NCBI GenBank assembly: GCA_021818865.1 | Contig: JAKASX010000020.1 | Span: forward strand, 1 to 42,584 | Length of the DNA stretch: 42,584 nt | Reading direction: 5' to 3' | Source of the DNA: Acidobacteriota bacterium | GTDB taxonomy: Bacteria > Acidobacteriota > Terriglobia > Acidiferrales > UBA7541 | Shown: positions 1-42,584 of the stretch, one piece after another | Layout of the letters: each line of letters starts with the position of its first letter | Position numbering within the stretch: position 1 is the stretch's first letter | Position numbers and translations under genes: made by a program | The notes under the pieces: generated by a model | What the model saw: only the letters and a program-made list of their open reading frames with translations | Databases searched by the model: none | Told to the model about the DNA's origin: nothing

Positions 1-768
1 GCCGAAAAAACCTACAAGCGCTACGTCTACCTGCGCGAGCAGAAATCGGTCAGCCCGCAGGAATTCGACGAAGTCGAAGCGAAGCAGCAAGCCGCCCAGG
101 CCATGCTCGCCGCCGCTCACGCTCGCGAGCAGCAGGCTGCCGCCGGTTACGAGCAGGCTTCCGAGCAATTGCGCGCCGCGCGTGCGGTTGTCAGCTACAC
201 GCGAATCGTCGCGCCGTTCGACGGCGTGGTGCAGCACCGGTTCGTGGATCCCGGCGCGATGGCCACGCCGGGCATGCCGCTGCTTTCCGTCGAAGGAACC
301 GCGGCGTATCGCCTGGTGGTCACCGTGGACGCGGAAAACGCCGCGGGAATCCGCGTCGGCGCCACGGTGCCTGTAGGGCTCGATGCCTTGCGCGGCCGAA
401 CGCTCACCGGCCGCGTGGCGGAAATCGAGCCGGGCGCCAATCCCGCCTCGCACACGCTCCAGGTCAAGATCGATTTGCCGCGCGATCCGGCGCTGCGCTC
501 GGGTCTGTTCGGCCGGGCGTGGTTCACCCACGGCACGCGGCAAGCGATCGTCGTTCCGCAGAGCGCGATCCTCGATCGCGGCCAGTTGCGCGGCATTTAC
601 GTGGTCGACGCCTCGAGCGTTATCCATTTCCGTCTGGTGACGCTCGGCGCCCAGGCCGCCGGCGAGCAGGGGCGCATCGCGCTCTCCGGGCTCGGGCCGG
701 GCGAGCGCGTCGTCACCGATCCCGGCGCGCGTGATCTGGATGGGAAAAAACTGGAGGCAGGGCGTTGA
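1..768 (+). CDS. RND efflux periplasmic adaptor (HlyD/MFP family), 5' truncated
   Basis: The reading frame is open from base 1, so the N-terminus with any signal peptide lies outside the window; 255 residues are visible. Residues about 1-60 are a heptad-like helical hairpin rich in Ala, Glu and Gln. Next comes the second half of a lipoyl-like domain (RIVAPFDGVV, then a DPGAMATPG turn), followed by beta-barrel and membrane-proximal segments ending in a VVPQSAIL stretch. This is the usual order in membrane fusion proteins that join an inner-membrane RND pump to an outer-membrane channel. The stop codon overlaps the TTG start of the RND permease, so the two are co-translated. The substrate cannot be told from the sequence, and the outer-membrane partner is not in the window. 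Confidence 0.9.
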   Translation, partial: AEKTYKRYVYLREQKSVSPQEFDEVEAKQQAAQAMLAAAHAREQQAAAGYEQASEQLRAARAVVSYTRIVAPFDGVVQHRFVDPGAMATPGMPLLSVEGTAAYRLVVTVDAENAAGIRVGATVPVGLDALRGRTLTGRVAEIEPGANPASHTLQVKIDLPRDPALRSGLFGRAWFTHGTRQAIVVPQSAILDRGQLRGIYVVDASSVIHFRLVTLGAQAAGEQGRIALSGLGPGERVVTDPGARDLDGKKLEAGR

Positions 769-3700
769 AAACCGGACTGGCGGGAAAAATCGCCCACGCG
801 TTCATCCATTCGCGGCTCACGCCGCTCGTCATCATTGGCTCTCTGCTTCTGGGCGTTTTCGCCGTGATGCAGACGCCGCGCGAAGAGGACCCGGAAATCG
901 TCGTCCCGATGCTCGATATCTTCGTCCAGATGCCCGGCGCTTCGCCGCGCGAAGTCGAGCAGCGCGTCGCCATCCCCATCGAAAAGCTGGTGAAGGAAAT
1001 CCCCGGCGTCAAGTACGTCTACTCCACCAGCATGCCCGGCGAGGCGCTCGTCACAGTGCGCTACGAAGTCGGCACGCCGCAGAACGACGCCGTGGTTCGC
1101 ACCTACAACAAGCTCTACGCCAATTTCGACAAGATCCCGCCCGGCGCCTCGCGTCCCTTGATCAAGGTGCGCTCGATTTACGACGTGCCGATCCTGGCGA
1201 TGACGTTCTGGGGCCCCGGCTACACCGCCTATCAGTTACGCCAGGTCGTCGAGGAGGTGAATCTTTCGGTCAAACCGGTGGAAAACGTCTCCGAAACGAC
1301 GATCATCGGCGGACCGCAGCGCGAATTGCGCGTCACGCTCGATCCGCAGCGCCTCGCCGCTTACCATTTAAGCCCGGCCGCGATCGCACAGGCCTTCCAG
1401 GTCTCGAATCAGCGCAGCATTTCGGGCAGCTTCGCGCAGGACAACCGCGAATTTCTAGTCCAGACGGGCCGGTTCATCGGCGATGCGACCGAAGCGCGTC
1501 GGCTCGTCGTCGGCGTGTTCGACGGCCAGCCAGTCTATCTGGGCGACGTCGCGAGTGTCGACGACGGCGCGGCCGAGCCCGATAACTACGTCTATTTCGG
1601 CGACGGCGGAGCCGTGAAGCGCGCGGACCATTCGGAATATCCCGCCATCACGCTCGCCGTCGCCAAGCGCCGCGGCACGAACGCCTCCATCGTGGCGCAG
1701 GCCGTGATTGCGAAGGTGAATTCGCTGCGCGGGGTGGTGATTCCCGATAACCTGCACGTGACGATCACGCGCGATTACGGCAAGACAGCAACGGAAAAGT
1801 CGAACGATCTGCTGAAGCACCTCCTCATCGCCACGCTCGCCGTTACGCTCCTCGTCGCACTCGCGCTCGGCTGGCGCGAATCGGGCGTCGTGCTCGTCGC
1901 CGTGCCGGTCACTCTCGCGCTCACGCTCTTCGTCTTCTATTTCCACGGCTACACGCTCAACCGCGTCACGCTCTTCGCGCTCATCTTTTCCATCGGCATC
2001 CTCGTCGACGACGCCATCGTCGTCGTCGAAAACATCGTCCGTCATTTCCGCTTGCCGCAAAATCAGGGCCGTCCCTGGAGCGACGTCGCCGTCGAAGCCG
2101 TGGACGAAGTCGGCAATCCGACCATTCTCGCCACGTTCGCCGTGATCGCGGCGATTCTGCCGATGGCGTTCGTCGGCGGGCTTATGGGTCCCTACATGCG
2201 CCCGATTCCCGTGGGCGCTTCGGGCGCGATGCTCTTCTCGCTGGCCGTTGCCTTCATCGTTTCGCCATGGGCCGCGCTGCGTTTGCTGCGCGGGCGCCAA
2301 AAAGAGACCGAGCACATTGACGAAAGCCAGACGTGGACGCGCCGACTCTATCGCCGCGTGATGACCCCGCTCGTCGAAAGCAGCCTGAAACGCTGGATTT
2401 TTTTCGCCGGCGTCGTGGCGCTCCTGCTCGCCGCCTGCGCGCTCATCCCTCTGAAGATGGTTCTGGTCAAGATGCTCCCGTTCGACAACAAGAGCGAAAT
2501 GCAGGTGGTCGTCGATATGCCGTCGGGAACCCCGCTCGAACAGACCCTCGCCGCCGAACAGGCCATCGGCCGCTACCTCGCCAAACAGCCGCTCGTCGCC
2601 AACTATCAGGTCTACGCCGGCACGTCGAGCCCCTACAACTTCAACGGGCTCGTTCGCCACTACTACCTGCGCCGCGCTCCCTATCAGGGCGATATTCAGG
2701 TGAATCTCGTTCCCTCCGCCGATCGCAGCGAGCAGAGCCATCAGGTAGCGCTCTCGATTCGCGGCCCCATCGATCAAATCGCCAAGCAGTGGAAGGCTCG
2801 CGTCAAAATCGCCGAAGTTCCGCCTGGCCCGCCGGTGCTGGCGACGCTCGTCGCCGAGGTCTACGGACCCTCCTACAGTCAGCAGATCGCGCTCGCTCGC
2901 CAGGTTCGCCAGATTTTCAAGGAGACGCCCGGCGTGGTGGACGTGGACTGGATGATGAACCTGCACCAGAAGCAGCTCGATTTCCAGGTCGAGCAGGATA
3001 AGGCCGCGCTCGCCGGAATTTCCGCGGCGGAAATCACTCAATCGACCGCGATCGCGCTGGGCGGCGAAAACGTTGGTCTGATGCACGTGCCCGATAGCCG
3101 CGCGGACGTTCCCATCCACATCCAGCTTTCGCGCGAAAGCCGCTCCGGCGAGAACGCCCTGCGCGGCCTTTTTCTCAACGGCGCCGGCGGCTCGATGGTG
3201 CCGCTCGGTTCCCTCGTGCGGGTCGAGGAGCAGACCGCCCCGCACGACATATACCGTAAGAATCTGCAGCAGGTCGTCTACGTCACCGGCGACGTCGCCG
3301 GCGGCGAGGAGAGCCCGGTTTACGCCATCCTCAAAATGAAAAAGGCGATTGCCGCGCTCAAAATTCCCGAAGGCTACCAGGTCCAGCAGTATTACACCGG
3401 CCCTCCGCCCTCCACGCAAAAGCTCGCCGTCACCTGGGACGGTGAATGGCACATCACCTACGAAGTCTTTCGCGATCTCGGCATCGCCTTCGCCGCCGTG
3501 CTCGTACTCATCTACGTGCTCGTGGTAGGCTGGTTCGACTCCTACCTCGTGCCGCTAGTGATTATGGCCCCGATCCCGCTTACGCTGATCGGCATCTTGC
3601 CGGCCCACGCGCTCGCCGGAGCGTTTTTCACCGCGACTTCGATGATCGGCTTCATCGCCGGCGCCGGCATCATCGTCAGGAACTCGATCATCCTCGTGGA

Positions 3701-3968
3701 TTTCATCGAGTTGCGCCTGGCGCAAGGAATGCCGCTCGACGAAGCCGTTATCGACGCTGGCGCAGTTCGCTTCCGTCCCGTTCTGCTCACCGCGCTGGCT
3801 GTTGTCGTCGGCGCGAGCCCGATTTTGTTCGATCCGATCTTTCAAGGCCTGGCGATTTCGCTGATGGCCGGTGGCATCGCTTCCACGCTGCTCTCGTTCC
3901 TGGCAGTTCCTCTGCTCTACTACGTGATTCAAAAGCGTCGAATCGGCAACAAGGAGGCAAGAGCATGA
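765..3968 (+). CDS. RND efflux permease (AcrB/MexB superfamily)
   Basis: This proton-driven inner-membrane pump has 1067 residues, normal for the family. The start is TTG at 765, overlapping the adaptor stop. The first membrane helix is at about residues 18-36, followed by a large periplasmic porter domain, a helix block, a second porter domain and a final helix block. The proton-relay pair D415-D416 in the fourth helix (GILVDDAIVVVENI) is present. A final helix block with GIIVRNSIILVDF and PVLLTALAVVVG is typical of RND permeases. Regions after the first helix (EEDPEIVVPM, MPGASPREVEQ) match the hydrophobic/amphiphilic efflux branch, but I cannot separate drug efflux from metal or lipid export. 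It sits in an operon with the adaptor and a small membrane protein. Confidence 0.93.
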   Translation: MKTGLAGKIAHAFIHSRLTPLVIIGSLLLGVFAVMQTPREEDPEIVVPMLDIFVQMPGASPREVEQRVAIPIEKLVKEIPGVKYVYSTSMPGEALVTVRYEVGTPQNDAVVRTYNKLYANFDKIPPGASRPLIKVRSIYDVPILAMTFWGPGYTAYQLRQVVEEVNLSVKPVENVSETTIIGGPQRELRVTLDPQRLAAYHLSPAAIAQAFQVSNQRSISGSFAQDNREFLVQTGRFIGDATEARRLVVGVFDGQPVYLGDVASVDDGAAEPDNYVYFGDGGAVKRADHSEYPAITLAVAKRRGTNASIVAQAVIAKVNSLRGVVIPDNLHVTITRDYGKTATEKSNDLLKHLLIATLAVTLLVALALGWRESGVVLVAVPVTLALTLFVFYFHGYTLNRVTLFALIFSIGILVDDAIVVVENIVRHFRLPQNQGRPWSDVAVEAVDEVGNPTILATFAVIAAILPMAFVGGLMGPYMRPIPVGASGAMLFSLAVAFIVSPWAALRLLRGRQKETEHIDESQTWTRRLYRRVMTPLVESSLKRWIFFAGVVALLLAACALIPLKMVLVKMLPFDNKSEMQVVVDMPSGTPLEQTLAAEQAIGRYLAKQPLVANYQVYAGTSSPYNFNGLVRHYYLRRAPYQGDIQVNLVPSADRSEQSHQVALSIRGPIDQIAKQWKARVKIAEVPPGPPVLATLVAEVYGPSYSQQIALARQVRQIFKETPGVVDVDWMMNLHQKQLDFQVEQDKAALAGISAAEITQSTAIALGGENVGLMHVPDSRADVPIHIQLSRESRSGENALRGLFLNGAGGSMVPLGSLVRVEEQTAPHDIYRKNLQQVVYVTGDVAGGEESPVYAILKMKKAIAALKIPEGYQVQQYYTGPPPSTQKLAVTWDGEWHITYEVFRDLGIAFAAVLVLIYVLVVGWFDSYLVPLVIMAPIPLTLIGILPAHALAGAFFTATSMIGFIAGAGIIVRNSIILVDFIELRLAQGMPLDEAVIDAGAVRFRPVLLTALAVVVGASPILFDPIFQGLAISLMAGGIASTLLSFLAVPLLYYVIQKRRIGNKEARA

Positions 3969-4171
3969 CTATCGAAAGAATGTTGCGGGCGATTGCGGGA
4001 GCGTTTGTGCTGGCTTCGCTCGCGCTCGGATACTGGGTGAATCCGAACTGGTATTGGTTCACCGCGTTCGTCGGCCTCAACCTGTTCCAGTCGGCATTCA
4101 CCAACTGGTGCCCGATGATGTGGTTCCTGCGCAAGCTGGGCGTCGGGGAAGCCAGGCCCGCCGGCGCCTGA
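3965..4171 (+). CDS. Small membrane protein, DUF2892 (YgaP transmembrane-like)
   Basis: This is a 68-residue protein with two closely spaced hydrophobic segments (about residues 9-24 and 30-46), followed by the NWCPMMWFLRKLGV motif. A Trp-Cys-Pro triplet with a basic Leu-Gly tail is characteristic of DUF2892, the membrane segment found at the end of YgaP rhodaneses. Its ATG overlaps the permease stop (ATGA), so it is translationally coupled to the efflux pump. Function is unknown. Free-standing DUF2892 proteins are common near sulfur and redox genes, and the single Cys could be redox active, which is inference. No cysteine-rich rhodanese domain is attached here. Confidence 0.8.
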   Translation: MTIERMLRAIAGAFVLASLALGYWVNPNWYWFTAFVGLNLFQSAFTNWCPMMWFLRKLGVGEARPAGA

Positions 4172-4279
4172 AGCGCTCGAAACGCGCGCCCAGAGCGCCT
4201 GTCCGCGCCGCATCCGCTCACGCTGGCAGCGCCGCGCGGCGCGAGCGGTGCATCTCTGGCCGCTGAAAGGAGCATCGGA

Positions 4280-5128
4280 ATGTCTGCCTTCGCACCGAAA
4301 CAGATTCTCTGCGCCGTGGATTTGGGTCCGTCCTCGCGCCTGGTCGCCGGCTGGGCCCGGCTCTTCGCCGAGGCGTTTCACGCCCGCGTCGAACTGCTGC
4401 ACGCCGATTGGTTTGAGCCGCCGCGCTATTTCACTCCGGCCCAGATTCAGGCGCTCACCGAGGAAGCCGCGCAGCGCAAAGCGAAACTTGTCGAGGAACT
4501 CGGCCGCGTGGGCGCCGAAGTCTTCGGGCCACGCGCCGAATTCGCCGCGAGCGTGATCGAAGGCCATCCGATTCCGGTTTTGCGCGACTACCTGGAAAGT
4601 CGCAAGCCCGGCCTCGTCGTTCTTGGCAGCCACGGCCGCAGCGGCGTAGCCCGACTGATGCTGGGATCGGTTGCGGAAAACGTCGTCAGGGAATCCGGCT
4701 GCCCGGCGCTGGTCGCCCGCGGCGCGGAAACGGCTCCGCTCTCCATCGGCAGGATTTTGTGCCCGGTGACGTTGACGGAATCCGGCCGCCGCTGCCTCGA
4801 AACGTCCACCGCGCTTGCCGCTGCCTTCGGCGCCCGGCTCGACGTCCTCCACGCCGCCGAGCATCCCGATGCGCATCCGGAAGAAATTCACCAGCAACTT
4901 TGTCAGTGGGTTCCGCGCGAAGCGCGCCAGGCCTGCCAGATCACCGAAATCGTTCGCCGGGGAAACGCGGCCGAGCAGATCATCCTTCACGCCCGCGAGC
5001 ACGCGGTGGACCTGATCGTTCTCAGCGCCGAGCGCAAGCCTTTGCTCGAAATCACCACGCTCGGCACCACCACCGAGCGCGTCGTGCGCCACAGCCCATG
5101 CTCGGTGCTCGTTCTCCCGCTCGCCTAG
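4280..5128 (+). CDS. Tandem universal stress protein (UspA family)
   Basis: The 282 residues form two Usp domains, about residues 1-145 and 150-282. The first carries the nucleotide-binding signature GSHGRSGVARLMLGSVAENVV, a G-2x-G-9x-G-S pattern, and begins with KQILCAVDLG. The second begins with GRILCPVTLT and ends in a degenerate version (LSAERKPLLEITTLGTT), where the first glycines are replaced, so probably only one half binds ATP. The start is supported by AAGGAG about 8 bases upstream of ATG 4280. Tandem Usp proteins are cytoplasmic and linked to energy stress and growth arrest in many bacteria. Here it lies between an efflux operon and a respiratory module, which fits but does not prove a stress or low-energy role. 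Confidence 0.9.
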   Translation: MSAFAPKQILCAVDLGPSSRLVAGWARLFAEAFHARVELLHADWFEPPRYFTPAQIQALTEEAAQRKAKLVEELGRVGAEVFGPRAEFAASVIEGHPIPVLRDYLESRKPGLVVLGSHGRSGVARLMLGSVAENVVRESGCPALVARGAETAPLSIGRILCPVTLTESGRRCLETSTALAAAFGARLDVLHAAEHPDAHPEEIHQQLCQWVPREARQACQITEIVRRGNAAEQIILHAREHAVDLIVLSAERKPLLEITTLGTTTERVVRHSPCSVLVLPLA

Positions 5129-5644
5129 CCGGCCGGCGCGAAAAGGGCTAACGAAACCGGGATATTTCCGCGGCGCATTCTCCCGCAAGGTGCCACGAAG
5201 GCGCTCCCGTTCCTCTGAGCGAAGCAACGCACGCGGGCGTGAAAACACCCTACGCGATGCTTTTCGACGGTATCAGCCGGGCGATTTGTCGTGTAAACTT
5301 CGCGTTTTACGTCGTTTAGCCCCTATCTGCCGACCGTCTTAATGGAACCCGACATGCCGTAGACCATTGCGGCTGCTGCTCCCTCGAGCGGCCAGGAACG
5401 ACGGCCAACGTGTCAAATGAGGTCGTGCACCGGGCTGGAGGCAAAAGGAATTCCGCTCCTCTTCACCGGGTTTTGGATCCCAGCCTCCGCAAGCTATCCG
5501 TTATCCCACGGCAAAACATTTGCGATTCGCTTCCCTCCTGCGCCGCGCAAGATTGGGCGCGGCGGCGGGCCTGAATCGGCTCTCGCCATCCGGCGGAGCC
5601 GATCTCGACGAAGCACTTTCAAACCGGTGGAAGGCCTGGTGACA
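5129..5644. other. Intergenic region upstream of the nonahaem cytochrome operon
   Basis: This 516-base stretch has no convincing gene. The cytochrome frame stays open back to 5417, but that extension is rich in Arg, Ser and Pro, is not a signal peptide and has no ribosome site, so I treat it as noncoding. An imperfect inverted repeat GTAAAC...GTTTTAC at 5293-5310 is locally AT-rich in otherwise GC-rich DNA and could be an operator or part of a promoter. No clear -35/-10 pair was found. Because the cytochrome operon starts after it, the region probably holds that operon's promoter. Confidence 0.4.
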
Positions 5645-6754
5645 ATGCGCGGAAAAACGACGAGAGGCCGACGGGGAATCGAACGGGCGAAATACAAGAC
5701 AGCGGGATGGCTGCTCGGCCTGCTGACCGTGTTCGCCTTTGGGCCGCGCGTGGCCGCGCAGCGTCTGATCGCCGCGGCTTCGAGCCCGTCGAATAGCGAT
5801 TGCCTCGCCTGCCACGGCAATCCCTCCTTTTCCATCCAGCTCGGCGACGGAGAAACGCTCTCGCTCTACGTCAACCAGAAAGATTTCGCGCATTCGGTGC
5901 ATTCCGGCCTCGCCTGCACCGATTGCCACAGCGACATCACTTCAATTCCGCACGCGGCCAGGACTTTTCCCAACCGACGTGCCGTCTCGCTCGCCTTCTA
6001 CCAACTCTGCCGGCAATGCCATTTCGAGCAGTACACGCGCCTGCTCGACGGCATCCATTTCGACGCCCTGTCGAAGGGCAACAGCAACGCGCCCACCTGC
6101 GTGGATTGCCACGGCGCTCATTCCATTACGCCGCCCAATCGTCCCCGCACGCGCATTTCCGATACCTGCGCCCGCTGCCACGCCAAGGTCGCCAAGGCCT
6201 ACGCCGGCAGCGTCCACGGTCAGGCTCTCGCCCAGGGAAACAGCGACGTTCCCGTTTGCACCGATTGCCATCACGCCCACGACATCTCGAATCCGCTTTC
6301 TTCCCAGTGGCACCTCTCGATCCCGCAGCTCTGCGCCCGCTGCCACAGCGACCGCAAAACCATGCAGAAATACGGCATCTCCACCGATGTGCTCACCACC
6401 TATCTCAACGATTTTCACGGCATGACGGCTTCGCTCGAGCGCTCCGAGCGCGTCGCTCCCTCCCAATTCACCGTCACCTGCACCGATTGCCACGGCGTGC
6501 ACGACATCGAACGCGTGGATTCTGCGGGACTCGAGCGCATCAAGGGACACTTGCTCGCCGTTTGCCAGCGATGCCATCCCCGCGCGACGGCCAATTTCCC
6601 TTCGGCCTGGATCGGCCACTACGAGCCGAGCCTTCAGCACGCCCCGCTCGTTTACGCGGTCAAGCTGTTCTACGCGTTTTTCATTCCCTTCACGATCATC
6701 GGGCTGTCGCTTCAAATTCTGCTGCATCTCTGGCGCGTGGTGGTGAACCGATGA
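5645..6754 (+). CDS. Membrane-anchored nonahaem cytochrome c
   Basis: The 369-residue protein begins with a basic N-terminus and a hydrophobic export segment (about residues 20-38, WLLGLLTVFAF). Nine CXXCH haem c motifs lie between residues 53 and 311: CLACH, CTDCH, CRQCH, CVDCH, CARCH, CTDCH, CARCH, CTDCH and CQRCH. A membrane helix at about residues 336-360 anchors the C-terminus. Many additional His residues are available as distal ligands. The next gene, a cytochrome b, overlaps it by four bases (ATGA). Nine c haems plus a cytochrome b match the parts of Geobacter CbcL, but here on two polypeptides, as in CbcAB-type pairs. The likely role is electron transfer between the quinone pool and periplasmic or extracellular partners. 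Direction and partner are inference. The ATG at 5645 was chosen because it gives the export signal. Confidence 0.9.
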   Translation: MRGKTTRGRRGIERAKYKTAGWLLGLLTVFAFGPRVAAQRLIAAASSPSNSDCLACHGNPSFSIQLGDGETLSLYVNQKDFAHSVHSGLACTDCHSDITSIPHAARTFPNRRAVSLAFYQLCRQCHFEQYTRLLDGIHFDALSKGNSNAPTCVDCHGAHSITPPNRPRTRISDTCARCHAKVAKAYAGSVHGQALAQGNSDVPVCTDCHHAHDISNPLSSQWHLSIPQLCARCHSDRKTMQKYGISTDVLTTYLNDFHGMTASLERSERVAPSQFTVTCTDCHGVHDIERVDSAGLERIKGHLLAVCQRCHPRATANFPSAWIGHYEPSLQHAPLVYAVKLFYAFFIPFTIIGLSLQILLHLWRVVVNR

Positions 6755-7497
6755 AAGACTACGTGATCCGATTCTCCGTGTGGGAACGCGTCGAGCATGC
6801 CGCGGTGACCGTGCTTTTCCTCGTCCTCGCCGTCACCGGCCTTCCGCAGGAATTTTTCTGGCAGTCCTGGGCGCGCTGGCTGATTCTGGTGATGGGTGGA
6901 ATCGAGCGCGTGCGCTGGGTCCATCGCGGCGCGGGTATCCTGTTTGCCGTTTTGGTCGCGTCCCACCTCGCCATCGCGCTCGTGCAGGTGAGCACCCGCC
7001 GAGTCAAGCCCTCGCTCGTGCCCACGCGCAAGGACTTCCGCGACGCCGTGACGATGATGCGCTATTACCTGCGCCTTGCTGACGAGCCGCCGCGCTTCGA
7101 CCGTTTCGACTATCGCCAGAAATTCGAATACTGGGGCATGGTGATCGGTTCGGCGGCGATCATCGTCACCGGCTTCATGCTCTATTTTCCCGTCGAAACG
7201 GCGCGGCTGCTCCCCGGCGAAGTGATTCCCGCGGCCTTGCTGTTGCACGGCCGCGAAGGTTTGCTCGCCTTTCTCGTCATCATCATCTGGCACCTCTACA
7301 ACGCCCATCTCTCGCCCGATGTGTTTCCCTTCGATCCCAGCATTTTCACGGGAAAAGTGAGCGTCGAGCGCATGGAGAAAGAGCACGGGCTCGAATACGA
7401 CCGCTTGCAGGCGGCCGAGCAGCTGAAACGCGCCGAAGCGGCTCCGGCGAAATCCGCGCCGCCTGCGGGAACCGGCTCCGCGAAGCCCGGCTTGTAA
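6751..7497 (+). CDS. Dihaem cytochrome b subunit (cytochrome b561/FdnI/HydC-like)
   Basis: This 248-residue membrane protein has four main hydrophobic segments. Histidines sit where b-haem ligands are expected: WERVEHAAV at the first helix, WVHRGAG and ASHLAIAL around the second, and LLHGREG and IWHLYNAHL around the last pair. The C-terminal 45 residues are charged and Ala/Pro-rich and lie outside the membrane. The gene overlaps the nonahaem cytochrome by ATGA, so the two products are probably made together. Members of this superfamily exchange electrons with quinones for formate dehydrogenases, hydrogenases and multihaem cytochromes. Here it is probably the quinone-reacting partner of the nonahaem protein. 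It is distinct from the hydrogenase's own cytochrome b at 14001. Confidence 0.88.
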   Translation: MKDYVIRFSVWERVEHAAVTVLFLVLAVTGLPQEFFWQSWARWLILVMGGIERVRWVHRGAGILFAVLVASHLAIALVQVSTRRVKPSLVPTRKDFRDAVTMMRYYLRLADEPPRFDRFDYRQKFEYWGMVIGSAAIIVTGFMLYFPVETARLLPGEVIPAALLLHGREGLLAFLVIIIWHLYNAHLSPDVFPFDPSIFTGKVSVERMEKEHGLEYDRLQAAEQLKRAEAAPAKSAPPAGTGSAKPGL

Positions 7498-7548
7498 GGA
7501 CGAGTTGCAGCGCGGATAAATCCCGAATCCTTCGGGGAGGTCGAGCGG

Positions 7549-9417
7549 ATGGCAGCGCAAGGCGCCAGGCGAGGAAAGCCGCTGAGCTTGCGCGCCCGGC
7601 TCGCGTTGCTCACGCTCGCGGGGACGCTTGCGCCGATCGTCGTTCTCGGCTGGCTGAGCACGTCCAGTGTAACTGCCCTGCAAACGCGCGTGCTCGACGA
7701 GCGCCAGCATCTGGCCGAAAGCGTCGCCGCGCACATCGATTCCGTTGTCAATTCCCAGCTCGAGCTGCTCGAAGCGATTTCCCCCGTTGCCGGCCTTTCG
7801 GCCGCCGCAAAGCTCCAGGTGTCGCAGTCCGATTTGCGCGAAGCCTACGTCCGATCGCGCTTTCTCTCCGGCGTTTTCCTGCTCGATCCGCAGGGCAACG
7901 TCCTGCAAACCGAGCCGCCGAGCAACGCAGCGCCGCTGGCCGACCTCGCGAACTGGGGCGCGGTTCGCTCGGCCATCCAAACCGGCGCGCTCGAAATCTC
8001 GCCTCTCTGGAGCGCGCCGCAAGGCCTGCGCCGGCTTTTTCTCCTCGTGGCGTTACGCTCGCCCCAGGGCGCCGTCGTCGGCGCGGTTGCGGGTGAAATC
8101 GATCCTTCCGGCAGCCGCTTTCGCCATCTGCTGGATTTCGTTCCGCTCGATCCGGGCGAAACGGTGGACTTGGTGGATCAGAACGGCTTCGTGATTGCCA
8201 CCACCGCGCCCAATCGCCTCTATTCCCAGGCGGACCATCGCCATTTTCTCGAGGGTCTCATCGCGCGCCAGCAACCTGCCGTCGGCACTTGCCACAGTTG
8301 CCATCAGAACGGTTCGGCCATGGCTCGCGTCCGCGATGTCATGGCCTTTGCCCCGCTCCCTTCGCGTCCGTCCTGGGGCGTTGACATTCGCCAGCCGGAA
8401 AATATGGCCTTTGGCGCCGCCCTCGCCTTGCGGTGGAAAATTCTCGCTTGGGCGCTTGGCCTGGGTTTGCTCTCGCTGGTATTCGCCTGGGGCATGGCCT
8501 CGAGCGTCACCGCGCCGCTTTCCTTGCTCGTGAAAAACGCCGACCGCATCGCCGCCGGTGAACTCGAAACCCCGATCCCCGAACTCGGCTCGGATGAAGT
8601 CGGCCGGCTCGGCTCGGCCCTCGAACGAATGCGCGCCGCCCTCGGCCAATCGCTCGACGACGTCGCCCGCGCGCGCGACCTTCTGGAAGACCGCGTGAGG
8701 GAACGCACCGCTGAAATTGAGCGTCTCTACGCAGAGCTTCAGCAGCGCGATCGTCTCCGCGCCCGCCTCATCGAGAAACTCATCGGCGCGCAGGAAGAGG
8801 AACGCCGCCGTATCGCCCGAGAATTACACGATGAGACCAGCCAACTCGTCGGCGCCCTGGCCCTGGCGCTCGATACCGCGCTCGCCACGTTGCCCGAAGG
8901 AACTTCGCGCGGAAGATTGGAAGAAGCCAAGGCAATCGCCTTGCGCACACTCGACGGCATTCACCGGCTCAGCTTCGATCTTCGCCCCTCCGTTCTCGAC
9001 GATCTGGGCCTCTTTCGCGCGATCGGATGGTATGCTGACCGCGATTTGCGCCGCCGCGGCATCGCCGTCCGCTGCGAATTCGAGGAGGAGGATATCCGTC
9101 TGCCGTCCAGCGTCGAAAGCGCGATGTTCCGCGCCGTGCAGGAAGCGATCGCCAACATCGTGCGCCACGCCCGCGCTGAAACCGTGCTCATTCAGGGAGC
9201 TTGCCGCGAAGGAAAAGTGACGGTCGAAATCGAAGACGACGGCCAGGGATTCGATCCCGCGACCATTTCTCCCTACGCCAGCAACGGCCGCGGCTTGGGT
9301 CTGGCGGGAATTCGCGAACGCATGGAACTCCTCGGCGGAAGCGCCCTCATCGATTCCGCTCCCGGCCGCGGCACCCGCATCGTTCTCACCGCTCCGATCG
9401 AGGCCCATCATGGCTAA
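7549..9417 (+). CDS. Sensor histidine kinase with extracytoplasmic haem-c motif (NarX-type HisKA_3)
   Basis: The 622-residue kinase has a first membrane helix at about residues 17-40. A Cache-like extracytoplasmic domain of about 250 residues follows, then a second helix at about 294-318, HAMP at about 315-368, a coiled coil, a HisKA_3 dimerisation domain and an HATPase domain. The phosphoacceptor is H427 in RELHDE. ATPase boxes are EAIANIVRHAR, EDDGQGFD and GRGLGLAGIRERM. Near the end of the sensor domain, C248-H-S-C-H252 is a perfect CXXCH motif, so the exported loop could carry covalent haem c. ATG 7549 follows GGGAGG. The gene lies 51 bases after the cytochrome b gene and overlaps its response regulator by eight bases. 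A redox or gas-sensing role is inferred from the motif and the neighbours. Confidence 0.92.
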   Translation: MAAQGARRGKPLSLRARLALLTLAGTLAPIVVLGWLSTSSVTALQTRVLDERQHLAESVAAHIDSVVNSQLELLEAISPVAGLSAAAKLQVSQSDLREAYVRSRFLSGVFLLDPQGNVLQTEPPSNAAPLADLANWGAVRSAIQTGALEISPLWSAPQGLRRLFLLVALRSPQGAVVGAVAGEIDPSGSRFRHLLDFVPLDPGETVDLVDQNGFVIATTAPNRLYSQADHRHFLEGLIARQQPAVGTCHSCHQNGSAMARVRDVMAFAPLPSRPSWGVDIRQPENMAFGAALALRWKILAWALGLGLLSLVFAWGMASSVTAPLSLLVKNADRIAAGELETPIPELGSDEVGRLGSALERMRAALGQSLDDVARARDLLEDRVRERTAEIERLYAELQQRDRLRARLIEKLIGAQEEERRRIARELHDETSQLVGALALALDTALATLPEGTSRGRLEEAKAIALRTLDGIHRLSFDLRPSVLDDLGLFRAIGWYADRDLRRRGIAVRCEFEEEDIRLPSSVESAMFRAVQEAIANIVRHARAETVLIQGACREGKVTVEIEDDGQGFDPATISPYASNGRGLGLAGIRERMELLGGSALIDSAPGRGTRIVLTAPIEAHHG

Positions 9418-10066
9418 GATTCGCGTCCTCATCGCCGACGATCACGCCCTCGTCCGCGACGGCATCAAGGCGCTGCTCGGATTGACCACGGATATCGAAG
9501 TCGTCGGCGAGGCGCGCGACGGCCGCGAAGCGGTCGAGCAGGCCCGCAAACTCAAACCCGACATCGTCCTGATGGACATCGCCATGCCGGGACTCGGCGG
9601 CATCGAAGCCACGCTCGAACTGAAACGCGAAGCGCCTGAAAGTCGCGTCCTCGTGCTCACCCAATACGACGACATCGAATACGTCCGCCGCTTCCTCAAA
9701 ATCGGCATCGCCGGCTATATCCTGAAGCGCATGCTCGGCTCCGAATTGGCCGCGGCCATTCGTTCGGCCGCACGCGGCGGTCTCGTGCTCGATCCGGAAA
9801 TTGCGGCTGAGGCCGTCGAAAGCGCCGCAGAGGAATCAGGCAAGGAAACCGAGGATCTCTACGATCTGCTCACGGACAGGGAAAAGCAGGTCCTGCGCCT
9901 GGTGGCAATGGGGCAGAGCAACAAGGAAGTGGCTGACGCACTCGGCATCAGCGTGAAAACCGCGATGTCGCACCGCGAGCATCTGATGGAAAAGCTCCGC
10001 CTCCGCAATCGAACCGACCTCATCAAATTCGCGATTAAAAAAGGCGTGATCCGCGTGGATCCCTGA
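9410..10066 (+). CDS. NarL/FixJ-type response regulator
   Basis: This 218-residue DNA-binding regulator pairs with the kinase, whose last codons it overlaps. The receiver domain (residues 1-120) has the acidic pair in IADDHALVRDG, the phosphorylation site D56 in VLMDIAMPG, the conserved Thr in VLTQYDD and the Lys in YILKRM. A LuxR-type helix-turn-helix occupies about residues 150-218 (LTDREKQVLRLVAMGQSNKEVADALGIS in the two key helices, quoted in part). Likely targets are the cytochrome operon, the hydrogenase operon downstream, or both. No repeated operator could be assigned by eye. A strong hairpin at 10110-10148 follows the gene, so read-through to the hydrogenase is unlikely to be the main route. 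Confidence 0.94.
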   Translation: MAKIRVLIADDHALVRDGIKALLGLTTDIEVVGEARDGREAVEQARKLKPDIVLMDIAMPGLGGIEATLELKREAPESRVLVLTQYDDIEYVRRFLKIGIAGYILKRMLGSELAAAIRSAARGGLVLDPEIAAEAVESAAEESGKETEDLYDLLTDREKQVLRLVAMGQSNKEVADALGISVKTAMSHREHLMEKLRLRNRTDLIKFAIKKGVIRVDP

Positions 10067-10109
10067 CTCCCGGCAAAGCCAACTGCCCGGCCGGCTGCTC
10101 CGGCGTGAC

Positions 10110-10148
10110 GCGCGCGAGGAGTTTCGCGCTTCGATTCCCCTCGCGCGC
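10110..10148. terminator. Hairpin between convergent genes
   Basis: A perfect 10-bp inverted repeat, GCGCGCGAGG (10110-10119) and CCTCGCGCGC (10139-10148), encloses a 19-base loop. It lies between the ends of the response regulator (+) and the small membrane protein gene (-). There is no U-run on either side, so it may be a Rho-dependent or structure-only terminator or an mRNA 3' stabiliser. Confidence 0.5.
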
Positions 10149-10160
10149 CCGTCTCGGCCC

Positions 10161-10472
10161 TTACTGCCGGTCGCGTCCGGCAGGAGCATGCACCGGTTCG
10201 GCTTTGGTTTCGCCAGCACCGCGCAGCGCCGGCGCCACTCGGCTGCCGAGGGCGCGCAGCAGCATCGCGAAGCCGATGAAGGGAAGGAAGACCACGTAGG
10301 CGACGCTCAGGACCAGCGCGGTAGGGAGAACCAGGATGCCCGGAAGCCGGACGTACTGACATTCGCTTCCGCCTGGCAGCGTGCCCGTCTTTCCGTCCAC
10401 CGCTACGATCTCCCACTCGCCTTTCTTCCAGTAGAATCCGCCTTTCGTTTCCGTTCCGCCGATGTATTTCAT
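10161..10472 (-). CDS. Hypothetical single-helix membrane protein
   Basis: I do not recognise this 103-residue protein. It begins MKYIGGTETKGGFYWKK, has a short polar region with one Cys (GGSECQYVRLPG), then one long hydrophobic stretch of about 27 residues (ILVLPTALVLSVAYVVFLPF onward), and a disordered Ala/Gly/Arg C-terminus. AAGGGGAA lies about seven bases before the ATG, which supports translation. It runs opposite to the respiratory genes on both sides and converges on the response regulator. The balanced composition of residues 1-75 argues that it is a real gene rather than a shadow frame. A role in the hydrogenase or cytochrome system is possible only by position. Confidence 0.65.
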   Translation of the reverse strand: MKYIGGTETKGGFYWKKGEWEIVAVDGKTGTLPGGSECQYVRLPGILVLPTALVLSVAYVVFLPFIGFAMLLRALGSRVAPALRGAGETKAEPVHAPAGRDRQ

Positions 10473-11134
10473 TGCCGTTCCCCTTTCTCTTTCTTTCCCT
10501 CTTTACGACCTCACTTTAGAACCATCCCGTTTTTTTCGAAATCGGGCGATGCCCGATTCGCGCCGGCAAGAGTACCGATAGACTCGGGAAAAATTCCCGG
10601 CCTCGCAGTGAAAAACGTGGCAGCGCGAATGGCTTTTTCTCCGAATCAGCCACCGGATTGTGTTGCGTTTCGAGCGCCCGCCGGGCTGCAGCTTCCACGC
10701 GTGCGGGAAATGCGACCATAACGCTCGCGATTGCCGCCATTTGGACGCGATGCCGCTCCGCTTGCGCGGAATAACCCAAGTCGCTGCGCCAAGTCGCGCA
10801 AGACCGCCCCGCCCGCCCTCGCTGCCGTTCCTGCGCCGCCGCTCGCCCCGGGCCCAAGTAAAGCAAAGTCTTGCAACTTGTTAGAAATTTTGGAATAGCC
10901 CTGCCGTGGAACACCACGTGCCTAGGTTTTACAAACAAACCATTGCGGGCAACCGGGCGGCAAGTTCGGTTCTCTCCCGTTTGCTCCCGGCGAGGCGTCT
11001 ATTGGCGTTTGACGGGAACCATCGCGCTTTTCCGATGCATCGCTCGCCAGACGACCGCCCGCGCGAGTTCCCTCTGTTCGGCCTCTCCCCGTTGCCACGG
11101 AACTTTCCATCAGCTCTTTTCGGGAGGTGAAACG
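10473..11134. promoter_or_regulatory. Intergenic region between the divergent small gene and the hydrogenase operon
   Basis: This 660-base stretch separates two divergent genes and must hold the hydrogenase promoter unless transcription comes from upstream. I see no convincing gene in it. Three inverted repeats stand out: AATCGGGC-GAT-GCCCGATT at 10540-10558, CGGGAA-AAA-TTCCCG at 10585-10599, and CGTGG-AACA-CCACG at 10905-10918. An AT-rich patch at 10868-10898 contains TTGCAA followed 17 bases later by a poor -10 (AATAGC). The first repeat lies about 70 bases upstream of the small gene start and could be an operator. No sigma-54 (GG-N10-GC) element with good flanks was found. Confidence 0.4.
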
Positions 11135-12265
11135 ATGCCCCCACTCGATCAAGACCTGCCCAGCGCACTCGAGGCCCGCGGCGTTTCGCGCCGCGATTTC
11201 CTCGAATTCTGCAGCCTGATGCTGGCGACGCTGGCCTTGCCCACACGCTACCTCGGCAAGGTGGTTTCCGCACTTTCCCAGCCGCAACGTCCGGTGCTCG
11301 TCTGGATGGAATTTCAGGATTGCGCCGGAAACACCGAATCCATGCTCCGCTCCAGCCATCCTTCCGTCGCCGAGGTGGTGCTCGATCTGCTTTCCTGGGA
11401 ATATCACGAAACGATCATGGCCGGTGCGGGCAAGGCCGCTGAAACCACGCTCCAAAACGTGGTCAAAAACCACAAAGGCAAATACATCGCCGTCGTGGAA
11501 GGCGCGATTCCCACTGCGGACGATGGCGTCTATTGCACCATCGCCGGCAGAACCGCGCTCGATATCGCCCGCGAGGTCTGCTCGAATTCTGCCGCGAATA
11601 TCGCCGTCGGCGCCTGTGCGTGGGATGGCGGTCTGGTCCGCGCCAATCCCAATCCCACCGGCGCGCTCGGTCTCGAGGAAGCCGTGCCCGGCGTCCCGGT
11701 CGTCAACCTGGGCGGTTGTCCGCACAATGTCGCCAACACCGCCGCCGTACTCGTCCACTATCTGACGTTTCACGAGATGCCGGCTCTCGATCCCTACAAT
11801 CGTCCGCTCTTTGCCTACGGCCAGATCATCCACGATCAATGCCAGCGGCGCGCGCATTACGACGCCGGCCGCTTCGTCGAGGAGTGGGGCGACGAAGGCA
11901 GCCGCAAAGGCTGGTGTCTTTACAAAATGGGCTGCAAGGGACCCGAAGCCACTTACAACTGTCCTGTGGTTCGCTGGAACGACGGCACCAGCTGGCCGGT
12001 GCAATCGGGCCACGGTTGCATCGCCTGCGCCGCGCACCGCTTCTGGGATTGGTCCTCGCCCTTCTACAAAAAACTGCCGAACGTTCCCGGATTCGGCGTC
12101 GACGTCACCGCCGAGGAAGTCGGCTGGGGCGTCGTCGGCGTCGTTGCCGGTGTGACCGCGGCCCACGCGGTTGGCACCGTGATTCGCGCCCACAAGGAAG
12201 CGTCCGAAGGTTCCAAGGAAAGCGGCTCGAAGCCCGAATCCAAATCCGCTTCGCCGGAAGCGTAG
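11135..12265 (+). CDS. hyaA: Group 1 [NiFe] hydrogenase small subunit, Tat-exported
   Basis: This 376-residue subunit would carry electrons from the Ni-Fe site through three Fe-S clusters. A Tat signal (SRRDFLEFCSLMLATLAL, residues about 20-37) predicts folded export with the large subunit. A C-terminal hydrophobic helix (GVVGVVAGVTAAHAVG, about residues 330-350) anchors it. Distal and medial cluster motifs are intact: IIHDQCQRRAHYDAG, GWCLYKMGCKGP, YNCPVVRWN and HGCIACAAHRFWD. For the proximal cluster, C63, the Cys in GVYCTIAG and the Cys in LGGCPHN are present, but the usual second Cys is N66 (DCAGNTES instead of C-x-x-C). The start is ATG after GGGAGG. The large subunit starts 9 bases downstream. 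Subgroup assignment by eye is not safe. Confidence 0.95.
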   Translation: MPPLDQDLPSALEARGVSRRDFLEFCSLMLATLALPTRYLGKVVSALSQPQRPVLVWMEFQDCAGNTESMLRSSHPSVAEVVLDLLSWEYHETIMAGAGKAAETTLQNVVKNHKGKYIAVVEGAIPTADDGVYCTIAGRTALDIAREVCSNSAANIAVGACAWDGGLVRANPNPTGALGLEEAVPGVPVVNLGGCPHNVANTAAVLVHYLTFHEMPALDPYNRPLFAYGQIIHDQCQRRAHYDAGRFVEEWGDEGSRKGWCLYKMGCKGPEATYNCPVVRWNDGTSWPVQSGHGCIACAAHRFWDWSSPFYKKLPNVPGFGVDVTAEEVGWGVVGVVAGVTAAHAVGTVIRAHKEASEGSKESGSKPESKSASPEA

Positions 12266-12274
12266 GAGGCTGAG

Positions 12275-13984
12275 ATGGCCCGCATGGTGGTGGATCCGAT
12301 CACTCGAATCGAAGGGCATCTTCGCGTGGAAGCCCAGGTGGATGGCGGCAAGATCAGCGACGCCTGGAGTTCCGGCACGATGTTTCGCGGCATCGAGTTA
12401 ATCGTCCGCGGCCGCGATCCTCGCGAAGCCTGGCTCTGGACCCAGCGCATCTGCGCCGTCTGCACCATGGTTCACGCTCTCGCTTCGGTCCGCGCCGTCG
12501 AAAACGCGCTCGATATCGAAGTGCCCGATAACGCCCGCCTGGTTCGCAACATCATCTCCGCCACGCAGTACGTTCACGACCACATCATCCATTTCTATCA
12601 TCTCCACGCGCTCGACTGGGTGGATATCACTGGCGCGCTCAAAGCCGATCCCGCGAAAACCTCGCAGCTCGCCCAGTCCATTTCCGAATGGCCCGTATCG
12701 AGCACCGCCTATTTCCAGGGCGTGCAGAATCGCGTCAAGACGCTCGTCGAGAGCCGCCAGCTCAGCCTTTTCACCAGCGGCTATTGGGGCCATCCCGCCT
12801 ATCATTTGCCGCCTGAAGTGGATTTGCTCGCCGTCGCCCACTATCTCCAGGCGCTCGAATTCCAGCGCGAATTCATCCGCATCCACGCGGTCCTGGGCGG
12901 CAAAAATCCGCATTTGCAGAGCTATCTCGTCGGCGGCATGTCCACTTCGCTCGATCCCAACGAGCCCGACGCCCCGATCAATCCCGAACGGATCGATTTC
13001 CTCGTCGAGGTCGCGTCCAAGGCGAAAACGTTCGTGGATCAGGTGCTCATTCCCGACGTTCTTGCCGTCGCCGGCTTCTATCCCGAATGGTTCCATCTGG
13101 GCGCCGGCCCCGGCAATTACCTCAGCTACGGCGCGTTTCCGCAGGGCCGCATCCAGGACATTGGCCGTTATTTCCTCCCGCGCGGCGTCTTGCTCAATAA
13201 CGATCTCTCCAAGGTCTATCCCGTCGATCCCTCCAAAGTCGCCGAATACGTAGCGCATTCCTGGTACACATACGATCAGGGGAATAACGTCGCGTTGCCG
13301 CCCGCCGAGGGAGAAACCCATCCGAAATACACCGGCCCCAAACCACCTTACGAATTTCTCAACGTCGAGGAAAAATATTCCTGGCTCAAGGCGCCTCGTT
13401 ACGACGATCGCGTGATGGAAGTCGGCCCGCTCTCCCGCATGCTGGTCTCCTACGCCTCCGGCCAACCCGAAGTGAAAGCGCTGGTCGATGGCGCGCTCGC
13501 CAAGCTCAAGGCCCCGCCGGCCGCGCTCTTTTCCACGCTCGGCCGCGTCGCCGCTCGCGCCCTCGAAACCCAGTTGCTCGCGAATCATCTGGTCGGCTGG
13601 ATCGAGCAGCTCCGCCGCAATATGGATTCCGGCGATCTCCGCATCCACAATGGCGAAAAATGGGATCCGGAAACCTGGCCGCGCTCGGCCCGCGGCTACG
13701 GCCTGTTCGAAGCTCCGCGCGGTTCCCTCGGTCACTGGGTCGAAATCGAAGATACGCTGATCAAAAATTATCAGATCGTCGTTCCCACCACGTGGAACGC
13801 CGGCCCGCGCGACGCCAAGGGCCGCCGTGGCGCCTACGAAGTCGCCCTGCTCCAAACCCCGATCGCCGATCCGGAACGTCCCCTCGAAGTGCTGCGGACG
13901 ATCCATTCCTTTGATCCGTGCCTGGCCTGCGCGGTGCACGTGCTCGACGCCGGCGGCAGAACCCGCGCCCGCCGCGAAATCTGA
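12275..13984 (+). CDS. hyaB: Group 1 [NiFe] hydrogenase large (catalytic) subunit
   Basis: The 569-residue subunit holds the Ni-Fe active site that splits H2. The N-terminal ligand motif is RICAVCTMVHALAS (C60 and C63) and the C-terminal one is DPCLACAVH (C549 and C552), so all four cysteine ligands are present. The L1 motif has Ala at residue 61, where most group 1 enzymes have Gly. After H555 there is a 14-residue tail (VLDAGGRTRARREI) that the maturation protease should remove once nickel is inserted. It has no signal peptide of its own and would be exported with the small subunit by the Tat system. GGAGG lies a few bases before the ATG. The length is normal for periplasm-facing uptake hydrogenases. 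Confidence 0.96.
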   Translation: MARMVVDPITRIEGHLRVEAQVDGGKISDAWSSGTMFRGIELIVRGRDPREAWLWTQRICAVCTMVHALASVRAVENALDIEVPDNARLVRNIISATQYVHDHIIHFYHLHALDWVDITGALKADPAKTSQLAQSISEWPVSSTAYFQGVQNRVKTLVESRQLSLFTSGYWGHPAYHLPPEVDLLAVAHYLQALEFQREFIRIHAVLGGKNPHLQSYLVGGMSTSLDPNEPDAPINPERIDFLVEVASKAKTFVDQVLIPDVLAVAGFYPEWFHLGAGPGNYLSYGAFPQGRIQDIGRYFLPRGVLLNNDLSKVYPVDPSKVAEYVAHSWYTYDQGNNVALPPAEGETHPKYTGPKPPYEFLNVEEKYSWLKAPRYDDRVMEVGPLSRMLVSYASGQPEVKALVDGALAKLKAPPAALFSTLGRVAARALETQLLANHLVGWIEQLRRNMDSGDLRIHNGEKWDPETWPRSARGYGLFEAPRGSLGHWVEIEDTLIKNYQIVVPTTWNAGPRDAKGRRGAYEVALLQTPIADPERPLEVLRTIHSFDPCLACAVHVLDAGGRTRARREI

Positions 13985-14000
13985 AAGGAGGGGAATCGCC

Positions 14001-14852
14001 ATGAATGCGGCAACTCCTGCGGCGACCGCGGCCGGCCAGCATCACGACGAGCGACTCATTCGCGTCTATGTGTGGGAGTGGCCGGTGCGCATCGCCCACT
14101 GGGTGATTTTCTTCTCCATCCTCGTCCTCGGATTCACCGGCTACTACATCTACGACCCGTTCATCATTTCCCGCGGCCATCCCGGTTTCCTCATGGGCAC
14201 CATGCGTTTCATTCACGAGGTCACCGGCTTCGTGTTCATCGCCGCGTTTCTCCTGCGGGCCTATTGGTTTTTCAAGGGAAACCGCTGGGCGCGCTGGCGC
14301 CAGTTCCTGCTGATCGATTCCCGCCAATGGCGCGGCGCCCGCAACATGCTCCGCTACTACCTCTTCCTGCGTCGCGAGCCTGAGAGCCGCGTCGGCCACA
14401 ATCCCCTCGCGGGAGCCACCTATTCCACCATTTACACCCTGGCCGTCATCGAGATTCTCACCGGCCTGGCGTTGCTTCAGCACGTCGCTGGCGGCAAGGT
14501 GCTCGGCTTTTTCATCGGCTGGCTGCCTCTGCTCATCACCATCCAGCGCCTCCGCGAAATTCACTTCCTCATCCTTTTCATCTTCGGCGCTTTCTTCATC
14601 CACCACGTCTACAGCGCCGTGCTGATGTCCATCGAGGAGCACAGCGGGCTGATGGGCTCGATCTTTTCCGGCTACAAATTTTTCCCGGTGGACTTCGTCG
14701 CGGCCGATCCCGCCCGTATTCCCGGAGAAGATGTGCTTCCCGTCGCCCCTCCCGGCCGCGGCCAGCGGGCTCGGCGCAAACACGCCGCCGGCAAAGGCGC
14801 AGCGCCGGCTCCCGGCTCGCCTTCGACGCCGGGGAAGCCCTCGCCCCATTAG
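14001..14852 (+). CDS. hyaC: Ni/Fe-hydrogenase cytochrome b subunit
   Basis: This 283-residue membrane protein has four hydrophobic segments. Likely haem-ligand histidines are in VRIAHWVIFF (first helix), MRFIHEVTG (second), and LREIHFLI and FFIHHVYSAV (last helix). It begins with the RVYVWEWPVRIAHW pattern shared by HyaC/HydC proteins. The C-terminal 55 residues are disordered, rich in Gly, Pro and Lys, and are longer than usual. The protein would anchor the hydrogenase heterodimer and pass its electrons to quinone. AAGGAGGGG precedes the ATG, 16 bases after the large subunit stop. It shares fold and topology with the cytochrome b at 6751 but is clearly different in sequence. Confidence 0.93.
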   Translation: MNAATPAATAAGQHHDERLIRVYVWEWPVRIAHWVIFFSILVLGFTGYYIYDPFIISRGHPGFLMGTMRFIHEVTGFVFIAAFLLRAYWFFKGNRWARWRQFLLIDSRQWRGARNMLRYYLFLRREPESRVGHNPLAGATYSTIYTLAVIEILTGLALLQHVAGGKVLGFFIGWLPLLITIQRLREIHFLILFIFGAFFIHHVYSAVLMSIEEHSGLMGSIFSGYKFFPVDFVAADPARIPGEDVLPVAPPGRGQRARRKHAAGKGAAPAPGSPSTPGKPSPH

Positions 14853-14861
14853 GGAGAAACG

Positions 14862-15395
14862 GTGGACTACGCTTCGGCTCCGCGAATGGTTGTGGTCGGC
14901 ATCGGAAACGTGATTCGGTCCGACGACGGTCTCGGCGTCCGCGCAATGCAGCGGCTCGAACGAGATTCGCGCGTCCCGGCCGGCGTCTCGTTCCTCGACG
15001 GCGGCACTCTCGGAATCGAGTTGGTGAGCTACGTTTCGGATTCCTCTCATCTTCTCCTGCTCGACGCAATCGATCGTCGCGAGCGCCCCGGAACGCTGTT
15101 CCGCATGGCCAACGACGAGCTTCGCGGACTGCCCTGCGCCGCCAGCGTGCATCAGGTCGGCCTCGCCGATCTGCTTGCAACGCTGCCTCTGGTTTCGAGC
15201 GCGCCCAGGGAAATCGTACTGCTCGGAGTGCAGCCGCTTTCCACCGATTGGGGCACGCAGCTTTCCGCTCCGGTCGAAGCGGCGCTCGACCCGCTCGTCG
15301 AAGCGGCCGTCGAGCAGCTCGTTTCCTGGTCGGAACGTGCGATGACAGGCGCTGTGGCGAGCGCCGTCTCGGCGAACGGGGACTCGGGTTCTTGA
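14862..15395 (+). CDS. hyaD: Hydrogenase maturation endopeptidase (HyaD/HybD family)
   Basis: The 177-residue protease cuts the C-terminal tail from the large subunit after nickel insertion. It opens with VVVGIGNVIRSDDGLGVRA, the family's first metal-binding region with its acidic residue (DDG). It then has LLLDAID (second acidic ligand) and SVHQVGLADLL (histidine ligand), the three nickel-sensing positions known in HybD. The start is GTG at 14862 after AGGGAG. The last 30 residues are Ala/Ser-rich and probably disordered. Its place directly after the cytochrome b gene is the normal hydrogenase order, and the 14-residue tail on the large subunit is its expected substrate. Confidence 0.92.
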   Translation: MDYASAPRMVVVGIGNVIRSDDGLGVRAMQRLERDSRVPAGVSFLDGGTLGIELVSYVSDSSHLLLLDAIDRRERPGTLFRMANDELRGLPCAASVHQVGLADLLATLPLVSSAPREIVLLGVQPLSTDWGTQLSAPVEAALDPLVEAAVEQLVSWSERAMTGAVASAVSANGDSGS

Positions 15396-15455
15396 ATGGG
15401 CAACTGGCGGGCGGTTACAGACTTTCGGCCTTTTTCAGCATCGGAAGGGGGAACG

Positions 15456-15734
15456 ATGTGTTTGGCGATTCCGGGGAAAATCCTTACCAGTGAGACGCGC
15501 AACGGCGTGCGCACGGGAAAAATTCAGTTTGGCGAAATCAGCCGGGAAGCCTGCCTCGATTTCGTTCCCGAAGCCAGTGTCGGCGATTACGTGATGGTTC
15601 ACGTCGGCTTCGCCATCAGCCGCGTGGACAGGGAAGAGGCCGAGCGCACCTATCAGATTCTGCAATCCATGGGCATGTTGGAATCCGAATTGTCGCCAGA
15701 AGCCGCCGATCCCGCGTCCGGAGGCCGGCCTTGA
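15456..15734 (+). CDS. hypC: Hydrogenase maturation chaperone HypC
   Basis: This is a 92-residue HypC/HupF-family chaperone. It begins MCLAIPGKI, with the essential Cys2 that binds the iron of the Fe(CN)2CO unit and the large-subunit precursor. The rest is the expected small beta-barrel ([38 protein letters not shown]). The start is ATG after GGAAGGGGG. Its stop overlaps the likely TTG start of hypD, so it is coupled to its scaffold partner. The short Ala/Pro tail is not conserved in the family. Only one HypC-type gene is visible, so it would serve both Fe-S scaffold and precursor binding. Confidence 0.95.
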
Positions 15735-16840
15735 AATACATGGACGAATATCGCGATGAGCGCATCGCCCGCCGCCTCGCCGCCGAAATCGCCCGCAAAG
15801 CCACGCAGCCCTGGGTGCTCATGGAAATCTGCGGCGGCCAAACCCACACGCTCATGCGCTACGGCATTGATGAATTGCTGCCCAAGGGCGTCGAAATGGT
15901 TCACGGTCCCGGCTGCCCCGTCTGCGTCACCCCGCTCGAAACCATCGACAAAGCCATCGAAATTGCTTCCCGTCCCGGAACTATCCTCGTCTCCTACGGC
16001 GATATGCTCCGCGTCCCCGGCTCGCGCACCGACCTGTTCCGCGTGAAAGCCTCCGGCGGCGACGTTCGCATCGTCTATTCGCCCATGGAAGCGGTCAAGC
16101 TCGCTCGTTTGAATCCCAAACGCCAGGTCGTGTTTTTCGGCGTCGGCTTCGAAACCACCGCGCCCGCCAACGCCATGGCCGTCTGGCAGGCGAAACGCGA
16201 AGGCCTCACAAATTTTTCCATGCTCGCCTCCCACGTCCTCGTTCCGCCCGCCATTCGCGCGCTGCTCGGTTCGCCACGCAATCGCGTACAGGGTTTCATC
16301 GCTCCCGGTCACGTCTGCACCGTCGTCGGCTATCGCGAATACGAGCATATCGCCCGTGAATTTCGCGTCCCGTTCGTCGTTGGCGGTTTCGAGCCGGTCG
16401 ATCTCCTCGAGGCGATTTCCATGCTCGTCAGCCAGCTCGAGGAGGGCCGCGCCGAAGTGGAAAACCAATACGTCCGATCGGTGAGCCGCGAAGGTAATCT
16501 GCCGGCGCAGCGAATCATGGAAGAGGTATTCGACGTGTGCGACCGCAAATGGCGCGGCGTGGGCGCGATCCCTCAGAGCGGCTACCGCCTGCGTCCCGCC
16601 TTCGCCGATTTCGACGCCGACCGCATTTTCGGCCTCGAACGCATGACCGCCGAGGAATCCTCCGAATGCATCAGCGCCGAGGTGCTCCAGGGCTTGAAGA
16701 AGCCGACCGATTGCCCCGCGTTCGCCCTCCGTTGCACGCCGCACACGCCGCTTGGCGCGCCGATGGTTTCCTCCGAAGGCGCCTGCGCCGCCTACCATCA
16801 GTATCGCCGCCACTTCGCCGCCGTCCCGGGAGAGCGCTGA
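15731..16840 (+). CDS. hypD: Hydrogenase maturation scaffold HypD
   Basis: HypD is the [4Fe-4S] scaffold on which the Fe(CN)2CO unit is built with HypC and HypE. The protein has 369 residues. Recognisable blocks are [15 protein letters not shown] near the N-terminus, the [11 protein letters not shown] motif with its Cxx[11 protein letters not shown], the [10 protein letters not shown] motif and a C-terminal set of cysteines ([25 protein letters not shown]) that ligate the cluster. The start is TTG at 15731, overlapping hypC. An ATG three codons later (15740) is possible. The gene ends in a TGATG overlap with hypE. All hallmark cysteines are present. Confidence 0.95.
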
Positions 16841-17898
16841 TGTCCGAACTCCGCGATTTCGCGGGTTTCTCCTGTCCCGTTCCTCTTCCTTCGAACGACG
16901 CCGTTCTGCTCGGCCACGGCAGCGGCGGCCGGTTGAGCGCCGAACTGCTCCGCAAATTGATTCTCCCCGCCTTCGGCAATCCAGTGCTCGACCGCCTCGA
17001 CGATCAGGCGGTCATTTCGGTCAATGGCTGCCGTCTCGCGTTCACCACCGATTCTTTCGTGGTCAAGCCGCTCTTTTTCCCCGGCGGCGATATCGGCTCG
17101 CTCGCTGTCCACGGCACGATCAACGATCTCGCCATGGGCGGCGCACGTCCGCTTTTTCTGAGCGTCGCGCTCATCATCGAGGAAGGCCTGCCGATGGAAG
17201 TTCTCCGCCGCGTTGTCGAATCCTTGCGCGCCTCGGCCCGAGCGGCGGGAGTGGACGTCGTGACGGGAGACACCAAGGTCGTCGAGAAAGGCAGCGGCGA
17301 CGGCCTTTTCATCAATACCTCTGGCATCGGTCTGGTGGCCGAAGGCCTCGATCTTTCCGCTGGCCGCGCCCGCCCCGGCGATCGCGTCCTGCTCAGCGGC
17401 GCGATCGGCGATCACGGCATCGCCATTCTGGCCAAGCGCGAAGGCCTCGAATTCGAAACCGTCGTTGAAAGCGACACCGCCCCACTCTTTTCTCTCGTTT
17501 CCGCGATGCTCGGCGTCACCCGTGGTTTTCGCTGTTTCCGCGATCCCACGCGCGGCGGCCTCTCGAGCGCGCTCAACGAAATTGCCGCTCAATCGCGCGT
17601 CGGCATGGCCATCGAGGAGCGCTCGATTCCCGTGAACGAAGGCGTGCGCAGCGCCTGCGAGTTGCTCGGCCTCGATCCGCTCTACGTCGCGAATGAAGGC
17701 AAGCTGGTCGCCATCGTCGAACCGGAGAATGCCGATTCGGTGCTCGAAGCGATGCGGCGTCACCCGCTCGGTTGCCGCGCCCAGATTATCGGAACCGTCA
17801 CCGAGGGCCATCCCGGGCTCGTCACCATGCGCACCCCGCTCGGGACCTCGCGCATCGTGGACCTGCTCGATGGCGATCAGTTGCCGCGCATCTGCTGA
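16840..17898 (+). CDS. hypE: Carbamoyl-dehydratase HypE
   Basis: HypE dehydrates the carbamoyl group supplied by HypF to make the cyanide ligands. The 352-residue protein belongs to the PurM/AIR-synthase-like ATPases: LLGHGSGGRLSAELL and TDSFVVKPLFFPGGDIG in the N-terminal domain, NDLAMGGA, VVTGDTKVV, and FRDPTRGGLSSALNEIA. The chain ends in PRIC, the conserved C-terminal cysteine (C352) that is thiocarbamoylated and then converted to thiocyanate. The ATG overlaps the hypD stop. Sequence and length are fully typical. Confidence 0.96.
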   Translation: MSELRDFAGFSCPVPLPSNDAVLLGHGSGGRLSAELLRKLILPAFGNPVLDRLDDQAVISVNGCRLAFTTDSFVVKPLFFPGGDIGSLAVHGTINDLAMGGARPLFLSVALIIEEGLPMEVLRRVVESLRASARAAGVDVVTGDTKVVEKGSGDGLFINTSGIGLVAEGLDLSAGRARPGDRVLLSGAIGDHGIAILAKREGLEFETVVESDTAPLFSLVSAMLGVTRGFRCFRDPTRGGLSSALNEIAAQSRVGMAIEERSIPVNEGVRSACELLGLDPLYVANEGKLVAIVEPENADSVLEAMRRHPLGCRAQIIGTVTEGHPGLVTMRTPLGTSRIVDLLDGDQLPRIC

Positions 17899-17905
17899 GG
17901 GCCGC

Positions 17906-18289
17906 ATGCACGAAATGAGCATCGCCTGCTCCGTGCTGGAAGCGCTCGAACAGGAAGCGCGTCGTTTTCCCGGCGGCAGGATTCTTCGCGTTGGTCTGCG
18001 CGTGGGCGAACTCGCCGGCGTGGACCCGGAATCGCTTGAATTCTGCTGGGAAGCGGCCGTGCGCGGCACTCGTTGGGAGCCGGTATCTCTCGAAATCGAG
18101 CGCTGCGCTCGCCGCCAGCGCTGCCAAAGCTGCGGCCACGAATTTCCGCCTGCCGGCGATTACGCCTGTCCCGCGTGCGGCAGCGCAACCACCGTCTTCG
18201 CCGGCGGCGACGAACTGGAATTGGCGCATCTGGAGGTCGAGCAAGATGAACCGGATTGGGCTCGAACGCAAAGTCTTGAACGAAAATGA
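17906..18289 (+). CDS. hypA: Nickel-insertion metallochaperone HypA
   Basis: HypA delivers nickel to the large subunit together with HypB. The 127-residue protein starts MHEMSIACSVLEALE, giving the His2-Glu3 nickel site. A structural zinc site follows, with CQSCGHEF and CPACGS (two CxxC pairs, about residues 73-96). The C-terminal tail EVEQDEPDWARTQSLERK extends beyond the usual end and overlaps the hypB start by 44 bases, which is longer than normal for this pair. The start follows the hypE stop closely without a strong ribosome site, so translation is probably coupled. Confidence 0.93.
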   Translation: MHEMSIACSVLEALEQEARRFPGGRILRVGLRVGELAGVDPESLEFCWEAAVRGTRWEPVSLEIERCARRQRCQSCGHEFPPAGDYACPACGSATTVFAGGDELELAHLEVEQDEPDWARTQSLERK

Positions 18290-18923
18290 TCGTCTGGCCG
18301 CCGCTTTGCGCCAGCGCTTCGAGGGAAATGGCGTGCTGTGCCTGAATCTCATCAGCTCGCCCGGCGCCGGCAAAACCACCCTCCTCGAACGCACCCTCGA
18401 GAGCTTCGATCGCTCGGCCCGCGTGGCCGTGCTCACCGGCGACATCCAGACCGATAACGACGCCGCTCGCCTCGCTCGCTACGGTTTCCCCGTCCGGCAG
18501 ATCACCACCGCCGGCGCTTGCCATCTCGACGCTCGCATGATCGAACGCGGCCTCGAAGGCTGGCGTCTCGAAACGCTCGACCTGCTCTTCATCGAAAACG
18601 TCGGCAATCTCGTCTGCCCGTCGAGTTACGATCTTGGCGAAGACGCGAAAGTCGTCTTGCTCAGCGTCACCGAAGGCGACGACAAGCCGCTGAAGTACCC
18701 CGCGATTTTCTTCAAATCCGAATTGATGGTTCTCAACAAAATGGATCTGCTTCCCTACGTCCCATTCGACGCGCAGCGAGCGGAAGAAAACGCCCGCTGC
18801 GTGCATCCGGGCATGGAAATCGTCCGCGTTTCCTGCACCGGAAACCTGGGCCTCGAGGACTGGTTCGCGTGGATCGCGAACCGGCGCGGCAGGGTGGTCG
18901 CGGCTCGCGCCGCAAGGGCCTGA
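18246..18923 (+). CDS. hypB: GTPase HypB, short form
   Basis: HypB hydrolyses GTP to drive nickel transfer from HypA. The 225 residues contain the P-loop SSPGAGKTTLLERTL, LTGDIQTDNDA, the dimer-interface metal site (AGACHLDARMI and ENVGNLVCPSSYDLGE) and the guanine-specificity motif VLNKMDLLPY. It lacks the N-terminal CxxCGC motif and the His-rich nickel-storage stretch found in some homologues, so it is a minimal form. ATG 18246 lies inside the hypA reading frame and fits the alignment of the first GTPase residues (LNENDRLAAALR). Confidence 0.94.
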   Translation: MNRIGLERKVLNENDRLAAALRQRFEGNGVLCLNLISSPGAGKTTLLERTLESFDRSARVAVLTGDIQTDNDAARLARYGFPVRQITTAGACHLDARMIERGLEGWRLETLDLLFIENVGNLVCPSSYDLGEDAKVVLLSVTEGDDKPLKYPAIFFKSELMVLNKMDLLPYVPFDAQRAEENARCVHPGMEIVRVSCTGNLGLEDWFAWIANRRGRVVAARAARA

Positions 18924-18930
18924 TTCGCCG

Positions 18931-21258
18931 ATGTGCGTGCGGAAACGCATCCAGGTCAGTGGAATCGTTCAGGGCGTCGGCTTCCGGCCGTTCGTCTACC
19001 GCCTCGCCGCTGAACTCGGCCTCGCTGGCTCGATCCGCAACACCGCATCCGGCGTCACCATCGAAATCGAAGGCGCCGCACCGGCCGTCGAAAGTTTTCT
19101 TGTGCGGCTGCCCGCAGAGGCGCCTTCACTCGCCCGCATTACGTCGATTCGCGCGTCCGAAATCGCGGCCATCGGAGAACGCGAATTCCGCATTCTTCCG
19201 AGCCGCGAAGGCGAGCCCGTTCGCACGCTCATTTCTCCCGATGTCGCCCTTTGCGACGATTGCCTGCGCGAGTTGTTCGATCCCTCCGATCGCCGCTACC
19301 GCTATCCATTCATCAACTGCACCAATTGCGGCCCACGGTTCACCATCGTTCGCGATATCCCCTACGACCGCGAGCGCACCTCCATGGCCGTCTTTCCCAT
19401 GTGCCCCGCCTGCCAGGCCGAATACGACGATGTCACGAACCGCCGCTTCCACGCACAGCCGAACGCCTGCTGGGACTGCGGCCCTCATCTCGAGTTATGG
19501 GATCAATCGGGAAACGTGACGGAAACGCAGGACGCTCTTGCCCGCGCTGCCCAAGTGCTCGCCGAGGGCGCGATTGTGGCCGTGAAAGGGCTCGGCGGTT
19601 TTCATTTGGCGGCCGACGCCATGAACCCTGCCGCAGTGAAGCGCCTGCGCGACCGCAAACATCGCATCGAAAAGCCTTTCGCCGTCATGGTCCCGGATCT
19701 TGCCGCCGCCGAACGTTTCTGCGAAATCGACTCTCACGCCCGCGAACTTCTTTCAAGTCGCCAACGGCCCATCGTTCTCCTGCCCGCCAAGTGGCCCTCG
19801 CCCATCGCCGAAGTCGTCGCCCCGCGCGGCGCCGATTTGGGACTCTTCCTGCCTTATACGCCGCTGCATCATCTCCTTTTCGAAAGCGGACGGTTCCCGG
19901 CCCTCGTGATGACCAGCGGAAACATCAGCGAAGAGCCGATTGCCATCGGCAATCGCGAAGCCGTTGCCCGGCTCGGCGGTCTCGCCGACCATTTCCTCGT
20001 CCATAATCGAGATATCCTGCTCCGCTGCGACGATTCCGTGGTTCGGCCCCAGGCCGGCCGCGCTCGCCAGTTGCGCCGCTCCCGTGGCTACGTTCCCGTG
20101 CCCGTGTTTCTCGACGAAAACCTGCCGCCGGTCCTGGCTGCCGGCGGCGAGCTGAAAAACACGATCTGCCTGGCGCGTGGCGACCAGGCCTTTCTCAGCC
20201 AGCACGTCGGCGATCTCGAAAATCTCGAAAGTCACCGTTTCTTCGGCGAAGCTGTCGAACATCTCTCTCGCATCCTCGAAATCAAGCCGGAAATCATCGC
20301 CTACGACCTTCATCCCGAATATTTCTCCACGAAGTGGGCGCTCGCCCAAACCGGCGTCCGCGTGGTTGGCGTCCAGCACCATCACGCGCATATTGCCGCC
20401 TGCATGGCGGAAAATCACCTCCACGACAAGGTCATCGGCTTCGCGCTCGATGGCACCGGCTACGGCACCGACGGAAATATCTGGGGCGGGGAAGTCCTGC
20501 TTGCCGATTTCAGCGGATTCGAGCGCGCCGCGCATCTCGCTTACACGCCGCTGCCCGGCGGCGCGGCGGCGATTCGCGAGCCGTGGCGCATGGCGGTCGC
20601 GTATCTGGCCCGCCATTTCGGCCGCGAGTTTCTCGATCGCCCGATCCCTTTTCTTTCCGAAATCAAGCGCTCGAACGTCGAACTCGTTCTGCGCATGGTC
20701 GAGCGCGGCATCCGTTCCCCGCTCACTTCCAGCTGCGGGCGCCTATTCGACGCCGTCGCCGCTCTCGCCGGTATCCGGCTCCGCGTGAATTACGAAGCCC
20801 AGGCCGCGATCGAACTCGAAATGGCCGCGCGCCAGTCGCGCGACGCCGCGGCCTATCCGATGGGCCTCGTCTCGGAGGGTGGCTACTGGATTATCGAAAC
20901 GCGCCCACTCTTCGAAGCGTTGCTCGGCGATCTCGATCGCAATCTCCAGCCCGAAACCCTCAGTCGCCGCTTCCACAACGGCCTGATCGATGTTTTTGCT
21001 CGCCTCGCTCGCCTGCTCCGCGACCGCAGCGGGCTCCGCCGCGTCTGCCTCAGCGGCGGCACATTCCAGAATGTTTGCCTCCAGGACGGTCTCCGCTCGG
21101 CCCTCGAAGCCGATGGCTTCCAGGTTTTCACCCACGCCGATGTGCCGCCCGGCGACGGCGGTTTGAGCCTCGGCCAGGCCGTCATTGCCGCGCACCGCTC
21201 GGGTTCCGCGTCTTCCTCGCGCCATCGCGAATCCTCCCACGAACCACAGCATCTCTAA
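18931..21258 (+). CDS. hypF: Carbamoyltransferase HypF
   Basis: HypF makes the carbamoyl-AMP that becomes the cyanide ligands. The 775-residue chain has the full domain order: an acylphosphatase domain (VSGIVQGVGFRPFVYRLA, residues about 7-90), two zinc fingers with four CxxC pairs (CDDC, CTNC, CPAC, CWDC, about 107-190), a YrdC-like domain (AIVAVKGLGGFHLAADA and HRIEKPFAVM), and a Kae1-like transferase domain (QHHHAHIAACMAEN, DGTGYGTDGNIWGGE, and SGGTFQN near the end). The last 25 residues are Ser/His-rich and not conserved. The ATG is eight bases after hypB. Having hypF last, after hypB, is one of several known orders. Confidence 0.96.
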   Translation: MCVRKRIQVSGIVQGVGFRPFVYRLAAELGLAGSIRNTASGVTIEIEGAAPAVESFLVRLPAEAPSLARITSIRASEIAAIGEREFRILPSREGEPVRTLISPDVALCDDCLRELFDPSDRRYRYPFINCTNCGPRFTIVRDIPYDRERTSMAVFPMCPACQAEYDDVTNRRFHAQPNACWDCGPHLELWDQSGNVTETQDALARAAQVLAEGAIVAVKGLGGFHLAADAMNPAAVKRLRDRKHRIEKPFAVMVPDLAAAERFCEIDSHARELLSSRQRPIVLLPAKWPSPIAEVVAPRGADLGLFLPYTPLHHLLFESGRFPALVMTSGNISEEPIAIGNREAVARLGGLADHFLVHNRDILLRCDDSVVRPQAGRARQLRRSRGYVPVPVFLDENLPPVLAAGGELKNTICLARGDQAFLSQHVGDLENLESHRFFGEAVEHLSRILEIKPEIIAYDLHPEYFSTKWALAQTGVRVVGVQHHHAHIAACMAENHLHDKVIGFALDGTGYGTDGNIWGGEVLLADFSGFERAAHLAYTPLPGGAAAIREPWRMAVAYLARHFGREFLDRPIPFLSEIKRSNVELVLRMVERGIRSPLTSSCGRLFDAVAALAGIRLRVNYEAQAAIELEMAARQSRDAAAYPMGLVSEGGYWIIETRPLFEALLGDLDRNLQPETLSRRFHNGLIDVFARLARLLRDRSGLRRVCLSGGTFQNVCLQDGLRSALEADGFQVFTHADVPPGDGGLSLGQAVIAAHRSGSASSSRHRESSHEPQHL

Positions 21259-21363
21259 TAAGGAAAGACGGTACGGGCTTCGGGAATAGCGCAAGAGCCG
21301 GCTCTGAGCCTCCGATTCGTCTTCAGTATGTTTCAACCTTTTTTCCTGCTTGAGGAGGCATGC

Positions 21364-21954
21364 ATGGCGGAAAATCCTGCGGCTCAGGTTGCGGCCGAAG
21401 GCGCACCGCCCCAGCCGGGCGTGAGCCTTTGGAATCTCGATGGCGCCCACTCCCACGCCGGATTCAGCATTCGCCACATGATGATCGCCAACGTGCGCGG
21501 CGAGTTCACCCGGCTCTCGGGCTCGGTCGCCCTCGATGAGAAGGACCTCACTCGTTCCCGCGTCGAGGCCGCGGTCGAGGTCGCTTCCATCAACACCCGC
21601 GAAGCCGATCGCGACGGCCATTTGAAGAGCGGCGATTTCTTCGACGCCACGAAATTCCCGAAAATCGTCTTTCAATCCAGAAATATCGCCCGCCACGCTT
21701 CCGGCCGCTTCATCCTTACAGGCGATCTGACCATCCGCAACGTCACCCGCCCCATTTCCTTCACCATCGAGGAGATGACTCCGCAGCGTAAGGACCCTTG
21801 GGGCAAGCTTCGCTTCGGCGTCTCCGCACGCGGCCAGCTTAATCGCAAGGATTTCGGCCTCGCGTGGAACGCCGCCATCGAGGGCGGCGGCCTTCTGGTC
21901 GGCGAGCAGGTGAATCTCACGATTGAAGCCGAATTCGTGAAGCGCGAAGGGTAA
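21364..21954 (+). CDS. YceI-family lipid/isoprenoid-binding protein
   Basis: This 196-residue lipocalin-like protein shows the YceI signature: WNLDGAHSHAGFSIRHMMIANVRGEF at the start (quoted in part), SINTREADRDGHLKSGDFFD in the middle, and FILTGDLTIRNVTRPI near the second half. YceI proteins form a beta-barrel that binds polyisoprenoids such as quinones. Many are periplasmic, but no signal peptide is visible here: the first 20 residues are Ala/Pro-rich, without a hydrophobic core. GAGGAGG lies before ATG 21364. It is 105 bases downstream of hypF, and the next structure is a terminator, so it may close the hydrogenase transcription unit. A link to quinone handling is inference. Confidence 0.88.
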   Translation: MAENPAAQVAAEGAPPQPGVSLWNLDGAHSHAGFSIRHMMIANVRGEFTRLSGSVALDEKDLTRSRVEAAVEVASINTREADRDGHLKSGDFFDATKFPKIVFQSRNIARHASGRFILTGDLTIRNVTRPISFTIEEMTPQRKDPWGKLRFGVSARGQLNRKDFGLAWNAAIEGGGLLVGEQVNLTIEAEFVKREG

Positions 21955-21995
21955 ATGGCGCTGGTGAACTTCTCTTTCGTTCCGACCCCCTCCCA

Positions 21996-22052
21996 AAAAG
22001 CGAACGGGCCAGCAGCGGGAATTTTCCCGCGTCGCCAGCCCGTTGCATTTTT
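21996..22052. terminator. Bidirectional intrinsic terminator
   Basis: This structure lies between the end of the YceI gene (+) and the end of the E2 gene (-). The outer stem is AACGGGC (22003-22009) with GCCCGTT (22038-22044). The inner stem is GCGGGAA (22015-22021) with TTCCCGC (22024-22030). It is preceded by AAAAAG and followed by CATTTTTC, so a U-run follows the stem on both strands. This fits convergent termination. Confidence 0.8.
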
Positions 22053-22070
22053 CGGAATTCAGCCGCTCGG

Positions 22071-23462
22071 CTAGAGTACCGCTTCCGTCCACTCCTCCAG
22101 CGTCTTCTTTACGTGGTGCAGGAACTGGTGGGCGATCGCGCCGTCCACCACGCGATGGTCGTAACTCAACGTCAAATAGACCATCGAGCGGATGGCGATC
22201 GCGTCGTCAATCACTACCGGCCGCTTTTCGATCGTGCCGAGTCCCAGAATCGCCACGTTCGGCTGGTTGATCACCGGCAGGCCCATCAGTCCGCCGAAAA
22301 CGCCGGGATTCGTGATCGAGAATGTGCCTTCCTGCACTTCTTCGGGTTTCAGCCGCTTCGTCCGCGCGCGTTCGGCCAGATCGTTCACCGCCCGCTGCAA
22401 GCCCAGGAAATTCTTCTCGTCCGCCGCTTTCACCACGGGAACGATCAGGCCCCAGTCGAGCGCCACGGCGATTCCGACGTTGATGTCCCGATGCAACACC
22501 ACGTTCGTGCCGTCAATCGAGGCGTTCACCGTCGGGTATTTCCGCAACGCTTCGACCGCCGCGCGGATGAAGAACGGCATGAAGGTCAGCTTGGTTTCCG
22601 TCTGCGCCTCGAACTGGTCTTTCAGCTTCGCGCGCAGATTCACGATTTTCGTCACGTCGGCTTCATCCACCGAATAGACGTGCGCGGAAACGCGCTTCGA
22701 GACCACCATGTGCTCGGCGATCCGCTGCCGCATCACGCTCATCGGTTCCACTTCGTAGCGTCCGAAATAGAGCCGTTCGCGCGGCACGGCCACTTCGAGC
22801 GCAACGTGCGCCGGAGCGCCAGCCGCAGCCGGTGGCGGAGGTGGGGGAGGCGGCGCGTACGCGGGCGCCGCTGCTGCCGGTCGCGGTGCAGCCGCTGCGC
22901 CGCCCGGGGCAAGGTAAGCCTCGATGTCGCGCTTGCTGATGCGTCCGCCGGCGCCTGTGCCGCGCACCTGCGCCAAGTCGATTTGGTGCTCGCGCGCCAT
23001 TTTCCGCACGAGCGGTGAACTGCGAATCCGTCCGCGCGCTTCGGCGGGAACAGCGGGAGCTGCCGCGGGAGCGGGTCGTGCCGGAGCCGCCGGTGCCGGT
23101 GCAGCGGCAACTGGCGCCGGAGCGGGCGCCGGGGCGGCAGCAGCGGGTGCTGGAGCCGGTTTTTCCACGGGCGCAGGGGCCGGAGCCGCTGGCGCCGGTG
23201 CAGCCGCAACGGCCGCGCCGGCTCCGTCGGAATCGATCAGCGCCACGACGGTCTTGATCGGAACGGTTTGTCCCTCGGTCACCTTGATCTCGCGCAGAGT
23301 GCCGGAAGCGGGCGCGGGAATTTCCGCATCCACCTTGTCCGTGGAAATTTCAAACAGCGGCTCGTCCCGTTCCACTTTGTCCCCGGGCTTCTTGAGCCAC
23401 TTCGTGATCGTGCCCTCGAAAATGCTCTCCCCCATTTGGGGCATCACCACATCAACCGCCAT
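22071..23462 (-). CDS. pdhC: 2-oxoacid dehydrogenase E2, dihydrolipoamide acyltransferase
   Basis: The 463-residue E2 core transfers the acyl group to CoA. An N-terminal lipoyl domain carries lipoate on K43 (EISTDKVDAEI). A long Ala/Pro linker (about residues 80-155) and a peripheral-subunit-binding domain (SSPLVRKMAREHQIDLAQV, then GAGGRISKRDIEAYL) follow, then a second Pro-rich linker. The catalytic domain ends with SYDHRVVDG, giving H436 and D440. ATG 23462 was chosen because GGAGGG lies four bases upstream and the lipoyl domain starts right there. The frame is open 18 codons further, but that part is not conserved. Substrate specificity (pyruvate or branched-chain acids) is not certain. 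A single lipoyl domain is normal for these complexes. Confidence 0.92.
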   Translation of the reverse strand: MAVDVVMPQMGESIFEGTITKWLKKPGDKVERDEPLFEISTDKVDAEIPAPASGTLREIKVTEGQTVPIKTVVALIDSDGAGAAVAAAPAPAAPAPAPVEKPAPAPAAAAPAPAPAPVAAAPAPAAPARPAPAAAPAVPAEARGRIRSSPLVRKMAREHQIDLAQVRGTGAGGRISKRDIEAYLAPGGAAAAPRPAAAAPAYAPPPPPPPPAAAGAPAHVALEVAVPRERLYFGRYEVEPMSVMRQRIAEHMVVSKRVSAHVYSVDEADVTKIVNLRAKLKDQFEAQTETKLTFMPFFIRAAVEALRKYPTVNASIDGTNVVLHRDINVGIAVALDWGLIVPVVKAADEKNFLGLQRAVNDLAERARTKRLKPEEVQEGTFSITNPGVFGGLMGLPVINQPNVAILGLGTIEKRPVVIDDAIAIRSMVYLTLSYDHRVVDGAIAHQFLHHVKKTLEEWTEAVL

Positions 23463-23520
23463 GGTTCCCTCCGAATTTTCCAGTCTACCGCGAACGCCCG
23501 CGGTGCGGGCGGCCATGCCG

Positions 23521-24495
23521 CTAATAGCGCGCCAATTCCCGGGCCGCCCGGGTGACGTCGGCCACCTGCGGCAGAAAATGTTCCTCGAGCGGCGGCGAAA
23601 ATGGCACCGGCGCGTCGAGCGAAGTCACGCGCAGCACCGGACCATCCAGTTCCTCGAAGGCCTGCTCGTTCACCGTGGCCGCGATTTCCCCGGCCACGCC
23701 GCCGGTCTTGACGTCCTCGTGCACCACCAGCAGCTTGTGCGTCCGGCGCACCGATTCCAAAATCCCTTCGCGATCGAGCGGCGCCAGCGTCCGCAAATCC
23801 AGCACTTCCGCTTCGATTCCTTCCATCGCCAGTTCCTCCGCCGCTTCGAGCGTATGCAGCGTCATCGCGCCGTAGGTGGCGATGGTCAGGTCGCGTCCCG
23901 TCCGCCGCACCGCCAGTTTGCCGATCGGCACCGTATAATCCTCCGCCGGCAATTCCTCTTTCACGCGGCGATACAGGAATTTGTGTTCCAGGCAGAGCAC
24001 TGGATTGTTGTCGCGAATCGCGCTTTTCAGCAATCCTTTCGCGTCGTACGCCGTCGAGGGGCAAACCACTTTCAGCCCCGGCGTGTGCACGAACCACATC
24101 TCGGGATTCTGCGAATGGAACGGCCCGCCGTGCACGCCTCCGCCGCACGGCCCGCGCACCACCATCGGCACCGGCCCGCCCCAGCGGTAGTGGCTCTTGG
24201 CGACGAAATTCACCATCTGATTGAAACAGCAGGCGATGAAATCCATGAACTGCATTTCCGCCACCGGCCGCAGTCCCTGGTAGCTCATGCCGACCGCCGC
24301 GCCGATGATGGCCGTCTCGCTGATCGGCGTATCGATCACGCGTTCCCAGCCGTATTTCGCCAGCAATCCCTCGGTGGCCTTGAAGGCGCCGCCGTAAACC
24401 CCGATATCCTCGCCGATCAGCACCACGGCGGGATCGCGCTGCATTTCCTCGTCGAGAGCTTCGCGAATGGCTTCAATCATCGTTACGGGAGCCAT
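23521..24495 (-). CDS. pdhB: 2-oxoacid dehydrogenase E1 beta subunit
   Basis: This 324-residue subunit forms the alpha2-beta2 thiamine-diphosphate enzyme that decarboxylates a 2-oxoacid. Family landmarks are VVLIGEDIGVYGG, DTPISETAIIGAAVG, VAEMQFMDFI, the GGGVHGGPFHSQNPE loop and the C-terminal EVLDLRTLAPLD and VVHEDVKTGG blocks. The real start is ATG 24495, with GAGGAGG ahead of it. The frame is open to 24741, but that part is Arg/Gly-rich shadow sequence inside the E1 alpha gene. The beta start lies just after the alpha stop, so translation is coupled. Its partners are E1 alpha and E2 on either side. Confidence 0.94.
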   Translation of the reverse strand: MAPVTMIEAIREALDEEMQRDPAVVLIGEDIGVYGGAFKATEGLLAKYGWERVIDTPISETAIIGAAVGMSYQGLRPVAEMQFMDFIACCFNQMVNFVAKSHYRWGGPVPMVVRGPCGGGVHGGPFHSQNPEMWFVHTPGLKVVCPSTAYDAKGLLKSAIRDNNPVLCLEHKFLYRRVKEELPAEDYTVPIGKLAVRRTGRDLTIATYGAMTLHTLEAAEELAMEGIEAEVLDLRTLAPLDREGILESVRRTHKLLVVHEDVKTGGVAGEIAATVNEQAFEELDGPVLRVTSLDAPVPFSPPLEEHFLPQVADVTRAARELARY

Positions 24496-24497
24496 CG

Positions 24498-25748
24498 TCA
24501 GCGCCTCCTCTTCGGCCGCGCCGCGGCGCGCGCCGATCGCTTCGTTCCGCCATTCGCCCCGCGCGTCGAAACCGCCGCCGCTTTCGCGGCCACGGCCGCG
24601 GGCTTGGTTTCCTCTGCCGCTTCCGGCGCGTGCGCTTTTGCCGCCGCTCCGCCGCCGTTCGTCCCGCCGAAATCGCTCACGGTCCAGGCCGCCTGCACGC
24701 TGGCCTTGGGCGGCTGCAACTGCTCGATCGGCCGTTCCCAACGCGCTTCAATCGTGTGGCAGCCTTCGCAATAAACGCCTCGCTCGGCCACTTCCGGCTC
24801 CGGCAGCGGGGAATTCTCGGCGAATTCCAGCTCTTCCTTCAGTTCGCGCTCGATCCGCCGCTCGATTTCCGCTTTCGTTTTCTTGTCCCACACTTTGCGC
24901 TCGGTGAGCCACGTCTCGTACCGCGCGATCGGGTCGCGTGCTTTCCAGTATTCGAACATTTCCGGCGGCACGTAAACGGCCGCGTCGTGCTGCGCGTGCC
25001 CCTTCATCCGCATCGTCTTCGATTCCACCAGCGCCGGCCCTTCGCCCCGCCGCGCCCGCTCCACCGCTTCCTTCGTCGTCTGGTAAACGGCCACCACGTC
25101 GTTGCCGTCCACCACGTAGCTCGCGATCCCGTAAGCGCGCGCGCGTTCGGCCAGATCGTGCAGCGGCACCTGCCGCGCCACCGGCGTCGAATACGCCCAC
25201 TGATTGTTTTCCACCACGCAGACGAATGGCGCGCGCTGCGCCGCCGCCAGGTTCATCCCTTCATGGAACGCGCCGGTGGACGTTCCTCCGTCGCCGATCC
25301 ACGTCATCGTTACCAATTTTTGGCCCAGATAGCGCCCGCCCATCGCCACGCCCGTCATCACCGGAATCAGATCGCCCAGCATCGAAATCGGCGAAACCAC
25401 ATGCCGCTCCTGCAAATCCCCGAAATGGCTCGTACCGTCCTTGCCGCCGGTCGGCGATCCCGACCGTGCCATGTACTGCATCAGAATGTCTCGCGGCCGA
25501 AAGCCCTTCACCAGTAATCCGCCCACGTTGCGGATCATCGGCGCCATCCAGTCCCGCTTTTCCAGCGTGTACGCGGTGCCCACCGACGTCGCTTCCTGCC
25601 CGATGCTCGAATAGAGTCCGCCGACCACCTTGTTCTGGCGGAACAGCCGCACCAGTTGCTCGTCGAGTTCGCGAGTGAGCCGCATGAAGTAGTAAAGATC
25701 GAGCAGTTGTTCCCGGCTGAGCGGGTATTTCATTTCCGGCAGTTCCAT
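24498..25748 (-). CDS. pdhA: 2-oxoacid dehydrogenase E1 alpha subunit with extended tail
   Basis: The 416-residue alpha subunit binds thiamine diphosphate through GDGGTSTGAFHEGMNLA...VVENNQWA (motif GDG-x(~26)-NN). Upstream are YFMRLTRELDEQLVRL and YSSIGQEATSVG. The catalytic part ends near residue 315. Beyond it is an unusual 100-residue tail: a CEGCH sequence at residues 327-331, then a disordered Ala/Lys/Arg segment ending AARPKRRR. That CXXCH is almost certainly not a haem site, because the protein has no export signal. GGGAGG precedes ATG 25748, 23 bases after the lipB stop. The full operon with E2, E3 and LipB argues for a pyruvate dehydrogenase-like complex, but a branched-chain enzyme is possible. 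Confidence 0.93.
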   Translation of the reverse strand: MELPEMKYPLSREQLLDLYYFMRLTRELDEQLVRLFRQNKVVGGLYSSIGQEATSVGTAYTLEKRDWMAPMIRNVGGLLVKGFRPRDILMQYMARSGSPTGGKDGTSHFGDLQERHVVSPISMLGDLIPVMTGVAMGGRYLGQKLVTMTWIGDGGTSTGAFHEGMNLAAAQRAPFVCVVENNQWAYSTPVARQVPLHDLAERARAYGIASYVVDGNDVVAVYQTTKEAVERARRGEGPALVESKTMRMKGHAQHDAAVYVPPEMFEYWKARDPIARYETWLTERKVWDKKTKAEIERRIERELKEELEFAENSPLPEPEVAERGVYCEGCHTIEARWERPIEQLQPPKASVQAAWTVSDFGGTNGGGAAAKAHAPEAAEETKPAAVAAKAAAVSTRGANGGTKRSARAAARPKRRR

Positions 25749-25771
25749 CTTCGTTCTCCCGCCTCCCGTGC

Positions 25772-26494
25772 CTAATTCGAGGCCATCACGGCGACCTGCT
25801 TATCGATCCGTTCTTCGAGTTCGCCCGGCGTCACGGATTCCATCCGGAACCCGAAAACCTCGGCGAACCGCTGGACCGCTCGCGGCCGGAACTCGCCCAT
25901 GTCGACGCCGCGTCCCAGCAGCCGTTCGAGCGACGTCACGCCCTTGTCCCGGATTCCGCACGGCACGATCAGATCGAAATAACGCAGATCGGTCGAAACG
26001 TTATACGCAAATCCGTGCGTGCTCACCCAGCGGCTGAAATGCACGCCGATCGCGGCCAGTTTTTCCGGCCTTCCCGTCGGCCGATCCACCCACACGCCGG
26101 TCAATCCCGGCTCGCGCCGCGCCTCGATCCCGAAATCCGCCGACGCGCGAATCAGCGCCTCTTCGATCTGCCTCACGTACCAGACCACGTCCCGCCGGAT
26201 TTCGGCGAGGTTCAGGATCGGATACCCGACCAACTGTCCCGGCCCGTGATACGTCACGTCTCCGCCGCGGTCCGTCGGATGAAATTCCACGTTCATCTGT
26301 TCGAGCATCCGAGCAGAGGCCCGCACGTGCTCCTGCTTGCCGTTGCGTCCGAGCGTCACCACGTGCGGATGCTCGCATAGGAGCAGCACGTCGCCGATCG
26401 CTCCCGCCTTGCGCGCCTGCGCCAGCCGCCGCTGCAGTTCCCACGCCGGTCCGTAGGCGATCACGCCGAGTTCGACCACCAGGCACGATTTCAT
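25772..26494 (-). CDS. lipB: Lipoyl(octanoyl) transferase LipB
   Basis: LipB moves octanoate from acyl carrier protein to the lipoyl lysine of E2, the first step of lipoate synthesis. The 240-residue protein has RGGDVTYHGPGQLVGYPI, the lysine K145 in EKLAAIGVHF, and the catalytic cysteine C179 in IVPCGIRDKGVTSLE. The length is typical. It sits between lpdA and the E1 alpha gene, so the lipoate supply is made together with the complex that needs it. The lipoyl synthase gene lipA, often adjacent, is not in the window. The ribosome site before ATG 26494 is weak, so translation may depend on lpdA, 18 bases upstream. Confidence 0.95.
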   Translation of the reverse strand: MKSCLVVELGVIAYGPAWELQRRLAQARKAGAIGDVLLLCEHPHVVTLGRNGKQEHVRASARMLEQMNVEFHPTDRGGDVTYHGPGQLVGYPILNLAEIRRDVVWYVRQIEEALIRASADFGIEARREPGLTGVWVDRPTGRPEKLAAIGVHFSRWVSTHGFAYNVSTDLRYFDLIVPCGIRDKGVTSLERLLGRGVDMGEFRPRAVQRFAEVFGFRMESVTPGELEERIDKQVAVMASN

Positions 26495-26512
26495 GAGCGC
26501 TCGAAAAGCGGG

Positions 26513-27910
26513 CTAGAAATTGATCGCCAGCCCGCGCACCGAATTGAAGGCGTCACCCATCGCTTCCCACACCGTCGGATGGGCATGAATGGTGAACATC
26601 ATGTCGTCGATCGTCGCTTCGAGGCCAATCGCCGCCACCGGCTCGGCGATGATTTCCGTCGCCAGCGGCCCGATCGCGTGCACGCCCAGCACTTCGCCGT
26701 ATTTCTCCTCGCTCACCACCTTGATGAAGCCCTCGTGATGGCCCAGGATCGAAGCCTTGCTGTTGGCAGAAAACGGGAATTTGCCCGTTTTCACCGCGTA
26801 TCCCGCCTCTTTCGCCTGCTGCTCGGTCAGCCCGATCGAGCCGATCTGCGGCTCACAATACGTGCAGTTGGGCACGCGCTTGCGGTCGAAAGCCGGCACG
26901 TCCTTGCCCGCCATCTTGCCCACCGCGATGATACCTTCCATCGAAGCCGCGTGCGCCAGTTGCGGCAGCCCCGCGACGATGTCGCCGATCGCGTAAACGT
27001 TCGGCTCGGCGGTTTCGAGGTACGGCCCCGCGTGGACGAATCCCCGCTCCACCTTCACTTTCGTCTTTTCCAGGCCGATGTTTTCCGTCATCGGCCGGCG
27101 CCCGACCGCCACCAGCACGCAATGGGCGTTGATGGTCTGCGATTTGCCGGCTTTGTCGCGGTAAGTGACGTTCACGCCCTTCGCGTCTTTCTTCACCGTT
27201 TCCACCACCGCCTGCGTCTGCACCTTGATTCCGCGCTTGCGAAACGCCTTTTCCAGCTCGGCGGAAATCTCCGCGTCCTCGAGCGGCACCGCGCGCGGCA
27301 GCATTTCCAGGATCGTTACGTCGCTGCCGAACGACCGGTAAATCGACGCGAATTCCACGCCCACCGCGCCCGCGCCCACCACCACCAGCGTCTTCGGAAT
27401 TTCCGGCAGGTTCAGGATTTCGCGGTTCGAAACGATTCGCCGTCCGTCGAATTCCACGCCCGGCAGCGTCCGCGCTTCCGATCCCGTCGCCAGCATGATG
27501 TAGCGCGCCTCGATCGTCTGCGTCTTTCCGTCCTTCTCGACGCTCACCTGGCCCGGCCCGGCGATTTTTCCCCACCCCTGGATGCTTTCCACCTTGTTTT
27601 TCCGGAACAGGTACTCGATGCCCTTTGAATGTTTCGTGACGATCTTGTTTTTCCGCTCGATCATCGCCGGCCAGTTGATGCTCACTTCCTTCACTTCGAT
27701 CCCGAATTCCTTGGCGTTGCGGAAATTGTCATACAGCTCGGCGTGATGCAGCAGGACTTTGGTCGGAATGCAGCCCACGTGAAGGCAAGTCCCGCCCAGA
27801 AACGGGTCTTTCTCGACCACCGCCGTTTTCAGGCCCCACTCGCCGGCCCGGATCGCGGCTACGTACCCACCCGGTCCGCTTCCGATGATTGCAAGGTCGT
27901 ATTTCGCCAA
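26513..27910 (-). CDS. lpdA: Dihydrolipoamide dehydrogenase (E3)
   Basis: This FAD flavoprotein reoxidises the dihydrolipoyl group of E2 and reduces NAD+. Its 465 residues include the FAD site IIGSGPGGYVAAIRAG, the redox disulfide C42/C47 in GGTCLHVGCIPTK, the NAD site VVVGAGAVGVEFASIY, and the C-terminal catalytic dyad H444-E449 (HAHPTVWEAM). The start is TTG 27910: AGGAGG lies six bases upstream and the FAD domain begins four codons later. An ATG at 27946 would add 12 unrelated residues. As first gene of the operon it follows a promoter at 27998-28026. Confidence 0.96.
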   Translation of the reverse strand: MAKYDLAIIGSGPGGYVAAIRAGEWGLKTAVVEKDPFLGGTCLHVGCIPTKVLLHHAELYDNFRNAKEFGIEVKEVSINWPAMIERKNKIVTKHSKGIEYLFRKNKVESIQGWGKIAGPGQVSVEKDGKTQTIEARYIMLATGSEARTLPGVEFDGRRIVSNREILNLPEIPKTLVVVGAGAVGVEFASIYRSFGSDVTILEMLPRAVPLEDAEISAELEKAFRKRGIKVQTQAVVETVKKDAKGVNVTYRDKAGKSQTINAHCVLVAVGRRPMTENIGLEKTKVKVERGFVHAGPYLETAEPNVYAIGDIVAGLPQLAHAASMEGIIAVGKMAGKDVPAFDRKRVPNCTYCEPQIGSIGLTEQQAKEAGYAVKTGKFPFSANSKASILGHHEGFIKVVSEEKYGEVLGVHAIGPLATEIIAEPVAAIGLEATIDDMMFTIHAHPTVWEAMGDAFNSVRGLAINF

Positions 27911-27997
27911 GTGCTTCCTCCTGTTCCAGTTGGATCGCAGGGACAAACGAGGCAGGGCGCGTTCGCTCGCGAGCGGAGCCCGACCCGCGGAAATGCG

Positions 27998-28026
27998 ATT
28001 CTATCAGCCGCCTGCCACACCCGCAA
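27998..28026 (-). promoter_or_regulatory. Sigma-70-type promoter of the lpdA operon
   Basis: On the minus strand there is TTGCGG (28026-28021), a 17-base spacer, and TAGAAT (28003-27998) preceded by TGA (an extended -10). The expected start is near 27991, leaving an 80-base leader before the TTG start of lpdA. Spacing is ideal and the -10 is one base from consensus. Confidence 0.65.
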
Positions 28027-28079
28027 CCAACCCCGGCGCTCCGCCCTCCAGCACTGAACTTGTTTGTTGCCAAGCCCCT

Positions 28080-28352
28080 TCAGAGCGTTCTGAGCCCTTC
28101 CGCCCGCGCCAGCCGCTCGTCAAAGGTGTAGAAAGCCCCCGCTTCCAACATCCGCGCGCAGGCCACGTAGAGAACGTCGAGCGTGCGTGTCCCGAATCGG
28201 CGGGTCCGGCTCAGCGAGATTCGCTGCGCCTCGGCGTACGCGGGCGCGGTGAGCACTCTCAGGTCGAACTGCATCGCATGCCAGCGAAGCCAGCTCGAGA
28301 CCCTTTCGACTCCCGCCCGTGCTCGGCTCCGGACCGGGTGCGCGGCGCGAAT
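28080..28352 (-). pseudogene. C-terminal fragment of a PIN-domain (VapC-like) toxin
   Basis: This frame runs from the TAA that ends the TPR gene to a stop at 28080, about 90 codons. Its last 45 residues (FGTRTLDVLYVACARMLEAG, then FYTFDERLARAEGLRTL) match the end of PIN-domain RNases, where R-x-L-D and TFD-x-R hold the final acidic metal ligands. The N-terminal half, with the first catalytic Asp, is missing: upstream the frame stops immediately and enters the TPR gene. An internal ATG at 28274 would give only 64 residues. No antitoxin gene is adjacent. It is probably a decayed toxin-antitoxin remnant, although a short expressed peptide is not excluded. Confidence 0.6.
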
Positions 28353-29540
28353 TTACCGGCTGGATTCGCTCGTCTTTCGCACCAGCCCAAACTCGCGGCA
28401 CCTCTCCCGGTACGTCGGCTCGTCCCATCCGTCGAGCGAGCAGGCGCGCCGCAGCGTTCTCCGCGCGCCGGCTTTGTCACCTTTTTTTTCGAGCGCGAGC
28501 CCCATGTAGAAAAGCGCAGGAACGAAATCGGGATGGATCTTGAGCGCGCGGCGATACTCGCCGATCGCCCCATTCAAATCGCCTCGCGCGGCCAGCGTGC
28601 GTCCCAGATCCACGTGTGGAAGCGGAAGGTGCCGGCCTAGTTGCGCCGCCAGCCGATGCTCGGCCAGCGCGCCGTCCAGGTCGCCCTTTTCAAGCAGCAT
28701 CAATCCGAGCGCCGCGTGGCTCTGCCAGTCGTTCGGCTCGATGCGGATCGCTTCGCGCACCGCTTCGATTCCGCCCTCCGCGTCGCCGCTCTTCTGCAGC
28801 ATCAGGCCCAGGTTCACGCGCGCCGCCGCAAAACGCGGGCTCAGGCGAATCGCTTCGCGTTCCTCCGCAATCGCTTCTTCCGTCTGCCCGTCGGCTTCGA
28901 GCGCCAGCCCCAGATTGTTGTGCGCGCAGACGTCGTTCGGATTCAGCCGCAACGCCTCCCGGTACGCCGCAATCGCTTCGCTCCAATTCTGGTTTTGGCT
29001 GTGCGACGCGCCCAGATTGAAGCACGCCAGTGAAAGCTTGCGCTCGGTCGAGAGCGATTCGGGGTTCAAGACGAGCGCCTGGCGATATTCCTCCGCCGCT
29101 GCCGCCCAATCACCCTGCCGGCCCAGCGCGGCCGCCAGGTCCAGGTGCGCGTCGGGATCGCGCGGATTGATGCGAATCGCTTCCTTCAGCTCGCGCACCG
29201 CGCCGCTCACGTCGCCTTTCTCCAGCAGCGCGTTGCCCAGGCTCGCCCGCGCTTCCGCCTCGTTCGGATTCAGTCGAACGGCTTGGCGAAATTCGCGGAT
29301 CGCGCCATTCACGTCGCCTTTCTCCAGCAGCGCGCGGCCCTGTCGCAGGTGTTCCTGCGCCTTTTCTTCGTCGCCCGGCTTTTGCGCGCGAGCCGCCGTA
29401 GGATTCGACCTTGCCGAATCCATCGAGGCTGCCGATTCCGCCGCCGCTCGATGCGTCTGCGCGGCGCCGGTTGCCACGAGGCTCAAAAACAAGAGCGGAG
29501 ACACAAAAGCAATTTTCCAAAACCATGGGTAGGAGCGCAT
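28353..29540 (-). CDS. Secreted tetratricopeptide-repeat protein
   Basis: The 395 residues begin with a basic N-terminus and hydrophobic export signal (WKIAFVSPLLFLSLVATGAAQ), a polar Ala/Ser/Arg spacer to about residue 55, and then nine TPR units of 34 residues (one longer, around residue 165) to near the C-terminus. Each unit shows the usual ALG/ALLEKGD/A...A/NP pattern. It would be a periplasmic or membrane-tethered protein-interaction scaffold; the partner is unknown. ATG 29540 is preferred over 29567 because it opens the signal peptide and follows GGAAGGGAG. Units 1 and 2 share long identical DNA, pointing to a recent duplication. Confidence 0.85.
   Translation of the reverse strand: MRSYPWFWKIAFVSPLLFLSLVATGAAQTHRAAAESAASMDSARSNPTAARAQKPGDEEKAQEHLRQGRALLEKGDVNGAIREFRQAVRLNPNEAEARASLGNALLEKGDVSGAVRELKEAIRINPRDPDAHLDLAAALGRQGDWAAAAEEYRQALVLNPESLSTERKLSLACFNLGASHSQNQNWSEAIAAYREALRLNPNDVCAHNNLGLALEADGQTEEAIAEEREAIRLSPRFAAARVNLGLMLQKSGDAEGGIEAVREAIRIEPNDWQSHAALGLMLLEKGDLDGALAEHRLAAQLGRHLPLPHVDLGRTLAARGDLNGAIGEYRRALKIHPDFVPALFYMGLALEKKGDKAGARRTLRRACSLDGWDEPTYRERCREFGLVRKTSESSR
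29207..29334. repeat. Direct DNA repeat inside the TPR gene
   Basis: A 26-base sequence at 29207-29232 recurs identically at 29309-29334. The offset is 102 bases, exactly one 34-codon TPR unit. Both copies encode ALLEKGDV. It marks a recently duplicated repeat and a possible site of copy-number change. Confidence 0.8.
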
Positions 29541-29816
29541 GGAAGTTTTTCTCCCTTCCTTGCGCACTCACGGAGCAAGCCGCTTGCCAAGCGCCCTCCC
29601 GTTAACCCGCTCATTCGGGAACGCTTGCTGCGCAAGCCCGGCCGCCGCGCCGCGCGGGTGCCTTTTCGCCCAAACTTCCTGCGCCAGACCACCCAGCAGG
29701 GCAATTCAGCCCACGCGGCATACTCGCCGATAAGGCCCGTGCGAAAAGACGCAAGCCCGTCCCGGAGTACAATGGCCTTTTGCCGTTTCCGCTTGGCCGC
29801 GGAGGGGGAGGACGCG

Positions 29817-30044
29817 ATGGATCGTTACAACGCCCAGCAGGCTCTCGACGATCTCCGGGAAGACGCCCAGTTGCCGCATCCGGTGCGGCTGCGCGACATG
29901 ATTTTGCGCGTCCGCCTTGATGCGCCCACTGCGCTCGAAATCAACCGCGAATTCCAGGATTACCTCAACCACTACGGCGAAACCGAGCGCCTGGCCCGCT
30001 CCATCCTTGAAACCCTCGCCGCCCAAACGCCCAAGGCCTCCTGA
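29817..30044 (+). CDS. Small hypothetical protein
   Basis: I do not recognise this 75-residue protein. It is soluble and mostly helical, with many charged residues (LDDLREDAQL, REFQDYLNHYGETERLARSIL). GGAGGGGGAGG lies six to eight bases before ATG 29817, a very strong ribosome site. A TACAAT hexamer at 29768-29773 could be its -10. It ends four bases before the HAD phosphatase gene, so the two are surely co-transcribed. It has no signal peptide, cysteine or membrane segment. Confidence 0.7.
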   Translation: MDRYNAQQALDDLREDAQLPHPVRLRDMILRVRLDAPTALEINREFQDYLNHYGETERLARSILETLAAQTPKAS

Positions 30045-30048
30045 ACCG

Positions 30049-30735
30049 ATGAAGCGTCAGACCTTCCTCATCGACGCCGACGACACGCTCTGGGAAAACA
30101 ACCTCTTTTTCGAGCAGGCGATCGGCGAGTTCGTCGCCCGCATGGAGCCGCTCGGCTACGGCGAGGCCTACGTCCGTCGCATCCTCAACGAGATCGAAAG
30201 GCGCAACACCCGCCAGCACGGCTACGGCGTCGGCACGTTTCGCCGTTCGCTCGAGGAAACCTACCGCCGCCTGGCTGGCGAACTCGCGCGCAGCGACGAA
30301 TGGGCGTGGATTCGCGATCGCGCCCGCGAACTCGAGCACACCCCGCCGCGCATCCTCGAAGGCGTCCCCGAAACCCTCGCCTTTCTCGCGCGCCGTCATC
30401 GTCTGATTCTGTTCACCAAGGGCGAGGCGCTCGAGCAGGGCGCCAAAATCGGCCGCTCCGGTCTCGAATCCTATTTCGAAGCCGTCGAGATCGTTCCCGA
30501 AAAGGACGCGCCGAGTTACGACCGCATCGTGGACCGTCACAAAATCGTGAAGCAGAGCGCCTGGATGATTGGCAACAGCCCGAAAAGCGACGTCAACCCC
30601 GCGCTCGAATCGGGTTTGAACGCGGTCTTTATTCCGCACCGGCTCACCTGGGAACTCGAATACGCGGAACTCACGAGCGGCACCGGCCGCTTGCTCCTGC
30701 TTTCCGAGTTCCGCGACCTCCGGCTGCATTTCTGA
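30049..30735 (+). CDS. HAD-superfamily hydrolase
   Basis: The 228 residues carry the HAD motifs: motif I DADDTLWENN with the nucleophile in D-x-D, motif II near LILFTKGE, the motif III lysine in EKDAPSYD, and motif IV in GNSPKSDVNPAL. A helical cap occupies about residues 20-95. This resembles pyrophosphatase/phosphoglycolate-type HAD enzymes of Acidobacteriota and cyanobacteria, but the substrate cannot be read from the sequence. The ATG follows the small protein by four bases, and a class V aminotransferase follows after 44 bases. Confidence 0.88.
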   Translation: MKRQTFLIDADDTLWENNLFFEQAIGEFVARMEPLGYGEAYVRRILNEIERRNTRQHGYGVGTFRRSLEETYRRLAGELARSDEWAWIRDRARELEHTPPRILEGVPETLAFLARRHRLILFTKGEALEQGAKIGRSGLESYFEAVEIVPEKDAPSYDRIVDRHKIVKQSAWMIGNSPKSDVNPALESGLNAVFIPHRLTWELEYAELTSGTGRLLLLSEFRDLRLHF

Positions 30736-30779
30736 GTCCCGGCGCGGCGAAAAACATTCTTCATGGCATGGGGAGCGCA

Positions 30780-31910
30780 ATGGATTATCAAAACGAATTT
30801 TCCGAATTCGGTAACGTGACCTACCTCGACGTCGCCGCGCAGGGCCCGTTGCCGCGCGCATCTGCCCAGGCGCTGCGCAAGGCCATCGAATGGAAAGAGC
30901 AGCCGCAGCGCATGCCCGCCGACATCTATTTCGGTCTGCCCGATCGCGTGCGTGGCCATTTGGCGCGCATCATCGGCGCGAAGCCCTCGGAAATCGCCGT
31001 CACCACCGGCGCCACCACCGGCCTCGCCGCCATCGCCTGGGGCGTCGATTGGAAGTCCGAAGACGAAGTCCTGATCGCGGAGCGCGAATTTCCCGCTCAT
31101 TTCACCGTATTCGCCCCGCTCGTCGAGCGTGGCATGTTGCGTCTGCGCACCGTTCGCCCGCGCGGCCGTTTCCTCGACGCCGAGGATTATCTCGCTGCGA
31201 TGGGCCCGCGCACGCGCCTGGTTTCCGCCAGCCTCGTCCGCTTCCACGACGCGACGCGTCTCGATCCTCGCCCGATTGCCGAAGCTTGTCGCGCCTCGGG
31301 TGCCTGGCTCGCGCTCGACGCCAGCCAGTGCGTCGGAGCGATGCCGCTCGACGTCCGCGAGCTCGGCGCCGATTTCCTCGTCGCTTCTGGCTACAAATGG
31401 CTGCTCGGCCCCTACGGCACCGGCTTCTTCTGGGCGCGCGAAGAGCGCATCGCCGAAATGCGACCCGCTCCTTTCTATTGGACCGCGCTGCCCGGCGCGC
31501 ACGTCTTCGATTCCCTCGATCTCTCGCCTTACCGTCCCGAACCGGGTGCTCGCCGTTGGGACGCGCCGGAAACGGCCAGCCTGCATCTGGTCGCGCTCGA
31601 AGCCTCGCTCGAATTCCTCCTGCGCGCCGGCGTCGAAACCGTGTGGCAGCACAATCGCGAGCGTATCCGCCATCTCCTTGAACGGATTCCACGCGACCGC
31701 GTCCTGCTCTCGAGTCCCGCCGAGGAGGATCGCCGCGGCCCCTACGTTTGCGTCGCCGGCCGCTCGCCCGAAAAAACGCGCGAATTGCACGAAAAGCTCC
31801 GCGCCGCCGAGGTCATCGTCAGCCTGCGCGAAAATGCTCTTCGCGTCGCGCCGCACCTGTTCACCACCCCCAGCGGCATCGAACGTTTCATCGCCGTTTT
31901 GACGGCCTGA
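30780..31910 (+). CDS. Class V aminotransferase (cysteine desulfurase-like)
   Basis: This 376-residue PLP enzyme has TTGATTGLAAIAWG for phosphate binding, SLVRFHDATRLD, the cofactor aspartate in LALDASQCVGAMPLD, and the Schiff-base lysine in VASGYKWLLGPYGTGF. The length suits class V. I see no active-site Cys loop typical of IscS/SufS near the C-terminus, so it is more likely an aminotransferase, lyase or selenocysteine-lyase relative than a Fe-S desulfurase. ATG 30780 has GGGGAG five bases upstream. ATG 30768 in the same frame is possible. It converges with the TonB-like gene. Confidence 0.87.
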   Translation: MDYQNEFSEFGNVTYLDVAAQGPLPRASAQALRKAIEWKEQPQRMPADIYFGLPDRVRGHLARIIGAKPSEIAVTTGATTGLAAIAWGVDWKSEDEVLIAEREFPAHFTVFAPLVERGMLRLRTVRPRGRFLDAEDYLAAMGPRTRLVSASLVRFHDATRLDPRPIAEACRASGAWLALDASQCVGAMPLDVRELGADFLVASGYKWLLGPYGTGFFWAREERIAEMRPAPFYWTALPGAHVFDSLDLSPYRPEPGARRWDAPETASLHLVALEASLEFLLRAGVETVWQHNRERIRHLLERIPRDRVLLSSPAEEDRRGPYVCVAGRSPEKTRELHEKLRAAEVIVSLRENALRVAPHLFTTPSGIERFIAVLTA

Positions 31911-31948
31911 GCCCGCTCGCGCCGTTTTTTGCGATCTCCCACCCTCGC

Positions 31949-33670
31949 TCAGTGCGGCTTCGAATAGTAAAAGGGAACGTGCACCAGCACGCGCAGGCCC
32001 ACCGGCTGGTCGTTTCGCAGCGCCGGCTCGAATTGCCACTCGGAAAAAGCGGTCTCCGCGTTTTTGTCCAGCACCGAATCGAGCCCCTCCACCACGCGGA
32101 TATGGCTCACCCTTCCATCCTTGCCGATCACGGCAAACAGCACCACCTCGCCCTCCACCCCTTGCTCGATTTCGGCCGGTGGATACTTGGGGTCGACCGA
32201 ATGGATCGGCAGCGGCGCGATCAAATTGTTGTGCTTCTGCATTTTCTCGAAGAGCGGCTGCACGAAATTCAGCACCCAGCTCCCCGTCGCGCTCGTCAGG
32301 TTCGGCATATTCATCAGCAGCGTGTGTACGCGCCATGGCCCCAGCACGCGCTGCGCCAGCGTCTGCTTCACCGCGCGCTTGGGCAGAATCGCCGTCCGTT
32401 CGCGAGCCATTTCTCGTGGCGAAGCGGGAGCCACTCGCGCGATTTTCGGCAGCGGCGCTGGCGTGGCCGGCCGCGGCGCCACGGCCGGTGGCGGAGGTGG
32501 CGCGGGAACGCGGCTCTCATTCTCGATAAAAAGTCCCGCCGGTCCCGCCGCTGCTGCAATCCCTTGGCCGCCGGTACCCGGAGCCCCGCTCGCGGAAAGG
32601 TTCGGCGCCGCGGCGGAAACCACGCGCCCCACGTGCGGCCCGATGCTGATCGGCGCCGAAGCGTTCCCCGGAGGCGGAATCGCGTGGCCCGGCGCCAGCG
32701 ATAGCGCCACCAGGCGCTGCTCCTCCATCACCACTTCAGGCGCGGCGATGCTTCGCGCCGCGGTTCCCTTGCGTTCGGCCCGAATCGCATCGGCAGCGGC
32801 CGTCGGCGGAGCCGGCATGCGGTTTGCCGCCGAGGTCAACTCCGTCGCCTGCACGCCCGGCGCAACGCCGCCAATCGACGGCGCCGGCGCCGCGGCAATC
32901 TCCCGGGAAGCCGAACGCACCGCGTGCATCGCGCTGGGCGCGATCGCCAGCGGCGGCATGATTTTCACGTTGGGATTCGCCGCGATGTCGAGCGGCCCTT
33001 CGGGCGGCGTTGCGTAAACGATTCGCGGCGCGCGCATCGCCGCTTCGGCCGCGTTCTGCCGCGCAATCAGCGCCCGTGCATTCACCGAAATTTCCGGCCT
33101 CGCCGGAGCTTGGGCGGCCCAGGTGATGATGTTTGGCAACGCCGGCAGCACGCTGGGTATCTTCGGCGGCGCGTCGGGTTCGATCAGCACCTGCCGCGTA
33201 TTCGACGGCCGCGGCGGCCGAAATATCACGGTGATCTTGGGATTGTAGGCGCGCGCAAGCATCCGGGGTTGTGGCGCGAATTTCGGTTTCGGCTCGGGCG
33301 GGCGTTTTTTCGGCCGCGGCGGCTTCGGCGCAACCACCGGCGCGACGTCTGTGGCCGGGCCGTACCACGTGATTTCAATCTGCGGCAGGGAAATGCGCGC
33401 TTTCGGTTCCGGAATCCGGCTGATCGCTAGCGCAACGGTCACCAACAGCGCGTGGCACAACATCGATCCCGCCACCTGCCAACTCCGCGTGCGTCCTGGA
33501 GCCAAGCGCAGCCGGAAAAAGGAATCGGAAGGGCGGAATCCGGGCGCGGCGCTCGGCCCGAAAAACGCCGCTCGCAGCGATTCGCGGAAATTCAGCCCGC
33601 GCCGCTCCCAGCGCACGTCAAGCCGCGGCGCTCCGAAACCCTCCGCACGTTCGTTGGGCCGCGCACCCAT
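31949..33670 (-). CDS. TonB-family energy transducer with very long Pro/Ala linker
   Basis: The 573-residue protein has a cytoplasmic N-terminus, one membrane helix at about residues 65-84 (MLCHALLVTVALAISRI), a Pro/Lys stretch (PPRPKKRPPEPKPKF), a roughly 330-residue Ala/Pro-rich linker, and a C-terminal TonB domain of about 90 residues (DPKYPPAEIEQGVEGEVVLF, then FSEWQFEPALRNDQPVGLRVLVHVPF). TonB domains pass inner-membrane energy to outer-membrane receptors. This one is much longer than classical TonB (about 240), and the ExbB/ExbD partners are not in the window. A TATAAT at 33688-33683 lies directly upstream, so an ATG at 33670 would have almost no leader. A TTG at 33682 is less likely. 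Confidence 0.82.
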   Translation of the reverse strand: MGARPNERAEGFGAPRLDVRWERRGLNFRESLRAAFFGPSAAPGFRPSDSFFRLRLAPGRTRSWQVAGSMLCHALLVTVALAISRIPEPKARISLPQIEITWYGPATDVAPVVAPKPPRPKKRPPEPKPKFAPQPRMLARAYNPKITVIFRPPRPSNTRQVLIEPDAPPKIPSVLPALPNIITWAAQAPARPEISVNARALIARQNAAEAAMRAPRIVYATPPEGPLDIAANPNVKIMPPLAIAPSAMHAVRSASREIAAAPAPSIGGVAPGVQATELTSAANRMPAPPTAAADAIRAERKGTAARSIAAPEVVMEEQRLVALSLAPGHAIPPPGNASAPISIGPHVGRVVSAAAPNLSASGAPGTGGQGIAAAAGPAGLFIENESRVPAPPPPPAVAPRPATPAPLPKIARVAPASPREMARERTAILPKRAVKQTLAQRVLGPWRVHTLLMNMPNLTSATGSWVLNFVQPLFEKMQKHNNLIAPLPIHSVDPKYPPAEIEQGVEGEVVLFAVIGKDGRVSHIRVVEGLDSVLDKNAETAFSEWQFEPALRNDQPVGLRVLVHVPFYYSKPH

Positions 33671-33719
33671 GGGAAAACTCAAATTATACCGCCGCCCGCT
33701 CGTGCCTCGCCTCGCCCTT

Positions 33720-34283
33720 TCATTCGCCCGGCATCAGCCGATAGAAACTGAGTGTCGCGTCGCCCTGCCGCACGCGCCGCGCGCATTCCAGTTTCCCGAA
33801 AAAATCCGGCAGCGGCAGCGTCGAGCGGTGCTCGACGATCAGCAGTCCCTGCGGCGCGAGCGGCGCCGCGTGACTCAGTTGCTCGAAGATGCGCCGGTAC
33901 TCTTCCGCTTCCTCGTAAGGCGGATCGAGAAACAGAAAATCCGCCTGTTCGCCGCGCGCTTCGAGCCGCGCGAGTCCTCGCGCCACGTCCCCGTGCAGGA
34001 TCTCCGCGTCGTGCGCCGCGCCGAGCGCCTCCAGGTTTTCTCGGATCAGCGCCACCGCGTTTCGCGCGATTTCCACGAAAATCACCCGCCGCGCTCCTCG
34101 GCTCAGTGCTTCCAGGCCCACCGCGCCCGTGCCCGCGTACGCGTCCACGAACAGCGAACCCTCCACGGAATCGCCCAGAATGTCGAACAACGTTTCCCGC
34201 AATCGGTCGCTCGTCGGCCGCAGCCGCACCTTGCCCGGGCTTTTCAGCTGGCGACTGCCGTATTTCCCCGCGATGATTCGCAT
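33720..34283 (-). CDS. rsmD: 16S rRNA (guanine966-N2)-methyltransferase RsmD
   Basis: RsmD methylates G966 of 16S rRNA during small-subunit assembly. The 187 residues start with MRIIAGKYGSRQLKSP and contain RPTSDRLRETLFDIL, the SAM-binding motif VDAYAGTGAVGLEALSRGA, and the catalytic DPPY (FLFLDPPYEE). Length and order are typical. ATG 34283 is four bases after the recG stop, so it is co-translated with recG. In the same frame the sequence is open upstream to 34598, but that is recG antisense-like shadow. Confidence 0.95.
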   Translation of the reverse strand: MRIIAGKYGSRQLKSPGKVRLRPTSDRLRETLFDILGDSVEGSLFVDAYAGTGAVGLEALSRGARRVIFVEIARNAVALIRENLEALGAAHDAEILHGDVARGLARLEARGEQADFLFLDPPYEEAEEYRRIFEQLSHAAPLAPQGLLIVEHRSTLPLPDFFGKLECARRVRQGDATLSFYRLMPGE

Positions 34284-34287
34284 CGGC

Positions 34288-36390
34288 TCACCCCACTTTC
34301 GCCAGTTCGTACCGCCGCTGCCAGTTGGGATCGAGCGAATCGAGCAGCCGCTCGAGCTGCGGCGCGCGGCTTTCCTCGCCTGCCAGCGTGAATGCCTCTT
34401 TCCTCGCCAGTTCCAGCAATTCGTGGTCGCGCAGCAGGCTCGCCACGCGCAGCGCCGGCGCACCGTGCTGCGCCGTGCCGAAAAATTCGCCCGGCCCGCG
34501 CAGCCGCAGGTCGGTTTCGGCGATCTCGGCGCCGTTCGTCGTTCGCACCATCGTTTCCAGGCGCTCGCTCGCTTCGCCGCCCGCCTCGCGCGGCGCAACC
34601 AGAATGCAATAGGATTTTTCGCTGCCGCGCCCGATCCTGCCGCGCAGTTGATGCAGTTGCGCCAGTCCGAATCGCTCGGCGTGCTCGATCACCATCACCG
34701 TCGCGTTCGGAACGTCCACGCCCACTTCCACCACCGTCGTCGCCACCAGCAACTGCCTCTTGCCGCCGCGGAATTCCTCCATCACGCGATCTTTTTCCTC
34801 GTTCGCCAGCCGCCCGTGAAGCAGCCCCACCCGCCATTCGGGAAACACGTACTTCGACAGCCGCTCGTACTGCGCGATGGCCGCCTTCAGCTCCTGCCGC
34901 GATTCCTCGACCACCGGATAAATGACGTACGCCTGCCGCGCCGCTCGCAGCTGGCTTCGCACGAATTCCCACACGCCCGCCAGTTCCTCTTCCGACCTGC
35001 GGAACGTGCTCACCGGGCCGCGTCCCGGCGGCATCTGGTCGATCACCGAAAGGTCCAGGTCGCCGTAGAGCGTCAGCGCCAGCGTCCTCGGAATCGGCGT
35101 CGCGGTCATCACCAGCACGTCCGGCGAAATTCCCTTTTCCCGCAGCCGTTTCCTCTGCAGCACGCCGAACCGGTGCTGTTCATCAATAATCGCCAGGCCC
35201 AGCCTGTGAAACGCCACCGGATCTTCCAGCAGCGCGTGCGTTCCCACGGCCAGTTGCGCCACGCCGCTCCCGACGTTCTCGATCGCTTCTCGCCGCGCCG
35301 CCGGCTTCATTCCGCTTACCAGCAGTTCCACGTGGTACCCCGCGCGTCCCAGCACCCTCCGTGCGCCCAGGAAATGCTGCACAGCCAGAATTTCCGTCGG
35401 AGCCATCAGCGCCGCCTGGTAGCCGTTTTCGATCGCGATCGTCGCCGCTTCGAGCGCGACGATCGTTTTCCCGCTGCCCACTTCCCCTTGCAGCAGCCGG
35501 TTCATTGGCGTCGGCCGCTCCATATCGCCCGCTATCTCCGCCAACACCCGTTTTTGCGCTTCGGTCGGTTTGAACGGCAACACGCGCTTCAGCGCCTCGC
35601 GAATCTTCGGATCCCGCACGCGAAACGCAATGCCCGGTTCGGCTTCCTCGCGCCTGCGCCGCAGCGCCAACCCGAGCTGGAAGAGGAAAAATTCCTCGAA
35701 AATCAGCCGCCGCTGCGCCGGCGTTTGAAACTGGTTCAACCGATCCAGATTTTCCGTCGGGGCAGGGAAGTGCGCCGCGCGCAGCGCCGCCCCGCGCGCC
35801 GGAAAGCCGTTTCGCTCCCGAATCTCCGCCGGCAGCGATTCGGGAATCGCGTCGCCGATCGCTTCGAGCGCCCCATGCAACAGCCGCCGCAGCACGCGCG
35901 GGCTCAGCGGCCCGATCGCCTCGTAAATCGGCACGATTCGCCCTACCTCGGTCGAATCGCCGCCCGCTCCGCCCAGCGTCTCGAATTCCGGATTCAACAT
36001 CTCCAGCCGCGCCGGCCGGTACCGATCGATTTCCACCTTGCCGTGCAGCACGATCCGCTGTCCCGGCCGGAAACGCCCGTCGAGATAGGCGCCATGAAAA
36101 AATTTCACGTACAGGATACCGGTGGCGTCGCGCACGATCAGGTGGTACATCGCGTCGCGTCTCCCGCGATACCTGAGCAGCGAGCCGTCGGCCACTTCCA
36201 CCTGCAAGGTGCACGCGCTGCCCGGCTCGATTTTCGCGATCGGCGTGAAGTGCACCCGGTCTTCGTAGCGGAACGGCAGGTGGTACAGCAGGTCTTCGAC
36301 GGTGTGGATGGACCGCCGCGCCAGGGCTTCGGCGCGCTGCGGGCCGACGCCCTTGAGGTAATTCACCTCGGTCCACAGGTTCACGTTCAT
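34288..36390 (-). CDS. recG: ATP-dependent DNA helicase RecG
   Basis: RecG remodels stalled replication forks and branched DNA. The 700 residues comprise the N-terminal wedge with an OB fold (YLKGVGPQRAEALARRSI, DLLYHLPFRYEDR), the Walker A loop in GEVGSGKTIVALEAA, the DEQH box (IIDEQHRFGVLQR), and the helicase C-terminal motifs (VVEVGVDVPNATVMVIE, QLRGRIGRG). Length matches the family. It lies between a secreted protein gene (10 bases away) and rsmD (4 bases), a compact housekeeping operon. Confidence 0.96.
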   Translation of the reverse strand: MNVNLWTEVNYLKGVGPQRAEALARRSIHTVEDLLYHLPFRYEDRVHFTPIAKIEPGSACTLQVEVADGSLLRYRGRRDAMYHLIVRDATGILYVKFFHGAYLDGRFRPGQRIVLHGKVEIDRYRPARLEMLNPEFETLGGAGGDSTEVGRIVPIYEAIGPLSPRVLRRLLHGALEAIGDAIPESLPAEIRERNGFPARGAALRAAHFPAPTENLDRLNQFQTPAQRRLIFEEFFLFQLGLALRRRREEAEPGIAFRVRDPKIREALKRVLPFKPTEAQKRVLAEIAGDMERPTPMNRLLQGEVGSGKTIVALEAATIAIENGYQAALMAPTEILAVQHFLGARRVLGRAGYHVELLVSGMKPAARREAIENVGSGVAQLAVGTHALLEDPVAFHRLGLAIIDEQHRFGVLQRKRLREKGISPDVLVMTATPIPRTLALTLYGDLDLSVIDQMPPGRGPVSTFRRSEEELAGVWEFVRSQLRAARQAYVIYPVVEESRQELKAAIAQYERLSKYVFPEWRVGLLHGRLANEEKDRVMEEFRGGKRQLLVATTVVEVGVDVPNATVMVIEHAERFGLAQLHQLRGRIGRGSEKSYCILVAPREAGGEASERLETMVRTTNGAEIAETDLRLRGPGEFFGTAQHGAPALRVASLLRDHELLELARKEAFTLAGEESRAPQLERLLDSLDPNWQRRYELAKVG

Positions 36391-36400
36391 CGAAGTGATG

Positions 36401-37123
36401 TCAGTTTACCGCTGTCCGGCTCGTCGGCGCGGATTCGCGGACGATTTCGGCGCTCGATCCCGGCACGACGATTCGCATCAGCCGGTGCGCCGCGTCGAGG
36501 TACAGGTCCACTTCCAGATCGGGGCTTCGGACGCGCAGCCATTCGAGCGCCGCGCCGGCGATTCGCCGCCGTCCCATCGCCTCCACCGTCACCGTTCCCG
36601 GCGTCTGGTCCTGCGGAATCAGCACCGAAAATTTCTGCTCGCCGCGCGTTCGCCAATCGTACAGCCGCGCCAGAATCGCGTAATCCTCGTAGACGTTGTT
36701 GTCGAGCACCACGATGTGCCCTTGCGGAAATCGGTACGCCTCGATGGCCGGCACCGCGCCCGGCCGGTTCAGCGTCATTTCCGCCGCGTCGCCGCGGAAG
36801 GAGACCTCGATCGTTCGCGTCTCGGGCGATTCTCCCGTCCACCGGTACGACACCGGCGATCCGTTGCTCGCCAGCGTCAAATCGGCGCGGTCGCGTTCGG
36901 GCGCTTGCCCGGGCAGCCGCAGCTCGATCGTTCCCTTCGCCTTCCATCCATTCTGTTCTCGGAAAATGCGGAATGTTTCGCCGCCCACTTCGCGCCCGTC
37001 GAGCAAAATGCGAAAAACGCCGCGGTCTGGCGCCAAACGCCCTTGCGCACGAAGCCTAGGCGCCGCGCAAGCCGTTGCCAGAAGCCCAGCGCAAGCCGCC
37101 AAAATCATTCGCCAGCCGCTCAT
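36401..37123 (-). CDS. Hypothetical exported protein
   Basis: This 240-residue protein has a signal-like start (RMILAACAGLLATACAAPRLRAQG). It could be cleaved after AQG or lipidated on one of the cysteines, but no good lipobox is present. The mature part is beta-rich (FRILLDGREVGGETFRIF, TIELRLPGQ, VDLYLDAAHRLMRIVVPG) and resembles DUF3108/DUF6134-type periplasmic beta-sandwich proteins, which I judge only by pattern. Its ATG overlaps the aroK stop (ATGA). Function is unknown; a cell-envelope role is the most that can be inferred. Confidence 0.75.
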   Translation of the reverse strand: MSGWRMILAACAGLLATACAAPRLRAQGRLAPDRGVFRILLDGREVGGETFRIFREQNGWKAKGTIELRLPGQAPERDRADLTLASNGSPVSYRWTGESPETRTIEVSFRGDAAEMTLNRPGAVPAIEAYRFPQGHIVVLDNNVYEDYAILARLYDWRTRGEQKFSVLIPQDQTPGTVTVEAMGRRRIAGAALEWLRVRSPDLEVDLYLDAAHRLMRIVVPGSSAEIVRESAPTSRTAVN

Positions 37124-37662
37124 GCTTCCACCAGCGCCGGCCCCAGCAGTTCCAGAATCCGCTCGACCACCTGCGCCGGCTCTTCGAGCGATTCCACGCG
37201 AAAATCCGCCTGCTGGTAGATCTGTCGCCGCTCCTCATAGAGGGTTCGGAAGCTCGCTTCGTCGCGGAACAGCGGCCGATCGGCGATTCCGGTGCATCGC
37301 TCGATCAGGTCGTCCAGCGGGCAGTCGAGCCACACCAGCGCAGCCCCCGCCTGCCGCAGCCGCGCCAGATTCTCCGGCCGCGTCAGCGTCCCTCCGCCCA
37401 GCGCGATCACCGTTCGCCGCTCGCCTTCGGTCGCTTCGCCCAGCGTTCGGCCGAGCACTTCCGCTTCGATTTCGCGGAAGGCGGCTTCGCCGTGGTTACG
37501 GAAGATGGCGACGATGGAGGCCTGGGCGCGCTCGACGATCCGGCTGTCCAGGTCCACGAACCGCCAGCCCAGCCGTTCCGCCAGCAATCGGCCGACGGTG
37601 GTCTTGCCGCTTCCCATGAAGCCGGTGAGCGCGATCAATTTGCAGGGAATGGGAACGGGCAT
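37120..37662 (-). CDS. aroK: Shikimate kinase
   Basis: The enzyme phosphorylates shikimate in aromatic amino acid synthesis. The 180 residues have the P-loop GFMGSGKTTVGRLL, the shikimate-binding Asp in FVDLDSRI and Arg in AFREIEAEVL, the GGGT motif (VIALGGGTLTRPEN) and the LID region (RPLFRDEASF) with its Arg. Length is standard. It overlaps the next gene by ATGA and starts 25 bases after the DUF4097 gene. The other aro genes are not in the window. Confidence 0.94.
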   Translation of the reverse strand: MPVPIPCKLIALTGFMGSGKTTVGRLLAERLGWRFVDLDSRIVERAQASIVAIFRNHGEAAFREIEAEVLGRTLGEATEGERRTVIALGGGTLTRPENLARLRQAGAALVWLDCPLDDLIERCTGIADRPLFRDEASFRTLYEERRQIYQQADFRVESLEEPAQVVERILELLGPALVEA

Positions 37663-37687
37663 CGCAGGACCGCCGGGTCCGGCAACA

Positions 37688-38542
37688 TCACTGCCGGCGG
37701 CGGATCACGATTGTACCACTGAACGAATTGATCACCAGCCGCGCTCGCCCTTCGTTGTAGACGCCGAAAAGCGACCGCGCGAACGCCGGCAATTGCTGCC
37801 GCGGCTGGGGTGTTTCCTTCAGGTTCGCCTCGTTTTCCACCTTGCCGCGCAGCGATATTGCACTCACGTCAAAGGAATCCGAGGGTGAATAGAGAACGTC
37901 GATCTGCCCGCTGTAATTGCGCAGCCGGTAGAGCCCATTTGGCAGCAGATCGCTGTCCATCAGAATGTTTCCGGTCGAGGAACGCGCCCGCACGTTGCTC
38001 GATTCCGATCCGATCAGGTTGATCCCGCCGCTGATGGAATCGGCGTCGATGCGCCCCGAGCATTCGTTGCAGGCGAACGATCCGCCAACGCTCCGCACGG
38101 TGATGTAGCCCATCACGCCCCGCAGATCCACGTCGGCAGCCACCGTCACGATCGAGATGTCGCCCATCACGTTCTGGACGTCCACTTTTCCCGCGTCGTT
38201 GTGGATGGAAAGCTCGGTTTCCTCGGGTACGGTGATCTGGTAATCGGTTTCCAGGTCGCTCGGCGTGATGTCGTTGCTCAGAATGCGGGTGGAAACCATC
38301 ACCATGTTGTCCCGCTGCGTCGCGTTCACTTCCACTTTCTGGCTTTTCTGGTCCGCTTGCACCTGCACGAAGGGCTTCTTCCAGGTCTGGATCGTGACGT
38401 CCCCGCTCGAGTTATGCACCGTCAGCACCGGGTGCGAGGTGACCGGAAATCGCTTCTGGATCCGATGCGCGTACGCCGGAGCCGCCGCCAGCGCGATCCC
38501 CATCGCCACCGCCGGTCCCCATGCCCTCCGCCCAGTCTTCAT
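37688..38542 (-). CDS. Exported DUF4097-family beta-repeat protein
   Basis: The 284-residue protein has a signal peptide (MKTGRRAWGPAVAMGIALAAAPAYA) with cleavage probably after AYA. The mature part is a beta-solenoid-like fold of repeating short strands with Gly/Asp turns (VHNSSGDVTIQTW, IHNDAGKVDVQNV, ADSISGGINLIGS, RNYSGQIDVLYS), typical of DUF4097 proteins. These are often encoded with sigma/anti-sigma pairs in Acidobacteriota and Bacteroidota; their function is unknown, possibly envelope-stress related. ATG 38542 is preferred because it opens the signal peptide. The frame continues to 38590. Two Cys (FACNECS) are in the repeat region. Confidence 0.83.
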   Translation of the reverse strand: MKTGRRAWGPAVAMGIALAAAPAYAHRIQKRFPVTSHPVLTVHNSSGDVTIQTWKKPFVQVQADQKSQKVEVNATQRDNMVMVSTRILSNDITPSDLETDYQITVPEETELSIHNDAGKVDVQNVMGDISIVTVAADVDLRGVMGYITVRSVGGSFACNECSGRIDADSISGGINLIGSESSNVRARSSTGNILMDSDLLPNGLYRLRNYSGQIDVLYSPSDSFDVSAISLRGKVENEANLKETPQPRQQLPAFARSLFGVYNEGRARLVINSFSGTIVIRRRQ

Positions 38543-38596
38543 GATTGGCGTCCCTTTTCCTGCTCCCGCGCGTTCACCTGGTTCCGGCATCGCCGG

Positions 38597-39253
38597 TTAC
38601 TCGGTCGAAGCAATACTGCGCTCGGCCATCATGTTGAGCAACTCCGCCTTTTGCCGGTACGCGTCGTAGAGGTAATCGCGCGTGTTTTCATCCGAGGGCG
38701 CCTGCTCCAATGTCTTTTCGCAGCGTGCGATCTGCCGGTCGATGATCATCAGGTTCTGCTGCAGCGCCTCCTGCACTTGCGGATCGGGCGTGTGCAGCGA
38801 ACGAATGGCGTGAATCTCCACGTGATTCAGTTGCCGGTCCACGCTGGCCAGCTCCGGCTGGTCGCTCGACAGCCACACCGGTCCCATCGCCACGGTCGGT
38901 TGCGGACGCTCGGCCCGCGGCAGTACCACCAGCAGCGCCAGCGCCAGGGCCAGCGCGCTCGCGGTTGCCACCGCCAACGGCCGCGCCGAAACGCGAATCC
39001 ACCCCGCGGCACGTTCCGTCCATCCGGGCTCGCGGATCAGGCCTTCCCGCTCCAGTTGCGCGTGGATCGCGCCCCACAGCCGTTCCGGCGGCGCGGCGCT
39101 TTCGGCCAGTTGCGGTGCGAACAGACGGATCGCATCCAGATCTTCGACGAGCTGCCGGCAGTGCAGGCACGCCATGGCGTGCTGGCGCGCTTCCGCCGTT
39201 CGCTCCCCTTCCATCCAGGCTTCGGTCTGACGTTCAAACTCTCCGCAATTCAT
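38597..39253 (-). CDS. Anti-sigma factor with zinc-finger (zf-HC2) domain
   Basis: The 218-residue membrane protein has a cytoplasmic N-terminal zinc-binding helix bundle with H-x3-C-x2-C in QHAMACLHCRQLV, the usual binder of ECF sigma factors. A membrane helix follows at about residues 92-112 (VATASALALALALLVVLP), then a periplasmic helical domain (residues about 125-218). It follows the sigma gene by 10 bases. The periplasmic part would sense an envelope signal and release the sigma factor by regulated proteolysis; that mechanism is known for the family and not shown here. Confidence 0.9.
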   Translation of the reverse strand: MNCGEFERQTEAWMEGERTAEARQHAMACLHCRQLVEDLDAIRLFAPQLAESAAPPERLWGAIHAQLEREGLIREPGWTERAAGWIRVSARPLAVATASALALALALLVVLPRAERPQPTVAMGPVWLSSDQPELASVDRQLNHVEIHAIRSLHTPDPQVQEALQQNLMIIDRQIARCEKTLEQAPSDENTRDYLYDAYRQKAELLNMMAERSIASTE

Positions 39254-39262
39254 CGCAGTTCC

Positions 39263-39943
39263 CTATGAGGAGCCCTGCCTCCCCGGCCGCGTCGCCGGCT
39301 CGACTGGACCCTCCCCCTCCCGCTTTGCTTCCTGCCGTTCTTCCCGGGCTCGATCCCGCTCCGCTTCCTGCAACAACTCGCGCAGACGCGTGCGCGCTTT
39401 GTGCAGTTGGGATTTGGAATTGCCGATCGAGCACCCGAGCATATCGGCGATTTCGTTGTGCTCGTACCCCTCCACATCGTGCAGCATAAATACCGCCCGG
39501 TACCCCGGCGGGAGCTGGCCCACGGCCCGCTCCAGATTCACTCGGTCCACCGAGCCCGAAAGCTGCAAATCAGCCGCGCCCACCTCCCGTGGTGCGCTCC
39601 CCGATTCCTCGTCCTGCTCGGCCAGTTCGTCAAGAGAGCTCTCGATCACGTTCTTGCGCCTGAGCCGCATCAACACAACATTTACCGTCAACCGGTGCAG
39701 CCACGTCGAAAAGGCCGACTCGCCCCGAAAGGTCTGGATCTTCCGAAAGAGCTGCAGGAAGGCTTCCTGCGCCAGGTCCTCCGCCGCCGCGGGGTTGCCC
39801 ACCATCCGCAGACAGAGCGAATAGACACGCCGGTTGTGCAGTTGGTAGAGGCGTTCAAAAGCGTTCGCATCGCCCTTCTGCGCCAACCGGATGGCATCAG
39901 CCTCGGTCAGCTCCCCGGTTTCGGTCCGCCTCACTCGGGCCAC
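39263..39943 (-). CDS. ECF-type RNA polymerase sigma factor
   Basis: The 226 residues contain region 2 ([19 protein letters not shown], then [16 protein letters not shown]) and region 4 ([20 protein letters not shown], then [21 protein letters not shown]). The linker is acidic, and the last 40 residues are a highly charged tail beyond region 4. The assigned start is GTG 39943; a second GTG at 39934 in frame is possible. TATAGT overlaps the first GTG, so transcription may begin close to the second one and the mRNA would be nearly leaderless. It heads an operon with its anti-sigma factor and a DUF4097 protein, and probably transcribes that operon. Confidence 0.92.
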
Positions 39944-40114
39944 TATACCCGTTCGGGCCGCACCGCTACATTTAGTGCGATGCTCCCCCTCCTACTCAAG
40001 TTGTCTCGCGCCGGCGCTTGCCCACGCCGCTCCACGCCGCTTTCAGCCCCTGCCGTCATGGCCCGGTTGGGCCGCTCGCCGGATTCTATTGTGCTTGGTA
40101 CCAGAACCATCCGT

Positions 40115-40807
40115 CTACGCCGAGATTCGCGAAAATCCCGCCCCTGGCCCCGCCGTCGGCAAGCCGCTGCCCTCCAGCCGATGGCAAAACGAATTCAGTT
40201 CCTCCGCCGATAGCCCCAGCAGAAACGATTTCAGCACCACCACCGTCTCCCGAAAACACGTGTTCATGTCGTAGTGGAGCGAATCCAGCGCTTCCCAATG
40301 GCTTTCCGGATGCACGGAAGCTCCTTCGGAAATCTCCCGCGCCGCGTGATGGAATTCTCCCGCCAGGTGGTTCACGGACCGCAGCAGCACATTCAACTTT
40401 CGTCGGAATCGCAGGCCCCGCGTCGGCAGCACCAGATCGATTGCGCTCTCCCACGACGCCTGCCGCCGCGCGATCGGCCACCGGAAAAACGCCGGATTCA
40501 GCGGAGCCACCCGCGGCGTATGCGACGATTCCCGCGCCTGCACCATCATCGCTTCCAGCAGGTGCGACAATTGATCGGTGAAGCGGTGCATCAAGCCGGC
40601 CGTCGTGCTCACCTGCTCCCGCGCCCGCACCAGCGTTCCCGAACGTCGCAGCGAAAACGATTCGCTCACCGCGATGCTGAACATCGCGTATCCCGATTCC
40701 AGCGGCGCCACCGCAGCCGCAAAAGTCCGCTGCTTGTCCTCCGGCAATCCGGCGAGCCATTCCTCGCGTACGGAACGGGTACTTTCGGAATCGCCTTGCG
40801 AGCCCAA
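40115..40807 (-). CDS. Hypothetical helical protein divergent from lysS
   Basis: I do not recognise this 230-residue protein. It is predicted helical and soluble, with His-rich helices (GLMHRFTDQLSHLLEAMM, LAGEFHHAAREISEGASVH, LHYDMNTCFRETVVVL). The start is TTG 40807 with GGAGG ten bases upstream, and an extended -10 promoter about 30 bases upstream. The frame stays open far upstream over lysS, but that part is antisense shadow. The central His/Asp pattern could bind metal, which is speculation. It has no signal peptide or membrane helix. Confidence 0.7.
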   Translation of the reverse strand: MGSQGDSESTRSVREEWLAGLPEDKQRTFAAAVAPLESGYAMFSIAVSESFSLRRSGTLVRAREQVSTTAGLMHRFTDQLSHLLEAMMVQARESSHTPRVAPLNPAFFRWPIARRQASWESAIDLVLPTRGLRFRRKLNVLLRSVNHLAGEFHHAAREISEGASVHPESHWEALDSLHYDMNTCFRETVVVLKSFLLGLSAEELNSFCHRLEGSGLPTAGPGAGFSRISA

Positions 40808-40834
40808 ATGCCAACAGCCTCCAGAACCGAGCGA

Positions 40835-40840
40835 ATTATA
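40835..40840 (-). promoter_or_regulatory. Extended -10 promoter of the minus-strand gene
   Basis: The minus strand reads TGGTATAAT, a perfect TATAAT (40840-40835) with an extended TGn, which can work without a good -35. The expected start is near 40828, giving a leader of about 20 bases with GGAGG before the TTG start at 40807. Confidence 0.65.
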
Positions 40841-40866
40841 CCAGAGCCGCGCCTGCGCCCGGCTTC

Positions 40867-40896
40867 TTGACCCTCGTGGAATGCAATCGGTATACT
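40867..40896 (+). promoter_or_regulatory. Sigma-70 promoter of lysS
   Basis: TTGACC (40867-40872), an 18-base spacer and TATACT (40891-40896) form a strong consensus promoter. Transcription would start near 40903, so the TTG at 40910 would have almost no leader. The TTG at 40931, preceded by AAGGAA, is the better start. Confidence 0.75.
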
Positions 40897-40930
40897 GCCC
40901 AATCTTGCATTGTCTGCGAAGGAAACTCGC

Positions 40931-42499
40931 TTGCCCTTCGAACCCTTCGAGCCCCGTGACCAACTCGCCGAACGCCTGAAAAAGCTCGACGAAATCCGCG
41001 CGCTCGGCTTCGATCCCTACCCGCATCGCTTTGATGCCAATTTCACCTTTGCCGATGTCCTCGATCGCTACGGCTCCCGCACCGGCCCAGAGCTCGAAGC
41101 CGAACGCGTGCCGGTGCGCATCGCTGGCCGCATCCTTTCTCTTCGCGGTCACGGCAAGGCAGGCTTCGCGCATCTGGGCGGCGAAGGCCGTCGCTTGCAG
41201 ATTTACGTCAAGCTCGACGCCGTCGGCGAGCGCGGCTTCGCGCTCTTCCGCTTGCTCGATCTCGGCGACATCATCGGCGTTTCCGGCCATCTCTTCCGCA
41301 CGAAAACCGGCGAACTGACCGTCTGGGTCGAGGATTTGCGGTTGCTCGCCAAGGCGCTCCTGCCGCTTCCCGAAAAATGGCACGGCCTCGCCGATGTGGA
41401 CCTGCGCTACCGTCGCCGCTACCTCGATCTCATCTCGAGCGAAAACACGCGCCGCATTTTCCTTGCGCGAGCGCAAATCATTCGGCTGCTGCGCGCCTTT
41501 TTCGACGATCGCGGCTACGTCGAGGTCGAAACCCCGATGATGCATCCCATCCTCGGCGGGGCCACCGCGCGGCCGTTCGTCACCCACCACAATACGCTCG
41601 ACCTCGACCTCTACCTCCGCATCGCGCCCGAGCTCTATCTCAAGCGCCTCGTCGTCGGCGGCCTCGACCGCGTCTACGAAATCAACCGCAATTTCCGCAA
41701 TGAAGGCATCGACGCCATCCACCAGCCCGAATTCACCATGCTCGAGTTCTACCAGGCCTATAGCGACTACGCCGAGCTGATGGACCTCACCGAGCAGCTG
41801 TTCCGCTCGCTCGTGGAACGCGTCTGCGGCGGCCCGCGCATCCCTTACGGCGAACTCGAACTCGATTTCGGCCAACCTTTCGCCCGGTTCACCATGCGCG
41901 AAGCGATTGTGAAGTTCTGGCCCCAGGCCGCTGGCGCGCCGCCTTCGCTGGCCGATCTCGCCGCTCCGCGCGGGCCGCGCACCGCCGCCGAGCGCTACAA
42001 CGCCTGGGCTCTCGCGCAGGGCCAGCCGCCCGCCGAGGATGCCGCCGGGCTTTCCGATGGAGAAATGACCGGCGCGCTGTTCGAGGCCGTCGCCGAGCCG
42101 CACCTCGTTCAGCCCACCTTTATTTACGACTTTCCCACCGATATTTCCCCGCTCTCCAAGCGCCGTCCCGACGATCCTTCGCTCACCGAGCGCTTCGAGC
42201 TCTTTATCGCGGGTATGGAACTCGCCAACGGCTTTTCCGAGCTCAACGATCCCGAGGATCAGGAGGAGCGTTTCCGCGCCCAAGTCGCCCGCGGCGGCGA
42301 TGAAATGCCGCGCGAGGTGGACCGCGACTACGTCCGCGCGCTCTGCCACGGCTTGCCGCCCACCGCCGGCGAAGGCATCGGCGTCGATCGCCTCGTGATG
42401 CTGCTCACCAATTCCCACGCCATTCGCGAAGTGATTCTGTTCCCGCTGCTCCGTCCCGAAGCGGCGGAGAAGCGGGAAAGTCCCGGCGAGGAGCCATGA
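40931..42499 (+). CDS. lysS: Class II lysyl-tRNA synthetase
   Basis: The enzyme charges tRNA-Lys. The 522 residues contain the N-terminal anticodon-binding OB domain ([20 protein letters not shown]), motif 1 ([20 protein letters not shown]), motif 2 ([20 protein letters not shown]) and motif 3 ([20 protein letters not shown]). A 40-residue Ala/Gly-rich insertion before motif 3 is seen in many bacterial LysRS. The start is TTG 40931, with AAGGAA six bases upstream; a TTG at 40910 is too close to the predicted transcription start. The stop overlaps the next gene by ATGA. Confidence 0.95.
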
Positions 42500-42584
42500 A
42501 ATTCGAGGGATGGATGGCGCTCCGCTACCTCCGGTCGCCCTTCAAGCCGGCTCTGCTGCGCCTCGTCACCTGGCTCTCGATTGT
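42496..42584 (+). CDS. LolC/LolE-type ABC transporter permease, 3' truncated
   Basis: Only the first 29 codons are in the window. They read [15 protein letters not shown], then a hydrophobic run beginning [11 protein letters not shown], which is the characteristic opening of lipoprotein-releasing LolC/LolE permeases (ALRYLRS followed by the first membrane helix). The ATG overlaps the lysS stop and has GAGGAG five bases upstream. LolC/E move lipoproteins from the inner membrane towards LolA. The assignment rests on this short stretch and on gene order, since lysS followed by lolC/E is common in Acidobacteriota and related bacteria. Confidence 0.65.

Follow-up and report, generated by a model that had tools for sequence, protein, structure and literature searches.

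A probable haem c site in the double-Cache sensor of a histidine kinase, variable within a conserved cytochrome-regulator module of Acidobacteriota

INTRODUCTION

Haem-c sensing by a Cache domain is already known from one described family, sCache_heme (PF11845; DUF3365/Tll0287-like), whose members include GSU0582, GSU0935, and Tll0287 (Deshpande et al., preprint of February 2026, PMC12889525). The sensor in that family is a single Cache domain with a CXXCH motif in an insert between strands beta3 and beta4, and the family was presented as the product of a cytochrome-fragment insertion and as the first Cache to hold a cofactor covalently. A signalling member of the family binds NO tightly, and standard dCache domains are described as binding small ligands without a cofactor (PMC12889525). 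A second source (PMC8396549) describes Geobacter haem-c chemoreceptor domains that lose a Met ligand when they bind CO and NO, and it names eight two-component proteins with haem-c motifs in Geobacter sulfurreducens (GSU0283, GSU0303, GSU0356, GSU0599, GSU1302, GSU2314, GSU2816, and GSU2916). A covalent haem in a dCache fold is not described in the literature that could be searched.

Here, we analyse a sensor histidine kinase encoded in the window, i.e., the whole 42,584-nucleotide stretch of acidobacterial DNA under study. What is probably new is that a dCache kinase senses by means of haem c, as a component that varies among orthologues while the surrounding module of cytochrome and regulator genes is conserved.

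RESULTS

A dCache histidine kinase carries a CXXCH motif outside the cytoplasm

The kinase gene and the features of its product are as follows:

7549..9417, forward strand: sensor histidine kinase, 622 aa, dCache-HAMP-HisKA_3-HATPase_c (open reading frame and Pfam domains)
7666..8433, forward strand: extracytoplasmic double-Cache sensor, residues ~40-295 (dCache_1 match, flanked by two hydrophobic spans)
8236..8238, forward strand: codon of H230, candidate distal haem ligand (His in 11/11 kinases with CXXCH and in 2/12 without it)
8290..8304, forward strand: CXXCH, C248-H-S-C-H252 (read from the sequence; kept in 10 orthologues)
8290..8331, forward strand: insert carrying the motif, approximate extent, residues 248-261 (6-12 residues absent from motif-less orthologues, flanks align)
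8494..8643, forward strand: HAMP, residues 316-365 (Pfam)
8800..8997, forward strand: HisKA_3, residues 418-483, with the phosphoacceptor His427 within ARELHDE (Pfam and residues read)
9115..9399, forward strand: HATPase_c, residues 523-617 (Pfam)

Hydropathy places two membrane spans at residues ~15-38 and ~296-316, and since these flank the motif and HAMP begins at residue 316, the CXXCH is extracytoplasmic. This agrees with the original prediction, which had located the motif between two membrane helices at 8283-8310, an interval that contains its codons. By profile, the region between the spans classes as a dCache-type domain: dCache_1 (PF02743) scored 43.3 bits on the window kinase, slightly below the cut-off of 45, and 50.6 bits on the orthologue L007, above it, where the match ran over profile positions 3-237 of 240. 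In its domain architecture the protein resembles the dCache_1 sensor kinases, as do its motif-less orthologues, and it differs from the standard ones in the insert with CXXCH and a paired His. A PDB sequence search with the kinase family profile returned nothing useful (best E 0.6), and a structure prediction from two sequences (window and L002) was unusable (pLDDT 38).

The catalytic half is of another kinship. HisKA_3 (39.3 bits) and HATPase_c (61.3 bits) both exceeded their cut-offs, and the neighbouring regulator combines Response_reg (96.9 bits) with GerE (69.6 bits), so that a HisKA_3 kinase is paired with a NarL/LuxR-type regulator, as in the nitrate/nitrite systems NarX/NarQ-NarL. The sensor domain, however, differs from that of NarX and NarQ, whose NCBIfam equivalogs scored far below cut-off on the kinase (53 bits versus 578 for NarX, 70 versus 553 for NarQ). 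The NarX type that had been proposed for the whole kinase thus holds for its catalytic half only, and we dropped it for the sensor half.

Within the kinase, the motif reads VGTCHSCHQNG, with C248 encoded at 8290-8292, C251 at 8299-8301, and H252 at 8302-8304. C248 and C251 are the only cysteines of the sensor; the remaining two (residues 509 and 552) are cytoplasmic. Upon shuffling the kinase protein, a CXXCH arose in 8 of 20,000 shuffles. The insert lies between the helix around ADHRHFLEGLI and the strand DVMAFAPL, which leads to the second membrane span (TM2), and in motif-less orthologues ~6-12 residues are gone as a block at this site while the flanks remain alignable.

A histidine 18 residues upstream accompanies the motif

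Homologue searches covered whole genomes of Acidobacteriota and yielded 11 CXXCH kinases, the window's included, from four families in two classes. Seven belong to the window's class (G000, G002, G003, and G004 of the window's genus; G595 and G628 of family f6; G093 of f8) and four to another (G239, G340, G552, and G561 of f72); sensor identity of the orthologues to the window kinase goes down to 28%. Twelve homologues with the same architecture lack the motif (G151, G194, G780, G781, G272, and G782 of f44; G556, G565, and G530 of f100; G525 of f99; G215 and G241 of f66). No relatives were found in the plasmid and viral-contig searches, and a scan of genome contigs gave one relative, 90% identical.

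Upon comparing the two groups, we found 53 residues of the N-terminal half to be invariant in the 11 CXXCH kinases. The rarest of these among the 12 motif-less kinases were H252 (0/12) and W35, C248, and C251 (1/12 each), followed by H230, I184, and L294 (2/12 each). Outside the motif, H230 is the sole His or Met that is invariant in the CXXCH kinases yet not general in the motif-less group, and its spacing of 18 residues upstream of the CXXCH is fixed in all 11. The co-occurrence of H230 and CXXCH gave a Fisher value of 7e-5, a figure that is uncorrected for relatedness, the rows being related and the independent contrasts few. H230 is accordingly our best candidate for a distal haem ligand. 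Of the two ligand types that the original prediction had named, His is the one that is conserved; Met265 was dropped, as it is present in only 8/11 CXXCH kinases.

Cytochrome c maturation recognises its substrates by a CXXCH in the periplasm. With four Cytochrom_C_asm matches in the window's genome and a nonahaem cytochrome among the products of the operon, a periplasmic CXXCH should receive haem. Because the motif is kept in 11 kinases, a His co-occurs with it, the sensor has no other cysteines, and Cytochrom_C_asm is present, a covalent haem in the sensor, as originally proposed, is the best explanation of these sequence patterns, and attachment by itself we regard as probable. That the CXXCH is instead a chance or vestigial motif without a cofactor would fit its absence from orthologues in the same module, but the low count among the shuffles and its retention together with H230 in 11 kinases of widely diverged sensors make this highly improbable.

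The same four invariant residues could also form a metal site (Cys2His2, e.g., Zn), or the cysteines a disulfide switch, with no haem at all. Two sequences lean this way: the kinase of G782, with CXXC and H230 and no last His, and a distant protein, L019, with CSFC. Against it, H252 is invariant in 11/11 and needless for a disulfide (H249, within the motif, is not invariant), and the CXXCH is a maturation signal in an organism that encodes maturation proteins and multihaem cytochromes. We hold a haem-free site to be rather unlikely.

H230 is kept in two motif-less kinases, those of G782, where the CXXC is retained as CVSCG, and of G556, which has no cysteines there; both could be relics of loss. 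The G782 kinase (G782:C545, L129/L143) lies beside the same type of regulator and has the H230 equivalent and the CXXC at equal spacing, with Gly for the last His; this may be a haem site that has decayed or a site of another kind. In the more distant dCache protein L019 (G429), the CSFC stands at roughly the same position ahead of the a-x-P-L strand, and no His comes after it.

The kinase belongs to a conserved cytochrome-regulator module

The kinase gene has the following neighbours:

5645..6754, forward strand: nonahaem c-type cytochrome with a C-terminal membrane helix (nine CXXCH; Cytochrome_C7 and paired CXXCH matches)
6751..7497, forward strand: b561-type membrane cytochrome (Ni_hydr_CYTB; formate dehydrogenase gamma-like; profile matches)
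9410..10066, forward strand: NarL-type response regulator, receiver and LuxR/GerE output (Pfam; 8-base overlap with the kinase gene, 9410-9417)

The cytochrome reading frame is open from 5417, and its likely start is at 5645, ahead of a signal-peptide-like segment. A [NiFe] hydrogenase begins at 10871, and between it and the regulator lies a 103-aa open reading frame on the reverse strand (10161-10472), with a hydrophobic stretch and no Pfam match. The arrangement described earlier, a kinase between a nonahaem cytochrome pair and a [NiFe] hydrogenase and overlapping its regulator, is thus what we found in the window. Across genomes, its two flanks fared differently. A tblastn search with the window's genes found the four-gene module (nonahaem cytochrome c, cytochrome b561, kinase, regulator) complete at 15 of 18 other Acidobacteriota loci, in the same order and shared alike by motif-bearing and motif-less loci. 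The incomplete ones are two that end at contig edges (L002, L107) and one with kinase and regulator only (L116). Each of the 16 other cytochrome reading frames examined has exactly nine CXXCH. The hydrogenase, by contrast, adjoins the module only in the window, L113, and L115, i.e., at 2/18 other loci, and we dropped it as a constant partner, although the two may go together in some lineages. In L113 and L115 (G556, G530), the cytochrome gene is immediately preceded by the [NiFe] hydrogenase operon, which flanks the module on the opposite side to that in the window.

An extra stretch separates the b561 and kinase genes in f72, f100, and G272. In L105, where the Pfam match was checked, this stretch (6438-8045) encodes an M56/M48-type membrane peptidase and a small membrane protein of ~200 aa, the latter without a Pfam match. 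Genes for the peptidase and the small membrane protein occupy the same place in L106, L108, L113-L115, and L117 and are absent from the window's module. In L109 (G628), a further cytochrome with 11 CXXCH and a b561-type gene form a divergently oriented pair beside the module (9273-11216). Shared DNA words were sought upstream of the cytochrome gene, and no convincing regulator site emerged.

Homologues without the cysteines in an unchanged context, which had been named as evidence against a haem, do exist (G151, G194, G556, G565, G530, G272, and G241), but they lack the insert, and nearly all of them lack H230 as well. Since cysteine-less orthologues occur in the same module, a haem is not essential to the regulator, while a haem in the motif-bearing clade is still compatible with them. 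The haem site thus looks like a lineage-variable addition to this regulator.

In the kinase-core tree, the 11 CXXCH kinases fall on one side of a weak branch (support 52/80), which allows a single origin of the motif. The whole-kinase tree calculated without the insert needs two changes, and one clade is not rejected (p-AU 0.36); for the remaining three genes of the module, the tree also needs two changes, with a single clade mildly rejected (p-AU 0.04). Two histories, one gain with later loss or two gains, remain compatible with these trees.

The sensor probably lies outside the described haem-c Cache family

The window kinase shares with sCache_heme an extracytoplasmic Cache sensor, a short CXXCH insert, and HAMP plus signalling outputs that include histidine kinases. 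CXXCH conservation is likewise strict, at 11/11 in the motif clade, and the motif is absent from same-module orthologues. The two differ in that the sensor here is a dCache and there a single Cache, and in the distal ligand, which is Met, Cys, or water in sCache_heme and proposed to be His here. One could still regard the kinase as a divergent PF11845 member with an extra Cache module and no separate acquisition, since a short CXXCH insert in a sensor of the Cache superfamily is common to both. Upon aligning the kinase family with a profile of 25 acidobacterial PF11845 domains (hhalign), only the motif region aligned, at a probability of 17.5%, and this weak similarity fell to 0.13% once the motif was masked; profiles of CXXCH kinases and motif-less orthologues aligned at 99.7%. 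The PF11845 profile itself matched neither the kinase (E up to 1) nor anything else in the whole genome. Moreover, by sequence pattern, the motif follows an a-x-P-[LI] strand in PF11845, whereas in the window's family it precedes one. Common descent of the two sites seems correspondingly doubtful. Because the motif-masked similarity vanishes and the motif precedes the strand (strand equivalence being judged from sequence), a separate acquisition is suggested: the window sensor is probably outside PF11845, with its motif in a different loop.

The G. sulfurreducens two-component proteins named in the available part of PMC8396549, which leaves their sensor types unstated, resemble the window kinase in joining signal transduction to c-type haem motifs, and Geobacter is a metal reducer rich in multihaem cytochromes. 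An unnoticed dCache precedent among them is possible, the comparison being with their description.

DISCUSSION

Taken together, our data are consistent with a cytochrome-like CXXCH segment in the membrane-proximal Cache module, between the module's helix and the strand to TM2. C248 and C251 would bind the haem covalently, with H252 as the proximal and H230 as the distal ligand. The conserved second His suggests a low-spin haem, probably bis-His, which would fit a redox gauge better than an open gas site. The kinase may regulate the co-encoded nonahaem-cytochrome/b561 module, and its haem would most likely read the redox poise or electron flux of the periplasmic chain. A change in oxidation state or ligation could move the strand that connects to TM2 and be relayed by HAMP to the kinase and on to the NarL-type regulator; the position of the motif just before the strand towards TM2 and HAMP makes such a lever plausible.

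The main competitor to a redox gauge is a real haem that senses a diatomic gas, where NO or CO would displace H230 or fill an open distal site. The signalling sCache_heme member with tight NO binding (PMC12889525) offers a precedent, as do the Geobacter domains that take CO and NO and lose their Met ligand (PMC8396549). The conserved second His, in contrast, suggests a six-coordinate haem, and the conserved partner of the kinase is a multihaem electron-transfer pair; no NO-handling gene was recognised among the genes compared. We therefore see gas sensing as unlikely, though the most serious of the alternatives. For a c-type, bis-His haem that gauges the redox state of the adjacent cytochrome module, we estimate a probability of roughly 0.5. 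The redox signal is read from context and ligand type only, and the same-module orthologues without the motif, the Gly for the last His in G782, and the small number of independent lineages count against it, as does the negative outcome of the search for a regulator site.

A broader proposal is more tentative still, and we would put it somewhat short of even: that covalent haem-c sensing arose a second time, independently, within the Cache superfamily, in a double-Cache kinase with a different loop and a distal His, serving as a redox gauge of a multihaem quinol-cytochrome chain, and gained or lost while the operon stayed constant. If a haem indeed sits in a dCache, probably in a different loop, the same kind of insertion event would have occurred more than once. 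Orthologues that have the haem site and orthologues that lack it, with the operon unchanged, would then provide a natural experiment on what a haem adds to an existing sensor, and the same contrast bears on the means by which bacteria monitor a multihaem electron-transfer chain.
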